A stretch of DNA of 64,000 bases from Prosthecomicrobium sp. N25 (GTDB lineage Bacteria > Pseudomonadota > Alphaproteobacteria > Rhizobiales > Ancalomicrobiaceae), in contig NZ_JBBCAT010000001.1 in NCBI RefSeq assembly GCF_037203705.1, positions 2,515,418-2,579,417 on the forward strand, read 5' to 3'. Within the stretch, counting starts at the first letter, position 1, and every line of letters starts with the position of its first letter. The notes under the pieces are model-generated. The model worked only from the letters and a program-made list of their open reading frames with translations, made no database searches and was not told the DNA's origin. Shown here piece by piece: positions 1-64,000 of the stretch. The position numbers and the translations under genes are program-made.

Positions 1-89
1 GGTCAGAATGCGGTCGCGCAGGCGGGCGGGCAAGGATCACCCCCTTCCGGAGCCGGCGAGCGCGCCGCGGCGGCGGTACTCGGACCAGT

Positions 90-878
90 TCAAGGCTTCT
101 GCTGGGTCCATGCGCTCTTGATCTGTTCCAGTTTCCCTGAAGCCTCGAGGTTCGCGATGATGATGCTCAGATAATCGCGGAAATAGTACTCCTTCGGAGG
201 CACCGCGTACGCAAACGGGACATAATTGACCATGAGTTCCGGAAGAGGCTTGACCTTGATGTTCGGATTCTTCGCGACGAACATCGCGTTTCCGGCAAAG
301 CCGCCGAAAGCGGCGTTGGAACGCCCGGATGCGACTTCGAGGATATGGGCTGCGACCTGATCGGTCACGAGACTCTTCACCTCGGCGTTCTTGAACTTCT
401 CTTTCGCCAGCTTCTCGTCGGCCGAACCCGACAGCACGGTGATGATGTTGCCCTTCTTGTCGACGTCGTCGTAGCTGGCAATCTTGGAGTCGGCCGGCAC
501 GAACAGCGTCGATCCGTCGCCGCCGATCGGCCGGGTGAAGGAGACGTTCTGCGCCCGGGGCGCCGATGTCCAGAGGGCGGCGGCCCCGACATCGCACTTG
601 TCGGTGCGGAGGTTCTGGATGATGGTCGACCAGGCAGAATCCACCCATTCGATCTTAACGTCCAGACTTGCGCCGATCTCCTTGACGATGTCGGCGTTGA
701 TCCCGCTCCAACTCCTGTCGACTGGATCGAGGATGTTCCACGGCGTGTAGTTGATGGTACAGACCCGAAGGGCGCCACGCTTCTTGACCTGGTCGAGCAG
801 GTCGTCCAGTGACCACGCTGCGGAGGTGGTGGCAAACGTCGCGGCGAGGGCGGCACTGATCAATCTAACCATGGACAT
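90..878 (-). CDS. Family 3 (amino-acid type) periplasmic solute-binding protein
   Basis: This 262-residue protein captures a small solute, probably an amino acid or related amide, for an ABC importer in the periplasm. It opens with a Sec signal peptide ending near ATTSAAWS, followed by the typical family 3 start (KKRGALRVCTINYTPWN) and an SBP_bac_3 fold to the end. The ATG at 878 is preceded by AAGGAT at good spacing. No permease or ATPase is seen inside the window; they would lie to the left of base 1. It is divergent from the hydantoinase operon and its promoter region carries the same ATCGAT-type palindrome as the regulator gene, so the two units are probably co-regulated. The substrate is not evident. 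Confidence 0.9.
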   Translation of the reverse strand: MSMVRLISAALAATFATTSAAWSLDDLLDQVKKRGALRVCTINYTPWNILDPVDRSWSGINADIVKEIGASLDVKIEWVDSAWSTIIQNLRTDKCDVGAAALWTSAPRAQNVSFTRPIGGDGSTLFVPADSKIASYDDVDKKGNIITVLSGSADEKLAKEKFKNAEVKSLVTDQVAAHILEVASGRSNAAFGGFAGNAMFVAKNPNIKVKPLPELMVNYVPFAYAVPPKEYYFRDYLSIIIANLEASGKLEQIKSAWTQQKP

Positions 879-971
879 TGGCGTATCCTTTCGCGCTCGA
901 ACGCATGTTCGACCGGGTTAGGTCTGATCGGACCGCGTCCCCGTTCGCCTCGTGGAAGCGAGCATCACATG

Positions 972-996
972 ATCGATATATTTTTTCAATATCGAT
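972..996. promoter_or_regulatory. Candidate GntR operator upstream of the binding-protein gene
   Basis: A perfect inverted repeat has arms ATCGATAT (972-979) and ATATCGAT (989-996) separated by nine bases, in an AT-rich patch between the binding-protein start (878) and the regulator stop (1040). The ATATCGAT half-site recurs upstream of the regulator gene. This repetition in both promoters is what suggests the GntR protein binds here; binding itself is inferred. Confidence 0.6.
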
Positions 997-1039
997 AAAC
1001 GCAGTGTAGCGCGCGTCAGAACCCTCGCCGTCTCTCCGG

Positions 1040-1750
1040 TCAGCAATTGATCTCAATCAGTGCCGAAAGGGAGGGGGTGGCACGCAGGCCCTGCTTCACC
1101 TGGTCGACGTTCACCCTCACATGGCGCCGCATCATCGTAGCCGCCGACTCGACATCCCGCTCCACGGCGATGCGTGCGAGTTCGTCATGCATATAGCGAA
1201 GTTCGTCGGAACTCACTTCAGTAACTCGGAATATGGCGCGATAGCGGATCAGGTGCTGGTGCAGCGTCTCGACGGATTGCACGAGCCGGCTATTGCCGCA
1301 CGCGGAGATCAGAATGCGATGATAATCACGATGCCGTTCTTCGAATTCAATTCGAACTGAGTCGTCTGTTGTTGCACTATAGGCAGCGATCGCCTTGTTG
1401 AGTTGATGGAGACTGGCGATGACCTGGCCTTCCCATTGGTCGCTGCCGTTTTCTACGGCGCGCCTAAAAGCTTCGGCCTCGACGACCTGTCGCATCTCGG
1501 TGATCTCGACGAGTTCTCGAAGCGAAAGGCTGGCTACGCGAAAACCCTTGTTCTGCTCGAGTTGCACGAGACCGTCGGGCACGAGCCGAGACAGCGCTTC
1601 GCGCAAGGGGGTGGCGCCGATTTCGTAGCGCTCCGAAAGCTCCCGGACCTTCAGCTTGGTGTTCGGCGCCAACTGACCCGAGAGAATGTCGCCGAGCAGC
1701 TTCTGATGAGCCTCGGACTCGAGCGTTCTGGACAATTTCGTGCGCGACAT
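1040..1750 (-). CDS. GntR-family transcriptional regulator (FCD subfamily)
   Basis: A 236-residue DNA-binding regulator. The N-terminal winged helix (about residues 10-75) contains the GntR signature LKVRELSERYEIGATPLREA. The rest is an all-helical FCD ligand-binding domain with conserved acidic and His residues (EFEERHRDYHRILISACGN), which in this family bind a carboxylate ligand through a metal. It lies between the divergent binding-protein gene and the HyuA-HyuB-GGT operon, and a matching palindrome sits just upstream of its own ATG at 1750. It is therefore probably a substrate-responsive repressor of both units and of itself. The ligand is unknown. Confidence 0.92.
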   Translation of the reverse strand: MSRTKLSRTLESEAHQKLLGDILSGQLAPNTKLKVRELSERYEIGATPLREALSRLVPDGLVQLEQNKGFRVASLSLRELVEITEMRQVVEAEAFRRAVENGSDQWEGQVIASLHQLNKAIAAYSATTDDSVRIEFEERHRDYHRILISACGNSRLVQSVETLHQHLIRYRAIFRVTEVSSDELRYMHDELARIAVERDVESAATMMRRHVRVNVDQVKQGLRATPSLSALIEINC

Positions 1751-1764
1751 GGTGTGGACCTTAA

Positions 1765-1798
1765 ATATCGATAATCATCCGATTTATCGATCTTGACA
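1765..1798. promoter_or_regulatory. Candidate GntR operator and -35 element between gntR and hyuA
   Basis: An inverted repeat with arms ATCGATAA (1767-1774) and TTATCGAT (1784-1791) includes the half-site ATATCGAT (1765-1772) also seen at 989-996. It ends next to TTGACA (1793-1798), a consensus -35 for rightward transcription, although the -10 17 bases further on is poor (GACGAT). The site lies 15-41 bases upstream of the gntR start and about 90 bases before hyuA, which suits control of both divergent units. Confidence 0.55.
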
Positions 1799-1883
1799 AC
1801 AAGAATCGCTCAAGCGACGATCTCCCTGGCCCGTCGGATCGCTCAATACTCCCTGTCCGGGCCCTTGGGTAGGGTTCGCACAC

Positions 1884-3953
1884 ATGTACTACCTCGGCGT
1901 CGATACCGGCGGAACGTTCACCGATTTCGTGCTCTACGACCGGACGAAGGCCGAAATTCACAGCTTCAAGGTGAAGTCGACGCCGCATGATCCGGGCGAG
2001 GCCGTCGAGACCGGGCTCAGTCGTCTGACAACGGAGTTCGGGGTCACGGGTCGGACGCTCGAGCGGTTTGTCTTCGGAACGACGGTCGCCACCAACGCGG
2101 TCCTGGAACGTCGTGGCGCCGAAACGGCGCTGGTCGCGACCCGTGGGACCAGAGACGTGCTTGAGATCCAGCGCCAATGGCGGCATCGCCTGTTCGATCT
2201 CTATCTGGTGAAACCCGAACCCCTGGCGCGGCGTCGGCACCGTCTGGAAGTGGAGGAACGTGTCGAGGCATCGGGCAGGATCCGTATTCCGCTGGAAGAC
2301 GTTGCGATCGACGAGCTCGTCTCGACGCTCGAAGCGCTGCCGGTGGACGCCGTCGCCGTCTCGCTCCTGTTCTCGTTCCTCAATCCCGTCCATGAGCAAC
2401 GCATCGCCGCAGCGATCCGGACCCGTGTCCCGCGGCTGCACGTGACCGTGTCGTCGGAGGTCTGTCCCGAGTTTCGGGAATACGAGCGATCGGCGACCAC
2501 GGTCATGAACGCCTACACCATGCCGAAGATTCACGCTCTGGCGACCCGCCTCGAAGGTGCGCTCGACCGGTTCGGTTTCCGGGGAAGCTTCGCGATCGTC
2601 CAGTCGAACGGGGGCGTGATGACGCTCGCCAAGGCGCGGACCCACCCGGTCAACACGCTTCTGTCGGGGCCAGCCGCGGGCGTCGTGGCCGCCGCGGCGG
2701 TCGCCGGACTGACGAAGGCTCGCGGTATCCTCGGGTTCGACGTCGGCGGCACCAGCACCGACATCGCGCTTGTGCAGAACGGCGAACTCCGTCTCAGTGC
2801 GGACGGAGGCATCGGCGGGTACCCGGTCAAGGTTCCTCAGGTCAAAGTCCACACGATCGGCGCAGGCGGCGGCTCGATCGCCCGTGCCGAGCTAGGGCTA
2901 CTGAAGGTGGGCCCGGAAAGCGCTGGAGCCGTTCCCGGCCCCGCCGCCTACGGCGAGGGCGGGACGCGGCCAACGGGAACCGACGCTGCGGTGGCACTCG
3001 GTTACATCGACCCGGCCTACTTCCTGGGCGGAGAGATGAAGCTCGATGCCGAGGCCGCGCGCCGGAGCCTCGAAAGCCATGTGGCCGGTCCGCTCGGCAT
3101 GTCGGAGGATGCCGCTGCGCTCGCCGTCATCCAGGTCCAGGTCGCCAGCATCGTCTCGGGCATCCGCAAGGTTTCGGTCGAGGTCGGTCAGGACCCGCGC
3201 GATTTCGTGCTGATGCCGTTCGGCGGTGCGGGTGGAGTCTATGCCGGTCTGGTCGCCGAGGAAGCCGGGATGTCGCGCATCATCGTGCCGCCCTACGCCA
3301 GCGTTCTCTCGGCGTTCGGAATGCTCGTGACGGACATCCGCCACGACCGCGTCCGCACGCGCCTGTTGCCCGTCGCGACGACGGACGCACAGGCTCTGAT
3401 CGCCATCTTCGACGACCTCGTCGCCGATGTGAGCCAGGAGTTCCAGCGCGACCGGACCGAGGACGATCGAATCGTCTTCGAATTCTCCTGCGACATGCGC
3501 TACGAAGGCCAGGCCTACGAGATCAACGTGAGGCTCGACGTCCATGACGGGCGGCCGTCCGTCGATATGCCGAGCTTGAGGGCGGCGTTCGACCGGGAGC
3601 ACGAACGTCTCTACGGCCAATGTTCGCCGGGCGAGGACGTGGAGATCGTCAATCTGCGCGTCGGGGCCATCGGCCGGGTCGACAAGGCCGAGCTGCCGGT
3701 CCTACCCGAACGTCCGTCGGGCCCGCCCGCCGCCCGGTCGACCAGGCGGATGCTATTCGATCTCGAAGCCGGCTGGGTCGACTGTCCGGTCTACGACCGA
3801 TCCGCCCTCGACCCCGGCGCTCGCCTGACGGGACCGTGTTCGATCGAGGACCGCGGCAGCTCCATCCCGGTTCGTCCGAAACACACCGTCAGCGTCGATG
3901 CACACGGCATCCTCACCATCGAGACCAACAAGGCACCGGTTTCAAGGTACTGA
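1884..3953 (+). CDS. Hydantoinase/oxoprolinase subunit A (HyuA family), set 1
   Basis: The 689-residue ATP-binding subunit of a two-part HyuA/HyuB amidohydrolase, a family that includes N-methylhydantoinase, 5-oxoprolinase and acetone or acetophenone carboxylase subunits. It has the N-terminal sugar-kinase-like nucleotide motif (GVDTGGTFTDFVLYD, residues 5-19) and the second ATPase motif (LGFDVGGTSTDIAL, around residue 287), plus the HyuA C-terminal domain. HyuB starts 27 bases downstream, and a GGT, a BKACE and an aminotransferase follow. The ATG at 1884 has AGGG about ten bases upstream. ATP-driven ring opening of a lactam or imide is likely; the actual substrate cannot be read from sequence. 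Confidence 0.9.
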   Translation: MYYLGVDTGGTFTDFVLYDRTKAEIHSFKVKSTPHDPGEAVETGLSRLTTEFGVTGRTLERFVFGTTVATNAVLERRGAETALVATRGTRDVLEIQRQWRHRLFDLYLVKPEPLARRRHRLEVEERVEASGRIRIPLEDVAIDELVSTLEALPVDAVAVSLLFSFLNPVHEQRIAAAIRTRVPRLHVTVSSEVCPEFREYERSATTVMNAYTMPKIHALATRLEGALDRFGFRGSFAIVQSNGGVMTLAKARTHPVNTLLSGPAAGVVAAAAVAGLTKARGILGFDVGGTSTDIALVQNGELRLSADGGIGGYPVKVPQVKVHTIGAGGGSIARAELGLLKVGPESAGAVPGPAAYGEGGTRPTGTDAAVALGYIDPAYFLGGEMKLDAEAARRSLESHVAGPLGMSEDAAALAVIQVQVASIVSGIRKVSVEVGQDPRDFVLMPFGGAGGVYAGLVAEEAGMSRIIVPPYASVLSAFGMLVTDIRHDRVRTRLLPVATTDAQALIAIFDDLVADVSQEFQRDRTEDDRIVFEFSCDMRYEGQAYEINVRLDVHDGRPSVDMPSLRAAFDREHERLYGQCSPGEDVEIVNLRVGAIGRVDKAELPVLPERPSGPPAARSTRRMLFDLEAGWVDCPVYDRSALDPGARLTGPCSIEDRGSSIPVRPKHTVSVDAHGILTIETNKAPVSRY

Positions 3954-3980
3954 CCGGGGCCTGACGAGCGAGGCGACGAC

Positions 3981-5678
3981 ATGGCGACCATCGATCCAGT
4001 CACGTTGGAAGTAGTCGGGAACTACTTGGTATCGACGGTCCGCGAGATGGGTACGACGCTCATGCGCACGGCCTACTCGGTCATCCTGCGCGAGCAGATG
4101 GACTGTACGACGGCCTTGTTCGACGGGACGGGAAATCTGATCGCGCAGGCCGACCACGTCCCCTCGCATCAGGGCACGCTCGCCTATGCGGCCAAGTATG
4201 TGGCGTCGAACTTCATTCTCGAAGCCGGCGACGTCGTGGCGCTCAACCACCCCTATCGTGGTGGAACCCACCATCCGGACATCATGATCTTCCGTCCGAT
4301 CTTCCATGACGGTGCGCTCGTCGCCATCGCCGCCGCGCTCGGCCACCACATCGACGTTGGCGGCCGGTCGCCGGGCAGTGTCGCGACGGACGCTCGCGAC
4401 GTCTTCGAGGAAGGACTTATCATCCCGCCACTCAAGCTGTACCGACGCGGCGTTCTTGTTCAGGAGGTCCTGGACATGATCGCGGCGAACATTCGGGTGC
4501 CGCGCGAGACCCTCGGAGACATCAGAGCCGAGATAGCGGCCACCACGGTCGGCGAAAGGCGCTATCTGGAGCTCTGCGAGCGCTACGGACCCGAGCGCCT
4601 GGCCGAGATCGTGGACGGACTTCTGGCCCATTCGGAAGCGATGATGCGCCGCGATCTGTCCCGATATCCGAACGGGACCTATCGGGCGACCGGTTACATG
4701 GACAGTGACGGCATCACCGAAGATCCGGTCGTGATCCAGGTCGCGGTTTCGATCGCGGACGGTGATGTCACGATCGATTTCACCGGCTCGAGCCCGCAGT
4801 TGCGCGGCCCTTTCAATGCATCGATCTCATCGGTGGAAGCCGCCTGCTTCTGCGCGGTTCGCTACATGGTCAACCCCGCCATCCTTCAGAATGCCGGATG
4901 CTATCGGCCGATAAAGCTGGTCCTGCCACCACGCTCCGTGGTCAACCCGGAATCGCCGGCGCCCTTGAGCGGGCGGTTCCACACACTCGAGCGGATCGCC
5001 ACCACGATCGTCGCAGCGTTCAACGGGGCTCGCGGAAGCGAGGCCGTCGGCAACGGGCACGGACATCTGACGAGTTTTTCGACCTCGGGGCGCATGCCCG
5101 GCACCGGCGACACCTTCGTCCTGTTCGAATACCACGGGGGCGGTTGGGGCGGCACGTCGCGCTGCGACGGGCTGGACGCTACGTTCGGCCTGATGGCGAA
5201 CTCGTTCGACAATCCGATCGAAGCGATCGAGTTGAGGTATCCCTTGCTTATCGAGCGCTACGAGCTGATCCCGGACAGCGGGGGTGTCGGCAAGTTTCGG
5301 GGCGGTCTCGGCCTGAGGAAGGAGATCCGCTACCTCTCCGGATCCGGCTACTTCACGAACCGTTCCGACGCCCAGAAGTTTCCCTCGCTCGGGGTTCTGG
5401 GAGGCGGTCCGGGGCGCCCATCCGCCCACTCTCTGGTCCGAGCCGACGGCGCCATCGAACGGTTGCCGTCCAAGATCACCAACGTCACCATCGCGGCCGG
5501 CGACCTAATGGTGCTGGAGACGGCGGGGGGCGGCGGCTACGGCGAACCGATCGAGCGCGACCGCCGACGTGTCCAGGACGATCTGCTCGATGGCAAGATT
5601 TCGCCGGACGTTGCGCGCGACATCTACGGCTTCGTCCAGGACGATTCGGCCCACGCGGATAGGCAGACGTCTTCATGA
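3981..5678 (+). CDS. Hydantoinase/oxoprolinase subunit B (HyuB family), set 1
   Basis: The 565-residue partner of the upstream HyuA. It starts in the usual HyuB way (ATIDPVTLEVVGNYL) and ends with the hallmark glycine motif ETAGGGGYGEP near residue 515. Length matches the compact HyuB family without extra domains. The start has GAGG at good spacing, and the stop overlaps the GGT start by four bases (ATGA), so translation is probably coupled. Together with HyuA it should hydrolyse a cyclic amide at the expense of ATP in the cytoplasm. It is clearly different in length from the second HyuB at 11799-13802. Confidence 0.9.
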   Translation: MATIDPVTLEVVGNYLVSTVREMGTTLMRTAYSVILREQMDCTTALFDGTGNLIAQADHVPSHQGTLAYAAKYVASNFILEAGDVVALNHPYRGGTHHPDIMIFRPIFHDGALVAIAAALGHHIDVGGRSPGSVATDARDVFEEGLIIPPLKLYRRGVLVQEVLDMIAANIRVPRETLGDIRAEIAATTVGERRYLELCERYGPERLAEIVDGLLAHSEAMMRRDLSRYPNGTYRATGYMDSDGITEDPVVIQVAVSIADGDVTIDFTGSSPQLRGPFNASISSVEAACFCAVRYMVNPAILQNAGCYRPIKLVLPPRSVVNPESPAPLSGRFHTLERIATTIVAAFNGARGSEAVGNGHGHLTSFSTSGRMPGTGDTFVLFEYHGGGWGGTSRCDGLDATFGLMANSFDNPIEAIELRYPLLIERYELIPDSGGVGKFRGGLGLRKEIRYLSGSGYFTNRSDAQKFPSLGVLGGGPGRPSAHSLVRADGAIERLPSKITNVTIAAGDLMVLETAGGGGYGEPIERDRRRVQDDLLDGKISPDVARDIYGFVQDDSAHADRQTSS

Positions 5679-7297
5679 GCCCGGTCGCAGGCCATGCTCC
5701 TGCGCGGGACTTCATGCGGCCCGGGCGCTCTCCGGTCCGCTCGCTCCGCGCCATGGCGGCGACATCGAGCCCGCTCGCGACCGAGGCGGCCCTGCAACTC
5801 CTCCGCGACGGTGGGAATGCGGTCGATGCCGCGATCGGTGCCTGCGCGGTTCTGGCATTGGTCGAGCCGCATCAGACCGGACTCGGCGGCGACTGCTTCG
5901 CCCTGATCGCCCGGAACGGAACCGACCGCGTCGTGGCCTACAACGGCTCCGGGCGTGCGCCGGCCCGAATCGATCGGGCCGAAGTGGCCGGGCGGATGCC
6001 CGGAGGCATCCAGCCGACCTCGCCCGAGGCTGTAACGATACCCGGCGCCGTCGAGGCCTGGATACGTCTGTCGGCCGACCACGGACGGCTGCCATTGTCG
6101 CAGGCGCTCGCCCCGGCGATCGCCTATGCCGAACACGGGGTGGTGCTGCAGGACCGCGTCGCTTTCGACTGGGGCGTGGCGAAGGAGAAGATCGCGGGCT
6201 CGCCGGTATTGGCAGCGTCATTTTTTTCAGGCGGGCAACCGCCTCGGCCCGGCACCGTCCTCCGCTATCCCGAGTTGGCTCGCACCTTTCGGTTGATCGC
6301 CGAGAAAGGCCGGGAGGGCTTCTACGAGGGCTCGATCGCGCGGTCTCTCGTGGCCACGCTCAGGGCTTCGGGTGGCGTGCACGAACTCGACGACTTCGCC
6401 GATCATCGCGGCGAATACGTCGCCCCGATGAATGCCACGTTCCGCGGGTACACCGTGCATCAGTGTCCGCCGAATGGTCAGGGGGTGATCGCGCTCCTGA
6501 TCATGCGGATCCTGGAGCAACTCGAGACGGATCCGGACGGCCCCCTGGGTCTTTGGCGCCTGCACGCGATCACCGAAGCGGCCAGGCAAGCCTTCGCCTT
6601 GCGCAATGCCCGCCTGGGCGATCCGAACTTCACGGACTTCGACTGGAGCTCGGTGCTCGAGCCCCCAGTGATTGCCGGGCTCGCCGCACGGATCCGCCCG
6701 GACGCCCGCATCGCGGATCAGGCCTTGCCGACGGGCTCGGGCAGCGAGCATCGCGACACGACCTACCTTTGCGTAGTCGACGAGGATCGCAACGCGGTTT
6801 CGCTGATTAATTCGCTGTTCGAGTCCTTCGGCAGCACGATCACCGACCCGCAGAGCGGCATCACGTTGCACAACCGCGGTTTGTCGTTTTCGCTTCTGGA
6901 CGGACACCCGAACGCCCTGGCGCCGGGAAAACGGCCGATGCACACGATCATCCCCGGCATGCTGACCAAGGCCGGACGTGTCGTCATGCCGTTCGGGGTG
7001 ATGGGCGGTCACTTCCAGCCGGTGGGTCATGCGTTGCTGCTGTCGCACATGCTCGACTATGGCCTGGACCTGCAGACTGCAGTCGATCTTCCGCGGCTGT
7101 TTCCGTCCGATGGCAAGCTTTGGGTCGAGTCCGGGATCAACCATGCGGCTCGACAGCATCTCTCGGCGCTCGGTCACGACCTGACCGATCGGATCGAGCC
7201 GGCGGGCGGCGCCCAGGCGATCTGGATCGACCACACGACCGGCGTTCTGACCGGAGCCTCCGACCCCCGCAAGGACGGCGCAGCCATAGGGTACTGA
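5675..7297 (+). CDS. Gamma-glutamyltransferase family N-terminal nucleophile hydrolase, set 1
   Basis: A 540-residue GGT-family enzyme, made as a precursor that cleaves itself to expose an N-terminal threonine. The candidate nucleophile lies in HRDTTYLCVVDEDRNAVS, with the usual large-subunit motifs (GGNAVDAAIGACAVLALVEP, TGLGGDCFAL) before it and the PFGVMGGH motif after it. There is no signal peptide, unlike periplasmic E. coli Ggt, so it should act in the cytoplasm on an imported or internally formed gamma-glutamyl or similar amide. It overlaps hyuB by four bases and is followed three bases later by the BKACE gene. Close relatives can be amidases rather than true transferases. Confidence 0.88.
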   Translation: MSPVAGHAPARDFMRPGRSPVRSLRAMAATSSPLATEAALQLLRDGGNAVDAAIGACAVLALVEPHQTGLGGDCFALIARNGTDRVVAYNGSGRAPARIDRAEVAGRMPGGIQPTSPEAVTIPGAVEAWIRLSADHGRLPLSQALAPAIAYAEHGVVLQDRVAFDWGVAKEKIAGSPVLAASFFSGGQPPRPGTVLRYPELARTFRLIAEKGREGFYEGSIARSLVATLRASGGVHELDDFADHRGEYVAPMNATFRGYTVHQCPPNGQGVIALLIMRILEQLETDPDGPLGLWRLHAITEAARQAFALRNARLGDPNFTDFDWSSVLEPPVIAGLAARIRPDARIADQALPTGSGSEHRDTTYLCVVDEDRNAVSLINSLFESFGSTITDPQSGITLHNRGLSFSLLDGHPNALAPGKRPMHTIIPGMLTKAGRVVMPFGVMGGHFQPVGHALLLSHMLDYGLDLQTAVDLPRLFPSDGKLWVESGINHAARQHLSALGHDLTDRIEPAGGAQAIWIDHTTGVLTGASDPRKDGAAIGY

Positions 7298-7300
7298 ACC

Positions 7301-8182
7301 ATGTCTCGAAACGTGTTCATCACTTGCGCGCTGACCGGAGCCGGAGACACCGTCGGGCGCAGTCCTCATGTTCCGATCACGCCCAAGCAGATCGCCGAAA
7401 GCGGACTGGACGCCGCAGCGGCAGGGGCGAGCATTCTCCATATTCACGTCCGCAACCCGGAGACCGGCCAGCCGAGCCGGGACCTGGCCCTTTATCGGGA
7501 AGTCGTCGCGCGGATCCGGGAGAAAAACGACGACGTGATCCTCAACCTTACGGGGGGCATGGGGGGTGACATCGTGTTCGGGGACGACGACCCGTTCCCG
7601 ACCCTGCCGGGAACCGATTTCGTCGGACCGGCCGGCCGCATGGAGCACATTCTCGACCTGAAACCGGAAATGTGCAGCCTGGACTGTGGATCACTGAATT
7701 TCGACGAGATGGTCTATGCGGCCAAGCCAAGTTGGTTGCGCCGGATGGCCCGTTCGATGCGGGGGGCGGGGGTCAAGCCCGAGCTCGAGTGTTTCGAGAT
7801 CGGACACGTCCGCATGGCGCGACAATTGATCGAGGAAGGCCTGATCGACGCGCCACCGCTGTTCCAACTCTGTCTCGGGGTCAAGTGGGCGGCGGATGCA
7901 AGCCCGCGCACCATGATGGCGCTGGTCGACATGCTGCCTGTCGGTGCCCTCTGGGCCGGTTTCGGCCTCGGGTCGATGCAGATGCAGATGGTCGCTCAAG
8001 CCGTGCTCCTCGGCGGCCATGTCCGCGTCGGTCTGGAAGACAACCTGTTCCTCTCAAAGGGAGTCTTCGCGACCAATGCACAACTTGTCGAACGGGCTGC
8101 CGCGATCGTGACGATTCTCGGCGCGACGGTCGCCGATCCGACGGCAACTCGCGCTGTCCTGGGCCTCGAAGGCAAAAGGTGA
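7301..8182 (+). CDS. Beta-keto acid cleavage enzyme (BKACE, 3-keto-5-aminohexanoate cleavage family)
   Basis: A 293-residue TIM-barrel metalloenzyme of the BKACE family (DUF849), which exchanges the acyl part of a beta-keto acid with acetyl-CoA to give acetoacetate and a new CoA ester. The metal motif HIHVR places His47 and His49, and a downstream GLEDN gives the probable third ligand Glu246. Length is normal. The gene sits three bases after the GGT and four before an aminotransferase, so the order suggests that a beta-amino acid is converted to a beta-keto acid and cleaved here. Which BKACE substrate class this belongs to is not known. Confidence 0.9.
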   Translation: MSRNVFITCALTGAGDTVGRSPHVPITPKQIAESGLDAAAAGASILHIHVRNPETGQPSRDLALYREVVARIREKNDDVILNLTGGMGGDIVFGDDDPFPTLPGTDFVGPAGRMEHILDLKPEMCSLDCGSLNFDEMVYAAKPSWLRRMARSMRGAGVKPELECFEIGHVRMARQLIEEGLIDAPPLFQLCLGVKWAADASPRTMMALVDMLPVGALWAGFGLGSMQMQMVAQAVLLGGHVRVGLEDNLFLSKGVFATNAQLVERAAAIVTILGATVADPTATRAVLGLEGKR

Positions 8183-8186
8183 ACAC

Positions 8187-9530
8187 ATGACCGGTATCGA
8201 GGCTGCGCCAGCGACGGGCGTCAATTCAACGATCTCAGCGCTCCTTGCTGATGTCCAAAATCGATCCGCCGAACGGCGCCCACGCAGCGGCGAGGCCTTC
8301 GCACGCGCCTGCGAGAAATTGCCGGGCGGCAATACGCGGTCCGTCCTATATTTCCCGCCTTTCCCGATCTTCGCCGAGAAGAGTTCCGACTGCCGCGTCT
8401 GGGACATCGATGGACACTGCTATCTGGATTTTCTTTGCGAATACACCGCCGGCCTGGCCGGACACGACAATCCCGAGATCCGCGCTGCTGTCGAGGGCGC
8501 GCTAAGACGTGGTTGGGTCAATGGGGCCCAGCTCGAGGTCGAAGCCGAGTTGGCGACTCTGCTCTGCACCCGATTTCCCTCGCTTGAACGGGTGCGCTTC
8601 TGCAATTCGGGAACGGAGGCCAATCTGATGGCCCTGTCCACCGCCCGAGTGGCGACGGGCCGCCCGGCCATCATGGCGTTTCGGGGCGGCTACCATGGCG
8701 GGGTTCTGCTCTACAAGGACGGCCCCTCGGCGCAGAATCCGCCGTACGAGACGGTCATGGGCGAGTACAACGACGTCGATCGGACCCGAGACCTGATCGG
8801 CGCCAATGCCGATCGTCTGGCCGCCGTCATCTTGGAACCGATGCTGGGCTCCGGCGGCTGCATTCCGGCCGAGCGAGATTTCCTGGCGATGCTCCGGGAG
8901 ATGTGCAGCACCCACGGCATCGTGCTGATCTTCGACGAGGTCATGACCTCGCGTCTCGCGCCGGGCGGCCTGCAGGGCCGACACGGCATCCTTCCCGATC
9001 TCTGCACGCTCGGCAAGTATATCGGAGGTGGCTTCTCGTTCGGGGCATTCGGCGGACGGGCCGAGATCATGGACCTGTACGACCCTCGACGACCGGACGC
9101 ACTGACCCATGCGGGCACCTTCAACAACAACCCATTCACGATGAATGCGGGCGTCGCCGCGATGACCCGCGTCTATCCGGCCGATCGCGCCGAGGCCTTC
9201 AACGCCACAGGGGATCGGTTCCGTGAGCGGCTCCAGCAGACCGCCGACGCCCATGCGGTTCCGGTCACGTTCTCCGGGATAGGCTCGATGATCGGCCTGC
9301 ATATCGCCAACGGGCCGATCCGACGCCCGGGAGACGGGCGCAACGACGCAACCGCCACGGATGCGAAGGCACTGATCCACCTTGAGATGTTCGAACGCGG
9401 ACTGTACTTCGCGCGACGGGGTATGATCGTTCTGTCACTGCCCATGCAGGATGACACGCTGGATCGTTTTGTATCCACACTCGATGAGGTTCTCCAACTT
9501 CACGGGCCAGTCCTTCGTCGGCTGGCTTGA
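8187..9530 (+). CDS. Class III PLP-dependent aminotransferase (glutamate-1-semialdehyde aminomutase-like)
   Basis: A 447-residue PLP enzyme of aminotransferase fold III. Visible motifs are the phosphate-binding stretch CNSGTEANLMAL, the cofactor Asp in LIFDEVMTSR, and the Schiff-base Lys in TLGKYIGGGFSFGAFGG. It resembles HemL, but its last place in a catabolic operon argues for a transaminase acting on a beta- or omega-amino acid, not for tetrapyrrole synthesis. It is only four bases downstream of the BKACE gene. The resulting keto acid could feed that enzyme; this is inference from order and chemistry. Confidence 0.88.
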   Translation: MTGIEAAPATGVNSTISALLADVQNRSAERRPRSGEAFARACEKLPGGNTRSVLYFPPFPIFAEKSSDCRVWDIDGHCYLDFLCEYTAGLAGHDNPEIRAAVEGALRRGWVNGAQLEVEAELATLLCTRFPSLERVRFCNSGTEANLMALSTARVATGRPAIMAFRGGYHGGVLLYKDGPSAQNPPYETVMGEYNDVDRTRDLIGANADRLAAVILEPMLGSGGCIPAERDFLAMLREMCSTHGIVLIFDEVMTSRLAPGGLQGRHGILPDLCTLGKYIGGGFSFGAFGGRAEIMDLYDPRRPDALTHAGTFNNNPFTMNAGVAAMTRVYPADRAEAFNATGDRFRERLQQTADAHAVPVTFSGIGSMIGLHIANGPIRRPGDGRNDATATDAKALIHLEMFERGLYFARRGMIVLSLPMQDDTLDRFVSTLDEVLQLHGPVLRRLA

Positions 9531-9551
9531 AGCGAGCCCCATTCAAGTGCC

Positions 9552-9570
9552 CGGCGGTAGACAACCGCCG
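9552..9570. terminator. Hairpin between two convergent operons
   Basis: A perfect 7-bp stem, CGGCGGT (9552-9558) and ACCGCCG (9564-9570), closes a five-base loop AGACA. It fills the 40-base gap between the ends of the rightward operon (stop at 9530) and the leftward operon (stop at 9571). There is a short mixed AT stretch but no long T-run, so it is a plausible bidirectional terminator, not a textbook one. Confidence 0.5.
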
Positions 9571-10119
9571 TCAAAGTTTCCTGTCGAGCCCGAGCCGGTG
9601 GTACTTGTGCATGACCTTGTCCTGGTTCTCCAGCAGCCAGTCGATCGAGGGCTCGGCTGCCATGGCCTTGCGGATCGCTTCGGTCATGGCCTTGCGGTGG
9701 TTGGCGAACAGCTCCTCGTGGTCAAGATCTTCGCCGGTGGCCGCGCTGGGTGTCAGCCAGACGGCGCAGACGATTCCGAGATCGTTTGCGCGGCTCTTCG
9801 GCAGGTAGCCGGCCCGGACGGCGTCGAGCACGCCGTGGGCAATCGCGAACTGGACCGTGCCCATCAGGATGTTGGTGTAGCGGGCGTCAGTGACGGTGAC
9901 CTTGGAGCAGCAGAGCGTGACCGGACGCACCATGATGTCGGTGTTGAGGAGCGCGAAGACGCGCGAGTGGCCGACCACCTGATCGCCCGTCAATGTCGCG
10001 ATGGCGGTGCCGACCGGACCGTCGAGTTCGCCGATGACGACCTCGGGCTCGGCGGCGGTCGCTGCCACGCCGGTCGACACCAAGGCCTCGCCGGTGCGCA
10101 TGAGAATGCGTTCGTTCAT
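9571..10119 (-). CDS. Formaldehyde-activating enzyme (Fae) homologue lacking the catalytic histidine
   Basis: A 182-residue protein of the Fae family. True Fae condenses formaldehyde with tetrahydromethanopterin. Conserved features are GEALV at residues 10-14, the KVTVTDAR block (73-80, containing the pocket Lys73 and Thr75), a Gln at 90, and VLDAVRAGYLP. The histidine near residue 24 that is proposed to be catalytic in Fae is Glu here, in EPEVVIG, and the nearby pocket Asp is also Glu. The segment around residues 15-25 is two residues longer than in Fae. It is the last gene of the ABC-HyuAB-GGT operon with a good GAGG site. It may be a binding protein or a divergent enzyme, and formaldehyde activation should not be assumed. 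Confidence 0.75.
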   Translation of the reverse strand: MNERILMRTGEALVSTGVAATAAEPEVVIGELDGPVGTAIATLTGDQVVGHSRVFALLNTDIMVRPVTLCCSKVTVTDARYTNILMGTVQFAIAHGVLDAVRAGYLPKSRANDLGIVCAVWLTPSAATGEDLDHEELFANHRKAMTEAIRKAMAAEPSIDWLLENQDKVMHKYHRLGLDRKL

Positions 10120-10164
10120 GATGTTCCTCTCTTTGACGAGTGATCCGGACGCCGGCGCTCGGGT

Positions 10165-11748
10165 TCAATAACCCGCCGCGATGCCGTCCTTGCGGTGGTC
10201 CGTGGCGCCGGTGAGAACGCCGCGCTCGTGGTCGATACGGATAGCCTGACAGCCGCCGATCGGCACATCCATCCATTCGATGTCGTGGCCGCGATGAAGG
10301 AGGTCCGCCGCGACGGCGGGCGATATGGTGCGTTCGAGTTGAAGACGGCCGCCGATCGCGAAAGATCGCGGCGCTTCGGCGGCAGCCTGGATATCGTCGC
10401 CCGCATCGAGGACGCGGGAGAGGAAGTGAACGTGGCCGGTGGCCTGATAGTGGCCGCCCATCACTCCGAATGGCATGACGGCGCGACCGTCGCGGACCAA
10501 CATCCCCGGAATGATCGTGTGCATAGGACGGCGACCCGGGGCGATTCCATTGGGGTGGCCGGGACGGGTCGAGAAGCAACTGCCGCGGTTGTGCAGGAGC
10601 ACCCCGGCGCCGGGTACGTAGATGCCGCTGCCGAACGCCGAGAAAAGGGAGTTGATGAACGAGACGGCGTTGCGGTCGCGGTCGACCACTGCGAGATAGA
10701 CGGTGTCCTTGTGCTCCACCGCGTCGAAGGCTTCGGCCGGTGCCGCTCGATCCATCGAGATCAGCCCCATGGCCCGGCGAGCGCGCGCGGCCGACAGGAG
10801 GTCGTCGACGTCGACGGGGGTCTGCGCCGGGTCGCCGACCCAGCGGTCGCGGGCGAAGTAGGCGGCTTTCGTGACTTCCGCGAGACGGTGGATCGCGTCG
10901 GCCTCGGTGAGCCCGGCGAGCCCGGTCTCGGTCTCGGCGAGCATGCGCAGCATCATCAGGGCCGTGATGCCCTGGCCGTTCGGCGGGCACTCGTAGACGT
11001 CGTGATCGCGGTAGCGGGTCGAGACGGGCGTCACCCATTCGCTCGTCTGTGCGGCGAAGTCCGCTTCCGTGTGAAAGCCGCCCAGACGGCGCAGTGTGGC
11101 GACGATCTCGGCGGCGACCGGGCCCTCGTAGAAGGCCCTCCGCCCCTCCCGGGCGATGCAGCGCAGGGTCGCGGCAAGGGCCGGATTGACGAGCCGGTCG
11201 CCGATCGAGGGGACCCGTCCGCCGGGCAGGTACCGGGCGGCGCAGTCGGGATCTCGGGCGAGCTTGCCGGCATTGCGCTGCCAGTCGTAGGCGACCCGCG
11301 GCGTGACCAGGAAGCCGTCCTCGGCGGCCCGAATCGCCGGGGCGAAGATCCGGTCGAGCGGCAGTGTTCCGTGCGCCTCGTGGAGCCGGCACCAAGCCTC
11401 GACGGCGCCCGGTATCGTCACGGCGTGGACGCTCTCTTGGCCGATCCCGTTTGGGCAGTTTGCCACGTACCAGGAAGGATCGGCGCCGGAGGGCGCACGG
11501 CCGGACCCGTTCAAAGCCAGCGGGATCCCGCCGCCGGGCGAATAGAGCACGAAGCAGTCGCCGCCGATGCCCGTCATAGCCGGGTCGACGACCGACTGTG
11601 TGGCCACGGCGGCGAGGGCGGCGTCGATCGCCTTGCCGCCGTCGCGTAGGATGTTGAGCCCTGCGAGCGTGGCGAGCGGGTGCGAGGTCGCGACCATGCA
11701 GTCCGCGGCGAGGGCGAGAGAGCGGCCGGGTTCCAGGAAATTGCGCAA
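10165..11748 (-). CDS. Gamma-glutamyltransferase family N-terminal nucleophile hydrolase, set 2
   Basis: A 527-residue GGT-family hydrolase. The predicted nucleophile Thr is in [18 protein letters not shown], with the large-subunit motifs [20 protein letters not shown] and [11 protein letters not shown] and the later [10 protein letters not shown]. It has no signal peptide. The proposed start is TTG at 11748, with GGAG eight bases upstream; there is no in-frame ATG before the conserved domain. It lies 50 bases after HyuB set 2 and before the Fae-like gene. It is a paralogue of the GGT at 5675 but differs at many positions, including Val in place of Thr immediately after the nucleophile. Confidence 0.88.
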
Positions 11749-11798
11749 GCTCGTGGCTCCGTGGGTGGTAAGGCGGCGACCGCTGGCACCCGGGGGGA

Positions 11799-13802
11799 TC
11801 AGCCGACCGCCCGCAGGCGGGGCCAGCCGAGAACCGGCCGCCGGGTTGCCTCGCCGAGATCGGCGATGAGGTGGCGCAGGGCCGCCTCGCCCAGAGCCTC
11901 GTGGCCCATTCTGAAGCAGCGCTCGTAGATGATGTCCCGCAGGTAGAGCCGGCTGGACGCCGGCTCCTCGGCGAGGATGGCCACCACCATGTCCTGGAAG
12001 GCCTGCGGCAGGCGCTGCTCGTACTGGAGCCGCTCCACGCCGAAATCGAAGGTCGCGGCCGGCCCGCGAGGCGGCGCGGCCTTCCGCAACGCGTCGGTCG
12101 CCGCCGCGTCTACGGCGCCGTCGGTGATCACCACCCGGTACTGCTCCCGCGCCTCGGCCACGGTCACGAAATCGTCTTCGACGTCGCGAAGGACGGCGGC
12201 GGGCTCGCGATCGAGCGGATCGCCATAGCCGCCCCCTCCGGGGGAGACGAGGCGCACGGTCTCTCCGGGGGCGAGCCGGAGCACCTCGATCTTCGGGATG
12301 GCGCGCTCGTGGCCCTGCGCATCGATGATGCTGGTTGCCCCGAGCGTGCCGCCCTTCCCGCCCTCACGCCCCCAGGGGCGGAGATGGAAGCGGTCCCAGC
12401 CGCGCGAGGAGATCTGGGCGTGAGGCGAGAGCAGCTGGAACTCGAACACGATCCCACTGCCGCCGCGCCAGCGTCCCGGTGCGACCGCGTCGTTGAGCTT
12501 GTAGCCGGAGACGAAGATCGGGCTGTCGAGCTCGAGTGACTCGACGGGCGCGTTGCGCAGCGCCCCGCCGGAGAAGTTGACGCCGTCAATGCCGTCCTTG
12601 CCGGGGCGCCCGCCGGAGCCGCCCTGGAGCGGTTCGAGGACATGGACCACGTAGGTGCCGGTGTCGGGCTCGAGATCGCTGAGAGTGAGCAGGCCGAACT
12701 GCCCGGCGCCCGCAGCCGGAATCCGCTCCGGCGCCATCTGGCTGAGCGCACCCATGACCACGTCGGAGACGCGCAGCGCGGTCGTGTAGCGTATGCCGGT
12801 GGCAGCGAAGCGGGTCGGGTTCAGGATCGAACCTTCCGGCACCTTCACCGAGATCGGCCGCACCATGCCGCGGTTGAACGGAATGCCGGGATCGGAGGTG
12901 CGGAGGAAGTTGACGATACCGAGAACCAGGAACTGGTTCAGCATGCCGTGGGTCGGCAAGTTGAAGGCCGCGGCGACCTGCGGATCCGTCCCCGTGAAAT
13001 CGAGCAGGATTTCGCTGCCCGATTTCACCATGGTCAGGCAGAGCCGGACGTGGTTGGTCTTGAGGAGGTCGCCCTCGAGATAGTCGGTGAACGGATAGCG
13101 ACCGTCCGGCAGTTCCGCGATCACGGCCCGCGCACGGGCCTCGCCGTATTCCAGGAGGCCCGTAATAATCCCAGAGATCTGCGTGGCGCCGTATTGGGCG
13201 AAGCAGTCGTCCATGCGACGCTGCGCGGTCGTCAAGGCGGCGGTGAGGGCGCTGATATCGCCCCAGTTCTGGTCTGGTATGCGGCAGTTGGCCAGGATGA
13301 AGCGGCGCATCTCGGCATCGAGCACGCCGGCCTTGAACAGCTTCACGGGCGGGATCACCACCCCCTCCTGGAAGCGGTCGCTGGCGTGGGGCGCGATGCT
13401 CCCCGGCACGATTCCGCCGACGTCGGAGGAATGGACGAAACACCAGGCGAAGCAGACAACACGGCCATCGGCGAAGATCGGCCGGAACATCATGTAGTCC
13501 GGCAGATGGGTCGACATGCCCTTGGCCGTGAGCGGGTCGTTGGTGATGATCACATCGCCCGGTTCGTAGTGGTCGAAGCAGCCGATCGCCGCCTTCATGC
13601 TCATCGACAGCATGTTGGTGACGCCGATATTGCGCGGATAGGCGAAGACCTCGCCGTCGAGCGTGACCAGCGCGCTATCGAAATCCCAGGTCTCCTTCAC
13701 GAAGGTCGTGAAGGCGGCCCGGTGAATGACGTAGCCCATCTCCTCGACGATGCCGGTGAAGCGATTATTGAGGACCTCGAGGAGCACCTTATCGAGCGTC
13801 AT
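11799..13802 (-). CDS. Hydantoinase/oxoprolinase subunit B (HyuB family), set 2, with C-terminal extension
   Basis: A 667-residue HyuB-family subunit beginning with [20 protein letters not shown] and carrying the typical glycine motif [10 protein letters not shown] around residue 545. About 110 residues beyond that, including [20 protein letters not shown] and a Cys in [14 protein letters not shown], have no counterpart in the 565-residue HyuB of set 1. Its ATG (13802, with GGAGG upstream) lies inside the end of hyuA, giving a 14-base overlap. It should form the hydrolase with that HyuA. The extension may fix substrate choice or recruit a further subunit, which is a guess. Confidence 0.88.
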
Positions 13803-15861
13803 GGTCTGCCTCCGCGATGAGGTTGCCGTACTGGTCCGACGTAACCGTGTATCCGGCTGGGACGAAGGTGGTGGTGTCGTATTGGGTGATGATGGCCGGG
13901 CCGGTCAGGCGGCGGCCCGGCAAGACGTGTGCCCGGTCGACGAAGCGGGCAGGCTGCATGCGGCCGTCATGCCAGATCGGCTTCTCGACCACGGCCGCCT
14001 CCAGGGGGATGTCGCTCGACAGGACGGCCAGCATCTCGAGCTTGGGCTTCGGCGTCTCACCGATGGCGACGACGCGGACGTCGCGCACTTCGAACACCGA
14101 ACCGGCATTGGCATAGCCGTAGACTTTCTCGTACTCGGCCTGGAAGGCCTGGACGAGCGGTCCAGGGCCTTGGTCGAGGTCCACGCCGTCGAGTGGCACG
14201 GAGATCTCGAAACTCTGGCCGTGGTAACGCATGTCGGCGATCCGTCGCGAGCGGCGGCTCACATAGCCGAGGTCTTGTCCGTCGAGCCAGCGCGCGCCCT
14301 GCGCCTCCAGCTCCGCAAAGGCGGAGCGCATGGCCTCGACCACCTCGTCGCCGGCGGCGAGGTCGAAGCGGCGATGCACGGTCCTGACGAAGTCGCGCCG
14401 CACGTCGGCAACGAGCGCCCCCGTGGCACAGAGCACGCCGGGATGCAGGGGCACGATGACCTTCTCGATGCCGATGTCGCGGGCGACCAGGAGGCCGTGC
14501 ATCGGGCCGGCGCCGCCGAACGGCAGCAGCGCGTAGTCAGAATAGTCGACACCCTTGCGGGCGAGGAGCGGCACCAGGGTCGAGTAGATGTGCGAGGTCG
14601 CTATCCGGATGATGGCCTCGGCGGTTTCCTCCACCGTCATGGCGAGCCGGCCCGCAAGCCGGCCGACCGCCGCGACCGCAAGGTCCTTGTCGATCATGAT
14701 CCGGCCGCCGGCGAATGCGCCCGCCTCGATGATGCCGAGGCTCACGAAAGCGTCGGTCAGGGTGGCGTCGCTGCCGCCAAGGCCGTAGGCGGCCGGGCCC
14801 GGCTTGGCGCCCGCGCTGCGCGGTCCGACCTTCAGGACGCCGAAATCGTCGATCCAGGCGATCGAGCCGCCGCCGGCGCCAATCGACGTCACATCGACGG
14901 CCGGCATGATGACGGGGAAATTGCCGATCTGGTTCTCGGTGGAGTAGCGTGGCTCCCCGTCGATGATCGCGACGTCCGTGCTGGTGCCGCCGATGTCGAT
15001 GGTGATCAGGTGCTCGAAGCCGGCCGCCCGCGCCACGAAAGCGGCCCCGATGGCCCCGGCTGCGGGGCCGGACATCAGCGTCTCGGTCGGCCGCGCGGCC
15101 GCCTCCGCGGCTGTCATGACCCCGCCATTGGACTTCGTGCTGAGGACCGGGGCGGTCAGGCCGAAATTCTTGCTGAGGCCGTCTTCTAGGTCGCCGAAAT
15201 AGGTCTCCATGCGACGCCCCACATAGGCGTTCATGGTGCCCGCGAGGGTGCGCTCGAACTCCCGCATCTGCGGCCAGATCTCGCTCGAGAGCGAGACGTA
15301 GAGGTCGGGCGCCAGCTCGCCAAGGAGCCGGCGCGCTTCCCGTTCGTTGGCAGGGTTGCGGTAGCTGTGCAGGAAGCCGATCGCGACCGCCTCCGCCCCC
15401 ATGGCCCGCAACTGCTCGACCACGTTGGCCATCATCGGCTGGTCGATCGCGAGCGCGACCGAGCCGTCGGCGAGGCAGCGCTCCGGCACCTCGACGACAT
15501 GGGAGCGGCGGACCAGGGGTTCCGGCATTCCGGTGAAGAAGTTGAAGATGTCGGGCAGCCGGTGGCGCCCGATGTAGAGAATGTCTCTGAGCCCCTTGGT
15601 CACCAGAAGCGCAGTGCGGGCCCCGTTGTATTCCAGGATCGTGTTCACCGCGAGCGTGGTACCATGACTGAAGTAGCCGACGTCGGCCATGGACGCGCCG
15701 GTCTGGGCGAAGAGTTCCGAAAGGCCACCGAACACGGACGCCGCCGGGCGGCCGCGGTCGGAGGGAAACTTCAGTGCCGTGATCTTGCCGGTGCTCTCGT
15801 CCAGCAGGGCGAAGTCGGTGAACGTGCCGCCGATGTCGACACCTATGCGCAAGCGGGACAT
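13789..15861 (-). CDS. Hydantoinase/oxoprolinase subunit A (HyuA family), set 2
   Basis: A HyuA-type ATPase subunit of about 690 residues with the N-terminal motif RIGVDIGGTFTDFALLDE and the second motif TIDIGGTSTDVAII, as in set 1. The start at ATG 15861 is preferred because it begins just before the conserved domain and follows GGGAG at nine bases; a GTG three codons upstream is also possible. It follows the second permease gene by 12 bases, so substrate import and ring opening are probably transcribed together. It shares its end with the HyuB start. The physiological substrate may be a hydantoin, oxoproline or related lactam. Confidence 0.9.
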   Translation of the reverse strand: MSRLRIGVDIGGTFTDFALLDESTGKITALKFPSDRGRPAASVFGGLSELFAQTGASMADVGYFSHGTTLAVNTILEYNGARTALLVTKGLRDILYIGRHRLPDIFNFFTGMPEPLVRRSHVVEVPERCLADGSVALAIDQPMMANVVEQLRAMGAEAVAIGFLHSYRNPANEREARRLLGELAPDLYVSLSSEIWPQMREFERTLAGTMNAYVGRRMETYFGDLEDGLSKNFGLTAPVLSTKSNGGVMTAAEAAARPTETLMSGPAAGAIGAAFVARAAGFEHLITIDIGGTSTDVAIIDGEPRYSTENQIGNFPVIMPAVDVTSIGAGGGSIAWIDDFGVLKVGPRSAGAKPGPAAYGLGGSDATLTDAFVSLGIIEAGAFAGGRIMIDKDLAVAAVGRLAGRLAMTVEETAEAIIRIATSHIYSTLVPLLARKGVDYSDYALLPFGGAGPMHGLLVARDIGIEKVIVPLHPGVLCATGALVADVRRDFVRTVHRRFDLAAGDEVVEAMRSAFAELEAQGARWLDGQDLGYVSRRSRRIADMRYHGQSFEISVPLDGVDLDQGPGPLVQAFQAEYEKVYGYANAGSVFEVRDVRVVAIGETPKPKLEMLAVLSSDIPLEAAVVEKPIWHDGRMQPARFVDRAHVLPGRRLTGPAIITQYDTTTFVPAGYTVTSDQYGNLIAEADHDAR

Positions 15862-15873
15862 GGCCTTCACTCC

Positions 15874-16659
15874 CTAGAAGCTCATTCTGACGTTGAACAA
15901 CCGCTGCATCAGCAGCATCAGCCCGCCGACGATCAGGATCTGGGCCGTGGAGGCGGCCGCTATGGTCGGATCGCCCTCCCAGAAGATCTGCGAGAAGATG
16001 TGGATCGGCAGGGTGGTGGTGCGCGGCCCGGCGACGAAGAGCGCCAGGTTGATGTCGCTGAAGGAGACGATGAAGGCGAAGATCGCGCCGCTCAGGATGC
16101 TCGACCGGATGATCGGTAGAACCACCCGCACGAAGGCCTGGATCGGCGTGCAGCCGAGGCTGATCGCGGCCTCCTCGAGTCGCTTGTCGACCGCCACCAG
16201 CCCGGCACCGACGACGCGGATCACATAAGGGACCCCGAGCAGGGTATGGCCGACCACGAGGGTCCAGAAGCCGCCTGCGACGCCGAGCGTCACATAGACG
16301 AGGTAGAGCGCCGCGCCCAGCAGGATTGACGGGATCAGGAGCGGGAGCATGAAGAAGCTCTCAACCAGATCCCGCCCGATGATGCGCGAGCGCTGGAGGC
16401 CGATCGCTGCCAGCGTGCCGACCAGCGTCGCCACCACCGAGGAGGCGAGCGCGATCGGCAAGCTGATCAGGAAGAGCGAGTCGCGGAAATCGGCGAGGCC
16501 GAAGAACTTCTCGTACCAGCGCAGCGAGATTTCGGTGGTCGGGATGCGGAACCCGGAGGTCGGGTTGAAGGAGACCAATACGACCACGACGATCGGGGCG
16601 AGAAGGAAGACGTAGACGAGAAACACGAAGATCCGGAGCGGCAGGGCCCTTGCGTACAT
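15874..16659 (-). CDS. ABC transporter permease, PotC-like
   Basis: An inner-membrane permease of 261 residues with about six membrane segments and the binding-protein-dependent transport loop (EEAAISLGCTPIQAFVRVVLP) that contacts the ATPase. ATG 16659 is chosen because GAGGAGG lies directly upstream, ten bases after the stop of the other permease; a start 13 codons earlier would overlap that gene. Together with the permease, ATPase and binding protein just upstream it forms a polyamine/opine-type importer. Its place beside HyuAB-GGT suggests import of the compound those enzymes degrade. Confidence 0.9.
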   Translation of the reverse strand: MYARALPLRIFVFLVYVFLLAPIVVVVLVSFNPTSGFRIPTTEISLRWYEKFFGLADFRDSLFLISLPIALASSVVATLVGTLAAIGLQRSRIIGRDLVESFFMLPLLIPSILLGAALYLVYVTLGVAGGFWTLVVGHTLLGVPYVIRVVGAGLVAVDKRLEEAAISLGCTPIQAFVRVVLPIIRSSILSGAIFAFIVSFSDINLALFVAGPRTTTLPIHIFSQIFWEGDPTIAAASTAQILIVGGLMLLMQRLFNVRMSF

Positions 16660-16669
16660 CTCGGCCTCC

Positions 16670-17584
16670 TCAGTCCGCTGCCCGGCGTGCGACCGCACGC
16701 CGTTCGAAGACGCGGCCAGCCCACAAGCTCGCCACCATCAGGGCGATCACGATGCCGATCAGCACGACCGCCATGGCGGATGCGAAGGGCCAATTGATCG
16801 CGGTGATGACCTGGTCGTAGATCTCGTTGCCGACCATTCTGTTGCCGCGGCCGCCCATCAGCGCGGGTGTCACCACCACGCTGATCGCCACCACGAAGCA
16901 GAGCACTGAGCCCGACGCGAGCCCCGGGTTCGCGAGCGGAATCACGATCCGGCGGAACAGATTGACTGGCCCGGCGCCGAGATTGGTCGCGGCTTCCTCC
17001 AGGGCGATCGGGATCTTCTCGATCGCCGCCATCGTGGGCAGCACCATCAGCGGCAGGCAGATCTGGACCAGCGCGATCACGACCGCCGCCTCGGTGTTCA
17101 TGATGAAGAGCCAGCGACCGATACCGAGTTCCACAGACGCCTGGTTGATGAGCCCGTTGCGGCCGAGCAGGATCATCCACCCGAAGGCGCGGATGACCGT
17201 GCTGACCATCATCGGCATCACGATCAGGAACATGCCGACGGCAAGCATCCGCCGCGAACAGCGCGCCAGCCAGTAGGCGAGGGGGGCTCCGAGCAGCAGA
17301 CAGAGGGCGGTGGTGGAGAGGCCGATGCGCAACGTGCGCAATAGAACTTCGACATAGTAGACGTCGAGCAGCCGTAGGTAGTTTGCCGTGGTGGGGATAG
17401 TCGTCCACATCGACTGGGAACTGTGGGTCAGGATGCTGATGCCTGCGAGATAGACAACCGGCAGCAGGAGTCCGCCCGCCAGAAGGATCACGTAAGGGCC
17501 GAGCAGCCACGCCCAGAGTGGCACGCTGCCCAGTCGGCCTGCGCGCCGGGGTTCAACTGCCGAGGACAAAGACGTCATCGACAT
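16670..17584 (-). CDS. ABC transporter permease, PotB-like
   Basis: A 304-residue permease with a first membrane segment near VPLWAWLLGPYVILLAGGLL and the conserved cytoplasmic loop EEAATNLGAGPVNLFRRIVI. It belongs to the same subfamily as spermidine/putrescine and related permeases. Its start overlaps the end of the ATPase gene by 32 bases (or 26, if the ATG at 17578 is used), a sign of a tight operon. It should pair with the 15874-16659 permease to form the channel. No unusual features were seen. Confidence 0.9.
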   Translation of the reverse strand: MSMTSLSSAVEPRRAGRLGSVPLWAWLLGPYVILLAGGLLLPVVYLAGISILTHSSQSMWTTIPTTANYLRLLDVYYVEVLLRTLRIGLSTTALCLLLGAPLAYWLARCSRRMLAVGMFLIVMPMMVSTVIRAFGWMILLGRNGLINQASVELGIGRWLFIMNTEAAVVIALVQICLPLMVLPTMAAIEKIPIALEEAATNLGAGPVNLFRRIVIPLANPGLASGSVLCFVVAISVVVTPALMGGRGNRMVGNEIYDQVITAINWPFASAMAVVLIGIVIALMVASLWAGRVFERRAVARRAAD

Positions 17585-18650
17585 CGATCCTGACGGTCAC
17601 GTCCGGTGCCGCGATCCTGGCGGAGGCATCGCGAGTGGTCTTGAAGGCGACGGTGAGCGGGGCGAGCCCCGGCACGTCAATTCGCACTTGGGTGTCCTCG
17701 CCGAGATATTCGACGTCCGTGATGGTGCCGTCGAAGGTGGATCCGTTGGCGTCCAGTCCCGAGCCGCCGATCACGATGTCCTCCGGCCGCACGATCGCAA
17801 GCACGGCGTCGCCCGGCCGGGCGGCCGATCCCTCGGGAAGCCGCGCCAGAAGGGAGCGGTCCTGGCCGACCCTCAGCCGTGCGGTCGTGCCGCCCTGCGC
17901 CTCGATGTGGCCGTCGATGATGTTGCACTGGCCGATGAAGCCGGCGACAAAACGCGAGGCGGGGCGACGATAGATCTCGACCGGCGTGCCGATCTGCTCG
18001 ATGCGGCCGTTCGACAGCACCGCGATGCGGTCCGACATGGCGAGGGCTTCGGTCTGGTCGTGGGTGACGAAGACCGTGGTTTGGCCGAGCTTGCGCTGCA
18101 GGCCGCGCAACTCGTCGCGCATCTGCTGGCGCAGCTTGAGGTCTAGGCTCGACAGTGGCTCGTCGAGAAGGAGCAGCGGCGGCTCGAGGACCAGCGAGCG
18201 GGCGAGCGCAACCCGTTGCTGCTGACCGCCGGAGATCTGCGAGGGCATGCGGCCACCGAGGCCGGCGAGGCCGACGAGGTCTAGCGCCCGCTCGACCCTC
18301 CGGCGGACCTCCGGCGGGTCGACCTTGCGGATCTCTAGCCCGAAGCCAACGTTGCCGGCGACGGTCAGATGCGGGAACAGGGCGTGACTCTGGAACACCA
18401 GCCCCAATTCGCGCGCATAGGGCGGCTTGGTGTCGATGCGTTCGCCGCCGAGAAGGATCTGGCCGGAGTTCGGCGTCTCGAAACCGGCGATGCAGCGCAG
18501 AGTCGTGGACTTTCCGCATCCGCTCGGCCCCAGCAGGGAGAAGAACTCGCCCTGCCGGACCGAGAAGGAAATCGGCCCGACGGTGACTTGGTCCGAATAG
18601 GTCTTGGTGAGGGCGACCACGTCGAGCATTGCACTGCGACCGGATTCCAT
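17553..18650 (-). CDS. ABC transporter ATP-binding protein, PotA/UgpC-like
   Basis: A 365-residue importer ATPase. It has Walker A GPSGCGKST, the signature SGGQQQRVALARSL, Walker B LLLLDEPLSSLD and the switch His in FVTHDQTEALAMSD, followed by a C-terminal TOBE regulatory domain. ATG 18650 is chosen because AGGGGAG stands nine bases before it; the frame is open upstream to a GTG inside the binding-protein gene. It powers the import system encoded by the two permeases and the binding protein around it. Confidence 0.92.
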   Translation of the reverse strand: MESGRSAMLDVVALTKTYSDQVTVGPISFSVRQGEFFSLLGPSGCGKSTTLRCIAGFETPNSGQILLGGERIDTKPPYARELGLVFQSHALFPHLTVAGNVGFGLEIRKVDPPEVRRRVERALDLVGLAGLGGRMPSQISGGQQQRVALARSLVLEPPLLLLDEPLSSLDLKLRQQMRDELRGLQRKLGQTTVFVTHDQTEALAMSDRIAVLSNGRIEQIGTPVEIYRRPASRFVAGFIGQCNIIDGHIEAQGGTTARLRVGQDRSLLARLPEGSAARPGDAVLAIVRPEDIVIGGSGLDANGSTFDGTITDVEYLGEDTQVRIDVPGLAPLTVAFKTTRDASARIAAPDVTVRIDVDDVFVLGS

Positions 18651-18670
18651 CGAGCGTGTCTCCCCTGCCG

Positions 18671-19729
18671 TCACCCGTTCAGCACTTCCTTGTTCCAGCG
18701 CTCCAGATAGGCCGAGCGATGCTCGTTGACTTTCTTCCAGTTGAGCTTGGCGGTCTTCTCCAGCGCCCCGGGCGGGATCGCGATGCCTTCGAGTTCCGGC
18801 GGCAACTTCACGGTCCTGTTGGACGGCGGATACTTCGACCAGCGCGTGAACTCGAGCTGCTTTTGTGGATCTAGCGTGGCCTGGACAAGCGCCTGGGCCT
18901 GCTTGGCGTAGGGACTGCCTTTCATGATCGAGAAACCGCTACCGACCAGAACCGTGCCGGGAACGATCTCGAACGCGGCCGGTATCTTGGCCTCCTGGAG
19001 CCGGGCTGTGCGCCCGTTCCAGTATGGCATTACGACCACTTCGCCGCTCTCCATCAGCCGCGTACCGTGGTCGGCGTTTTCGACCAGCACGGCCTTGTTC
19101 TTGCGCACCATCTCGACGACGGCGGCCATGCCGGGGTCGATGTTGTCCTCGGTGCCCCCGAGGGACTTGTTGAGGGCGTGCAGCCAGGCCATTCCATACC
19201 AACCGTAGGCCGGGATGCCGACCAGGCCCTTGTACTCGGACTTGAGCAGATCCATGAACGAGGCGGGCTTCTTGGCCTCTTTCGTGTTCCAGCACATGCC
19301 GAAGAGCAGGATGTTGAAGGCGGCGTAGAAGTCGCCCTCCTTGGCTTCCGGGTAAATGTCGCCGAGAGTTTTCACGACAGCCGGATCGTAGGCCTCCAGG
19401 CACTTGGAGTCGTTCAGGAGGTCGTAGTCTGCTTGCGGACCGTTGGAGACGTCGAAGGGCGCGTTCCCGCAACTGGCAAGGATCTTCGAGGCGGCCACCG
19501 ATTCCAGCTGCGCCGAGTGGGAAGCCTCAAGGCCCTGGGCCTTGGCGAAGGGCTCGACGAAGATCCGCTTCAGCGTGTCGCCCCACGTGCCGCCGGTCGC
19601 CGCCCAGGTGAATGGGCGCCCCTGGGCACGGGCAGGAGTCCATCCGGCGGTGCCCGGCAAGGCCGCACCGGCCAGGACGGAGGAACCCATCGCGGCCAGT
19701 GCCGTACGTCTCGAAATGCGCTGCGTCAT
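18671..19729 (-). CDS. Periplasmic substrate-binding protein of a polyamine-type ABC importer
   Basis: A 352-residue PotD/spermidine-putrescine-type binding protein. The N-terminus carries a twin-arginine-like leader (RISRRTALAAMG followed by a hydrophobic stretch and AGAALPG...ARAQG), so export may be via Tat. ATG 19729 is preferred, with GGAGGACG upstream. It is the first gene of the eight-gene leftward operon, divergent from the XRE regulator. Substrates of this family include polyamines, opines and other amines; the linked HyuAB and GGT genes point to an amide or gamma-glutamyl compound, by inference. Confidence 0.9.
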   Translation of the reverse strand: MTQRISRRTALAAMGSSVLAGAALPGTAGWTPARAQGRPFTWAATGGTWGDTLKRIFVEPFAKAQGLEASHSAQLESVAASKILASCGNAPFDVSNGPQADYDLLNDSKCLEAYDPAVVKTLGDIYPEAKEGDFYAAFNILLFGMCWNTKEAKKPASFMDLLKSEYKGLVGIPAYGWYGMAWLHALNKSLGGTEDNIDPGMAAVVEMVRKNKAVLVENADHGTRLMESGEVVVMPYWNGRTARLQEAKIPAAFEIVPGTVLVGSGFSIMKGSPYAKQAQALVQATLDPQKQLEFTRWSKYPPSNRTVKLPPELEGIAIPPGALEKTAKLNWKKVNEHRSAYLERWNKEVLNG

Positions 19730-19950
19730 GGCTCGTCCTCCGCTCACATCCCGTTAGTCAACCGAGTCCGTGCGGCTATGGGCCGGTTACCGGCCCGTGG
19801 CGCGTGCCTCGAACGTTCATGACCGCGAAAGCGACGCCGGCGCGCAAATTTTGGTCGCTCTGCCCACCGCCGGTCTCTTGATACCCCGGTCGCCTTTGCT
19901 CCATCATCGATATGCTAGTCAGCGGCGCCGGCCCTGCGTTAGGGCGAATA

Positions 19951-19960
19951 TATACGTATA
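19951..19960. promoter_or_regulatory. Ten-base palindrome upstream of the XRE regulator
   Basis: TATACGTATA is a perfect palindrome in an AT-rich patch ending ten bases before the regulator ATG at 19970. Its place over a likely -10 region makes it a candidate autoregulatory operator, and the same intergenic region serves the divergent ABC operon. There is only one copy, so support is modest. Confidence 0.35.
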
Positions 19961-19969
19961 AGGCCGAAG

Positions 19970-20581
19970 ATGAGCGCGTGGGATGGACTGATCCGTCGAT
20001 ATCGTAAGGTTAACGGGCTCACTCAGGCGGCTCTGGCCGAACTCGTCGGCGTCGAGCAGGCCACCATCTCCCGCTGGGAACGCGGCAACCACGTTCCGGA
20101 CCTGAACACGCAGCGGCGCCTTCGCGACCTGATCGCTCGAACCGCCGTCGTCAATGACTGCATGGTCTTCCACCGCATTCGGACATCGCTCGCGGCAGTG
20201 AAGCTCGCCGACCGGCAAGGTCGAAATCATGCGGCCTCCGTTCGCGCCGAGGCGCTCCACGGGGTTCCACCCGGCAAGCTGCAAACCTTCGACTATCGAA
20301 TGCTGTTCACCGAGATCCTCGAGCAGCAATGGCGGGAGGCAACCTCGATCGGCTTCTTCGCCGGAGACATTGCAAGTGTGACCGTCGTCAACCCCTGGCG
20401 TCCGGCGGGCAAAGCAGACTTGCGGTACAGCGAATGCTGCTGGACCCCGGCCGTCCTGTCCGACGGCGATGTCCTTCTCATCAGCGAGATTCTCGAGATC
20501 GACGAGTCTGCCTACTTCACTGCGCGGGACGCCAATCCGATGCGCATCGTCTCGATGGACGACCTCGTCGGCTTGCAATGA
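19970..20581 (+). CDS. XRE-type helix-turn-helix regulator with C-terminal sensor-like domain
   Basis: A 203-residue protein. Residues 6-60 form a Cro/C1-type helix-turn-helix (RKVNGLTQAALAELVGVEQA, ISRWERGNHVPDL). The remaining 140 residues include FDYRMLFTEILEQQW and a segment with paired cysteines (YSECCWTP); the family of this part is not recognised with certainty. It is divergent from the eight-gene ABC-HyuAB-GGT-Fae operon with a 240-base shared control region, so it probably controls that operon. The ATG has AAGG six bases upstream. Confidence 0.82.
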   Translation: MSAWDGLIRRYRKVNGLTQAALAELVGVEQATISRWERGNHVPDLNTQRRLRDLIARTAVVNDCMVFHRIRTSLAAVKLADRQGRNHAASVRAEALHGVPPGKLQTFDYRMLFTEILEQQWREATSIGFFAGDIASVTVVNPWRPAGKADLRYSECCWTPAVLSDGDVLLISEILEIDESAYFTARDANPMRIVSMDDLVGLQ

Positions 20582-20657
20582 GGATATGTCCGTTGGCCGA
20601 TGGCGACACACCCGACATCGACCGTGTCACTTACCGCCGCGCGAGTCTGGATGAGCT

Positions 20658-22190
20658 TTATGACGTCGGTGACCTAGACGCGTGTGTTGTTGCGAGCGCG
20701 GGCGCCCATCGGCCATTCCGGCCCGACCGGGGGATCAGCTGGGAAGCGGACCGACCGGCGATGCGGCCGGATACCACCGCCCAGCCAATGTGGAGACCAT
20801 GTCCGGACAGCCTCATCCCGGACTGGGCCGCCCCACCGACCCCGAAGAGACGCTCGACCGGAGACCCATCGGCTTTCAGAACACGACATTGATCGTCGAC
20901 GGAGAGACCGCCTTCGGTGACGGTGACGGTGCTGACCACCGGACCCAAGGCCACGAAGGGCGGACTCAGCTTCTCGGCCTTGCTGCGGATCGATGCTTCG
21001 AGACGTGCTGGGTCGAGCCGCAGGGCGGCAGCCAGCAGCTCTGTGCTGGGTGCCCGGCAGATCAGTTCCGGACGCGCCCGTTCGTAGTCCTGAAAATACG
21101 CGTAGCCGATCCCCGGTGCCGTCGAGAGATAGTACGGGGCCCGTCTGAATTGCTCGGCGATGGCCTCGTTCAGGATGATGTACCCGGCGGCTTCGGGTCG
21201 ATGCGCCAGGGAAAGGGTTCCCTGAGCCTCGTTACAGAATCGCTCCCCCCTCAAGTCGACCAGGATTGCGCCTTGCTCGAACAGTGCCGGGGATGGCTGC
21301 ATGTGCACGACAAGGAGCGACTTCACGAAGGGGCGCAGGGCGCGGTCGGGCATCAACTGCACGACAGCGGCGATCGCCTGCATGAGGGGAGGCCAGAGCG
21401 GCAGCCGGGACAGGATCCCCTGTGCCGGTCTCGAACGGAATCGCAACTTCGGACCCGTCGAGACGTCCATACCCTTCAGTTCGGCCCCCATCTGGAGCCC
21501 CAGGAGGTGCCCCTTCCCGGTACTCTCGGGGTTTGCCGGGATGGAATCGGCCGCTGCGGGGGGCAGATACCGCCGCCGCATCTCCGCGTTGCCGCTGAAA
21601 TCGCCCGCCGCCAGGATCACTCCGCGCTCCGCCATGAAGCGCCGATCGGCCCCGGCCTGTCGCACCAATGCGCCGCAGACCGCGCCCTCCTCGTCCTCCA
21701 GGAGCCCGTCGACCTCGCAGCCGAGCCGGATGTCCACGCCGTGGCGATGGGCCGCCCGAGCCAGGCAGGCGATGTACATGCGCGAGTCGGGGACCACATT
21801 GTGCATGCGCGGAACGCGGTGCGGCGGCTCCGGAAAAGGCCCGACGAAAGGAACGCCCAGGCCGCGCAGCCACTCGAGAGCCCTGCCTGCCTCGGTGGCC
21901 AGGACCGCGCGGAGCGCCGGCGCGTCCGTCTCCGGCTTGACCCCGGGAAAGGCGGCCATGTCCTCGAGAAAATCGTCCACGCGGTCCGCGATCCCCTTCC
22001 GCTTCTGCCACCGTGTTCCGGCCGCGCTGATGGACCCGATCGCTATGGCCGTGGATCCGCCCAGCCGGTCGCGACGCTCGAGCAGGATGACACGCATTCC
22101 GCGTTCGGCGGCCGTCACAGCCGCCGTGAGCCCGGCGCCGCCGCCGCCGACGATCAGGACATCGCAGGTTTCGGTGGGTCTGTTCTCCAC
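20658..22190 (-). CDS. FAD-dependent oxidoreductase (fumarate reductase/ketosteroid dehydrogenase-like), copy 2
   Basis: A flavoprotein of about 510 residues. It starts with the FAD-binding dinucleotide motif CDVLIVGGGGAGLTAAVTAA and ends with the family's C-terminal GHGLHIGWAVVSGRIAGRSA. The start is taken as GTG 22190, which has AAGGA seven bases upstream; the frame is open much further but that stretch is antisense-like and lies within tctA. It belongs to the flavocytochrome c/fumarate reductase and 3-ketosteroid delta-1-dehydrogenase group, which reduce or oxidise C-C bonds next to a carbonyl. It is the last gene of the Ttt operon. Confidence 0.85.
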   Translation of the reverse strand: MENRPTETCDVLIVGGGGAGLTAAVTAAERGMRVILLERRDRLGGSTAIAIGSISAAGTRWQKRKGIADRVDDFLEDMAAFPGVKPETDAPALRAVLATEAGRALEWLRGLGVPFVGPFPEPPHRVPRMHNVVPDSRMYIACLARAAHRHGVDIRLGCEVDGLLEDEEGAVCGALVRQAGADRRFMAERGVILAAGDFSGNAEMRRRYLPPAAADSIPANPESTGKGHLLGLQMGAELKGMDVSTGPKLRFRSRPAQGILSRLPLWPPLMQAIAAVVQLMPDRALRPFVKSLLVVHMQPSPALFEQGAILVDLRGERFCNEAQGTLSLAHRPEAAGYIILNEAIAEQFRRAPYYLSTAPGIGYAYFQDYERARPELICRAPSTELLAAALRLDPARLEASIRSKAEKLSPPFVALGPVVSTVTVTEGGLSVDDQCRVLKADGSPVERLFGVGGAAQSGMRLSGHGLHIGWAVVSGRIAGRSASQLIPRSGRNGRWAPALATTHASRSPTS

Positions 22191-22207
22191 GGCAGGATCC
22201 TTGTTGT

Positions 22208-23737
22208 TCAGCGACTCGAGTCCTGCGAGCCCGCGAGGCCGGGGTCCGGAGAGTGGCGCAGGCGCCGGAGGAGCCGGCCCGTCACGGGTCCGACGAGCAC
22301 GAGCGCCGCGAGCAGGAAGAGAGTGACCGCGATCGGGCTCGAGAAGAAGATGTCGAGATGCCCGTCGGACATCACGAGCGATTGCCGAAGCGATTTTTCG
22401 GCTTTGCTCCCCAGGACCAGCGCGATCACCAAAGGCGCGATCGGGATGTTCAGCACCCTGAACAGATAGCCGAGTATGCCGAAGGCCAGCGCCATCCACA
22501 TGTCGAAGACGCTGTTGTTCAGCGAATAGGCGCCGATCATCGTGAGCACGCCGATGACTGCGGAAAGGTGCGAGTGCGCCAGGCGCACGCCGAGCACCAG
22601 CACCGGGATGAACAGGGTGTTGATGAGGAGGAGCAGCGCGTTCGCCACATAGAGACTTGCGATGAGCCCCCAGACGACGTCCGGCCGTTGACTGTAGAGC
22701 AGCGGCCCGGGGAAGAGCCCGTGGATGACGAAGCCCCCAACCAGGATGGCCGCGGTGGCGGAGGCCGGGATGCCGAGGGCCAGGAGCGGGATCAGGCCCG
22801 CGATCGTGGCGGAGTGCGCGGCCGCCCCCGGCGCCGCGACCCCCTCGATGGCACCCTTTCCGAACCGATCGGGATCGCGCGCAACCTTCTTTTCGACTGC
22901 ATAGGCGATGAAGGTCGCATTCGTGGGCCCGACGCCCGGCACAATTCCGGTCAGGAAGCCGATGGTGGTCCCGCGCAACGTGGACAGGATGCTCGGCCGC
23001 CATTCGCCCGGCCGGGGCAGGAGATCCCTGAAGGAGAAACGAGCGCGCTCTCCCATTCGGAATTTGGATCCGATGGTGTGCAGAACCTCGCCGAGACCGA
23101 AAAGTCCGACCACCACCGCGACGAAGTCGATGCCCTGTAGGAGCTCCGGACTTCCGAAGGTCAGCCGCGCCTCCCCCGAAACGATGTCCGTGCCCACCGT
23201 TCCGATCAGGAGGCCCGTGGCAACCGAGACCATGTTCTTGAGAATGGACTTCCCGCCGAGCCAGGCCACGATCGCGAGGCCGAACATCATCAGGGCGAAG
23301 ATCTGGGGCGGGCCGAAGCGCAGCGCGTTGCCGGCGATGCTCGGGCCGAGGACCTGGAGCAGGAACAGCGCGATCGACGCCGCCGCGAAGCCTCCGAGCG
23401 CGGAAACGCCGAGGGCGAGCGCGCTGCGCCCCTGCTTTGCGAGCTGATGGCCGTCGAGGGTGGCGATGACCGAGTCGCCCTCCCCGGGGATGTTGAGGAG
23501 GACCGACGTGATGATGCCGCCGTAGCTGCTCCCGAGCCAGATCCCGCAGAGCATCGCCAGGCCCGGAACCGGGCCCAGCGCATAGGTGGCCGGCAGGAGC
23601 AGCGCAATGGCGGCCGGCGAAGAGATCCCGGGAAGAATTCCGACCAGTTGGCCGATCAGCACACCGCTGAGGATGGCGACGAGCGTGGTCGGCTCGAGAA
23701 CGGCCGAAAACGCGTTCATGAACTCGACGAATTGCAT
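22208..23737 (-). CDS. tctA: Tripartite tricarboxylate transporter large membrane subunit, TctA family
   Basis: A 509-residue, roughly twelve-helix membrane protein with the TctA signature near the start (GQLVGILPGISSPAAIALLL) and the second half-repeat GFLTGIVPGVGPTNATFIAY. It is the main translocation subunit of the secondary importer formed with TctB and the TctC binding protein encoded in the same operon. ATG 23737 is used because it begins the conserved sequence; the open frame extends upstream through tctB in an unrelated frame. The neighbouring flavoproteins and maleate-isomerase-like enzyme suggest a small di- or tricarboxylate as cargo. Confidence 0.93.
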   Translation of the reverse strand: MQFVEFMNAFSAVLEPTTLVAILSGVLIGQLVGILPGISSPAAIALLLPATYALGPVPGLAMLCGIWLGSSYGGIITSVLLNIPGEGDSVIATLDGHQLAKQGRSALALGVSALGGFAAASIALFLLQVLGPSIAGNALRFGPPQIFALMMFGLAIVAWLGGKSILKNMVSVATGLLIGTVGTDIVSGEARLTFGSPELLQGIDFVAVVVGLFGLGEVLHTIGSKFRMGERARFSFRDLLPRPGEWRPSILSTLRGTTIGFLTGIVPGVGPTNATFIAYAVEKKVARDPDRFGKGAIEGVAAPGAAAHSATIAGLIPLLALGIPASATAAILVGGFVIHGLFPGPLLYSQRPDVVWGLIASLYVANALLLLINTLFIPVLVLGVRLAHSHLSAVIGVLTMIGAYSLNNSVFDMWMALAFGILGYLFRVLNIPIAPLVIALVLGSKAEKSLRQSLVMSDGHLDIFFSSPIAVTLFLLAALVLVGPVTGRLLRRLRHSPDPGLAGSQDSSR

Positions 23738-23742
23738 GGGCG

Positions 23743-24279
23743 TCAGCCGATCCAACGCAAGGGGCCCGGCGGCAACGGCACCGCCAGCAACACCACGAAG
23801 ACCAGTCGGATCGCGCAATAGGCCGCCACGGCGGACGCGACGGAGATCAGGACCGACCTGCGTTCCACCCACAAGGTTTCCAGAAGCACGAACAGGCTGA
23901 GCCCGAGGAGACCGCCGACATAGGGAAACGCCGCGATCAGCCCGACGAGCAGAAGCGAGAACTTGATCGTCGCCTGAAGACTTGCGCCGTCCTCGCCGGC
24001 GGCGACTGTTTCGGGCGCCTCGTCGATGCCGAGCGCCATCGCGGCACCCAGAAGGACCAGAAGCGCGGAGAGGAAACCGGGGAAGAACGCCGGTCCCGGC
24101 CCGGTGTCATCGAGCCAGGTGGCGTCTCGCCACCACAGGTCGCCGAGGCAGGCGAGACCCAGGGTCAGGAACCCGAGTCCGGCCCCGACGGTCGGCCGGA
24201 ACCCTCGGACTGCCTCGCGTGGTCCCGTCTGCGTCGCATGAGGGGGCCCGCCGCCGTAAGCCGGTGTGGGTCCGGCCAT
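23743..24279 (-). CDS. tctB: Tripartite tricarboxylate transporter small membrane subunit, TctB family
   Basis: A 178-residue membrane protein with four predicted helices. The segment TGPGPAFFPGFLSALLVLLG is the usual TctB pattern after the first helix. It starts at 24279 with its ATG overlapping the stop codon of the preceding gene (TGATG), which suggests coupled translation, and ends five bases before tctA. It is needed, with TctA, for transport, although its exact role in the family is unclear. The N-terminal 30 residues are variable and rich in Gly and Pro. Confidence 0.85.
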   Translation of the reverse strand: MAGPTPAYGGGPPHATQTGPREAVRGFRPTVGAGLGFLTLGLACLGDLWWRDATWLDDTGPGPAFFPGFLSALLVLLGAAMALGIDEAPETVAAGEDGASLQATIKFSLLLVGLIAAFPYVGGLLGLSLFVLLETLWVERRSVLISVASAVAAYCAIRLVFVVLLAVPLPPGPLRWIG

Positions 24280-25028
24280 CAGAGATCCTCGGGGTCCGGC
24301 ATCTCGTCCAGAAGCCGGCCGAAACCGGGCTTCGCGGTCTTCAGCCCCAGCTTTCTGAGCGTTCGCCAGATCGTGGCCTGGTTGGTCGTGATCACCGGCA
24401 GCCCGGTTTCCGCCTCGAGCGTGGCCGCGATCTCCATCACGCGCCATGCCGCGCAGGGCAGGAAGATCGCATCCGCATCCCGTCGGACCACCGAAAGCAC
24501 GTAGTCGAGAATGAAGTCGGGCTCGACATCGTTCATGTGCTGAGGATGACCGTCGGCGATCCGCTCGTCCCGATCGATGTTGAGCGCCTCGAAGCCGTTC
24601 TCGGCCAGGTACACGCCGAGCCGCTCGTTGCCCCAGACCGAATAGGGCGTCGCCACGGTCAGCTTGCGTGCCTTGAAATGACGGAGGGCCTGGAGCACCG
24701 ACGGCGAAGACGCGATGCCCGGGACGCCAGCCGCCCGGGACATTGTCTCCTCCATCCAGTCTGCCCCGCTCGCGCCCTTGTAGAAGGAGTTCTGGGTTCC
24801 GGTCATGCAGATGATCTCGATCTTCGCCGTCGCCAGATATCGGGCGCCCTGCTCGAGATCGGAGTTCATCCGGTCCATCGCGTCCTTCTTCGGAACGTTG
24901 TCCGGCAGAAACATTCTATGAACATGGACCGTGACACCCTCCGGCACGGCCCCGTGAACATCAGGCTCCGCAACCGTATTGGTCGACGGCACAAGCAGTC
25001 CGATGCGACGTCTGATAGCCAAAGGCAT
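24279..25028 (-). CDS. Maleate isomerase/arylmalonate decarboxylase-like enzyme (Asp/Glu racemase superfamily)
   Basis: A 249-residue cytoplasmic enzyme beginning IGLLVPSTNTVAEPD, typical of maleate cis-trans isomerase and AMDase relatives. The two catalytic cysteines of that group are present: Cys74 (EIICMTGTQNSFYKG) and Cys192 (IFLPCAAWRV). In maleate isomerase the first Cys attacks the double bond; in AMDase only one is kept. Having both argues for an isomerase- or racemase-type reaction. ATG 25028 follows GGAGG closely. It lies between two transporter genes and a flavoprotein, so a cis-dicarboxylate such as maleate or a substituted form is a reasonable but unproven substrate. Confidence 0.82.
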   Translation of the reverse strand: MPLAIRRRIGLLVPSTNTVAEPDVHGAVPEGVTVHVHRMFLPDNVPKKDAMDRMNSDLEQGARYLATAKIEIICMTGTQNSFYKGASGADWMEETMSRAAGVPGIASSPSVLQALRHFKARKLTVATPYSVWGNERLGVYLAENGFEALNIDRDERIADGHPQHMNDVEPDFILDYVLSVVRRDADAIFLPCAAWRVMEIAATLEAETGLPVITTNQATIWRTLRKLGLKTAKPGFGRLLDEMPDPEDL

Positions 25029-25036
25029 TTCCTCCG

Positions 25037-26455
25037 TTAGGGCCCGGACCCGGAGCCAAGGCTCGGGCCGGGGCACGATTGTTCTTCTTCGACCTGATCT
25101 CCGCGTCGGGCGGCAGCGCGCAGCCCCGCCACACGCCCGCTCGCAAGGGCCCAGGCCAGCCCGCCCGCGTAGGTTCCTGCATACACGCCGCCGGCATCCG
25201 CCCCGGCCGCGTAGACGCCCGCGATGGGAGTCCCGTTCGCGTCCGTCAGGGTCATGTCCGGATCGACGGAGAGGCCGCCGAACGGGATCGTAATGGCCGG
25301 CCGGCAGGCCACCGCCCGGATCGGCGGCACCCGGAGCGGGACCGGCGCCCGGCGCCGAGGCGGAAGCATCGACTGGCCGTGGCCGAGGCGCGAAGCGTCC
25401 GTGGCCTCGGCCAGGGTCAGCGCGAGTCCGTGTCTGTCGACTCCCCAGGCTGCGGCCATGCGGTCGGCGAGATCGTCTGCCGTGTCGGCCTCCAGCAGGA
25501 TCGAGTCGAGAGCCACCCCGGCTCGAGCCGCGAGGTCCGCCAGGTCGTCGACCTGGAGAGACAGGCTTTGCGAGCCGTTGATCAGAAGGAAGTAGCGGCC
25601 GCCGTCCGGCTGATAGAGCCCGGCATTGGGGATCGCCTCGCCGGACGATCCGGCCGCCTCGTCGACGAAGCGGAGCCCGTCGACGTTGACCGCGAGCGTG
25701 TGGCGCGCGATGTCCAGGGTGAAGCGCTTGAACTCTCCCGGCTGCACAAGATCGGCGTGGCGCGGCATCGACTTGCCGTAGAAACCGCTGCAGCCCCGGC
25801 TCGGCACGCCACCGACGGCGAGCCCTGCCCGGACCCCGGCTCCTCGGGAATGGGGATTCGAACGAAGCATCAGCAGCGCCGCTTCCGGTCCCAGGTGCTT
25901 TGACAGCCCCTCGCGATCGCCCTGCATGCCCCCGGTGGCCAGGACGACCGACCGGGCCATGACCCGGAGGCCGAGTCCGTTGCGCCGCACGTCCAATTCG
26001 CAGGCCGCGTCCGCTCTTACCAGTCCCACGAGTTCGGCGTCGAACTCCAGCCTGACGCCGGCGGCGGCGCACCGTTCGGCGAAGCGCCGGAAGTAGGCTC
26101 CGCGGTCGCCGGTTCGGCCGAGCAGCATCTGACGGCCGATCCCCGGCTTGTCGGTCGCCTGGGGACCGAGATGGCCGACCGACGATGCCAGCCATTCGAA
26201 CGCACTCTCCAGCGAGGAGGTCAACATGCACTGGAGCCGGGCGTCGCCGAGTGGAACGGTGCGCCGGAATGTCTCGTAGTCCGGCAATGTCCAGATCCGG
26301 CCAGACGACAGGCAGGCCGAGCCCCCGGGTGCGGATCCCGCCTCGATGAGAATGACATCGGCGCCGCGCTCGGCCGCGGAGAGCGCAGCGGTCAGGCCGG
26401 CCATCCCGCCGCCCACGACCGCCACGTCCGCCTCCCGATATCCCGGGCCACCCAC
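25037..26455 (-). CDS. FAD-dependent oxidoreductase (fumarate reductase flavoprotein-like), copy 1
   Basis: A 472-residue flavoprotein with the N-terminal FAD motif ADVAVVGGGMAGLTAALSAA and the C-terminal pattern GVYAAGADAGGVYAGTYAGG. GTG 26455 is preferred because GGAGGG lies eight bases upstream; a TTG nine codons earlier is possible. It is in the same broad family as the 20658-22190 protein but diverged and shorter. Two such enzymes in one operon may act in sequence on a saturated and unsaturated intermediate. No heme-binding or membrane-anchor part is present, so the electron partner is unknown. Confidence 0.85.
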   Translation of the reverse strand: MGGPGYREADVAVVGGGMAGLTAALSAAERGADVILIEAGSAPGGSACLSSGRIWTLPDYETFRRTVPLGDARLQCMLTSSLESAFEWLASSVGHLGPQATDKPGIGRQMLLGRTGDRGAYFRRFAERCAAAGVRLEFDAELVGLVRADAACELDVRRNGLGLRVMARSVVLATGGMQGDREGLSKHLGPEAALLMLRSNPHSRGAGVRAGLAVGGVPSRGCSGFYGKSMPRHADLVQPGEFKRFTLDIARHTLAVNVDGLRFVDEAAGSSGEAIPNAGLYQPDGGRYFLLINGSQSLSLQVDDLADLAARAGVALDSILLEADTADDLADRMAAAWGVDRHGLALTLAEATDASRLGHGQSMLPPRRRAPVPLRVPPIRAVACRPAITIPFGGLSVDPDMTLTDANGTPIAGVYAAGADAGGVYAGTYAGGLAWALASGRVAGLRAAARRGDQVEEEQSCPGPSLGSGSGP

Positions 26456-26488
26456 GTCTTGCCCTCCCCAGGCGCCCAGCAACGCCCT

Positions 26489-27454
26489 CTAGTTCAGGTT
26501 TTCCCGCGCCGCGGTGACCAGCGAGCCAGACAGAGCCCCGGTCTGATCCGGGGTCATGTAGACGATGCTGAGCTTCGCATCGGCCGCCTTCTTGCGGAAT
26601 TCCGGATCGTCGATGGCTGCCTTGATGCCTGCGGCGAGCTTTTCCTTGACGGCGGGCGGAAGCCCGGCTGGGGCCAGGAAGGCTCGATAGCTGCCGGCCG
26701 CGAGCAGATCCACGCCGGCTTCCTTGAAGGTCGGCGCATTGAGGCCTTCTGCCCGCGTTTCCGTGCCGGCGGCCAGTGCGCGCAATTGGCCGGACTGGAT
26801 GTAGGGCGCCACAGAACTGACCGTCATCGGCATGGCGCTGAGACTTCCGCCGAGCGCCGCGACCACGCCCTCGTTCGTCGAATCGAAATTGACGATCCCG
26901 AACTTAGTGCCGCTGGCGCGCTGGATGGAAAGGGCGATGAGATAGTCGACGCTGCCCTTGCCTGTCGCCCCGATGGATATGCGCTTGCCTGCCTTGGCGG
27001 CCGAGATCAGGTCGTCGAGCGTCTTCAGTTCGGAGTTCGCCGCCACGGCCAGCACGGCAGGATCGAGCGTCAGGACGCCGAGGAAAGTGAAGTCCTTGGC
27101 GACGTCGTAGTCGACCTTCGACAGGACCGTATTGTTCTGCAACAGGGGGAAGCCCACCATTCCGATGGTGTGCCCGTCGGGAGTGGTCCGGGCCAGCTTG
27201 TTGGCCCAGGGCACGGCCCCGCCGCCGGGCTGGTTGATCACCGTGACCGGCACCCCCAGCGCCTTCTCGAGATAGGGCGCCAGAAGCCGGGCATTGGAAT
27301 CGATGCCGCTTCCCGGGCCGAACCCCAACGTCAGTTCGATGCCCTTGGACGGGAAGCCCTGGGACCATGCAGGATTCGGCAAGACCGAGACGGCCAGGAG
27401 GCCGGCTGCGGACATGAGCAGGCGTAGAGTGGCTGTCCGACGGCAAATGGTCAT
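26489..27454 (-). CDS. tctC: Bug/TctC-family periplasmic binding protein
   Basis: A 321-residue extracytoplasmic receptor of the tripartite tricarboxylate transporter. It has a Sec signal peptide ending at PNPAWSQG, then the Bug-family opening FPSKGIELTLGFGPGSG and the PGGGAVPWANKLARTTPDGH ligand-loop segment. It is the second gene of the operon, before the flavoprotein. Bug proteins bind carboxylated solutes through two bridging waters; the ligand here is unknown but must fit the TctAB channel genes downstream. Confidence 0.93.
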   Translation of the reverse strand: MTICRRTATLRLLMSAAGLLAVSVLPNPAWSQGFPSKGIELTLGFGPGSGIDSNARLLAPYLEKALGVPVTVINQPGGGAVPWANKLARTTPDGHTIGMVGFPLLQNNTVLSKVDYDVAKDFTFLGVLTLDPAVLAVAANSELKTLDDLISAAKAGKRISIGATGKGSVDYLIALSIQRASGTKFGIVNFDSTNEGVVAALGGSLSAMPMTVSSVAPYIQSGQLRALAAGTETRAEGLNAPTFKEAGVDLLAAGSYRAFLAPAGLPPAVKEKLAAGIKAAIDDPEFRKKAADAKLSIVYMTPDQTGALSGSLVTAARENLN

Positions 27455-27500
27455 GGTTCCCTCCGCATCTTCTATGTTTGTTCGATGAGAGACGGCTTAT

Positions 27501-28436
27501 TCAGGCGGCCTTGGACGTGAGGCGCCCGGCATTCTGCAGGGCCCGCTCGATGGCCTCGCGCTCGGCGGAAGCGGGCTGCCGGGTGGGATCGCGAACGACA
27601 GGACGATCGATGATCCCCGCCCGATACATGGCGTATTTCATGCGGGCATGGGCGTCGCTGCTCGGCTCGCCGCGACCGTAGACCACGTCCTTCAGCGGAT
27701 TGATCCGCTCCTGGTATTCCCGGGCGCCCGAGAAGTCCCCGCGCTGGACGGCATTCCAGAGCCCGATGATCAGGTCCGGCAGGAAGGACGCGAAGCCGAC
27801 CAGCGCGCCGTCGACGCCCTGCACCATGGAGGCGAGCAGATACTCGTCGTGGCAGGTCAGAAGGGTCTTGTCCGGGGACGCCTCGCGCAGAACCCTCAGG
27901 TCGTACGCATATTTGTTCATGTCCCGGGTGCCGATCTTGAAGGCCTTGACGGCGGGCATGGCCCCGAGAGCGAGCATCGTGTCGGTCGAATAGGAAGCCC
28001 GCGTCCAGGCCGGATAGACGTGCACCACGAGATCGAGGCCGCAGGCATCGTGAATGGCCTGGAAGTAGTCGATCACATGCTCTTGCCGCATGCCGAACCT
28101 GAGCCACATGTGCGGCGGCATCACGAGGATGGCCGTGGCCCCTGCGTCGCGGGCTTCGCGGGCGTGCTGCTGGGCCTCCCGAATGCCTTCGCAGTTGACC
28201 GCCGAGATGACCGGCATGGAGCCGCCGAGTTCTTCGGCGGCGAGCCGGGTCACCTTCGCGCGCTCGTCGTGCAGCAGCGCGAAGACCTCTCCCGTGTGAC
28301 CGTTCGTCAGAACCCCGGTGATGCCGTCGTGATCGGCGACCCAGCGTACGAGCCGGCGAAAGCCGCGCTCGTCGATCTCCTGGTTGTCGAGAAGCGGCAC
28401 GGACAGGGCGGGAATGATGCCAGCGTAGGGTTTCAT
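27501..28436 (-). CDS. Dihydrodipicolinate synthase-family aldolase/dehydratase
   Basis: A 311-residue class I aldolase-type TIM barrel of the DapA/N-acetylneuraminate lyase family. The substrate-carboxylate motif appears as TGVLTNGHTGEVFALLHDER and the Schiff-base Lys is probably in AVKAFKIGTRD; the usual barrel Tyr is in VVHVYPAWTR. Its place as first gene of a catabolic operon makes a role in lysine synthesis unlikely. Related catabolic members split or dehydrate keto acids. The ATG at 28436 has GAGG upstream and lies ten bases from a palindrome probably bound by IclR. Confidence 0.87.
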   Translation of the reverse strand: MKPYAGIIPALSVPLLDNQEIDERGFRRLVRWVADHDGITGVLTNGHTGEVFALLHDERAKVTRLAAEELGGSMPVISAVNCEGIREAQQHAREARDAGATAILVMPPHMWLRFGMRQEHVIDYFQAIHDACGLDLVVHVYPAWTRASYSTDTMLALGAMPAVKAFKIGTRDMNKYAYDLRVLREASPDKTLLTCHDEYLLASMVQGVDGALVGFASFLPDLIIGLWNAVQRGDFSGAREYQERINPLKDVVYGRGEPSSDAHARMKYAMYRAGIIDRPVVRDPTRQPASAEREAIERALQNAGRLTSKAA

Positions 28437-28446
28437 CTCGACCTCG

Positions 28447-28463
28447 AATTCGGATTGCGAATT
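28447..28463. promoter_or_regulatory. Candidate IclR operator between iclR and the Ttt operon
   Basis: A perfect inverted repeat, AATTCG (28447-28452) and CGAATT (28458-28463) around a five-base spacer, lies in the AT-rich 108-base gap between the divergent iclR-type gene and the first gene of the operon. IclR proteins usually bind short palindromes in such divergent regions. It is ten bases upstream of the aldolase start, so it would act on the leftward transcript. Confidence 0.45.
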
Positions 28464-28544
28464 TTTATTTTCACTGATGGTAACGGTCGATATTTGGATT
28501 ATCAAGGGCCATAGAGAACGGACCCGACTTCCCGGAGAGTCGTG

Positions 28545-29351
28545 ATGGAGCCTGCCCGATCCAAGAATTTGGTGTATTCAGTTGAAAAGGCCTTTCGAGT
28601 CCTGCAGGCCTTCAGCAGTCGCGAACCAGAGCTTCTGCTTTCCGAGGTTGCGAGAGTGGCTGATACGGATAATGCCACGGCGTTTCGTATGCTGAATACA
28701 CTCGTGCATCTTGGGTATGTTGAGAAAGTGATCGGCTCCAAGCGGTTTAGACTAACACTGAAGTGTTTGGATTTGGGCTTCAACGCCATCGCGCATATGG
28801 ACCTGCGCACGATGGCGCGACCAGTCCTGGAAAAGCTCGCGGTCAGCGGCGTGGGGGCGGCTTCCATCGGAATCCTGGACCATGGCGATGTCATCTACAT
28901 CGAGCGGCTCCAGGTCGGCCTGACGCGGCTTTCGGTCGACATTCGCGTCGGGACCAGGATCCCGGCTTTCTGCTCGGCCATCGGACGGGCCATCCTGGCC
29001 CTCCTGCCGGAGGACCGCCAGCGCAACGAACTCGAACGCCGCCCGCGTCCCAGACTGACACCGACTACGGAAACCGACCTCGAGCGGCTGATCGCCATTC
29101 TGGCCCGCGTGCGGGCCGACCGCATTGCCTTGGTGGATCAGGAATCCGTTGTAGGTCTGACGGCCATCGCGGCGCCGATCGTGGGTCTCGACCGGCTTCC
29201 GATCGCGGCGATCAGCATGGCGACGGCGAGCTCGGCCATGGATGCAGAACATTTCCGAGAACAGTTTCGAGGCCCGCTCCTCGAGGCGGCTGAGACCCTC
29301 TCAAAAGCACTTGAGGCGGCGGGCGGTATCATTGGAGGTCCGACAGACTGA
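28545..29351 (+). CDS. IclR-family transcriptional regulator
   Basis: A 268-residue regulator. Residues 8-70 form a winged helix (LVYSVEKAFRVLQAFSSREP, LLSEVARVADTDNATAFRML) and the rest is an IclR effector domain with the usual GTRIPAFCSAIGRAILA stretch. It is divergent from the seven-gene Ttt-flavoprotein operon across a 108-base AT-rich gap and so is the likely controller of that operon in response to its substrate. ATG 28545 is used; a GTG one codon earlier is equally possible. Codon use in its first third is less GC-rich than its neighbours. Confidence 0.92.
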   Translation: MEPARSKNLVYSVEKAFRVLQAFSSREPELLLSEVARVADTDNATAFRMLNTLVHLGYVEKVIGSKRFRLTLKCLDLGFNAIAHMDLRTMARPVLEKLAVSGVGAASIGILDHGDVIYIERLQVGLTRLSVDIRVGTRIPAFCSAIGRAILALLPEDRQRNELERRPRPRLTPTTETDLERLIAILARVRADRIALVDQESVVGLTAIAAPIVGLDRLPIAAISMATASSAMDAEHFREQFRGPLLEAAETLSKALEAAGGIIGGPTD

Positions 29352-29852
29352 TCGAAGGCCAGTTGCACTTTCATACTTTGCTGTGCCGGGGTGCGTGACT
29401 TTGGGGCCTAAGTTGGGACCGGATCGGGTCCGCATTCCTCGTTGACGCCCGGCTTCTCTACGACGCCTCCGACAAGTCCGAAGGGGCTGCCCCCTGCATC
29501 ATCACGGTCAACGGCGCCTTCGCGCGGAACAACCGAGGCCTCGTCACCCGCCTTCTCGTCCATCGCTCGCGGGCCCGATGGCTGCGAGGCCTTCTCGCGC
29601 TTCGACCACCCGAACGGCCTCCAGTATGGACGAGGGGGCGAAAGGTCTGGCCCTTCGTCGTTTTGCGGACTGCAACATCGCGTGAAGCTGATCTACTTGA
29701 ATAACAGTCATCGAGGCGGAAGCCATCCCCGGAAGCAGCCAGCAACCGGGGCCGGGTTGACGGTGTCGGCGTCCTTTCAGCGCCGACCCGGTGATCGCTG
29801 GTGACCCGCGGCGGCTTGGGGTGCCGGCGCGGCCCGGCAGGAAACCCTCCTC
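29352..29852. other. Gene-free gap with possible decayed coding fragment
   Basis: No intact gene is supported in these 501 bases. On the plus strand from about 29410 to 29700 one frame reads like real protein (for example LLYDASDKSEGAAPCIITVN at about 29451-29510), then a different frame reads DGCEAFSRFDHPNGLQYGRG at about 29578-29637. A frameshifted remnant of one gene would explain both. The family was not recognised, and chance cannot be excluded. Confidence 0.3.
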
Positions 29853-30890
29853 ATGTCCGACAATGCCAAACATCGCGTCCGGCAACTGAGTGGACTCCCG
29901 TCCTACCTGGAAGCTCATGGCGTTCCCGCCGAGACGGTGCTCGGCTGCGCGGGGCTCGAATTGAGCGACTTCGAGGATCCGGTGGCGACCGTGACCCGAG
30001 CCCAGTTCGCAACGGTGCTGGCCGAGGCTGCCCGGCAACTCGGCACGCCCGGCATCGGCCTCGAGTACGGGTCATGGATGGGGCCCGGGCAGCTCGGCCT
30101 CTCCGCCAGGGCGGTGCCCTTCGGGCCGACCCTCGCGGACGGCCTGACCGCCGCCGCGCGGCTGGTCCCGCGGTTCCACGGCGAAGCCCGCTCCACCCTG
30201 GAGCGAAACGGCCACGCGGCGGCTTTCACCTTCGACCTGTTCGGCAGCGATCCCCAGTTCGTCTCGCAGCTCTACGAGTGCTGGATGGTCGTCACCCACC
30301 GGGTGATCGCCGCCTTCCTGGGGCCCGCCTGGCGGCCGCTCCTGATCGAGTTCCGGCACCGCCCGGTCCACGCGCAGGCGGTCTACGAGGAGACGTTCGG
30401 GGCCCCCGTCCGCTTCGGCGCGCCGCGATGCGCCCTCTCGTTTCCCGTCGAAGGTCTGGAGTCCCATGCCCGATCCGGGACGGAAGGTCCCGAGGCGGGC
30501 TTCGGCCGCGAGTATGCGAGCCTTTCGATCCAGAAGGAGCGCTGGCTCGACGGAAACCGGCTGATCGAACATGTCGAGCGGATCATCGACGGTTCGCTGG
30601 GCCAGAAGACCTTGTCCTGCGCGGCCACCGCCAAGGCGCTCGGACTGCCTCAGCGGACGCTGCAATACCGTCTGGAAAGCCTCGGCTTGACCTATCAGGA
30701 ACTGGTCGACCGCCGCCGCAGGCGGGCGGCGGAGGAGTATCTGGGCAACCAGAATCGCAGTGTGACCGACGTCGCCTTCCTGCTCGGCTACGACGACACC
30801 TCGCACTTCACGCGGGCCTTCAAGCGCTGGTCCGGCCTGTGCCCGCGCGACTTCAAGCGCCTCGCGGGCCGTACGGCGGCAGGGCCCTGA
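29853..30890 (+). CDS. AraC-family transcriptional regulator (OruR/ArgR-like sensor domain)
   Basis: A 345-residue regulator. The N-terminal 190 residues fit the arabinose-binding-like sensor domain found in OruR-type AraC proteins (GLPSYLEAHGVPAETVLGCA at the start). The C-terminal hundred residues contain the two helix-turn-helix units, including TAKALGLPQRTLQYRLESLG and the AraC signature VTDVAFLLGYDDTSHFTRAF. It ends 12 bases from the acetate kinase gene, which runs toward it, so the two units converge. Its target is not obvious; no divergent operon flanks it. Confidence 0.9.
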   Translation: MSDNAKHRVRQLSGLPSYLEAHGVPAETVLGCAGLELSDFEDPVATVTRAQFATVLAEAARQLGTPGIGLEYGSWMGPGQLGLSARAVPFGPTLADGLTAAARLVPRFHGEARSTLERNGHAAAFTFDLFGSDPQFVSQLYECWMVVTHRVIAAFLGPAWRPLLIEFRHRPVHAQAVYEETFGAPVRFGAPRCALSFPVEGLESHARSGTEGPEAGFGREYASLSIQKERWLDGNRLIEHVERIIDGSLGQKTLSCAATAKALGLPQRTLQYRLESLGLTYQELVDRRRRRAAEEYLGNQNRSVTDVAFLLGYDDTSHFTRAFKRWSGLCPRDFKRLAGRTAAGP

Positions 30891-30902
30891 GGGCGACCGA
30901 GG

Positions 30903-32084
30903 TCATCCTCCCCCGCCGACGAGGGCGGCGGTGTGGCGCGCGATCATCATCTCCTCGTCGGTCGGAACCATCATCACGGCCACCCGGCTGTCCAGCCCCG
31001 AGATCGTCGTGCGGCCTGCCGCATTGGCGTCGGGATCGAGCGAAGCGCCGACCCAGCCGAGCCGCCGGACCACGTCCTCCCGGATCGCCGGCGCGTTCTC
31101 GCCGATGCCGGCCGTGAACACGAAGGCGTCGAGCCCGCCGAGCGCCGCGGTCAGCATCCCGGCGCTGAGCGCGATCCGGTGGCAGAAATAGTCGAGAGCG
31201 AAGCGGGCCCGCGGGTCGGCGCTCGCCAGCAGGTCGCGCACGTCGTTGCTGATGCCGGACAAGCCCTTGAGGCCGCAATCCCGGTAGAGCATGGCCTGCA
31301 CGTCGCTGGCCGACATGCCCTCCTGTTCGATCAGGTAGAGGATCACGCCCGGATCGATGTTGCCCGGCCGCGTGCCCATCGGCAGGCCGTCGAGCGCCGT
31401 GAACCCCATGGTGCTGTCGAGGCTGCGCCCCTCGCGGAGCGCGCACATCGAAGCCCCGCTGCCGAGATGCGCGACGATCACGCGCCCCTGCGCGATGTCC
31501 GGCGCGACTTCGGCGAGCCGCCCCGCGACATACTCGTACGACAGCCCGTGGAACCCGTAGCGGCGCACGCCCTTGTCGTAGAACTGCAGCGGGATCGCAT
31601 AGTGGTCCGCCAGCGCGTCGTGCCCGCGATGGAAGCCCGTGTCGAAGCAGGCGACCTGCGGCAGGTCCGGGCGGCTTTCGAGCAGGCTGCGGATCGGCGC
31701 CAGGTTGTTCGGCTGGTGCAAGGGCGCGAGCGGCTCGAACGCCGTGAGCCGCGCCAGGATCCCGGCGTCGACGAAGACAGGCCGGTCGAAGTCGGGTCCG
31801 CCATGGACGACCCGGTGGCCCACCGCGACCGGATCGATTTCCCGATCGCGCCGCAGCCACTCGCCGACGCGCGCGAGGGCGATCGGGACCGTCGCAACCT
31901 CGCCGGCGGCGAAGCTCTGGTCGATCGCCACGCTGCCGTCCGCGACGGCCCTCAGCCGGGGCCGCACGCCGATCCCGTCCATCTGGCCCTTGATCAGCCT
32001 CGTCAGTGACGAACCGCCGCCGACGCCGAAGACCTGGAACTTCACGCTCGACGACCCGGCATTGACGACCAGGATGGTGTCCAT
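30903..32084 (-). CDS. ackA: Acetate kinase
   Basis: A 393-residue acetate kinase that interconverts acetyl phosphate and acetate with ADP/ATP. It has the N-terminal phosphate motif [16 protein letters not shown], the catalytic-region motif GHRVVHGG, and the second signature [13 protein letters not shown]. The length is normal. It starts six bases after the phosphotransacetylase-like gene. With that gene, and an FNR-like site upstream of the set, it probably recovers ATP from acetyl- or acyl-CoA when oxygen is low. It could equally run in the direction of acetate activation. Confidence 0.95.
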
Positions 32085-32090
32085 GGCGGG

Positions 32091-33068
32091 TCAGACCTCC
32101 GGCAGCGCCGCGGCCCGCCGCCGCGCGTTCGCGTAGAGCACCGCCACCGCGCAGGACGCCAGTCTCGACCGGACCGAATCGGCGCGCGAGGTGAGGACGA
32201 TCGGCACCCTTGCGCCGAGCACGATGCCGGCCGCGTCGGCCTTGGCCAGGAAGGTCAGGTTCTTGGCCAGCATGTTGCCGGCCTCGAGATCCGGGACGAC
32301 CAGGATCTGCGCCCGGCCCGCGACCTCCGACTTGATCCCCTTGATCTTGACCGCCTCCGGATCGATCGCATTGTCGAAGGCGAGCGGCCCGTCCACCACC
32401 CCTCCGGTGATCTGGCCGCGGTCCGCCATCTTGCAGAGCGCCGCGGCCTCGATGGTGGACGGGATCTTGGGCGTCACCGTCTCGACCGCCGAAAGGATCG
32501 CGACGCGGGGCGTGCCGAGGCCGATCTGGGTGTAGAGGTCGATCGCGTTCTGCACGATGTCCCGCTTCGCCTCGAGGTCGGGGAAGATATTGATCGCCGC
32601 ATCGGTGACGAAGAGCGTCTCCGGATAGGTCGGCACGTCCATGACGAAGACGTGGCTGATCCGCCGCGCCGTCCTGAGACCGGTCCCCGATGCCGTGACC
32701 TCCTTCATCAGCTCGTCCGTGTGCAGGCTGCCCTTCATCAGGAGCTCGCCCGCGCCTTGGTGGATCAGCTCCACCGCCTTGGCGGCCGCCGCATGGCTGT
32801 GCGGGACATCGACGATCCGGTAGGGGGCGATGTCGAGGCCGCCCGCCTCGGCTGCGGCCCGGATCTTCTGAGCGGGACCGACGAGGATCGGCACGATCAT
32901 GCCGAGTTCCGCCGCCTCGACGGCGCCCCCGAGCGAGGTCGGGTCGCAGGGATGGACCACGATCGTCGTTGCCGGCGGAACGGCGCGCGCCGCCGTGACG
33001 AGCCGGTCGTACTTGCTTGGCCGCACGGCCGGTTCCCTTGCGGCTTTTTCCATGATTTCCGCTGCCAT
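32091..33068 (-). CDS. Phosphate acetyl/butyryltransferase
   Basis: A 325-residue phosphotransacylase of the PTA/PTB family that swaps CoA for phosphate on an acyl group. The sequence includes the conserved LMKGSLHTDELMKEV, FVTDAAINIFPDLEAK and VPDLEAGNMLAKNL blocks. It resembles the short phosphate butyryltransferase-type enzymes or the C-terminal part of bifunctional enoyl-CoA hydratase-PTA proteins more than long Pta. It forms an operon with ackA downstream. Whether acetyl-CoA or another acyl-CoA is preferred is not certain, so no gene symbol is given. Confidence 0.9.
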   Translation of the reverse strand: MAAEIMEKAAREPAVRPSKYDRLVTAARAVPPATTIVVHPCDPTSLGGAVEAAELGMIVPILVGPAQKIRAAAEAGGLDIAPYRIVDVPHSHAAAAKAVELIHQGAGELLMKGSLHTDELMKEVTASGTGLRTARRISHVFVMDVPTYPETLFVTDAAINIFPDLEAKRDIVQNAIDLYTQIGLGTPRVAILSAVETVTPKIPSTIEAAALCKMADRGQITGGVVDGPLAFDNAIDPEAVKIKGIKSEVAGRAQILVVPDLEAGNMLAKNLTFLAKADAAGIVLGARVPIVLTSRADSVRSRLASCAVAVLYANARRRAAALPEV

Positions 33069-33202
33069 GGTCTGGAGTCCTCGCTGAAAGCCTCGACGCA
33101 GGGCCTTGAAGGCGCACGAGGCTCAGATCTCATGAGTTCCGTGCCGGCCCATGCCGTTCACGGGGCCTTGCCCGAGGCGCGCACGCGCCGCTGCGCCTCG
33201 GC

Positions 33203-35434
33203 TCAGGATGCCGGCCGCAACTTGCCGCCGCCGCCGCGCGCGGGCATCCGCAACGGCGTCTTGGCGTCCTGGCTTCCGAACAGGGCCTCGATCCGGCCGA
33301 GCCGCTCGAGCGTCGTCTCCGTCAGGTCCCCGGCCGCTGCCAGCACGTCGCGGATCACCTGGACCGCCCCGGTGCGACGTGCCGGGTCCTCCGGCATCAT
33401 GCCCGGAATGGCCGCCAGAGCCGCTTCCTCGTCGATCAGCAGCATGAGGAACTGGTCTCGCACCAGTTGCTTGAAGTCCGCGAGCGTCCGATCCGGCTGC
33501 GCCTGGCGCACCCTCTGGATCGCCGCGAAGCCGCGCTCGTCGATCGACCTGCGGTCGAGGCCGGCGTAGAGCAGCGCCCGCACGGTCGCCTCCCGGATGC
33601 CGCCCTCGGGAATTCTGGCCTTCAGGTCTGCGATCCTGGCGCGCTGCAGCTGATCGTGCAGAGGATCCTTGGCGACACGCCGCAGTGGCTTGTCGCCGTG
33701 CGGATCGACGCCCATCGCGCTCTGCAGCGCCGGCGATCCGTAGATCGTCGTGAAGGCCTGCTCGGACGCGGCTTCGATCTTGAGCCGCATGGCGTCGAGG
33801 CCGGTCTCGACGGCTTCGGACACCCGGCCCTGCATCGCCAGGAAGGGGTTCTCGGGGTCCGCCGGCCGGCGGGCGCCGCGGACCTGATCCGCCATCGCCT
33901 TGACCCCCGCCATGAGAGGGTTCGCGTCGGAGAACAACTCGTATTGCAGGCGCAGCGGATGCATCTGCTGGAGCCATCCGGCGAGAAGCGGATTGGCGAA
34001 GGCCTGGACGGCCGGCTGCATGAAGGTCCGGTAGAGCGCCAGGTTCGTTTCCGAAACCCGGGCCGCCGTCGCGAAGCGCCGGTCGTCGGCCGCATCGTTG
34101 CCGCCGAGGGCGCGGATGTCGTCGAGGCTGCGCGCCTCGCAGCGCATGATCCATTCCCCCTCGATCAGATCCTCTCCGGTCTCCGCGGCCGACCGGGGCG
34201 TGAAGATCGCCTCGTAGAGACCCGGCGGCAGCGTGTCGATCAGGTCGATGTTGGATGAGAACTCGCCGTGCTCCTTCCGGGCGACGCCCGCCGACACGAA
34301 GATCCCGAGGTGACCGACACTCTCATGGACCGTGTAGACGATGGTCTGTCCGAAGGCGCGGATCTCGTCCGTGCTCCCGTAGAGGTCGAGGATCCAGCCG
34401 AGCGCCTGCTGGGGCGGCGTGATGTTGTCACCCTTCGAGCAGAAGACGACGATCGGAGACCTGATGTTGCGCAGGTCGATGGCGGTGCCGTCCGGCATCC
34501 GGATGGTTCCGGCCGCGAGGTTGTTGCCGACGAAGAGCTCGTCGACGATGAACTGGATCTCCTCCGCATTCATGTTGACGTGGCCGCCCCACCAGCGCTC
34601 GAAGCCGAGATAGCGCGGCGCCTCGGTGTCGATCTTGGCGTAGAGGTTGTATTGCTTGCTCCAGAGCGTATTGGCCGGGTTCTGGTTCTCGAAGTTCTGC
34701 ACCAGCCAGGCGCCGTCGAACTTGCCGTTGCCGAGATCGCTCGCGAGCGTCGCGAGCCAGCTGCCGCCGAGCAGCCCGCCGCTGTAGCGCATCGGGTTCT
34801 GTCCGCGGATGCCGGCCCAGTAGGAGAGGGGCGAGCCCGCCACGATGATGGGCCCGAACAACTCCGGCCGAACCGCCGCCAGCATCATGACGGCCCAGCC
34901 GGCCTGGCAGTTGCCGATGACGCAGGGCTTGCCCTCCGCGTCCGGATGCCGTGCCGAGACCGTTTCGAGGAACTGCGCCTCGGCCAAGGCGATGTCGGCA
35001 ATGGTCTGCCCGGGCATAGGCTCCGGCAGGAAGCCCACGAAGTAGCAGGGATGACCGGCCCGCATCGCGACGCCGATCTCGCTGTCCGCCTTGAATCCGC
35101 CGATACCCGGACCGTGGCCCGCACGCGGATCGACGATCACGAAGGGGCGGCGGCCGGGCTCGAGGGTCACGCCTTTCGGCGGTACGATCCGGGCCAGCAG
35201 ATAGTTGACCGGCCGGTCGAGCTTGCGCCCGTCGACGACCAGTTCGACGTCGTACTCGAGGACGTGCGGCGCGGCCTCGGCGATATGCTCGCGATATTGG
35301 TTGCCGCGCTGCCGCATGACGTCCCAGAACAGGATCGTCCGTTGCGCCGCATCGACCGCGAACTCGACGGCGGAGCCCATCAAGCCTGGAAACACCGCCA
35401 GCGGATTGTCCTTCGACGACTGTTCGTTTTGCAT
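33203..35434 (-). CDS. DUF3141 protein, PHA-synthase-like alpha/beta hydrolase
   Basis: A 743-residue cytoplasmic protein of the DUF3141 family. An alpha/beta-hydrolase core (about residues 95-390) carries a nucleophile elbow with cysteine, CVIGNCQAGWAVMM (Cys176), plus candidate Asp336 (FCSKGDNITPP) and His375 (HESVGHLGIF). That Cys-Asp-His set is the catalytic arrangement of polyhydroxyalkanoate synthases. The 350-residue C-terminal part is helical and has no known function. It begins with a strong GGGAGG site and precedes pta-ackA by 134 bases. A role in polyester or acyl-CoA metabolism is likely but unproved. Confidence 0.85.
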   Translation of the reverse strand: MQNEQSSKDNPLAVFPGLMGSAVEFAVDAAQRTILFWDVMRQRGNQYREHIAEAAPHVLEYDVELVVDGRKLDRPVNYLLARIVPPKGVTLEPGRRPFVIVDPRAGHGPGIGGFKADSEIGVAMRAGHPCYFVGFLPEPMPGQTIADIALAEAQFLETVSARHPDAEGKPCVIGNCQAGWAVMMLAAVRPELFGPIIVAGSPLSYWAGIRGQNPMRYSGGLLGGSWLATLASDLGNGKFDGAWLVQNFENQNPANTLWSKQYNLYAKIDTEAPRYLGFERWWGGHVNMNAEEIQFIVDELFVGNNLAAGTIRMPDGTAIDLRNIRSPIVVFCSKGDNITPPQQALGWILDLYGSTDEIRAFGQTIVYTVHESVGHLGIFVSAGVARKEHGEFSSNIDLIDTLPPGLYEAIFTPRSAAETGEDLIEGEWIMRCEARSLDDIRALGGNDAADDRRFATAARVSETNLALYRTFMQPAVQAFANPLLAGWLQQMHPLRLQYELFSDANPLMAGVKAMADQVRGARRPADPENPFLAMQGRVSEAVETGLDAMRLKIEAASEQAFTTIYGSPALQSAMGVDPHGDKPLRRVAKDPLHDQLQRARIADLKARIPEGGIREATVRALLYAGLDRRSIDERGFAAIQRVRQAQPDRTLADFKQLVRDQFLMLLIDEEAALAAIPGMMPEDPARRTGAVQVIRDVLAAAGDLTETTLERLGRIEALFGSQDAKTPLRMPARGGGGKLRPAS

Positions 35435-35578
35435 GGAAATCCTCCCGCGGCGACTGCATGCGCTCGGTGCGCCGAAGATCGGTGACCGCTTCGGTTGTGT
35501 CCTGGACGGATCGGAGCCTCGCGGGACCGCGACGGTCCGCGCTCGACGTCTCTTGCCGGTTCGATCGTCAGCCCGTGG

Positions 35579-36025
35579 CTAGCCCCAAGCCAGGGTAAGT
35601 CCGACATCGCCCGGCACCCCGCCGGGGAAGTCGACGATTTGCGCAGACAGGCGATAGCCTTTCGCTTTGAAGTGGCGGTCCCAGAGCTGAAAGATCTCCT
35701 TGGGAACGCCCGTCAGCGTTTGCGGCCAATCCGGCTCGCCCTGGTTGATGGCGCGGCCGCGATCCGTGCAGAGCGCGTTCGGGAAGCGATAGACCTGGAC
35801 CGACGTCAGGCCGTTGCTGACCGCCCTCTGGATGATGTCGATGGCGCGGCGGATGGCCTCCTCGTCCGAGACGCCGGAGGGTTTGCGCATGGAATCGACC
35901 CATGCCTGCTTCTCGGCGTCCGCGGCTTCCAGCTCCCGCATCTTGCGTGAGGCTTCCTCGGCCTCTTTCAGCGCGACCTTCTCGGCGAAGGCCTTGGCAT
36001 CCGGCAACATCTCTTCGAGATTCAT
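35579..36025 (-). CDS. Conserved-looking protein of unknown function upstream of DUF3141-pta-ackA
   Basis: A 148-residue soluble protein. The first 60 residues are charged and probably helical/coiled (FAEKVALKEAEEASRKMREL). The C-terminal 80 residues look globular (AIDIIQRAVSNGLTSVQVYR, WDRHFKAKGYRLSAQIVDFP) and contain one Cys. No family was recognised. It is the first gene after an FNR/FixK-like site and stands 144 bases before the DUF3141 gene on the same strand, so it is probably part of the same low-oxygen unit. ATG 36025 is chosen over an earlier in-frame start because the extra residues have no coding character. Confidence 0.7.
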   Translation of the reverse strand: MNLEEMLPDAKAFAEKVALKEAEEASRKMRELEAADAEKQAWVDSMRKPSGVSDEEAIRRAIDIIQRAVSNGLTSVQVYRFPNALCTDRGRAINQGEPDWPQTLTGVPKEIFQLWDRHFKAKGYRLSAQIVDFPGGVPGDVGLTLAWG

Positions 36026-36101
36026 GACGCGTTCCCCGTCGTTCGCGATATCGGACCTGCCCTCATGCGACACACCCTAGTCGCCGTCGTGAGGAGCAGC
36101 T

Positions 36102-36115
36102 TTGACATTCATCAA
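36102..36115. promoter_or_regulatory. FNR/FixK-type box upstream of the DUF3141-pta-ackA unit
   Basis: TTGACATTCATCAA matches the FNR/FixK consensus TTGAT-N4-ATCAA at all but one half-site base. It lies 77 bases upstream of the unknown gene at 36025 and between that gene and the fabI stop (36163). Activation from a centre 41.5 bases before the transcript start would place the start near 36067, which fits a leftward promoter. Oxygen-controlled activation of acetyl phosphate metabolism is known in related bacteria. Confidence 0.6.
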
Positions 36116-36162
36116 TATAGATACGAGTGCGCCCGGCACGACATCCGTCGTCGTCCGATACG

Positions 36163-36945
36163 TCAATCGATGATGTGGTAGCCGCCGTCGACGTACATCG
36201 TCTCGCCGGTGATCAGTCGGGCGGCGTCATGGGCCAGAAAAGCCGTCGCGACGCCCACGTCCTCGATCGTCACCAGCCGGCGAGCCGGTGCCTTGGACTG
36301 CGCCTTGTCGAGTAGTTCGTCGAATTCGGGGATTCCGGACGCAGCGCGGGTCGCGAGCGGTCCGGGCGAAATCGCGTGGACCCGGATGCCCTTCGGGCCG
36401 AGTTCGGCGGCGAGATAGCGGACCGCGCTCTCGAGCGCGGCCTTGGCCACGCCCATGATGTTGTAGTTCTCCACGACCATCTGGCTGCCGTAATACGTCA
36501 TCGTGAAGAGCGTGCCGCCGCGCTTCATCAAGGGTTCGGCGAGATGCGCCATCCGGATGAAAGACCAGCAGGACACCTCCATGGTGGCGGCGAAGCCGTC
36601 CCGGCCGACGTCAACCACGCGGCCCTGCAGGGCCTCCTTGGGCGAGAAGGCGATGGAGTGGACCAGGAAGTCCATCTCGCCCCAGACCTCCGCGATCCGG
36701 GCGAAGACCGCCTCGACCTGTCCGTCGACCCGCATGTCGAGCGGCATCACGATCGGCGCCTCGAGGGCCGTCGCGAGGGGCTCCACATAGGGTTTCGCCT
36801 TCTCGTTCAGGTAGGTGACGGCAACCTCGGCGCCGAGTGCGCGGAACGCCTTGGCGCAGCCCCAAGCGATCGACTTGTCGTTGGCGATTCCGACCACGAG
36901 GCCCTTCTTGCCTTCCAGGAGCTTGGCCTTGGCTTCGGGGATCAT
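36163..36945 (-). CDS. fabI: Enoyl-ACP reductase, FabI type
   Basis: A 260-residue short-chain dehydrogenase-fold enzyme that reduces the enoyl-ACP double bond with NAD(P)H in fatty acid synthesis. It shows the FabI cofactor stretch GLVVGIANDKSIAWG and the catalytic Tyr161-x6-Lys168 in ENYNIMGVAKAA, with a further Tyr pair at 151-152. The start has AGAGGT directly upstream. Its place just before the DUF3141-pta-ackA set is notable: it could be a second, specialised copy devoted to low-oxygen or polyester metabolism, but the rest of the genome would be needed to know. Confidence 0.9.
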   Translation of the reverse strand: MIPEAKAKLLEGKKGLVVGIANDKSIAWGCAKAFRALGAEVAVTYLNEKAKPYVEPLATALEAPIVMPLDMRVDGQVEAVFARIAEVWGEMDFLVHSIAFSPKEALQGRVVDVGRDGFAATMEVSCWSFIRMAHLAEPLMKRGGTLFTMTYYGSQMVVENYNIMGVAKAALESAVRYLAAELGPKGIRVHAISPGPLATRAASGIPEFDELLDKAQSKAPARRLVTIEDVGVATAFLAHDAARLITGETMYVDGGYHIID

Positions 36946-37209
36946 GCTGACCTCTAGATGTGAGAACGAACGGCTCCGGACATCCCAGTGCAGCGTCGCG
37001 CAGCCCCGGGAGCCCCGAATGTCCCGCGGACGCTTGCCTCAAATGGAATATGACACAGGCCATTTCGCGCAATTCCGCATTAGCCCGGATCAGTGCAGGC
37101 CGAAGCTGCGGCGCGCCGGTCTCGTACGGGGAGGCGGCCCCGCCGGAAGCGGGCGGCTCGCCAGGTTCGTGACGAGCAACCGGCCGACCCGCGACGCGGA
37201 GGGCCCCGG

Positions 37210-37860
37210 CTAGCCGCCGAGTGCGATGGTCAGCGCCACGAGAGCCGTGCCGAGCAGCACCATCACGCCACCGGCCAGGAGCGGCCAGTAGCCCGCCGCC
37301 TTCCCGAACGCGTAGCCGGTGAAGAAGAGCAGGACGATCGCGATCGTGTTCGAGATGCGCAAGGCCAGGGCAGGGTCCTCGACGAACATGAAGGGGAGCG
37401 CGACGGGCATCATCGACAGGAAGACGAGCAGGAAGACGCTGAGCGCGCCGATCCAGTCGTCCAGCCCCAAATGCGGCTGCTCCGGCAGATGCATGCGGTT
37501 CAAGGCCGTCCTGACCTTCTCCAGCTCGGGCTCGCCGAGCGCGGAGGCGACGAGCGGCGGCAGGGCATGGCGGACGACCTCGCGGCCCCGCTCGGGCGTG
37601 ACGGCGGACTGCACCGACAGGACGGTTCGACGCGCGGCGGCCCGCTCGGCGAGGCAGGCCATCAGGTACATGATGGCGTCGATCAGGCCCCAGGCGAAAT
37701 TGCACCCGATGGCGGCGATCAGCATGGTCCGCACGTCCGCGCGTCCCGACTCGGCGAAGCTGAGCGAGCCGGTGAAGGTCAGAACCATGATCAATCCGAA
37801 CAGGACTTCCGAAACCCGGTCGACCGGCTCGAGGACCGGCTTGGATGTTGCGGCTTCCAT
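37210..37860 (-). CDS. VIT1/CCC1-like membrane protein
   Basis: A 216-residue membrane protein with about five helices. The N-terminal part (DRVSEVLFGLIMVLTFTGSL, then GCNFAWGLIDAIMYLMACLA) matches the first two helices of VIT/CCC1-family transporters, which export iron or manganese in plants and yeast. The middle 70 residues are soluble and the C-terminal three helices follow. The usual metal-binding acidic loop is not obvious, so transport is not certain. It stands alone; ATG 37860 lacks a strong ribosome site. Confidence 0.7.
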   Translation of the reverse strand: MEAATSKPVLEPVDRVSEVLFGLIMVLTFTGSLSFAESGRADVRTMLIAAIGCNFAWGLIDAIMYLMACLAERAAARRTVLSVQSAVTPERGREVVRHALPPLVASALGEPELEKVRTALNRMHLPEQPHLGLDDWIGALSVFLLVFLSMMPVALPFMFVEDPALALRISNTIAIVLLFFTGYAFGKAAGYWPLLAGGVMVLLGTALVALTIALGG

Positions 37861-38249
37861 CGTTCGCCCCCGGTCGGCTAGGCCCGCTCGACGTCGTCCC
37901 GACCCCCCGGGCGGCGGCGCCGCCCCGCCGGCAGCGGATCCGCAAACGGCTTTCGCGCCGATGCATTTACCCCGAGCTCTCCCGGTTGGGCTCTACGAGG
38001 TCGAGCGACCCGGAGCCTATCCCAGAACAACGCCGGCTTGAACGAGGCGCTTCCGAAAGAGCGTCGACCTCCAGGCGACCTCGCCCCCGGGCGTCAGGAT
38101 CCCTCTTGCGTGAAAGGGCCTGCGCGATCCTCGAGCAATTCTCGAACAAAGGGCAACTGGCGACGGAAGAGTCGCTGTCCCACGGCGACAAGGCGGCTGG
38201 AGCGGGTCCGTGCTTTGTTGACAAGAGGCCAGCAAATGGGGGGTGTCAC
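37861..38249. other. Gene-free gap before the Cys-rich protein gene
   Basis: No coding sequence on either strand is convincing in these 389 bases. It lies between the divergent VIT-like gene and the exported Cys-rich protein gene, so it should hold both promoters. A TTGACA (38218-38223) stands 27 bases before the latter start, but no acceptable -10 follows it. Confidence 0.4.
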
Positions 38250-38675
38250 ATGATCTGGAAGGTTCTTGCTCCGGCTATCGGAGCCGTCTTGTTCCTGGCA
38301 ACGCCGCACCAGGCCGCGGCACAAACGATCAGTTTCGAGGAAGCCTACGACCGCATCTCCCAGAGCTGCGGCGCCGATATCCGCAAGTACTGCGCGGGCG
38401 TCCCGCTCGGGGGTGGCGCGGTGAAGGCGTGCCTCGATGCGAAGCAGTCCGTGGTCTCGGCAAGCTGCAATGCCACCCTTTCCGAGGTTTTCACCCTGAT
38501 CCAGAAGCGAATGCAGGCGCAGGCCTCGGTCCGGCAGATCTGCGACGCCGATATCGCGCGTCGCTGCCCGGGCGTGGTGCAGCATGAAGGATTCGTCCTG
38601 TCCTGCATGTTGAAAGCGACGCGGGTCGTCAGCGCACCCTGCAATCAGGCCATCACCGACGCCGGCTGGCGCTGA
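38250..38675 (+). CDS. Exported protein with two four-cysteine repeats
   Basis: A 141-residue exported protein. After a Sec signal peptide (cleavage near HQAAAQT) it contains two copies of a four-Cys unit, SCGADIRKYCAGV...ACL...SCN and ICDADIARRCPGV...SCM...PCN, related to the Cys-rich repeat of Golgi glycoprotein 1. Eight cysteines in the periplasm are likely paired as disulfides. The true start is ATG 38250, with GGGGGTG upstream; a longer open frame upstream shows no coding character. It is 22 bases before an OmpA-domain gene and probably shares a transcript with it. The function is unknown. Confidence 0.82.
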   Translation: MIWKVLAPAIGAVLFLATPHQAAAQTISFEEAYDRISQSCGADIRKYCAGVPLGGGAVKACLDAKQSVVSASCNATLSEVFTLIQKRMQAQASVRQICDADIARRCPGVVQHEGFVLSCMLKATRVVSAPCNQAITDAGWR

Positions 38676-38697
38676 GTCTTACGAGAGGGACATCGCC

Positions 38698-39285
38698 ATG
38701 ACGAAGTCGCACGCCTTCATTCTCGTTTCCATGCTCACCCTTCTTCAGGCCGCACCCGCCGTAGCCCAGAAGAAGCTCACCGGCGATGAATACATCAGCA
38801 GCCTGGAGAAGATCGGGACGATCGAGCAGATCGACATCGACGCGATCCGGGCGAAGGCCGTCGACAGCGCTGCGCGAAACCGCACGCCGGAAGAAGTGGC
38901 CCAGGAACCGCTTTCCAGCGAGCTTCAGCGCCTCTCGCAGTTCACGGTCAACATCGAGTTCCAACTCAACTCGGCGGCGATATTGCCCCAGTCCTTCCGG
39001 CTGGTCGGCGCCATGGCCGATGCGCTGCGTCATCCCACGCTTCTCGAGTACAAGTTCCTGATCGTCGGCCACACCGATACGACCGGCAACCGCACGTCCA
39101 ATCTGGAACTGAGCCAGAAGCGCGCCGATGCCATTCGCGACGCGCTCGTGACGACCTTCGGAATCAGCCCGGACCGGGTCTTCAGCATCGGCTTGGGCCA
39201 GGAGCAGTTGCTCGATCCGAAGAAGCCGACGAGCCCGGCCAACCGCCGGGTCCAATTGATCAACATCGGGCGGTACCGGAGCTGA
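38698..39285 (+). CDS. OmpA-domain (peptidoglycan-binding) exported protein
   Basis: A 195-residue exported protein with a signal peptide ending near PAVAQKK. The C-terminal 110 residues form an OmpA/MotB domain (VNIEFQLNSAAILPQS, LIVGHTDTTGNRTSNLELSQ, RADAIRDALV, NRRVQLINI) that binds diaminopimelate in peptidoglycan. There is no outer-membrane barrel and no lipobox, so it is probably periplasmic. It sits just after the Cys-rich protein; the two may act together in the cell envelope. The start is well supported by GAGGGAC upstream. Confidence 0.88.
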   Translation: MTKSHAFILVSMLTLLQAAPAVAQKKLTGDEYISSLEKIGTIEQIDIDAIRAKAVDSAARNRTPEEVAQEPLSSELQRLSQFTVNIEFQLNSAAILPQSFRLVGAMADALRHPTLLEYKFLIVGHTDTTGNRTSNLELSQKRADAIRDALVTTFGISPDRVFSIGLGQEQLLDPKKPTSPANRRVQLINIGRYRS

Positions 39286-39315
39286 ACGGTCGAGGTTCGG
39301 CAGGCTGAGCGCGTC

Positions 39316-39329
39316 GGCGAAGCTTCGCC
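39316..39329. terminator. Palindrome after the OmpA-domain gene
   Basis: GGCGAAGCTTCGCC is a perfect 14-base palindrome 30 bases after the OmpA-domain stop. It could form a short hairpin ending transcription, although no T-run follows. A chance palindrome is possible. Confidence 0.3.
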
Positions 39330-39439
39330 TCGGGTGAACGAGGACGCCGTGTTGCGCCGGAGAGGTATTGCAGCGGAGCCCGACGCGGCATTGTTGCGAG
39401 ACCTCGTGCGGCGTGCACCTTCAGGGGCAAAAGGGCCAC

Positions 39440-39916
39440 ATGAAATCTCCGGTGCCCCTGAAGATCGTGCAGCTTGCCTTCCGCGCCGGCCTGGCGGGCG
39501 GAGTCGCGACCTGGGCGGCGCAACTCCTGACGCTCCAGCACCCGATCTATGCTTTCATCGCTGCCGTGATCGTGACCGACCTTTCGCCGTCGCAGTCGCA
39601 AGGCCTCGGTCTCCGCCGGATTCTCGCCACCGCCATCGGAGCCGTCTGCGGTGCGGTGCTGTCGCAACTGCTCGGGACGACACCGGCCGTGGCCGGCATG
39701 AGCGTGGTCGTGGCCATGCTTGTGGGCTATCTCCTGGGAGCCGGGGACGGGGCAAAGGTGGCAGGCTACATCTGCGGCATCGTCGTGCTCGACCATTCGG
39801 CCGAACCCTGGATCTACGCGGGACAGCGGTTCATCGAGACGATCCTGGGCGTCGTCATAGCCTGGATGATCAGTTACCTACCGATCGTGCTCCACGAGAA
39901 GCAACCCGACGACTGA
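39440..39916 (+). CDS. Small FUSC/aromatic-acid-exporter-like membrane protein
   Basis: A 158-residue membrane protein with about five helices. The pattern of consecutive hydrophobic segments with IYAFIAAVIVTDLSPSQSQG and LGLRRILATAIGAVCGAVLS matches the membrane half of FUSC/ArAE (DUF939-like) proteins. The large cytoplasmic part of full-length family members is missing, so it is a single-domain version that would need to oligomerise. ATG 39440 has AGGG eight bases before it. It converges on the patatin-like gene. Export of an organic acid is a family-based guess. Confidence 0.7.
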   Translation: MKSPVPLKIVQLAFRAGLAGGVATWAAQLLTLQHPIYAFIAAVIVTDLSPSQSQGLGLRRILATAIGAVCGAVLSQLLGTTPAVAGMSVVVAMLVGYLLGAGDGAKVAGYICGIVVLDHSAEPWIYAGQRFIETILGVVIAWMISYLPIVLHEKQPDD

Positions 39917-39973
39917 CCCCGGCACGTCGCGGCGCGTCGGCCACGCCCGTCTCGGCCGATCTCTGGTCGCAGC

Positions 39974-39990
39974 GGCCGGCGGGTCCGGCC
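39974..39990. terminator. Hairpin between convergent FUSC-like and patatin-like genes
   Basis: GGCCGG (39974-39979) and CCGGCC (39985-39990) form a perfect six-pair stem with a five-base loop. It lies in the 94-base gap between the two convergent genes. No T-run follows, and GC-rich inverted repeats arise easily here. Confidence 0.3.
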
Positions 39991-40010
39991 CCGGCCTACG
40001 CGCCGGGACC

Positions 40011-41204
40011 TTAGAAGGCCGTCGCCGGCGGGGCCTTTTCCCACTGGTATCCGGATCGGGCCATTTCGTAGCCCTTCTGGAAGAGCGCGTTCATGTAGAC
40101 CTTGTCGAAGGCTGACGAGCTCTGGACGTTGAAATCCGGGGGAATGTAGGTCAGGTTGTAGTCGACGCCGTCCCGCTTGGCGATCATGTAGATCTTGTAG
40201 AGATCGCCGACGCCCTGCGTCTTGATCAGCGTATCGATCGAGCGGGAGGCGATCGGCAGAAGCTTTGCTTCGATGGCCTTGAACTGCGGGTCGACCTTGC
40301 TGTTTCGAATGATGTAGGCGCGCCGGTTCGGCTTCCAGCCGATGGCCCGGTCGATCATCGTGGGCGAGTAACCGGGCGGATAGAGGAACACCTGCCTCGT
40401 CACCCCGCCATCCACGTGCAGTTCGACGAAGGGCTTGCCGTCGGCCTGCACGTTGACTTCGACCGGCGGGAACGCGCCGGGTATGGCTGCCGAGGCCAGG
40501 ATGATCTGCCGGGTGAGCGCCAGCGCGTCGGTGCGTCCGCTGTTGGCGATGGCCCCGATGTCCCAGATCACCGACTTCTGCGCGTCGAGATTGGTGGTGC
40601 CGATGAGCAGCATGCGACCGTTTCGATGGGCGACCGCGATCTCCTCCAGCATCTCCTGCGTCATGTACTTGGCGATGAGCCTCTGCAGCGGCTCGGTGCT
40701 CACCAGCCCCGCGCTCTGCCCGAGTATGGCCGACAGCACCTGGCGCTGCGCCACGTCATCCGTACTGATGGTGGTATAGGCCTCCCGCAGTTGCTGATCG
40801 TATTTCGGTCCCAGGAAGGCCAAGGGCGCGATCATGGCGCCGGTGCTGATTCCCGAGACGGCGTCGAACTGCGGCCGCGTCCCGCGCTCGGACCACCCGA
40901 CCAGGAAGCCGGCCCCGAAGGCGCCGTCGCTGCCGCCGCCCGAGAGGGACAGGAAGTTTATGTCGAACCTCTTGCCCCGGACGTTCTGGTTGGCGAACTT
41001 GTGCTTGAGATGCTGGATCCGCGCCAGCGCCAGCCTCTCCAGCGAGTCCGCATCGTCGGAGTAGTACCGGATCGTGCCGAAATCCGCGACGCTGGCGCGC
41101 TCGACGAGCGGCTCCGGGACCGGATCCCGCATGTCGAGGGTCGGCAGGCAACCCGCGAGCAGCACCGACAGGGAAACCGAGGCGAGGTTCCGGATACTCT
41201 TCAC
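40011..41204 (-). CDS. Patatin-like phospholipase lipoprotein
   Basis: A 397-residue lipoprotein with signal peptide and lipobox LLAGC (lipidated Cys19). The patatin fold shows the oxyanion loop GGGSDGAFG (about 89-97), the nucleophile Ser120 in GISTG, and the DGG catalytic Asp motif in ELHVDGGVTRQ. It should hydrolyse acyl groups from membrane lipids, at the envelope. The start is GTG 41204 with GGGAGGG upstream. It follows an unknown exported protein by 18 bases on the same strand, suggesting a two-gene secreted unit. Confidence 0.87.
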   Translation of the reverse strand: MKSIRNLASVSLSVLLAGCLPTLDMRDPVPEPLVERASVADFGTIRYYSDDADSLERLALARIQHLKHKFANQNVRGKRFDINFLSLSGGGSDGAFGAGFLVGWSERGTRPQFDAVSGISTGAMIAPLAFLGPKYDQQLREAYTTISTDDVAQRQVLSAILGQSAGLVSTEPLQRLIAKYMTQEMLEEIAVAHRNGRMLLIGTTNLDAQKSVIWDIGAIANSGRTDALALTRQIILASAAIPGAFPPVEVNVQADGKPFVELHVDGGVTRQVFLYPPGYSPTMIDRAIGWKPNRRAYIIRNSKVDPQFKAIEAKLLPIASRSIDTLIKTQGVGDLYKIYMIAKRDGVDYNLTYIPPDFNVQSSSAFDKVYMNALFQKGYEMARSGYQWEKAPPATAF

Positions 41205-41222
41205 TGTGCCCTCCCGGCATGA

Positions 41223-42470
41223 TCAGTCGCTGATGGATTCGACCACGGTCCATCCGAGCGTTTTCAGTTCCGCCTTGGCGCGTGGCGTCGCCGAACCGGT
41301 CAGGCGCAACTCGAGCGGGCCGGTGATGCCGGATGCCCGCGCCGCCTGCGTAACCTCGACGATGGCCCGGCTCGTCTCCCGCGTCCAAGCGAGGGCATCG
41401 ACCGGAAGAACGCTGACGATCCCGTTGGACGTCGTGGTCGTCATCGGGAACGGCGACGCGCCGAAGCGGACGAACCGCTGGAGCGTGTGCGTCCTCCGGT
41501 GGTAGGCGGCGGTCAGTTCGGTCCGACGGCGCACCAGATACGCGAGGGACCGGCTCTTCACGGAGGCCGCACGGTCGACCATCACGTCGAGGCCGCCGAC
41601 ATCCCGCAGGTCGCCGAGCGCGGCCACGAGGCTCGTCACGTCGACGGGCGTGTAGTAGGGCGACGTGATCAGTTCATTGGCCGTATCGGCGTCGATTCCG
41701 AGCGCGGCCAGCTTGGCGCGGTTCGCGTCGGCGAGCTGGGCGGCCGAGGCGTCGCGCACCATGTCGTTCAGCTTGTCGGCCGTCGACACGTTCGAGATGA
41801 CCGTGCCGGCCGCCCCCGGAATGGCGATGAACACGCCGGTGACCGCCAGGCCGCCGATGGCCGCGGCCTCCGCGAGTTGGTCGAGGCGCGCCGCCAGCGG
41901 CGGGAAGTCCGTATAGGGATCGACGCCATACTGGTAGCCGAGCAGGCGCTTCTGCCGGCTCGTCCCCGTGATGCTGGCGACGGCGCCTTCGGAGGTCTTG
42001 CCGGCGTTCCTCACGCCCGAGGCGACGCCGCCGAAGAACTCGCCGACACCCGTGATGCTGTTCTTGATCGTCGCGCCCGGGGCGGTCACGAGGTTGCCGG
42101 CGAACCGGATCGGCGCCTCCCCGGCATTCTTGACGGCGTTCGCGAAGGCTTCCGATTGGCTCGTCTTCTCCAGGGCCTCGAGCGCGCGCAACTCGCGCAT
42201 CCGAAGGCGAAGCATCTGGTCTCCCTGGATGTCGAACCGGCCGTAGGACGTGACGACCGAGTAGCTCCGGAGGAGGCCGTCGCTCTTGACGCTGTCCGCG
42301 ACGGAGTAGTTCGATCCCCGGGCCGAGGATCCGAGGAGCTTGCCGGCGTTGTAGCTGGGCGGCGACTCGAAGTCCGCCGCCATGGCCGGGGAGAGCAGGC
42401 TGAAGCCGAGGATGATTGCAGTCCGCAAGACTGGTCGGCAGCCGCCCCGATCCATCGCTGCGCCTCTCAT
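41223..42470 (-). CDS. Exported protein of unknown function paired with the patatin-like lipoprotein
   Basis: A 415-residue protein with a signal peptide (TAIILGFSLLSPAMAADF). A glycine/alanine-rich amphipathic centre (NSITGVGEFFGGVASGVRNA, then IGGLAVTGVFIAIPGAAGTV) could insert in a membrane. The C-terminal third has a globular look and ends AKAELKTLGWTVVESISD. No family was recognised. ATG 42470 is used, with GGAG just upstream. It lies in the same operon as, and 18 bases before, the patatin lipoprotein. It may be a chaperone, anchor or pore partner of the lipase; this is speculation. Confidence 0.75.
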   Translation of the reverse strand: MRGAAMDRGGCRPVLRTAIILGFSLLSPAMAADFESPPSYNAGKLLGSSARGSNYSVADSVKSDGLLRSYSVVTSYGRFDIQGDQMLRLRMRELRALEALEKTSQSEAFANAVKNAGEAPIRFAGNLVTAPGATIKNSITGVGEFFGGVASGVRNAGKTSEGAVASITGTSRQKRLLGYQYGVDPYTDFPPLAARLDQLAEAAAIGGLAVTGVFIAIPGAAGTVISNVSTADKLNDMVRDASAAQLADANRAKLAALGIDADTANELITSPYYTPVDVTSLVAALGDLRDVGGLDVMVDRAASVKSRSLAYLVRRRTELTAAYHRRTHTLQRFVRFGASPFPMTTTTSNGIVSVLPVDALAWTRETSRAIVEVTQAARASGITGPLELRLTGSATPRAKAELKTLGWTVVESISD

Positions 42471-42652
42471 GAACTCCGCCCTCCACCACGACTTTCGATT
42501 TGGGATTTCGGCTGCCCGCGGGCGATCCTGCGACCCGGGGTTTGCGTGGCACGCGCCACCACGCAGGCCGGATGCGGCATGACGCGAGCCTGCAGGATCG
42601 CTTTGGACACGAATTTCGAGGAGCGGCGCCGGAACACTGCGCGTGGACGCGG

Positions 42653-42973
42653 TCATCGCGAGGCCAGCATGTAAGACGCCGTCGTCGGCAACGACCTGAG
42701 GGACGTCGCAGGTTCGCCCCTGGTCACGTGGTCGACGATCCCGCCAGCTGGACCGCTGCCGGAGGCACACCGCCTGATCCTGACGCTATAGGTGCGGTGC
42801 TCGACCACGGGAATGCATCCTTCAAGGGTCCGTAGACCGATAGTGTCCGTCAAGACGACTGTCTGGCCGCACTCCGGGTGCTTGACGTCGAAGTTCGGGA
42901 CGACATGAAAACCAAGCTCAATGCTGGAGTTCTCACGGTCGTGCTCCGAGGGCGGCCAACCTCGTATTGCATA
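42653..42973 (-). pseudogene. Open frame without a start codon, possible small or broken gene
   Basis: This 321-base frame reads like true protein, with GC-rich third positions and sensible composition (FHVVPNFDVKHPECGQTVVL, then GCIPVVEHRTYSVRIRRC), yet it lacks any ATG or GTG before the conserved-looking part; the first possible start is TTG at 42853 with no ribosome site. An ATG at 42972 opens a different frame that stops at 42850. A frameshift near the 5' end, or a leaderless atypical start, would explain this. It sits directly after a strong promoter. No family was recognised. Confidence 0.35.
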
Positions 42974-42981
42974 TTATAAAT

Positions 42982-43010
42982 ATCATACGTTTGGAATATA
43001 GTGATATCAA
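42982..43010 (-). promoter_or_regulatory. Near-consensus sigma-70-type promoter in an AT-rich island
   Basis: Reading leftward, TTGATA (43010-43005) is followed after exactly 17 bases by TATGAT (42987-42982), five of six matches to each consensus. It lies in an AT-rich block (about 42965-43030) that stands out from the GC-rich flanks. Transcription would start near 42975 and run into the startless frame at 42653-42973 and then toward the exported protein at 42470, giving that gene a leader of about 500 bases. Confidence 0.6.
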
Positions 43011-43269
43011 TCAGAACGACGTAAAAATCCGTAGGCCGACCGAACACCTTGTGGTGGTCTGCCATTACGTGGACCGCGTCCCGGTCTGCTGCCCCGGTCG
43101 GAATCGTCCTTTCGGGCGGCTCGCGCGCGGCCCTCCCCGCAGCATCGGAAACCCGCCGCGCCCAGACCGGGCGCGAGGAGAGCCCGGCGAGCGGTCGCCG
43201 ATCGACAGGACGCGAGCGGCAAGGACCGGCTCCGCGCAAACCCGGTCCACCCGACGTGGGGCCCTCGCC

Positions 43270-44469
43270 CTAACCGGCAGGTTCGGCGGAGAGCGGCAGG
43301 CCCCGCTGCACCAGTCTGAACGTCGCGAGGGACGCTGCCGCGAAGAGCATCATGGCGATAGCGACGAACAACGGGCCCTCGCCGTCTCCGGACCAGTCCC
43401 TGACCCAGCCGGCGACCGGGATCAGGCCGGCCATTCCCGCGTAGTAGCACGAGAAGAACACACCCATTCCGGCCGCTCGGTTCTCCGGCTTCAGCCCTTC
43501 GGAGGGCAGGGCCATGATGGCTCCCGCCGGCAGGCCGCTCGCCAGGCCGAACAGGGCAAAGACCGGCAGCGCCGGAGCCCCCTTGGCGAGCAGCACGACG
43601 AGGACGGCCATGATCGCGAATCCGCTCAGCATGAACAGGTTCGGCGAGCCGGACCTCTGGGCGAGCAGTCCGCTCAAGGGCACCGAGAGGGCGCAGAGCC
43701 ACATGGCCAGGCTGGTGATCGGGCCCGCTTCGGAAAGCGCGAGGCCGCGATCGCGCAACAGGCTGGGCCCGTAGGTCATCAGCAGGATGAAGCCGACGTT
43801 GTAGAAGGTCCAGACGAGCCCTGCGGCGATCGTCAGCAGCCATTCCCGCCGGCTGAGCCGGAACCGCAGGACCGCCGGCCCCCCCGCCGCGGCGGCACCC
43901 GGTGCGGAGCGGTAGATGGCCGCCAGTCCCACGAGCGCGCAGAGGGCGAACGCGACCGGCACCAGCAGGGCGAGACCGACGCCCTCCCGGCCTGCCACGC
44001 CTGGAAGGATGACGAGCGACAGCCCAATCCCGATCGGCCAACTGTTCACGAAGAGAGCCATCGCGGCGGTGATCGCGTGTCCGGCGAACCAGTCGATGAG
44101 CATCTTCGTCAGCACGACCGTCAGGAGCACGCCGCCGATCCCGCTCACCGCCCGGGCCAGCATGGCCGTGCCGAAGCTCGGGAGCGCCGCCAGCGCGATC
44201 CCGCCCAGGATCATCAGGGTCAGCCCGACGATCGCGACCGGCTTGTCGCCGAAGCGTTGGCCGAGGAGGCCGCCGGGCAGGGCGATCACCACGCCCGGAA
44301 GCATGAACAAGCCGACCAGCGTCCCCAGGAGGGCGAAGTCGATCGCGTAGCGCTCGGTCAGCAGCGGGGCGACGGCCCCGATCGACTGGAACTGGAACGC
44401 CATGGCCGTCCTGGCCAGAAACAGGACGGCGAGCATCAGCCACCGGTTACCAGTCGCATCCGACATCAT
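43270..44469 (-). CDS. Major facilitator superfamily transporter
   Basis: A 399-residue protein with about twelve membrane helices. The loop between helices 2 and 3 reads GGLLGQRFGDKPVAIVGL, the standard MFS signature. The early sequence LMLAVLFLARTAMAFQFQSI and late LVQRGLPL bracket the fold. It resembles the CynX/NNP-type group only loosely, so cargo cannot be assigned. The start is one of two adjacent ATGs (44469/44466), with only a weak ribosome site; the open frame upstream is not coding. It stands apart from the protease gene by 173 bases. Confidence 0.88.
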   Translation of the reverse strand: MMSDATGNRWLMLAVLFLARTAMAFQFQSIGAVAPLLTERYAIDFALLGTLVGLFMLPGVVIALPGGLLGQRFGDKPVAIVGLTLMILGGIALAALPSFGTAMLARAVSGIGGVLLTVVLTKMLIDWFAGHAITAAMALFVNSWPIGIGLSLVILPGVAGREGVGLALLVPVAFALCALVGLAAIYRSAPGAAAAGGPAVLRFRLSRREWLLTIAAGLVWTFYNVGFILLMTYGPSLLRDRGLALSEAGPITSLAMWLCALSVPLSGLLAQRSGSPNLFMLSGFAIMAVLVVLLAKGAPALPVFALFGLASGLPAGAIMALPSEGLKPENRAAGMGVFFSCYYAGMAGLIPVAGWVRDWSGDGEGPLFVAIAMMLFAAASLATFRLVQRGLPLSAEPAG

Positions 44470-44642
44470 GGCCGCTCTGCCATACACAGGATCCCGCGCA
44501 AGAATATCAGCCCCTGGCCACCGCGAACATGGGATGGGCCTCGTCTGGACGCCGAAGGCCCGCTCGGGTCGGATGGCGAACACGACAGGACATCGGCCGC
44601 TCGCCCCGGCACGGCCGTGCTCGATCCGCCCGGCCGCGCGAC

Positions 44643-46595
44643 CTAGCGACGGACTCGCGAGGGACGGGGCAGGGGGGTCACGAAGCCGCCGGCGCCGGCC
44701 CGATAGGGAGGGAACAAGACGATCCCGTTCGTCCGTGCCTCGTCTTGCACGGCGGCTCGATCGGCGGGCAAGCCCTTCGAGAGCCGGTAACACACCCAGC
44801 CGGTCACGACCGGCGCGGCGACGCTGGTGCCGTTCAGCGCGACGATCGAGCCGGAATGGGTGCCCCCGGCCAGGACGCCGGACAGAACCTTGGAATCGTC
44901 GCAGACCGCGGCAGCGTCGGGCGTGCGTGACGAGCTGCCGGCCGAGTAGGGGGCGATGAGCCTTTCCCTGTCGACATAGCCTCCGATGACCGAAGGGATC
45001 CGTCCCGTCCCGATGCCGTTGATCGAGCCCATCCGCTGCACCGGAGAGGTGTTGTCCTCCTCCTCAGGCCTGCCGGCCTCGTCGAACGGACGGTAGTCGG
45101 TCTCGTCGAAATAGGACTGGCGGCCCAACTGCGGGTACCCGAAGGGGGCGACGTCGCGCGCCACGTAGGCGTCGAGGCACAGCTCGGTGTCGGACTCGTT
45201 CTCGATGTGGATCGACCAGAGCCCCGCGGGCGCGATCGTCCCGGTGAGATCGGTCCGGGCCGTCGGGGCCACCACGAAGGTGAAGCAGCCGCGGCCGACA
45301 TGCTTGTAGGCGGTCTCGGCGAGGTCCTCGCCATTCACGGTCCAGGGCAGGGATTGTCCGTCAACGCGCGACACCGGACCGGCCTCGCCGCCGTGGGGGC
45401 CTTTCAGGGTCGCGGTGCAGGGGGCGTCCTCGGCCGCGCCGGGCGGAAGCCAGACCTCGGCCAGGCTCGGGGTCCGATCGTCGGGCTGGATGCGCCAGCC
45501 GAGCGTCGCGCGGCTCGAGGGCGGGACGACGAGCCGGGCGCGCAGGCGTTCCAGGTAGCTGTTGCCGGCACCGACGACGATCTCGCAGGGGGCGCCGGTC
45601 ACTGCCGTCCAGGCGGGCAGGAACAGGTCGATGAAGCGCTCCAGGATGTGCCCGCCGTCATGGGGGCCGTTGGTGATGCCGTAGCTGAGGTTGACGGCGA
45701 CCGGCAGCGGGGCGGACTCGAGCCGGCGGGCGACGTCGAGGCTGCGCATCAGGATGTAGACCAGGCCTTCGATCGCCTGGGCGCTGAAGTCCGCGGTCGG
45801 CTGCAACCCCGTGGTGGCGATGGGCAGCTGGACGCCGATCACCCGCACGTCGGCGGCGCCAAAGGCGAGCGCCGAGCTGAGGGCGACGTCGAGGACGTGG
45901 GTCCCGTGGGCGCGGCGCAGCCGGACGGCCTTGTGGCCCCTGGGGACGTCGGGCCGCGTGACCCCGGCCTTGAGATAGAGCTCGTCCTCGCCGCGCAAGC
46001 CGGCCGGCCACGGCGTGGGGGCGGCCGTCCTGAGTGCGTCGATCTTGGTCTTCGACAGTTCGCGGCCATGCGTGAACGGGCCGAAGATCCCGACCGGGCC
46101 CGGCGGCGGGCCGTCCTGCATCCAGAAGGCTTCGACGCGGGTGCCGTCCGCCGCGGTGAACCGGTCGTGCGCGAAGGCGATGCCGTCGTCGATGATGCCC
46201 AGCACCACGGTGCCGGCTCGCCGCGTCGCCGCCTTCGGCAGCCCGAGCCAGTGCTCCTCCCGGACCGGGAGGGGTTCGTAGGACCCCGTCGCGAGCGGCG
46301 GCGAGATCACCAGCTCGTCGACGTTGGCGGAGAGTTCCTCGACCACCTCGGCCGCCGGGCGACCGCCGACGAGGTGTCCGGTGACGATCGGGAACGTCTC
46401 GAAGCGTTTGTCCAGGGAGGGCAGAAGATGCGTGTAGACCCGCCCGATCGACACCAGGTGGCGGAGCCGAGTTGCGGCGCTCTCGATGCTCTCGTCCTTC
46501 GAGATGGCCAGCGCAACCGGGATCGGGGCGGGATCGACCCCGCGCGGAAAGAAGTCGAACCGGCCGGGTCCCAGGTTCCACAGGGCGACGGACAT
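44643..46595 (-). CDS. Leaderless subtilisin-like (S8) serine protease
   Basis: A 650-residue protease with a complete S8 triad: Asp in VLGIIDDGIA (136/137), His230 in AHGTHVLDVA, oxyanion Asn345 in GAGNS, and Ser591 in LNGTSVAAPVVTGW. The 125 residues before the catalytic domain and an inserted beta-rich region (about 360-480) are unusual. There is no signal peptide or transmembrane segment, so it acts in the cytoplasm or needs another exit route. It is the last gene of a three-gene operon after a GGI-repeat haloperoxidase-like protein and a nucleotide cyclase. A role in processing one of these partners is possible. Confidence 0.87.
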   Translation of the reverse strand: MSVALWNLGPGRFDFFPRGVDPAPIPVALAISKDESIESAATRLRHLVSIGRVYTHLLPSLDKRFETFPIVTGHLVGGRPAAEVVEELSANVDELVISPPLATGSYEPLPVREEHWLGLPKAATRRAGTVVLGIIDDGIAFAHDRFTAADGTRVEAFWMQDGPPPGPVGIFGPFTHGRELSKTKIDALRTAAPTPWPAGLRGEDELYLKAGVTRPDVPRGHKAVRLRRAHGTHVLDVALSSALAFGAADVRVIGVQLPIATTGLQPTADFSAQAIEGLVYILMRSLDVARRLESAPLPVAVNLSYGITNGPHDGGHILERFIDLFLPAWTAVTGAPCEIVVGAGNSYLERLRARLVVPPSSRATLGWRIQPDDRTPSLAEVWLPPGAAEDAPCTATLKGPHGGEAGPVSRVDGQSLPWTVNGEDLAETAYKHVGRGCFTFVVAPTARTDLTGTIAPAGLWSIHIENESDTELCLDAYVARDVAPFGYPQLGRQSYFDETDYRPFDEAGRPEEEDNTSPVQRMGSINGIGTGRIPSVIGGYVDRERLIAPYSAGSSSRTPDAAAVCDDSKVLSGVLAGGTHSGSIVALNGTSVAAPVVTGWVCYRLSKGLPADRAAVQDEARTNGIVLFPPYRAGAGGFVTPLPRPSRVRR

Positions 46596-46627
46596 GGGCT
46601 ATCCTTTCCGACAGGGCCTCTGGGCGT

Positions 46628-47809
46628 TCAAAGCCACTCGTGCAAGGCTTTCTGCCAAAGAAGGTTCAATATTTCGGAGGGATGTCCGAGTGCGGATGCT
46701 TTCGAGGTCGCGACGAACGCACCCGGCTTGACGTCATGCGTGGCGAAGTCGAAATGCTCGTGCCACAGGAAGTCGAGGCCGGGTTTGTTCGTATCGAACT
46801 TGGCGCCGTCGAACTCGATATCCTGGAAGACGTCGTTGCTGTTCTGGCTGGTGCAGCGCGTGACCAGGTAGTTGCCCAGGGTGAGGCCGAGGACGGCGCC
46901 CGCGATGCTGTCGACGGGGAAGTGGACGCCGGCCACCGTGCGGTTGATGGCGACGCGCGCGGCGAGCCGGAGCAATTGGGCGAGGCAGAGGTCCCCCTCG
47001 TAGACCGGATGGCCCGCCGCGCGGAGCAGGCGCCAGAGGAGGAGGGAGGCCGTGAAGGCCTCGGTGGCGTGGCCGCTCGGCAGGCTGCCGTGGGCCGGGG
47101 TCTGGATGACGGGCTGGACCTGCACGGAGTAGTCGACCGGCCGCCGGCACGCCAGGGCATGCTTCAGACGCATATGCACGAAGTTGGCGAGCCTGAGCCC
47201 GGCGGAGAGGAGCTCGAGCGTGTGCAGGTTCCGCTCGGGATCGAGCCGGACGATGGAGGAGAGGAAGACGAAGCTGTCGGTCAGTTGCGCCAGGATCTCG
47301 GCGGCGCGATCGGCCCGCAGGTCGGCGTAGTCGACGACGAGCGAGAGCTGGGCGATGAAGGTCGACTGCGGCGGGCGCACGAAGGCGGCGAGCCGGCGAT
47401 ACGCCATGGCGGAGGAGTCGAGGTGACGGACCTCCATCCTGCCGCCGCCCAGGTCGGCGAAGCCGAGGCGGGAGAAGATCTCGAAATCGATGACGTGGGC
47501 GCGCACCCAGGGCGCCCAGGACCAGATGTTGCCGGCCGCGCCGGGCGCCAGCGCCGCCGGGGCTGTGGCGGCGGTCGGCGCCTGGACCGTGCCCACGATG
47601 CCGTCGCGCGTGTGGATCAGGGCCTCGAGGGCGAGCGGGGTGTCGGCCGCGACGCCGCCGATGCCGCCGATCCCGCCGATCCCGCCGATCCCGCCGATTC
47701 CCCCGATGCCGCCGATGCCGCCGATCCCGCCGATGCCTCCGATCCCGCCGATGCCTCCAATGCCGCCGATGCCTCCGGTCGGCCCGGCGTAAGGCAGAAA
47801 GGTCGTCAT
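46628..47809 (-). CDS. Soluble vanadium-haloperoxidase/PAP2-family protein with N-terminal GGI repeats
   Basis: A 393-residue protein. The C-terminal part has the full PAP2/haloperoxidase active site: Lys216-x6-Arg223-Pro (KHALACRRP), P244-S-G-H247, and Arg290-x5-His296-x3-Asp300. There is no signal peptide or clear run of membrane helices, so it is of the soluble haloperoxidase-like kind. It could be a halide oxidant-forming enzyme with vanadate, or a phosphatase. The N-terminus, residues 12-50, is thirteen exact GGI tripeptides and then GGV. It lies 22 bases after the cyclase gene and 32 before the protease gene. A repeat of this type is not part of the family. Confidence 0.85.
   Translation of the reverse strand: MTTFLPYAGPTGGIGGIGGIGGIGGIGGIGGIGGIGGIGGIGGIGGIGGIGGVAADTPLALEALIHTRDGIVGTVQAPTAATAPAALAPGAAGNIWSWAPWVRAHVIDFEIFSRLGFADLGGGRMEVRHLDSSAMAYRRLAAFVRPPQSTFIAQLSLVVDYADLRADRAAEILAQLTDSFVFLSSIVRLDPERNLHTLELLSAGLRLANFVHMRLKHALACRRPVDYSVQVQPVIQTPAHGSLPSGHATEAFTASLLLWRLLRAAGHPVYEGDLCLAQLLRLAARVAINRTVAGVHFPVDSIAGAVLGLTLGNYLVTRCTSQNSNDVFQDIEFDGAKFDTNKPGLDFLWHEHFDFATHDVKPGAFVATSKASALGHPSEILNLLWQKALHEWL
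47651..47776. repeat. In-frame 9-bp minisatellite coding (GGI)13-GGV
   Basis: Fourteen consecutive nine-base units, with plus-strand core GATCCCGCC or GATGCCGCC and a few single-base variants (TTCCCC, GCCTCC, one AAT), encode Gly-Gly-Ile on the minus strand. Changes at third positions keep the peptide identical except in the last unit (GGV), so protein sequence seems to be selected. Copy number could vary by slipped-strand replication without breaking the frame. Confidence 0.92.
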
Positions 47810-47831
47810 GTGTGGCCCCCCGTCGTTTGGG

Positions 47832-49607
47832 TTAATCCGGGATTCCCATGTCCCTGAAGATGGCGGCCCACTCCCTCCCGATCGGGAAGTCGTAGCTCGG
47901 CGACCGCTCGCACCACCCGGAGACCGTGAAGCCGGGATCGAGCGTCAGCAGGGCCGCGCAGGTCGACCGTGCCTCGTTCCTGAGGCCCAGTTGCCACTGG
48001 GCCACCGCCATGGCCCGCAGCGTGGAGGTGTGGGTCCGGTTCGCCCGGAACGACCGGGTCGCCGCATGAAGGGCCCGCTCGTATTGGCGCGCCGACAGGT
48101 AGGCCGTGGCCGAGAGCGAGTCGTAGAAGAAGCGGTGGGGGTCGAGCGGCGACAGCTTCAGCGCTCTCTGGGTGCAGCGGATCGCTTCGCCGCCCTCTCC
48201 CTTGAAGGCATGCAGGGTCCCCTTGAGGAGCCAGGCGAGCGGCTCGCTCGGGTTCGACTCGAGCGCCCGCTCGTAGCGGTCGAGCCCCGCATCCATGCGC
48301 TTGAGAAGGTTCGTCTGGACGAAGCCGTCGATGGCGAGGGCGAGCGGGCACTCCGGATCCGTGTTGAGGGCGCGCCGGGTGCACTGGAGCGCGAGCGCGC
48401 TGTCCTCGCTCGGGTCCTCCGACCAGCCCTGCTGGACGCGCAGGACGTGCCACTTGGCGAGCCAGGCGAGCGGAATGGCTTCGCGCGGTGCACGCTCCAC
48501 GAGCGCGTGGAGCAGCTTCTCCGCCTCCTCGAAATCACTGTGGGACAGGCGATGCATCAGTCCCACCGCGGCGATGAGCAGCGATGAACTCTCCAGCGTG
48601 GGGATCGCGCGGCTGCGCACGCGCTTCAGCTCCTGTGCCAGGATCGTCCGCGTCACCCACTCGACCATCGAGCCGACGAGGTCCCGCCGTCGCCCGGACA
48701 GGCCCTCGCCCCTGGCGTGGAATTGCTCGGTGCTCAGGACCGACCCGGTCGCGGTCTCGAAGAGTTCCAGATCGACCGTCACCGTGCGCCCGGACTGGCG
48801 GCAGCGGCCCGAGATGACGTAGTTCGCGTCCAGCTTCCGGCCGATCGAATGGGCACTCATCCGGCGATCGCGAAACACGGTCGTGGTGAGGCGCGAGACG
48901 ACGTGCAGGTCGGTGGCATGCGACAGGGCGCGGATCAGCTCCTCGGCGACCACTTCCCCGAACAGATCCGGCGTGCCCTCGTCCTCGCGGGTCGACAGGG
49001 GCACCACGGCCACGAGAGGAAAGAGATCCGCCTCCTCGACGCGTGGCTCCAGGACGGGATGGCTGCCTACGGGGCGGACCACGAAGGCATGGACCGGGCC
49101 CTTGATGTGTTTCAGGAAGCAATGCCCCAGGTCCTCGACCTCCGCGTCGAGGCTCGCCGTCAGCTGGGCCCGGACGGGCGCGGAGACGACGATCTCCGAG
49201 GGGCTGGCGAGCGAGGCCAGCCGGGAGGCCCGGTTGACGCCCCGCCCCAGGAGATCGCAGTCCGCGACGTAGACGGCCGCCTTCTCGATCCCGACCCGCA
49301 GATGCAGCCGCGCCCCGGGCTCGACGGTCTCGTTCGCCTCGGCGGTGTGGCGGACGATGTCGAAGCCGGCCATCACGGCCGACCGGGCATCCTGGAACTC
49401 GGCGATGAAGCCGTCCCCGGTGCTCTTGACGAGCCGTCCCTGGAACCTGGGCATCACCTCCCGGCCGACGACGTCCATCAACGACACGAGGCGGCGGACG
49501 AACTCATCCTCGTCGTCGTCCATGAGGCGCACGGACTCGACGACGTCGGCGACCAGAACAATCCGGTCGACCCGCTCCAGAGCATTCGTTTGAGTGCTCG
49601 AAACCAT
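47832..49607 (-). CDS. Class III nucleotide cyclase with TolB-like and TPR domains
   Basis: A 591-residue cytoplasmic signalling protein. Residues 12-150 are a class III adenylate/guanylate cyclase domain with both metal aspartates (Asp21 in LVADVVES and Asp65 in STGDGFIAEF) and the transition-state Asn125/Arg129 (GRGVNRASRL). The middle (about 195-340) is a TolB/FlgO-like domain (VAEELIRALSHATDLHVVSR). The remainder is TPR-like helices. ATG 49607 is preferred to a TTG 11 codons earlier. It heads the operon with the haloperoxidase-like and S8 protease genes; cAMP production responding to an unknown protein input is the likely role. Confidence 0.88.
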   Translation of the reverse strand: MVSSTQTNALERVDRIVLVADVVESVRLMDDDEDEFVRRLVSLMDVVGREVMPRFQGRLVKSTGDGFIAEFQDARSAVMAGFDIVRHTAEANETVEPGARLHLRVGIEKAAVYVADCDLLGRGVNRASRLASLASPSEIVVSAPVRAQLTASLDAEVEDLGHCFLKHIKGPVHAFVVRPVGSHPVLEPRVEEADLFPLVAVVPLSTREDEGTPDLFGEVVAEELIRALSHATDLHVVSRLTTTVFRDRRMSAHSIGRKLDANYVISGRCRQSGRTVTVDLELFETATGSVLSTEQFHARGEGLSGRRRDLVGSMVEWVTRTILAQELKRVRSRAIPTLESSSLLIAAVGLMHRLSHSDFEEAEKLLHALVERAPREAIPLAWLAKWHVLRVQQGWSEDPSEDSALALQCTRRALNTDPECPLALAIDGFVQTNLLKRMDAGLDRYERALESNPSEPLAWLLKGTLHAFKGEGGEAIRCTQRALKLSPLDPHRFFYDSLSATAYLSARQYERALHAATRSFRANRTHTSTLRAMAVAQWQLGLRNEARSTCAALLTLDPGFTVSGWCERSPSYDFPIGREWAAIFRDMGIPD

Positions 49608-49923
49608 CGAAAAAGCCGTCCCTGAACAGGAGCGACGCAAGGCAACGCAGAGAATAGGCGAACGAACGTTACGCAGGCACTCAAGATAACGCTACGTCAT
49701 ACTTGTCGGGCTGCACATCTACTTGAAAAACATTGACATGATAGCATGCGACGCGAAGGAGCGCCATCGGCGCCATGCGGAGCGGGTCCCGACCCGAGCC
49801 CTGCGGGATCCACTTCACCAGACTGGTACGCGGGTTTCAGTCTTCAAGGCGGCGTAAGACATGCTATGGTTGATCACAGGTACTATTAGCAGGAAGCCAC
49901 ATAGAATCGAATTGGAGTATAGA

Positions 49924-50421
49924 ATGCGTTTTCGATGCGTTCTGCTCGTATTGGGCCTGATCGCTGCGCAAAGTTCACAGGCCGATGCTCAATCGAGTCC
50001 AAGCGATCTTCGTGGAAAGTCTATCCTGATTGACGTCAAGGAGTTCATCTCGAATAGGCGGGGCCCCGCCGAGATATCTTGGACCCAGAGGATCTATATT
50101 TCGGATCAGGGACGCCTCTTTCAGAAGGTCGTCCGGGTGGGCAGTGATCCGCGCTACAACCGAGGAGCAGAGACGGCTCCCGACGACAGCCAGATCGCCG
50201 GTCCTGCCTCTCAGTTCCGCTGGTCGGCGGACGGCACTCTGGTCCGCAGCTGGGTGAACTGGCGTGGCCGCCCGATCCAGCACATCATCAGCTTCGCCAA
50301 GTCCGGTGAGCAGCACGCATGCCGCCTCGACATCGTGAGGCCGCAAGGCGGAAGAGGCTTCGGGACGACATTGGAGAACAGGTGCCGGGTCGTATCCGGA
50401 AACGTCTTCGCCGGCCGCTGA
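49924..50421 (+). CDS. Exported protein of unknown function
   Basis: A 165-residue protein with a signal peptide (LLVLGLIAAQSSQADAQSS). The mature part is probably beta-rich (RGKSILIDVKEFISNRR, SWTQRIYISDQGRLFQKVVR) with a Cys pair near the end (HACRLDI, ENRCRVV) that may form a disulfide. No family was recognised. ATG 49924 has GGAG seven bases upstream. It converges on the kinase gene with just two bases between the two stop codons, so transcripts must overlap at their ends. The AT-rich stretch before it suggests its own promoter. Confidence 0.72.
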   Translation: MRFRCVLLVLGLIAAQSSQADAQSSPSDLRGKSILIDVKEFISNRRGPAEISWTQRIYISDQGRLFQKVVRVGSDPRYNRGAETAPDDSQIAGPASQFRWSADGTLVRSWVNWRGRPIQHIISFAKSGEQHACRLDIVRPQGGRGFGTTLENRCRVVSGNVFAGR

Positions 50422-50423
50422 CT

Positions 50424-52397
50424 TCATTCGCAGTAGCGGCGGCCTGAGAAGGTGAAGCAGGACTGCGAGGGCGCGTTGGACCCGATCGTCCGCTTCGGCG
50501 GTATCTTCTCGGCCACCAGCGGGCGCTTGACGGTCCTGGCCTCGCACTCCCCCTTCGGCGTCAGGCGCTGACCGGACGGACAGGTCTTGGCGACGCAGGC
50601 TCCGTCGCGTTCGATCTCGCGCGCCCCACAGGTCGGCGGGCAGACCCGTCCGGATCGGGAAACGAGGTCGTCGAGAACGCCCGGGTCCGGGTCGCCGGTT
50701 GCCGGGCTCCGCAGGGCCTTTCGGTACTTCTCGAGCGCGCGTGCGACGCTGGGCGCGTCCACATCCCCGTCACCGCTTCCCGCCATGCACCCGAGCCGCC
50801 TGAGCTCCCGGGCGACTTTGATTCGCAGGTCGGCGATGCCGGCCGGTGCCAGTGCCCGATTCTGGTCCGGCGCAGCCGGGATCGGGTCCAGGCTGGCGAC
50901 GTTCGTCCCGAGACCCTCGCGATCCTGCGCAACCGGGGGCGCTCCGGACGGCCGCTCGGAACCGGCACTCCCGCGCCCAATCTCCGCGGGCTGCGGAGGA
51001 TCCGGCGTAGCCGACCCCGTCGCAGCATCGGGCGGCTCGGCTCGGGCGGGTTCGGCCGCGGGCGGCGGGTCTGTCGAAGGCGGGGCAGACTCTGTAACGC
51101 CGCCGATCGGCGGTGCGACGGGCGGAGGATCCGGAACGTTTGGGACCGCATCGGCGGCGAGGTTCGAGACCGATTTGTGCTCCTCCGCCGGCACGAGCGG
51201 ACCGGCAACCTCGTGCTCCCGCGGTTCCAGGGCACCCTGCCGGACGACAGCGGATGGATCGACGGGCGTGGCGGCAAGGGATAGCCGGATCTTGATCGAG
51301 TCCATCAAGTCCTGGCCGTGGCCCGAGAGCACGAACCCGGACGCCAGGGATGCCGCGACCACGACGGCTGCGGCCATGAACCGTCTCCGGGAGCCTGCGG
51401 TGACGGGAGGCTCCTGGGCGCGCGGCTGTGCTCCCCAGCCAAGTCGATCCCTCAGCTCCGCGACGCTTTGCGGGCGGGCCCTCTCGTCGAGCGACAGGGC
51501 CGCGCCGATCTCCTTCAGAAAGCGCACGGAATAATGGTGTCGGAGCGCCGGATCCTCCGCCAGCGACGACAGGGGGTCGCGCATGTCGGCCTCGAAGCGG
51601 CGGCCGGCCAGGCGGTGGATGGCCCCCATCGGGCTCTCCCCCGTCACGATGCGATAGAGAATGGCGCCGATCGAATAGATGTCGCTCGCCGCACCCAGCG
51701 CCGTCCTTCCGTCATTCGAGATGATCTCGGGCGGGGAATAGCCGTCGGAGTGCAGGAGAACCGAGGTGTCGTTGCTGGCGCCGAGACCCGTTCGGCTGGC
51801 CCCGAAGTCGATCACGACCGGTGTGCCGTCGGCCTTCACGAGGATGTTCTGGGGCTTCAGATCGCGATGCAATTCGTCGACGGAGTGCAGATACCCTATG
51901 GCATCGAGAACGCCGTCCATGACGGCCTGGATGTCCTCTTCCCGGGGAGGGAGGCCGGTCGCCGCCCGCTTGTCGTCGAACCAGGTCGCGAGCGTGACGC
52001 CCTCGACATAGTCCATGACGAAATAGGGAACGTCGTTCTGCACCAGGAATTCACGGCCTCGGACCACGTTGGGATGCCCGAGGGTGTGGATGATCTTCAT
52101 CGCCTCGGATTCGAAGCGGGCCCGGAGTTTCTCGCGGATCTCCCGGTTGAGGACGGTGCCCTCCGACGCCGGCACGACCCTGAAGTCAGCCGTGCGCCGG
52201 GAATCCTGGGCGATGAAGAATTCCTTGATGGCGACCTGCTCGCCGCTGTCGCCCACCCGAGCCGCGTAGGTGATCCCGAAGCCGCCCTGGCCGAGGACAT
52301 GCTCGACCCGATAGGGACCGATCTCGAAGCCGACCGGCAGAAAATGCGCATTCTGCGCAAAGGTCGTGACTTCGGACTTATCGCGTTTGCGAGCCAC
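50424..52397 (-). CDS. Membrane-anchored Ser/Thr protein kinase with Cys-rich tail
   Basis: A 657-residue Hanks-type kinase. The kinase domain (about 28-300) is complete: glycine loop GQGGFG (36-41), Lys58, HRD 177-179 in LHRDLKPQN, and DFG 197-199. A single membrane helix near 345-362 is followed by a proline-rich linker and an outside domain of about 140 residues with a regular cysteine pattern (VCPPTCG, GACVAKTCPSGQRL, SCFTFSGRRYCE). The start is GTG 52397. The last part could sense envelope state. It lies next to the cyclase operon but on a separate transcript; a direct link is not shown. Confidence 0.88.
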   Translation of the reverse strand: MARKRDKSEVTTFAQNAHFLPVGFEIGPYRVEHVLGQGGFGITYAARVGDSGEQVAIKEFFIAQDSRRTADFRVVPASEGTVLNREIREKLRARFESEAMKIIHTLGHPNVVRGREFLVQNDVPYFVMDYVEGVTLATWFDDKRAATGLPPREEDIQAVMDGVLDAIGYLHSVDELHRDLKPQNILVKADGTPVVIDFGASRTGLGASNDTSVLLHSDGYSPPEIISNDGRTALGAASDIYSIGAILYRIVTGESPMGAIHRLAGRRFEADMRDPLSSLAEDPALRHHYSVRFLKEIGAALSLDERARPQSVAELRDRLGWGAQPRAQEPPVTAGSRRRFMAAAVVVAASLASGFVLSGHGQDLMDSIKIRLSLAATPVDPSAVVRQGALEPREHEVAGPLVPAEEHKSVSNLAADAVPNVPDPPPVAPPIGGVTESAPPSTDPPPAAEPARAEPPDAATGSATPDPPQPAEIGRGSAGSERPSGAPPVAQDREGLGTNVASLDPIPAAPDQNRALAPAGIADLRIKVARELRRLGCMAGSGDGDVDAPSVARALEKYRKALRSPATGDPDPGVLDDLVSRSGRVCPPTCGAREIERDGACVAKTCPSGQRLTPKGECEARTVKRPLVAEKIPPKRTIGSNAPSQSCFTFSGRRYCE

Positions 52398-52699
52398 CCA
52401 TGCCCCCGGGCCTGGAACGCATGTCCGGCAGACCCTAGCAAATCAGACAGGGCTCCGAAACGGGCTCGGCCGAGTTTGCCGCCGCAGCCGGCATCGGAGG
52501 CGGTCGTTTGTCCCCCCGGATCCCTTCCGGCTGCGATTTGGATTGCCGTGGCCGGGGCGTCGTCGGCCCTTCCAGTCCCGCCGCGACTGCAACGCGCAAA
52601 GCCGCGTGCAGCGCTCGTCGCGCCACGCGGCTCGGTCTTTCTCGGGCGTCCCGGGCGGCGACGCGCGCCGCCTGTCCTCGGTACCGCGGACGCCGCTCC
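52398..52699. other. Gene-free gap upstream of the kinase gene
   Basis: These 302 GC-rich bases show no convincing gene on either strand. Position suggests that the kinase promoter lies here, but no good -35/-10 pair was found by eye. Confidence 0.4.
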
Positions 52700-52927
52700 T
52701 CAGGTCTGGGCGCGGGCCTTCCGGCGGACCTTGGGCGGGGCCGCCTCGGCGGCGGCGATCGCCTCCTGCTCCAGGCGGGCTTCGCGAAGTCGGGCGGTCT
52801 TCAGGAGACGCCGTTCGGTTTCCGCGGCGATGATGGAACGAGCGGCACGGTCGGCCATCTCCGCCTTGCTCTCCGCCTTCGTCCGCGCCGGGAAGGACAC
52901 GGTCGGCTCGTTTGCAGCGTCGCTCAT
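52700..52927 (-). CDS. Small charged helical protein
   Basis: A 75-residue protein, nearly all predicted helix, rich in Ala, Glu, Arg and Lys (AESKAEMADRAARSIIAAET, RREARL-like segments). No domain is recognised. An excellent ribosome site, AAAGGAG eight bases before ATG 52927, is the main support that it is translated. It is 118 bases downstream of the cold-shock gene on the same strand and might be co-transcribed. A nucleic-acid-associated or stress role is only a guess. Confidence 0.6.
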   Translation of the reverse strand: MSDAANEPTVSFPARTKAESKAEMADRAARSIIAAETERRLLKTARLREARLEQEAIAAAEAAPPKVRRKARAQT

Positions 52928-53045
52928 GCGGTCGTCTCCTTTGCTCTCAGAGGTGCGAAAAGGCCGAGCAAGCCCGGCCTCTCCTGTGCGCCTCGATGAT
53001 CCACGCCGGCCTTCGCCGTGCCCGAACGCCCGAGGCGCAGTCCCG

Positions 53046-53255
53046 TCAGGCGGCCTGAAGGTTCTCGGCCGCGCTCTTGCCGTTGCGGTCGTTCTCCACG
53101 ACGTCGAAGCTCAGCTTCTGGCCCTGGACGAGCGAGTGCATGCCGGCCCGTTCGACGGCGGAGATGTGGACGAACACGTCCGGCTGCCCGCCGCCCTGCT
53201 CGATGAAGCCGAAGCCCTTGGTGGTGTTGAAAAACTTGACGATACCAGTAGTCAT
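53046..53255 (-). CDS. Cold-shock-domain protein (CspA family)
   Basis: A 69-residue RNA-binding protein made of one cold-shock domain. Both RNP motifs are visible: KGFGFIEQ and DVFVHISAV. The beginning TTGIVKFFNTTKGFG is standard. The start is ATG 53255 with AAGGA eight bases upstream; the open frame before it has no coding character. Such proteins melt RNA secondary structure during cold or other stress. A long untranslated leader, usual for this family, could occupy the gap to 53400. Confidence 0.95.
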   Translation of the reverse strand: MTTGIVKFFNTTKGFGFIEQGGGQPDVFVHISAVERAGMHSLVQGQKLSFDVVENDRNGKSAAENLQAA

Positions 53256-53699
53256 GACGATGTTCCTTCGAACCATTCGTTGAAGCTCGTCTGCCGCGCG
53301 ACATGCGAAGCAGACGGGTGAAATCGACGTTGGCAGAAGAAAATCGTCGTCGGCGTTTTCGCGCCAGGAACAAGATCCAACAAGCAAGATCGATATCGGC
53401 TATATGGGTCGGGGGAACCCCCGAAACAAGGTGTAGCCCAACAAAATCAACGGCCATACTGGAAAGCTCCGGATCGGAGCCGAGCCACGGTGCCGCACTC
53501 ACTCCTTGTCTCGGTGATCCGGAGCATGGGGGAGGGGTGAGCTTTCCGCAGATCTGTCCGCCCACCGCAGGCAGCGAAACGCCTGGACGATCTTCGGCGA
53601 TCAGCCCTTCACCTGCGGAACCTGACGGCATCCTGTGCGTTGATGGATGAAAGCCGCGCGGCAGTTCATGAAATGCCGCCGCGCGCTCCGAGGTCAGTC
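53256..53699. other. Gene-free gap upstream of the cold-shock gene
   Basis: No intact gene is supported in these 444 bases. They include a 14-base palindrome (53410-53423) and an AT-richer stretch around 53380-53405 suited to the leftward cold-shock promoter (TATAGC on the minus strand near 53400). A long leader RNA for the cold-shock gene is likely but cannot be delimited. Confidence 0.4.
53410..53423. promoter_or_regulatory. Perfect GC hairpin in the cold-shock upstream region
   Basis: CGGGGGAACCCCCG forms a six-pair stem with a two-base AA turn. It lies about 155 bases upstream of the cold-shock start, next to the likely promoter. It might be an operator or an end signal of a rightward transcript. 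Function is not known. Confidence 0.3.
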
Positions 53700-53861
53700 A
53701 TGGCGCAATCCTATAGGATCATGTGCGACAGCAAGAGCTTCTGCACCGTCGGCACTCACGAGGAGGCCATCCGCTGCGCACGTTACTTGCGCTCCCGCGG
53801 ACACATGGTCTGGGTTTCCTGGTGCGCCGACATGGCCCCGGCGTGTCTCGCCGAGGCTTGA
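53700..53861 (+). CDS. Very small Cys-containing protein of unknown function
   Basis: A 53-residue protein, AQSYRIMCDSKSFCTVGTHE followed by EAIRCARYLRSRGHMVWVSW and a short tail. Four cysteines in so short a chain and an ordered alpha/beta pattern suggest a real small domain. ATG 53700 has GAGG seven bases before it; the frame opens earlier, at 53640, without ribosome site. No family was recognised. It is 72 bases from the next small gene on the same strand. Confidence 0.5.
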   Translation: MAQSYRIMCDSKSFCTVGTHEEAIRCARYLRSRGHMVWVSWCADMAPACLAEA

Positions 53862-53933
53862 GGCGCCGAACCCGGCCTCCGCAGCCCCTGCGGGGCCCGG
53901 CTCGATCCATCCTCGGACCCACCGGAGCAACCC

Positions 53934-54191
53934 ATGCGCAATATCGAAGCGACCGTCACCTTTACGAGGCCCTTCGAGCTAGCATCGCTCGAGGGTGCGC
54001 ATCCGGCCGGGACCTACCGGTTGTCGATCGACGAGGAGGAGATCGAGGGGCTTTCCTTCGCCGCCTACAGGCGCGTGGCGACCCACCTGTTCCTGCCCTC
54101 CATGGGCGAAGCCCGGGAGGCCCGGCAGATGGTCACCATCGACAAGATCGAACTCGAAGAGGCGATCGCCAGGGATCGCGACAGGTCGTAA
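53934..54191 (+). CDS. Small protein of unknown function
   Basis: An 85-residue soluble protein. The first half looks beta-stranded (IEATVTFTRPFELASLEGAH, AGTYRLSIDEEEIEGLSF) and the end is a charged helix. It has GGAG six bases before the ATG, and codon use is like that of real genes in this window. No family was recognised. It follows another small gene by 72 bases, and both lie downstream of the cold-shock region on the opposite strand. Confidence 0.65.
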   Translation: MRNIEATVTFTRPFELASLEGAHPAGTYRLSIDEEEIEGLSFAAYRRVATHLFLPSMGEAREARQMVTIDKIELEEAIARDRDRS

Positions 54192-54287
54192 GGCTTGCAG
54201 AGGCTGTCGATCTTCGGTGCGAAGCTTACGGTCGTGCTCGTCCCGCCCTCTCGGGTGCGGCGACGAGCACGGCCGGCCTCGTGACGT

Positions 54288-54653
54288 TCAATCGACGCGG
54301 CTGAGCAGTTCCGCGCAGGCCTGCGGGACGCCGTCATCGACGGAGGATCGGCCCGGCATCAAGGCCCATCCGCCCTTCTCCACGAAGCTTGCCTGCTGCC
54401 AGGAGCTCGTCTTCTTCAGCTCATCCAGCTTGGCCGTGGCGTCAGCGCCGCGCTTGAACTGCTCGGCGCAGACCGGCGCCATGGCCGCGATCACCGCCCG
54501 CCTCGCGCCTGTGTCGGCCAAGGCCTTGGCAGTCCCCCCAAGCACCCATCCGCCCCATCCGAAACCGATCACCATGGTCACGACCGCCCCAAGGGCGATG
54601 CCCTGCAGAAGGGACTTCAGCATTTCGCCCCGAAACCTCGATGGCATTTCCAT
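54288..54653 (-). CDS. Single-helix membrane or periplasmic protein of unknown function
   Basis: A 121-residue protein with one hydrophobic segment near the start (LLQGIALGAVVTMVIGFGWG) that anchors or exports it. The rest is probably helical with Cys in AAMAPVCAEQF and VPQACAELL, and a conserved-looking SSWQQASFVEKGGWALMPG. The ATG at 54653 follows GGGAG closely. No family was recognised. It is on the same strand as the next small gene at 54729-54947 and may share its transcript. Confidence 0.68.
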   Translation of the reverse strand: MEMPSRFRGEMLKSLLQGIALGAVVTMVIGFGWGGWVLGGTAKALADTGARRAVIAAMAPVCAEQFKRGADATAKLDELKKTSSWQQASFVEKGGWALMPGRSSVDDGVPQACAELLSRVD

Positions 54654-54728
54654 TGGATGTCTCCCGATCGGGGTACGGCAGTACCCCGCGTGAAGAGTCC
54701 GGAGCGTCGGTCGAGGCTCCGGTCGAAC

Positions 54729-54947
54729 TCAGAACTGCTTGCCCTGCATCCAGGACTGCACGTCGCGGGCGGCCTCGGCGTCGGAATGGCCGGAACGATC
54801 CTTGACCATCGACGTGAGCTGCTCTTCATTCTTGATTGTGGATAGATCGAAATGCGTGAGAAATGCCCACCGCGACTGCGCGTCCTTCATGTATCCGCGC
54901 TTGCGGATCACTGTCTCGGGGGCCTCTCCGCCGCTGAATCCGAACAT
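54729..54947 (-). CDS. Small protein of unknown function
   Basis: A 72-residue protein beginning FGFSGGEAPETVIRKRGYM and ending in a charged, helical stretch (GHSDAEAARDVQSWMQGKQF). ATG 54947 is chosen because GGGAG stands about eight bases before it; an ATG two codons earlier has the site too close. No family was recognised. It lies 75 bases before the single-helix protein gene. Confidence 0.55.
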   Translation of the reverse strand: MFGFSGGEAPETVIRKRGYMKDAQSRWAFLTHFDLSTIKNEEQLTSMVKDRSGHSDAEAARDVQSWMQGKQF

Positions 54948-55182
54948 GACCATACTCCCGCAGGGGCGGTGAGTTGTCAAAAGGTGCCGAATCTGACCCT
55001 GCAATACAGACCGAAACCGTCGCACTTCAACAATATCGGTTCGTAAGATGAGGATTGTAAGGAGATGAATATTTTTATTGCGAGGTCGTCGGAGACTATG
55101 CCCTAAGGGCAGTGAGAAGGTCGGCTGGACAGATTTCACGTAGGATCACGGTCGCCACGGCCGACCAACCTGTGAGAGCAGC

Positions 55183-56028
55183 ATGCGCATCCGGCACAGG
55201 ACCACCTACCGCTACGCCCGTCCGGTCGCCCTCGATCCGCACCGGCTGCTGCTGCGCCCGCGGGACGGGATCGCCATCCAGGTCCAGGCCTGCAAGGTCG
55301 AGGTCTCACCGGCGGCCAGCCTGTCCTGGTCGGTCGACGTCTGCGGGAACGCGGTCGCCACCGCGACCTTCGCGACGCCCACGGACCACCTCGTCATCGA
55401 CAGCGACGTGCTGGTCGGCCTCTCGACGCCGCCCTGGCCGGTCTTCGACATCGCCTACGCGGCCCAGTCCTATCCCTTCCGCTACTCGGACGAGGACTGG
55501 ACCGACCTCGGCGCCCTCGCTCTTCCCCAGTACGAGGACCCGGCCGGCCGCCTCCTCGCCTGGGCCCAGGGCTTCGTGGCTCCCGGCCGGACCGACACCC
55601 TGTCCCTCCTGATGGACCTCAATCTCGGCATCGGACGCCGGATCGCCTACCAGTCCCGCGAGGACGAGGGTACCCAGTCGCCGCTGCAGACCCTCGACCG
55701 CGGCTGGGGCGCCTGCCGCGACTACGCCGTCCTCTTCGCCGAGGCCGCCCGCGTGCTGGGCTTCGGCACCCGCCTCGTGTCCGGCTACGTGCACGATCCC
55801 GACCACATTATCCTGGGCAGCGGCTCGACCCACGCCTGGGCGGAGGTCTACCTGCCCGGCGCCGGCTGGATCCCCTTCGATCCGACCAACGGACGCATGG
55901 GCGGCCACAACCTCGTGCCCGTCGCGGTCGGCCGCCGGATGACCCGCATCATGCCGGTCACCGGCAGCTTCTTCGGGCCGTCCGACGCGTTCCTGGGGAT
56001 GTCCGTCGAGGTCGCCCTGACGGACTGA
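55183..56028 (+). CDS. Transglutaminase-like family protein
   Basis: A 281-residue protein starting with the bacterial transglutaminase N-terminal motif (RIRHRTTYRYARPVALDPHR). The catalytic triad is complete: Cys178 in GWGACRDYAVLF, His217 in STHAWAEVYL, and Asp233 in WIPFDPTNG. In bacteria this fold usually acts as a cysteine protease or amidase, not a crosslinker. Relatives often sit in an operon with alpha-E and ATP-grasp genes; none are seen here, so it stands alone. No signal peptide is evident. Confidence 0.88.
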   Translation: MRIRHRTTYRYARPVALDPHRLLLRPRDGIAIQVQACKVEVSPAASLSWSVDVCGNAVATATFATPTDHLVIDSDVLVGLSTPPWPVFDIAYAAQSYPFRYSDEDWTDLGALALPQYEDPAGRLLAWAQGFVAPGRTDTLSLLMDLNLGIGRRIAYQSREDEGTQSPLQTLDRGWGACRDYAVLFAEAARVLGFGTRLVSGYVHDPDHIILGSGSTHAWAEVYLPGAGWIPFDPTNGRMGGHNLVPVAVGRRMTRIMPVTGSFFGPSDAFLGMSVEVALTD

Positions 56029-56044
56029 CCGGTCCCGGCCGGGG

Positions 56045-57256
56045 TCAGGCCGGGCCGGCGCCGTCCAGGAAGAAGCGGACCATCTCGTCCGAGGCGTCCG
56101 GCCCGACCGGATCCGCGAAGGATCCGGCCCGGTCCCCGCCCGACCAGGCATGTCCGGCGCCCTCGATGCTCCAATGCTCCAGTTCGGCGATGCCGTCGGG
56201 GCGGCGATGGACGATGCGCGTGTAGGCCCGCCCGTCGGGGCTCGTCCCCCGCTGGGGCGCGTCCGCCGGGGCGCCGCCGGTCCCGCGCCCGGACAGGATC
56301 GCCTCGCCGTTCGAGGGGTGGACGGTCCGGTCCGCGGTGCCGTGGAAGACGATGAGGCGCGCCGCGCCGGCGCTCCCGCGGCGCGGTGCGGGGCGGGCGG
56401 CCCCGGCCGATCCGTTCATGGCCGCGAAGGCGGAGGGGACGTCGCGGGCGGCGCCCGCCGCAAGGCCGGAATGCACGCCCGCGGCGGCGAAGACCTCGGG
56501 GTAGACGTCGGCCAGGATGGCCGCCATCGCGCCGCCCGCCGACAGCCCCGCGACGAAGACGTGGGTCCGCGGGACATCGAACTCCGCGGCGACCGCCTCG
56601 GCGAGACCGGCGAGGATCGCCGGCTCCCCGCGGTCGCGGTCCTGGTGGGCCGGGTCGAACCAGTTCCAGCACGACATCGGGTTCACCGCCGAGGGCTGCT
56701 CCGGATAGACGACGAGGAGCCCCGCCGCCTGGGCCTTCTCGTTCATGCGCGTGCCGACCGCGAAGTCGTCCGGGTTCTGCTTGCAGCCGTGCAGCATGAG
56801 GACGAGGCCGCGCGGCCGCCCCTCGAGGCTCGCGGGGACATAGAGCCTGTAGGCCCGGGCGCCGGCCGCGCAGGCGAAGGTCCGGGACAGGTACTGGGCA
56901 CCTGCCGGGATGGTCGGGGGCGTGCTCCGGGCGGGGCGGGCGAGGGGCATTTCCCCGAGGCTCTTCCGCCATTCGGCGAGATCTCGGACTGTCTGGCCGA
57001 GCGGCCTCGGCACCCGGGGGGCGGGCCTGAAGGGGCTGTCGGGCCGCGGCGGCGGGGCTTCGGCTACGGCCGGGCCCCGCGTCGCAGTGAGATCCGGGAG
57101 GAGCAAGGCAGTCTTGGCCGGGGCAGCGCGCTCGGAGGCTTCTCCGGCGGGGACCCCGCTCAGGGTCTCCTGGATGAGCCGCGTCGCCTCGGAAAGCCGG
57201 CCGGCGCGCGTCAGGGCGGTCGCCCGGAAGAGGGCGGCGGGGATGGTCTGGGACAT
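56045..57256 (-). CDS. PHB-depolymerase-family esterase (LpqC/feruloyl-esterase-like)
   Basis: A 403-residue alpha/beta hydrolase. After about 120 poorly conserved, Pro/Ala-rich residues, the core begins FACAAGARAYRLYVPASLEG and LVLMLHGCKQNPDDFA. The triad is Ser in FVAGLSAGGAMAA, Asp in VFHGTADRTVHPSNG, and His in GAGHAWSGG. There is no signal peptide, so it is probably an intracellular depolymerase or esterase for short polyesters. The CopG-like gene begins this two-gene unit 17 bases upstream, a familiar pairing that suggests control of polyester use. Confidence 0.85.
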   Translation of the reverse strand: MSQTIPAALFRATALTRAGRLSEATRLIQETLSGVPAGEASERAAPAKTALLLPDLTATRGPAVAEAPPPRPDSPFRPAPRVPRPLGQTVRDLAEWRKSLGEMPLARPARSTPPTIPAGAQYLSRTFACAAGARAYRLYVPASLEGRPRGLVLMLHGCKQNPDDFAVGTRMNEKAQAAGLLVVYPEQPSAVNPMSCWNWFDPAHQDRDRGEPAILAGLAEAVAAEFDVPRTHVFVAGLSAGGAMAAILADVYPEVFAAAGVHSGLAAGAARDVPSAFAAMNGSAGAARPAPRRGSAGAARLIVFHGTADRTVHPSNGEAILSGRGTGGAPADAPQRGTSPDGRAYTRIVHRRPDGIAELEHWSIEGAGHAWSGGDRAGSFADPVGPDASDEMVRFFLDGAGPA

Positions 57257-57273
57257 GGATTTCTCTTTCTGCG

Positions 57274-57669
57274 TCAGCGGATTCGATCCGCCAGGGCCGA
57301 TCGGATGGCGGGCGGCGCCTGAAGGGCACCGAGAACGGTCAGGGTACCGATCGTGGCACGAGCCAGATCGGGGGAAACGTCGGCGGCAATGCGGGCCAGT
57401 CCGACGATCCGGATGTGCAGCATCTCGCCGGCCGCAAGGGCCGCCTCGAGCTCGGCACGGCTGATGTCACGCAGTCCGACGTCCAGGCTGGTGCGCTGCA
57501 CCGACCTGGCGACGTCCTCCGCATGGGCGGCCAGTTGATGGCGGATGGCGGCGCGGATGAAGTCCGAGCGGGTGGAATAGAAGCCCTCCCGGACCAGCAG
57601 GTCGATCCGGCCGAGGTCGACGAACCCGAGATTGATCGTGATCTTTTCCGACTCCTCGGCCTTCTTCAC
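57274..57669 (-). CDS. CopG/ribbon-helix-helix-type regulator
   Basis: A 131-residue protein. The N-terminal 50 residues (KITINLGFVDLGRIDLLVRE, STRSDFIRAAIRHQL) fit the ribbon-helix-helix DNA-binding fold, with the strand and two helices. The last 70 residues, with repeated VGLARIAADVSPDLARATIG, may bind a ligand or mediate assembly. The start is a GTG with GAGGAG upstream. It precedes the PHB-depolymerase-type esterase by 17 bases and probably controls it; AT-rich sequence upstream would hold its own operator. Confidence 0.78.
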   Translation of the reverse strand: MKKAEESEKITINLGFVDLGRIDLLVREGFYSTRSDFIRAAIRHQLAAHAEDVARSVQRTSLDVGLRDISRAELEAALAAGEMLHIRIVGLARIAADVSPDLARATIGTLTVLGALQAPPAIRSALADRIR

Positions 57670-58070
57670 GGAACGCTCTCCTCATTCACGACCATCCATC
57701 TGGATGGCATATGGAGGGTGATGCGGGCGATGCAAGGCGTCCTGGTCCGGAAATCGCGTGATGGAAGCCGGAGCGGGGGTCGGGAACCGCTGGACCCGGT
57801 CGGGCGTCCGGCCGGTCCCCGAGAGAACGCCGGTCGCCGGGCGAACGTTCGATGCCCTTTCGTCGCGTCCTGGATCTCATGGCTTTCGACTGAATAAAGC
57901 CGGAAATCAGCTTGGCGTATTGCAAAAAATCGGTTCCGGGCCATATGATGAGGATAAGTATTTTCCGTGTCGCCCTACTGCGACCCTGGTTCGTTCCTGA
58001 CGTGTCTTGTCGGATGGAAGCGATCGACGACCCGAATCGCTGGCCCGACGGTCTGCGGAAGGAGAATGAC

Positions 58071-58508
58071 GTGACTGAAAAACTTCAGCTTCTCTGCGCG
58101 CAGCTCAGGTTGAAACTGCACGCGATCGACCGGATGGTCGAGCAGATCGAGACGAAGCCGACCGCTTTGACGCCGGCCGTCGAAGAGAGCCTCGAAGCCC
58201 GTCTGGCGCGGGTCGACGAGGTGATCCGCCGGGACCGGGCAAGTGTGGCGGAGGCCTCCGCGAAGGTGCGCGCCTGGGTGGATCACGCGCGCGATCAGGC
58301 GAATGCCCAGCGGGACGAATGGCGGGCGCAGCGCCGTACCCACGATCTGAACGCCCGCGCCGACGATGCGGAGGTCTATGCCTTCGCGGTCCTGGAACTC
58401 GCGGATGCCGCCACACGGGAATGCTCGCATGCCATCCTGGAGGCGCTTCTGGCGCGATCGGATGCGAACCAGGCCAGCCTGGCCGAAGCGGGCCCGCTGC
58501 CGACATGA
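58071..58508 (+). CDS. Coiled-coil protein of unknown function
   Basis: A 145-residue, almost fully helical protein (LQLLCAQLRLKLHAIDRMVE, LEARLARVDEVIRRDRAS, VRAWVDHARDQANAQRDEW). The start is taken as GTG 58071 because AAGGAG lies eight bases before it; the frame is open further upstream but has no good site. The stop overlaps the next small gene start by four bases (ATGA), which argues that both are real and translated together. No family was recognised. Confidence 0.65.
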   Translation: MTEKLQLLCAQLRLKLHAIDRMVEQIETKPTALTPAVEESLEARLARVDEVIRRDRASVAEASAKVRAWVDHARDQANAQRDEWRAQRRTHDLNARADDAEVYAFAVLELADAATRECSHAILEALLARSDANQASLAEAGPLPT

Positions 58509-58654
58509 ACGAAACCCCGGAGGGTGTCATGGTCCTGGCCACGCAATCGAAGATGAGGCGCCCGGTCCTTGCGGTCAGGATGCGCCTGCACTCTCTCGAT
58601 CTCGTCGCGCTCGCCGGCAGCTTCGCTGTGGTGTTGTTCTTCGTCCTGTTCTGA
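58505..58654 (+). CDS. Tiny single-helix membrane protein coupled to the coiled-coil gene
   Basis: A 49-residue protein ending in a C-terminal hydrophobic stretch (LVALAGSFAVVLFFVLF), so probably a tail-anchored inner-membrane peptide. ATG 58505 overlaps the preceding stop by four bases. A second ATG at 58529 has a better ribosome site (GGAGGG) and would give 41 residues. Its partner may be the coiled-coil protein. Nothing is known of its function. Confidence 0.5.
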   Translation: MNETPEGVMVLATQSKMRRPVLAVRMRLHSLDLVALAGSFAVVLFFVLF

Positions 58655-58739
58655 TCCGCAGCATGCCTCCGGCCGCCCTCGGTTCGCGCCTCTCGCGCCC
58701 GAACCGCCCGGGCCGTCCCGAGGCGGGAGTTAAAGCCGA

Positions 58740-58928
58740 ATGTCCATCATCGATCAGGCCCTGGCCCAGTCCGGCATCGAGCAGCCCTTCCTTCGCCTGA
58801 CGCTGTCGAACGGGAAGGAGCTCGAAGGCAAGCTGCTGGCCTCCGACCCCGCCGTCGCCATCTTCGAGGGCTTCATCGTGGCGATCGGCCATATCGCGGT
58901 CGTGACCCTTTTGCGCGGCGCCGAATAG
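58740..58928 (+). CDS. Very small protein of unknown function
   Basis: A 62-residue protein (SIIDQALAQSGIEQPFLRLT, LSNGKELEGKLLASDPAVAI, then a hydrophobic end). It resembles an Sm-like or small beta-barrel layout by eye but this is not secure. A GGGAG site precedes the ATG, with slightly long spacing. It ends 18 bases from the nitronate monooxygenase stop, with which it converges. Confidence 0.5.
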   Translation: MSIIDQALAQSGIEQPFLRLTLSNGKELEGKLLASDPAVAIFEGFIVAIGHIAVVTLLRGAE

Positions 58929-58946
58929 GCCGGGCCTCCGGGCCCG

Positions 58947-59900
58947 TCACGGCCCGGACGCCCCCCGGTCGGTATCCCCGCAGAGGCCCTCGAGCGCCTC
59001 CCGGTATTCGCGGATCAGCCGCGCGCAGAGGTCGGCGGCCGCCGGCACGTCCTGGATCGAGCCGACACCGTGGCCGGCGGACCATACGGTCTTCCAGGCC
59101 CTGGCCTCGTTCTGCATGTCCAGCTCGCGGTGGGGCGGCAGGTGGTCCGGGTCGAGTCCGGCGGCGACCAGGCTCGGCTTCAGGAAGTTCGCATGCACGC
59201 CCGAGATGTTCGGCGTGTAGAGGATGTCGGCGGCCGCCGCCCCGACCACCATCGCCTTGTAGGCCTCGCTCGCCATCGCCTCGCGGGTGGCCAGGAAGCG
59301 GGTGCCGAGATACGCGAGGTCCGCCCCCATCGCGCGGGCGCCGGCGATGTGGGCCCCGGTGCTCATCGCCCCGGAGAGCACGATCGTGCCGGAGAAGACG
59401 GAGCGGATCTCGTCGACCAGCGCGAAGGGGCTGAGCGTGCCGGCATGTCCGCCAGCCCCGGCCGCGACCGCGATGATCCCGTCGACGCCGGCCGCGGCCG
59501 CCTTCTCCGCATGCCGCCGGCTGATCACGTCGTGGAAGACGAGCCCGCCATAGGAATGGACTGCCTCGACGACGTCGCTGACGGCGCCGAGCGAGGTGAT
59601 CACCAACGGCACCTTGCGTCTCACGACCACGTCGAGGTCGTCGCGCAAACGCGGGTTGGAACGGTGCACGATCAGGTTGACCCCGTAGGGCGCCGCGCCG
59701 GGAAAAGCCGCCAGGCGCCCCTCGATCTCGTCGAGCCAGCCCGAGAACGCGGCCGTCGTCCTGCGGTTCAGGGCCGGGAAGGTTCCGATCAGGCCGGACC
59801 GGCAGACCTCGACGACGAGGTCCGGCCCGGAGGTCAGGAACATGGGCGCCGCGATGGCGGGCAGCTTCAGCCGGCCGGAGAGCGCTGCGGGCAAGGCCAT
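58947..59900 (-). CDS. Nitronate monooxygenase (FMN-dependent)
   Basis: A 317-residue TIM-barrel flavoenzyme. The sequence begins with LKLPAIAAPMFLTSGPDLV, has the catalytic His loop VAAGAGGHAGTLSP and the phosphate-binding LAYLGTRFLATREA. It oxidises alkyl nitronates with oxygen, removing nitrogen as nitrite; related members act on other propionate-3-nitronate-like toxins. The length is normal for the bacterial class. It is divergent from the amidohydrolase gene with 283 bases between them, which hold nothing recognised. Confidence 0.88.
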   Translation of the reverse strand: MALPAALSGRLKLPAIAAPMFLTSGPDLVVEVCRSGLIGTFPALNRRTTAAFSGWLDEIEGRLAAFPGAAPYGVNLIVHRSNPRLRDDLDVVVRRKVPLVITSLGAVSDVVEAVHSYGGLVFHDVISRRHAEKAAAAGVDGIIAVAAGAGGHAGTLSPFALVDEIRSVFSGTIVLSGAMSTGAHIAGARAMGADLAYLGTRFLATREAMASEAYKAMVVGAAAADILYTPNISGVHANFLKPSLVAAGLDPDHLPPHRELDMQNEARAWKTVWSAGHGVGSIQDVPAAADLCARLIREYREALEGLCGDTDRGASGP

Positions 59901-60183
59901 CGTTCACATCCCTCGTCAGGTCCCGGCCCCTGGCTTTGCCGCCGTACCGCCGGCGGGCCGGGCGCCTCGTCCGCAACCTCGCGCCGGAACGTCGCCTGTC
60001 CCTCGGCCGGCCGTCAAGCCGCGAAACGGGCAAGACGGCCACGCAACCGGGGCGTCATCGCCATAGGGCGCGCGTTCGGCTCGCCCCGATCGCGGAGGAC
60101 CGGCCCCCGGCTGTCAGGAACGCCGCCATCTGCTAGGGATCAGGGATGGCGGCCGGTGCGGCCGCAGCGGGGAGGGGCAGCGC
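59901..60183. other. Intergenic region between divergent genes
   Basis: These 283 bases lie between the nitronate monooxygenase and amidohydrolase starts and must hold both promoters. No coding sequence and no convincing promoter pair or operator was seen. Confidence 0.4.
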
Positions 60184-61323
60184 TTGGACTACGAGCTCAT
60201 CTTGCGGGGCGGCCGGGTGGTCAGTCCGGCTCAGGGCCTGGATGCGGTCGCCGACGTCGCCTTCGCGGGCGGCAAGGTCGCGGCCGTCGGGGCAGCACTC
60301 GAGGCCGGACTGTCGACCGAGGTGCGCGACGTCTCGGGCCTCGTCGTGACGCCCGGGCTGATCGACCTGCACACCCACGTCTACGACGGCGGCACGTCCC
60401 TCGGCGTCGACGCCATGCGGCTCTTCCGGCGCGGCGCGGTGACCACACTGGTCGACACCGGAAGCGCAGGCCCGGGCAACTTCCCGGGCTTCCGCGCCCA
60501 TGTGATCGAGCGACTGCCGGTCCGCATCCTGGCCTACCTGAACATCTCCTTCGCGGGCATCTACGGCTTCTCCAAGCGGATCATGGTCGGCGAGAGCGGC
60601 GACATGCGCCTGATGGCGCCGGTCGACACGGTGGCGGTGGCGCGGGCGAACCGCGACGTGATCGTCGGCATCAAGGTCCGCGTGGGCCGGAACGCCAGCG
60701 GCTTCTCCGGGCTCGCGCCCCTCCAGATCGCGCGCGCGGCGGCCGAGGAGGCCGGCATGCCGATGATGGTCCACATCGACGAGCCGCCGCCCATGCTCGA
60801 GGACGTCCTGGCCCTGCTCCGGCCCGGCGATGTGCTCACCCACTGCTTTCGGCCCTTCCCGAATTCGCCGGCGACCGCCGACGGGCGCGTCCACGACTAC
60901 GTCTTGAAGGCGCGCGAGCGCGGGGTCGTGTTCGACATCGGCCACGGCATGGGATCCTTCTCCTTCGCGGTCGCGCGCACCATGCTGGCGAACGGCTTCC
61001 CCCCGGACTGCATCTCCTCCGACGTGCATGCGCTATGCATCGAAGGCCCGGCTTTCGACCTGCTGACCACCTTGTCCAAGTTCCTCTGCCTCGGCATGCC
61101 GCTCGGCCAGGTCGTGGAGGCCGCGACGGTCGCACCGGCGCGCGCGCTCGGCCGGCCGGATCTCGGCAGCTTCGCGCCGGGCGCGGCGGGCGACGCCTCG
61201 GTCGTGGCCCTCGAGACGGGAAGCTTTCCCTACGTGGACGTGGTCGGCGAGCGGATCGACGGCCCGCTCCGCCTCTCGGCGCGCGGCATGGTGCTCGGCG
61301 GCGTCTGGCACCCGGGCGGCTGA
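60184..61323 (+). CDS. Amidohydrolase/deacetylase-type metal-dependent hydrolase
   Basis: A 379-residue amidohydrolase with a full binuclear site: His63 and His65 in DLHTHVYDG, the probable carboxylated Lys in IVGIKVRVGRN, His in MMVHIDEPP, His in LTHCFRPF, and Asp in CISSDVHA. It belongs to the dihydroorotase-like deacetylase/isoaspartyl dipeptidase group, which cleaves cyclic amides or N-acyl amino acids. The start is TTG 60184 after GGAGGGG; no in-frame ATG precedes the fold. It converges on an ABC transporter that may bring in its substrate. Confidence 0.85.
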   Translation: MDYELILRGGRVVSPAQGLDAVADVAFAGGKVAAVGAALEAGLSTEVRDVSGLVVTPGLIDLHTHVYDGGTSLGVDAMRLFRRGAVTTLVDTGSAGPGNFPGFRAHVIERLPVRILAYLNISFAGIYGFSKRIMVGESGDMRLMAPVDTVAVARANRDVIVGIKVRVGRNASGFSGLAPLQIARAAAEEAGMPMMVHIDEPPPMLEDVLALLRPGDVLTHCFRPFPNSPATADGRVHDYVLKARERGVVFDIGHGMGSFSFAVARTMLANGFPPDCISSDVHALCIEGPAFDLLTTLSKFLCLGMPLGQVVEAATVAPARALGRPDLGSFAPGAAGDASVVALETGSFPYVDVVGERIDGPLRLSARGMVLGGVWHPGG

Positions 61324-61341
61324 CGCACCGGCCCGGGGTGC

Positions 61342-63030
61342 TCAGAGCAGGGCGCGCTCCTCCCGGCCGAGCAGCCGGAACGCCAGGCTGATCGCCCCGG
61401 CCGACAGGGCGAGGAGGATCGTCGAGAGCGCGGCGGCCGTCCCGTAGTCGCCGTCGTTGATCGAGATGTAGATCCTGACCGGCATCGTGATGGTGCCGCC
61501 GACATAGAGGACCAGCGACGACGACAGCTCGTTAATCGCCGTGACGAAGGAGAGCATGGCCCCGGCGATGATGCCCGGCATGATCAGCGGCACCGTCACC
61601 CTCCAGAACGCCCGCACGGGGCTGTAGCCCAGCGAAATCGCGGCCTCCTCGAGGCTCGGCGAGACCTGCCGGAGCGCCGCCGCCGAGGAGCGCACCGCGT
61701 AGGGCAGGCGGCGGATGAAGACGGACAGCACGATGATCGCCGCCGTGCCGGTCATCACGAGCGGCGGCGTGTTGAAGGTGGCGATGAAGGCCACGCCCAC
61801 CACGATGCCGGGCATCACGTAGGGGATCATCAGCGTCGAATCGATCATCGAGGCGTTGAGCGTGCTGCGCCGCGCCACATAGGCGCCGATCAGCGTGCCG
61901 ACGACGACGATGAGGGCCACCGCCGCGAACGAGAAGGTGAGCGAGTTGACCACCACGTTGCCGAGCGTCAGCGCGATCCGCCGGTAGCTGTCCAGGCCGA
62001 AGCCGGGCTGGAACACCGGCCCGCTGGTCTTCCGGATCGAGTAGATCGCCGTCACGATGGCCGGCAGCGCTCCGCCGAGCGCGATGAAATACACCGCCGC
62101 GTGCGCGGCGACATTGGCGAGACCCTTCAGCTCCTTCTTCTCCGGCTTGTTGATCAGGTTGCCGTGATAGACGTTGCGCCGCGAGATGAAGCGCTGCGCG
62201 AAGACGAACACCATCGAGAGCAGGATCAGAGCGAGGCTGAGCGTCGTCGCCATGCCGAGGTTGGAGCCGATCTCGGCGGAATAGGCCGTGTAGGCCTCGG
62301 TCGCCAGGACGTTGTAGCCGCGCCCGATCAGCCGGGGCGTGCCGAAGTCGGCGATCGAATGGATGAGGGCGAGCAGGCCGCCCGCCGACAGCGCCGGCAG
62401 CACGAGCGGAAACGAGATCGCGAGCATGCGCCGGAATGGCGAGAGCCCGAGGTTCTCGGCGGCCTCCTCCAGCGACCGGTTGACGTTGGCCAGCGCCCCG
62501 GCGGTCAGCAGGTAGACGTAGGGGTAGAACTTGAAGGCGAAGACGATCAGGATTCCCGTCAGGCCATAGATCGGTGGCATCTCGAAGCCGGCCGACATCA
62601 GGCCCTGCCGCACGAGCCCGCCGGACCCGAACAGCACGATCCACGAATAGGCGCCGATGAACGGCGGCGACACCAGGGCCAGGATCGCCATCATCGAGAT
62701 CACGCGGGAGCCGCGGATCCTGATCCGCGCCATGCAGAAGGCCATCACCGACCCGAGCAGCATGGCGCCGGCCAGCCCGCCGAACCCCACCACCAGCGTG
62801 TTGACGAAGGCGTTCCAGTAGCGCGGCCGGGAGAAGAGCTGCGCCCAGTTGGCGAGCGTCAGGTGGCCGGCGTCGTCCCGCAGGCTCGAGAGCAGCACCG
62901 AGCCGAGCGGAACGATGAGGAACAGCGTCAGGATCGCCCAGGCCCCGACCGAGACGAGCGTCCAGAAGCCGGGGCCGCGGGCGGCCGGCACGGCCGGGGC
63001 GGGGGAGGGCAGCGTGGCGGCGGCGGTCAC
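61342..63030 (-). CDS. Fused ABC transporter permease (FbpB/AfuB/ThiP-type)
   Basis: A 562-residue protein that fuses two permease halves of about six helices each. Each half has the ATPase-contact loop: EEAAENLGLSPFRRMLAISF and EEAAISLGYSPVRAFWRVTV. This layout is known for ferric iron, thiamine and aminoethylphosphonate importers. The start overlaps the ATPase gene by four bases. The binding-protein gene is not in the window and should lie to the right. The substrate cannot be fixed from these genes. Confidence 0.92.
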   Translation of the reverse strand: MTAAATLPSPAPAVPAARGPGFWTLVSVGAWAILTLFLIVPLGSVLLSSLRDDAGHLTLANWAQLFSRPRYWNAFVNTLVVGFGGLAGAMLLGSVMAFCMARIRIRGSRVISMMAILALVSPPFIGAYSWIVLFGSGGLVRQGLMSAGFEMPPIYGLTGILIVFAFKFYPYVYLLTAGALANVNRSLEEAAENLGLSPFRRMLAISFPLVLPALSAGGLLALIHSIADFGTPRLIGRGYNVLATEAYTAYSAEIGSNLGMATTLSLALILLSMVFVFAQRFISRRNVYHGNLINKPEKKELKGLANVAAHAAVYFIALGGALPAIVTAIYSIRKTSGPVFQPGFGLDSYRRIALTLGNVVVNSLTFSFAAVALIVVVGTLIGAYVARRSTLNASMIDSTLMIPYVMPGIVVGVAFIATFNTPPLVMTGTAAIIVLSVFIRRLPYAVRSSAAALRQVSPSLEEAAISLGYSPVRAFWRVTVPLIMPGIIAGAMLSFVTAINELSSSLVLYVGGTITMPVRIYISINDGDYGTAAALSTILLALSAGAISLAFRLLGREERALL

Positions 63031-64000
63031 GGACGGACCGCCCCGTCGATGCGGAGGCCCTCGGCGTCGAAGCCGTGCATCTGGCCGGCGTCGAAGGCGA
63101 GCCGGACGGTCCGCCCGGTCTCGACCGACAGGTCCGGCGAAGGTGCGGCGATCTGCGCCACGATCGGACCGGCCGGCGAGGCGACCGTGATGTGCGCCTC
63201 CCGGCCCAGATAGGTGTAGTGCGAGACGGTGCCCTCGACCTGGACGGAGCCTGCCGCCTCCCCGTCCCCGTCCGCCAGGCGCACGTGTTCCGGCCGCACG
63301 GCCCGGGTGGCCGCGCCGGGGGCGGGCGGGATCCCGCCGACGCCGGGCGCCAGGAAGTTCATCGTGCCCACGAAGCCGGCGACGAAGCGGGTGGCGGGGC
63401 GGCCGTAGATCTCCTGCGGCGTTCCGATCTGCTCGACCCGGCCCTGGTTCATCACGCAGATCCGGTCCGAGATGGCGAGCGCCTCTTCCTGGTCGTGGGT
63501 CACGTAGATGGCCGCGATCCCGACCGCCTTCTGGATGGCGCGGATCTCGGCCCTGAGCTCGATGCGCAGCTTGGCGTCGAGGTTGGACAGGGGCTCGTCC
63601 ATCAGCAGCAGGCGCGGGCGGATCACCATGGCGCGCGCGATGCCGATGCGCTGCTGCTGGCCGCCCGACATGGCCGCCGGCAGCCGGTCGGCCATCGCGC
63701 CGAGCCGGACCATGTCGAGGATCTCCCCAACGCGGGACCGGATCTCGGCCGCCGGGACCTTGCGCGCCTTGAGCCCGAAGGCGACGTTCTCGGCCACGGT
63801 CAGGTGCGGGAACACGGCATAGTCCTGGAACACCATGCCGATGTCGCGCCGGTGCGGCGGCACGCCGATCAGGCTCTCCCCGGCGATCCGGATCTCGCCC
63901 GCGGTCAGGTCCGAGAAGCCCGCGATCGAACGCAGGATCGTCGTCTTGCCGCAGCCGGACGGCCCGAGCAGGGTGAAGAACTCCCCCGGTTCCACGCCCA
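63027..64000 (-). CDS. ABC transporter ATP-binding protein, FbpC/PotA-like, cut by the window edge
   Basis: At least 322 residues of an importer ATPase. It shows Walker A GPSGCGKTT, signature SGGQQQRIGIARAM, Walker B LLLMDEPLSNLD, switch His YVTHDQEEALAIS, and a C-terminal TOBE domain. The true start is beyond base 64000: the usual first strand and the aromatic residue for ATP stacking come about 25 residues before Walker A and are missing, and a GTG at 63995 is not preceded by any visible site. It energises the fused permease encoded four bases into its end. Confidence 0.92.
   Translation of the reverse strand, partial: GVEPGEFFTLLGPSGCGKTTILRSIAGFSDLTAGEIRIAGESLIGVPPHRRDIGMVFQDYAVFPHLTVAENVAFGLKARKVPAAEIRSRVGEILDMVRLGAMADRLPAAMSGGQQQRIGIARAMVIRPRLLLMDEPLSNLDAKLRIELRAEIRAIQKAVGIAAIYVTHDQEEALAISDRICVMNQGRVEQIGTPQEIYGRPATRFVAGFVGTMNFLAPGVGGIPPAPGAATRAVRPEHVRLADGDGEAAGSVQVEGTVSHYTYLGREAHITVASPAGPIVAQIAAPSPDLSVETGRTVRLAFDAGQMHGFDAEGLRIDGAVRP

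Follow-up and report, generated by a model that had tools for sequence, protein, structure and literature searches.

Why would an enzyme that carries thirteen copies of one tripeptide near its start stand between the genes of a regulator and a protease? The question is raised by a locus of Prosthecomicrobium sp. N25, analyzed here in a window of 64,000 nucleotides (the whole stretch of DNA under study).

Organization and distribution of the gene unit

Three genes follow one another on the minus strand. The first (47832..49607) encodes a 591-residue regulator with a cyclase domain, a TolB/FlgO-like region, and TPR. The second (46628..47809) encodes a repeat-tailed PAP2 enzyme of 393 residues, and the third (44643..46595) an S8 protease of 650 residues. 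The intervening gaps are 22 bases (47810..47831) and 32 bases (46596..46627). Coordinates, domains, and conserved active-site residues confirm the original prediction of three adjoining intact genes with these gaps. The interval that it assigned to the unit, 46628-49607, omits the protease gene, which its text nevertheless located correctly.

The three genes are a conserved unit. A same-strand S8 protease gene lies downstream of the middle gene in all 80 best-scoring relatives, and in each of the 78 relatives with upstream sequence, the PAP2 gene is immediately preceded by a TolB/TPR regulator gene. In an even draw of 398 genomes from the phylum, the enzyme adjoins the protease at 18 of 20 protease places, and in another genome draw, which overlaps the first, at 8 of 10. 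The predicted co-occurrence is thus borne out, and the finding named beforehand as contrary to it, homologs lying mostly apart, was not obtained. Measured on first-start ORFs, the regulator–PAP2 gap has a median of 32 bases in 73 codirectional relatives, and the PAP2–protease gap a median of 17.5 bases in 80 relatives, 76 of them with 60 bases or fewer.

Carriers of the unit are various soil and marine bacteria. The PAP2 profile matched 13 of 385 genomes of the class at 1e-20 and 31 of 398 genomes of the phylum at 1e-12, some of the latter being ordinary PAP2 genes. Three of the nine weak matches in the phylum sample were examined (L156-L158), and all of them lack the regulator, the protease, and the repeat. 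Fourteen further genomes from this genus and family gave no match, and no sister unit was found in ten neighborhoods of paralogous regulators in the same genome. In the annotated plasmid records examined, the genes are named singly, as PAP2 phosphatase, S8 peptidase, and hypothetical, TPR, SARP, or winged-helix protein; therefore, the unit appears to have been overlooked. Literature searches aimed at the unit with narrow sets of terms found no description of it.

PAP2 enzyme

The enzyme belongs to the PAP2 superfamily (Pfam PF01569, 1.2e-16; 61.1 bits against a cut-off of 27.2) and contains the motifs KxxxxxxRP, PSGH, and RxxxxxHxxxD. Residues K216, R223, H247, R290, H296, and D300 are kept in 63 of 63 homologs, and S245 and G246 in 62. 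We take this set of Lys, Arg, Ser-Gly-His, Arg, and His to be the equivalent of that of the vanadium haloperoxidases.

In the predicted model, residues 54-393 form an ordered acid-phosphatase-like domain of approximately 340 residues. A Foldseek search with the model placed class A acid phosphatases at the top (E 3.6e-6; PDB 7f17 and 1d2t), ahead of an iodoperoxidase and a chloroperoxidase (PDB 4usz and 3w36; E 2.1e-3 and 0.14, respectively). The vanadium-dependent haloperoxidases are thus members of the same superfamily with a weaker structural match. As far as the model goes, class A acid phosphatases are closer to the enzyme than haloperoxidases are, and the haloperoxidase identity originally suggested is not favored. 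The window enzyme shares the PAP2 motifs and the core fold with the class A non-specific acid phosphatases PhoN and PhoC (~215 residues) but departs from them in its ~340 ordered residues, added N- and C-terminal elements, and repeat tail. The matched acid phosphatase chains have 211-237 residues, and the window enzyme lies outside the single-domain size of ~210-220 residues of this class. Class A acid phosphatases are secreted or periplasmic, whereas no hydrophobic leader was seen by eye on the window enzyme.

N-terminal repeat array

The array lies within the PAP2 gene (47660..47776, minus strand) and encodes 13 perfect Gly-Gly-Ile units. They occupy residues 12-50, which places the tail first described at the N-terminus. 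At the DNA level, a repeat of period 9 extends over 47646-47777. The 13 peptide units are encoded by five different DNA units whose changes are confined to third codon positions. Residues 1-53 have pLDDT values below 50 and are predicted to be disordered.

An array, irregular in L057 and L155, is present in all examined module members whose start is complete, but the repeated unit varies: 54 units were found in 120 loci, among them GGI, NSF, DAR, NK, GGES, GGNWF, SSY, DTS, QTQ, and NAE, with lengths of 2 to 6 residues. Many combine small residues with one other residue and none has Cys or Pro. Fifteen of the 54 lack Gly, which does not support the supposition of a tail that is glycine-rich by nature. 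A collagen-like or polyglycine-II zipper was dropped as a general explanation because SSY, DTS, DAR, QTQ, NK, and GGNWF share neither Gly nor a three-residue period.

The array is not a product of chance. Among 1138 ORFs (the largest non-overlapping ORFs of at least 100 residues in 110 fetched loci), 77 had a score of at least 12 for short repeats within their first 120 residues, and 74 of these are module PAP2 genes; two of the others are antisense to PAP2 arrays and one is unrelated (L082:11287). Divergence between copies in 82 arrays was 0.032, 0.014, and 0.632 at codon positions 1, 2, and 3, respectively, the low values at the first two being partly by construction, since arrays were picked by their peptide repeat. 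Peptide runs were perfect in 70 of the 82, as scored by a caller that penalizes mismatches and so trims run ends. Silent-site heterozygosity was 0.640 in the arrays and 0.628 in the rest of the operon. The copies are therefore randomized relative to one another at silent sites, indicating that selection maintains the peptide. Selection for DNA diversity within the array was considered and rejected (0.640 versus 0.628, higher in 51 of 82 arrays, p 0.09); identical neighboring DNA units showed no deficit, numbering 44 of 699 compared with 43.7 after shuffling.

The unit turns over between close relatives, and the copy number of the 9-base unit among Phaeobacter strains is 5, 6, or 7. In pairwise tests, whose null ignores relatedness, a shared unit had partial correlations of 0.10-0.21 with similarity in regulator regions, 0.23 with the S8 N-terminal region, and 0.15 with the N-terminal half of the PAP2 enzyme. 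The S8 catalytic domain gave 0.00, and -0.17 in cyclase-type loci. The S8 N-terminal region is fast-evolving. When mapped onto gene trees for 108 loci, the unit requires 55 changes with PAP2, 55 with S8, and 54 with the regulator, and therefore no gene stands out as the reader of the unit.

Protease

The protease scores below the curated cut-off of Pfam Peptidase_S8 (0.0033), and its S8 identity rests on the catalytic triad, the model, and the match to CspB. D136, H230, and N345 are present in 60 of 60 homologs and S591 in 59. The AF2 model has a propeptide-like fold at approximately residues 1-100, read as such from the order of helices and strands, and a beta-sandwich insertion at approximately 352-478. 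The best solved-structure match by Foldseek is CspB (4i0w; E 2.7e-25, TM 0.71 by target). With the triad, the oxyanion Asn, a propeptide-like fold, and a jellyroll-like insertion, the modeled protein appears to be an S8 subtilase of the CspB type. No hydrophobic leader was seen by eye.

A paper on SleC activation (PMC3567191) describes CspB as a subtilase that contains an inserted jellyroll, retains its inhibitory prodomain, and contributes to the activation of a hydrolase from its zymogen. The window subtilase resembles the clostridial CspB/CspBA and pro-SleC system in its predicted N-terminal fold and insertion. It differs in occurring in Proteobacteria, in having a repeat-tailed PAP2 enzyme instead of a cortex hydrolase as its candidate substrate, in the regulator gene within the unit, and in the exchangeable protease family.

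The protease slot is occupied by an A4/G1 protease in L014 (Pfam 3.3e-23) and in L144, L195, L196, and L197 (own profile), and by a different S8 protease in L148, L149, and, from motifs seen by eye, L147. In L155, a convergent gene encodes an HEFGH motif and matches neither Pfam nor NCBIfam families; the protease gene is also convergent instead of codirectional in L152, L153, L214, and L216. A search for a protease gene next to L145 was negative, and next to L198 only an M24-like gene, possibly a chance neighbor, was recognized by eye. All five A4/G1 loci have Asn in their unit, compared with 11 of the 110 loci with an S8 protease (Fisher p 2.8e-5 when loci are counted and 0.011 when distinct units are, uncorrected for relatedness).

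Regulator

Pfam recognizes Guanylate_cyc (3.4e-7) and TPR in the regulator, which is laid out as a class III nucleotide cyclase (approximately residues 17-177), a TolB/FlgO-like region, and TPR in the C-terminal half. In the 46 aligned regulators, namely those with a strong cyclase-profile match, D21 and D65 are each conserved in 45, R129 in 46, N125 in 41, and K61 in 37 (R in 8). Across loci, the head is either a cyclase or a winged helix: of 126 loci, 71 have a strong cyclase match, six further weak matches being left out of this count, and 28 have a SARP-like head. These counts do not support the view of the cyclase as an obligate part of the unit. The regulator of L036 has a weak cyclase match and is a winged-helix protein by Pfam. 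The domain order is that of CadC/HilA- and SARP-type TolB/TPR regulators and of rhizobial cyclase-TolB-TPR proteins. Here, in contrast to these, the regulator is bound to a single enzyme–protease pair and its head is swapped between loci.

Proposed mechanism and alternatives

The unit looks like an undescribed control system. We tentatively propose a regulated protease–substrate pair, in which the protease would cut the repeat tail and thereby control the enzyme. In this scheme, a soluble acid-phosphatase-like PAP2 enzyme would carry the repeat as a disordered tail, which the neighboring protease may cut at one or many of the identical units; cleavage would switch the enzyme on or off, or release it. 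The TolB/TPR protein would sense a trigger and relay it, with cyclase heads acting via a cyclic nucleotide and winged-helix heads via transcription. The unit would be free to change as long as its copies stay alike and the protease accepts them. Tail cleavage and its consequence for the enzyme, as well as the trigger and the enzyme substrate, are points that we infer.

Indirect support comes from the gene linkage, the protease slot kept across families, the CspB-like fold, the predicted tail disorder, the Asn units at all five A4/G1 loci, and the peptide held over randomized silent sites. Protease action on the repeat, already part of the original prediction, remains the best mechanism and has gained this support, but the trees do not single out the protease (55/55/54), and its catalytic domain shows no correlation with the unit. 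In addition, units such as GGI, DAR, SSY, QTQ, and NAE share no evident cleavage motif, the slot lacks a recognizable or codirectional protease at a few loci (L145, L198, and the convergent cases), and a disordered tail would make an unconvincing inhibitor.

An explanation that we consider unlikely, yet worth weighing, is that the repeat serves as a multicopy precursor, from which the protease would free many identical short peptides. These would be post-translationally modified in some lineages and sensed by the TPR regulator of the unit, as a signal or RiPP-like product with the PAP2 enzyme as a carrier or co-effector. The presence of a TPR regulator in one unit with a protease and a repeated peptide fits this scheme, and same-unit pairs at matched PAP2 identity have more similar regulators, although the regulator–unit link is not upheld on trees. 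RRNPP-type signaling likewise relies on a TPR protein, which senses a propeptide secreted by means of a signal sequence; inspection by eye showed no secretion signal on the repeat protein. In the five Rhizobium loci of NK type examined (L219-L223: R. johnstonii 3841, three R. leguminosarum, and Rhizobium sp. SU303), a gene annotated as an HEXXH peptide-modification protein follows the protease. In L219, it is a TIGR04267 aKG-HExxH-type peptide beta-hydroxylase (1.7e-21) followed by a ThiF-like gene, and L148 has the same pair with a weaker match (2.2e-9, under the cut-off). According to one report (PMC12636437), enzymes of this type hydroxylate Gln runs and were active on Asn in a peptide variant; the Rhizobium arrays beside these genes are Asn-Lys repeats. 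RiPP clusters with such hydroxylases share with the unit repeated residues, a protease, and, in some rhizobia, a modifying enzyme. Here, however, the repeat sits in a full enzyme whose conserved active site is unusual for a precursor, and most loci read have no annotated or detected modifying gene: such genes are absent from the stretches read at four other NK/NR-type loci (L224, L226-L228), and the seven neighbors of the window unit contain no peptide-modification family by Pfam.

It is similarly doubtful that the repeat is a homotypic assembly or localization tag, whose multivalent tail would cluster the enzyme until the protease dissolves the clusters. Short uniform repeats, the predicted disorder of the window array, and the mixing of small residues with one other in many units that all avoid Cys and Pro are compatible with such a tag. 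However, charged, aromatic, Gln, or small-only units have no chemistry in common, and unit lengths of 2 to 6 argue against a common helix or strand geometry.

The repeat might, with equally low probability, be a strain-specific peptide password: an arbitrary word whose copies are kept alike by selection, read or cut by the co-inherited protease, TPR-sensed, and hydroxylated at Asn in some rhizobia. If true, the identity of the word would determine whether a given partner protein, or kin cell, can operate the enzyme.

A conflict system against phages or rivals, in which the PAP2 enzyme would be the effector and the hypervariable tail would take part in an arms race, is quite improbable. The sporadic distribution described above, the occurrence of the unit on plasmids, with 11 of 35 records predicted to be conjugative, and unit turnover between close relatives would suit it, but no phage record among 50,697 matches the enzyme. 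As to the defense use suggested at first, PADLOC gave no match to specific system models for the three window proteins and 60 S8 homologs, only weak generic ones (PycC, PDC-M71B, subtilase, and IetS). Finally, a neutral or slippage-born low-complexity stretch without function, to which the variable copy number in Phaeobacter might point, is hardly credible given the codon-position test (on arrays chosen by peptide repeat), the silent diversity equal to that of the rest of the operon, the mostly perfect peptide runs, and the presence of an array in all examined members whose start is complete.

Implications

It is unusual for a protein to require a uniform short repeat whose letters nonetheless vary freely from one species to another. 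In this unit, such a repeat occupies a single defined position, within an enzyme whose active site is conserved and whose neighbor is an exchangeable protease. The unit occurs in culturable bacteria, Rhizobium johnstonii 3841 and Phaeobacter inhibens, and offers a clean system for studying why a uniform repeat is selected, how a unit is replaced in evolution, and whether proteases read low-complexity tails.

Organization of the unit in Prosthecomicrobium sp. N25

The three genes lie on the minus strand in the transcription order regulator, enzyme, protease: a cyclase-TolB-TPR regulator (49607-47832), a PAP2 enzyme with an N-terminal array of 13 GGI units (47809-46628), and an S8 protease (46595-44643), with intergenic gaps of 22 bases (regulator/enzyme) and 32 bases (enzyme/protease). 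All three products are members of known families. Scanning the proteins with Pfam, NCBIfam, and PADLOC yielded no model of either the unit or the repeat. Narrow searches of the open full-text literature returned no description of the unit, though one may exist elsewhere. In the genome (5.95 Mb, 99.28% complete), the enzyme and the protease each have a single match at an E cut-off of 0.001. The regulator has ten additional matches, with 25-28% identity across the long ones, and none of their ten neighborhoods contains repeat genes. A Ser/Thr protein kinase (50424-52397, Pkinase 1.8e-36), an MFS transporter (43270-44793), and a patatin-like phospholipase (40011-41204), all on the minus strand near the unit, show no sign of belonging to it.

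Distribution and conservation

At a cut-off of 1e-10, the protease was present in four and the enzyme in five of 61 genomes (the own genome and 60 relatives), and neither was found in the 14 other genomes of the same genus and family. In the other protease-bearing genomes (G054, G042, and G050), the enzyme adjoins the protease and the regulator adjoins the enzyme, the regulator being divergent in G042. A species-wide scan with a five-sequence enzyme profile (one genome per species, 84,980 species) confirmed at least 508 relatives. The best 80 of these, which are by choice the nearest enzyme relatives, include Microvirga, Bradyrhizobium, Rhizobium, Tardiphaga, Rhodobacteraceae, and Reyranella, as well as Paraburkholderia, Caballeronia, Polaromonas, a Chromatiales symbiont, and others. 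Among these best 80, an S8 gene is located downstream of the enzyme on the same strand in all 80 loci, and the regulator is located upstream in all 78 loci with upstream sequence (73 codirectional and 5 divergent). The S8 gene of L024 (7092-9148) and the regulator of L023 (4002-5823), both on draft contigs, are split over two frames by decay or sequencing error.

Among 398 genomes drawn evenly from the phylum (cut-off 1e-12), the enzyme profile matched 31 genomes and the protease profile matched 18 (20 places). The enzyme adjoins the protease at 18 of these 20 places, convergently in two; no enzyme match was found near the S8 relatives at the remaining two (L150:7593-9443 and L151:7662-10214). 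S8 accompanies the enzyme at 18 of its 21 places with an E value of at most 2e-35, an A4/G1 protease does so at two (G048 and G193), and no protease was found beside the enzyme of G139 (L145). In 385 genomes of the class, which overlap the phylum draw, the enzyme adjoins the protease at 8 of 10 places (protease cut-off 1e-20; exceptions, G609 and G532), and the 15 enzyme places comprise eight with S8, five with A4/G1, and two with neither. A second PAP2 relative on a Bosea plasmid (L225:3614-4686) is split into two annotated genes; no repeat was seen in it, and no annotated regulator or protease adjoins it.

Repeat arrays

We pooled 126 loci, of which two were cut by contig ends and three were ordinary PAP2 matches with neither module nor repeat. 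The array of L155 is irregular and of Gly-Leu type. A unit was called in the other 120 loci, including some, such as L057 and L033, whose arrays consist of separate blocks. Most of the 54 distinct units (48) are three residues long; three have four residues, and lengths of two, five, and six residues occur once each. Gly is absent from 15 of the 54 units, and neither Cys nor Pro occurs in any. Over 82 called runs, 70 of which are perfect at the peptide level, mean divergence between copies is 0.032, 0.014, and 0.632 at codon positions 1, 2, and 3, respectively. Because runs were called from their periodic peptide with mismatches penalized, the low values at the first two positions arise partly by construction. 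Every run contains more than one DNA unit. More telling is that silent-site diversity in the arrays matches that of the remainder of the operon: the arrays are therefore old, and selection keeps their peptide copies alike. Between the Microvirga loci L018 and L026, 91% of the enzyme domain is shared, yet the arrays have 12 GGV and 12 GGI units, respectively, indicating that the unit turns over between relatives. Eight Phaeobacter plasmid loci retain an NSF unit in 5, 6, or 7 copies. The mixed array of a Paracoccus locus (L217, 4291-5358), with three NAH followed by four TAQ units, looks like a unit switch in progress.

Exchangeable partners

The regulator head gave a strong cyclase-profile match in 71 of the 126 loci and a weak one in 6. 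Another 28 loci gave a SARP-like match; the remaining 21, which include loci without available regulator sequence, showed neither type of match. Of five scanned regulators lacking a strong cyclase match, Pfam identified a Trans_reg_C winged helix in four (L036, L054, L062, and L091), and the match in the fifth (L146) was below the cut-off. Among the 120 loci with a called unit, the protease is CspB-like S8 in 110, A4/G1 in five, and another S8 type in L148 and L149 (Pfam 4e-20 and 3e-21). Profiles found none in three (L145, L147, and L198); by eye, an S8-like open frame adjoins the enzyme in L147, and L198 has an M24-like gene. Beside the Gly-Leu repeat PAP2 gene of L155, a convergent gene (8741-11692, 983 aa) with an HEFGH motif has no Pfam or NCBIfam match and perhaps represents a new metalloprotease family. 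Asn occurs in the unit of all five A4/G1 loci versus 11 of the 110 S8 loci, an association that is only suggestive since the five may be one clade. The partner families vary while the slots stay constant.

Possible role of the repeat

A relative of the L148 enzyme occurs in 82 plasmid records, 62 of them from Rhizobium. In the five Rhizobium records examined (L219-L223, including pRL12 of R. johnstonii 3841), the enzyme contains an Asn-Lys repeat inside its N-terminal part, and a gene with the annotation HEXXH peptide-modification protein comes after the unit. That of R. johnstonii 3841 belongs to TIGR04267 (peptide beta-hydroxylase) and is followed by a ThiF-like gene. An aKG-HExxH peptide beta-hydroxylase and a ThiF-like E1 directly follow the unit at L219:8003-10389 and L148:3844-6070, the L148 hydroxylase match being below the cut-off. 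This rhizobial arrangement is possibly an unrecognized RiPP-like cluster. Enzymes of the aKG-HExxH type hydroxylate Gln runs and also accepted Asn in a variant peptide, according to excerpts of PMC12636437. Four other NK/NR loci (L224 and L226-L228) lack the HEXXH gene in the stretches examined. With this rhizobial variant in view, the repeat may itself be the product or a modified substrate.

The predicted enzyme structure (63 sequences) has a mean pLDDT of 85.2, with residues 1-53 below 50, and Foldseek ranked class A acid phosphatases first and iodoperoxidase next. In the protease model (60 sequences; pLDDT 88.7, pTM 0.93), the start is propeptide-like and a beta-sandwich is inserted; the best match of the model is CspB. 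Excerpts of PMC3567191 describe CspB as having a jellyroll insertion, a retained inhibitory prodomain, and a role in hydrolase activation; the predicted counterparts here are the beta-sandwich insertion and the propeptide-like start. Pairwise tests of co-variation with the unit gave a signal for regulator regions and the S8 N-terminal region, but this was not upheld on gene trees, so no gene is singled out as the reader of the unit.

The original prediction of a three-gene unit agrees with the gene order across these loci. We propose that the protease would act on the repeat tail of the enzyme. Because the slot remains a protease despite the change of family, and because this fold type is known from zymogen activation, the tail as the target of the protease is the most economical reading.
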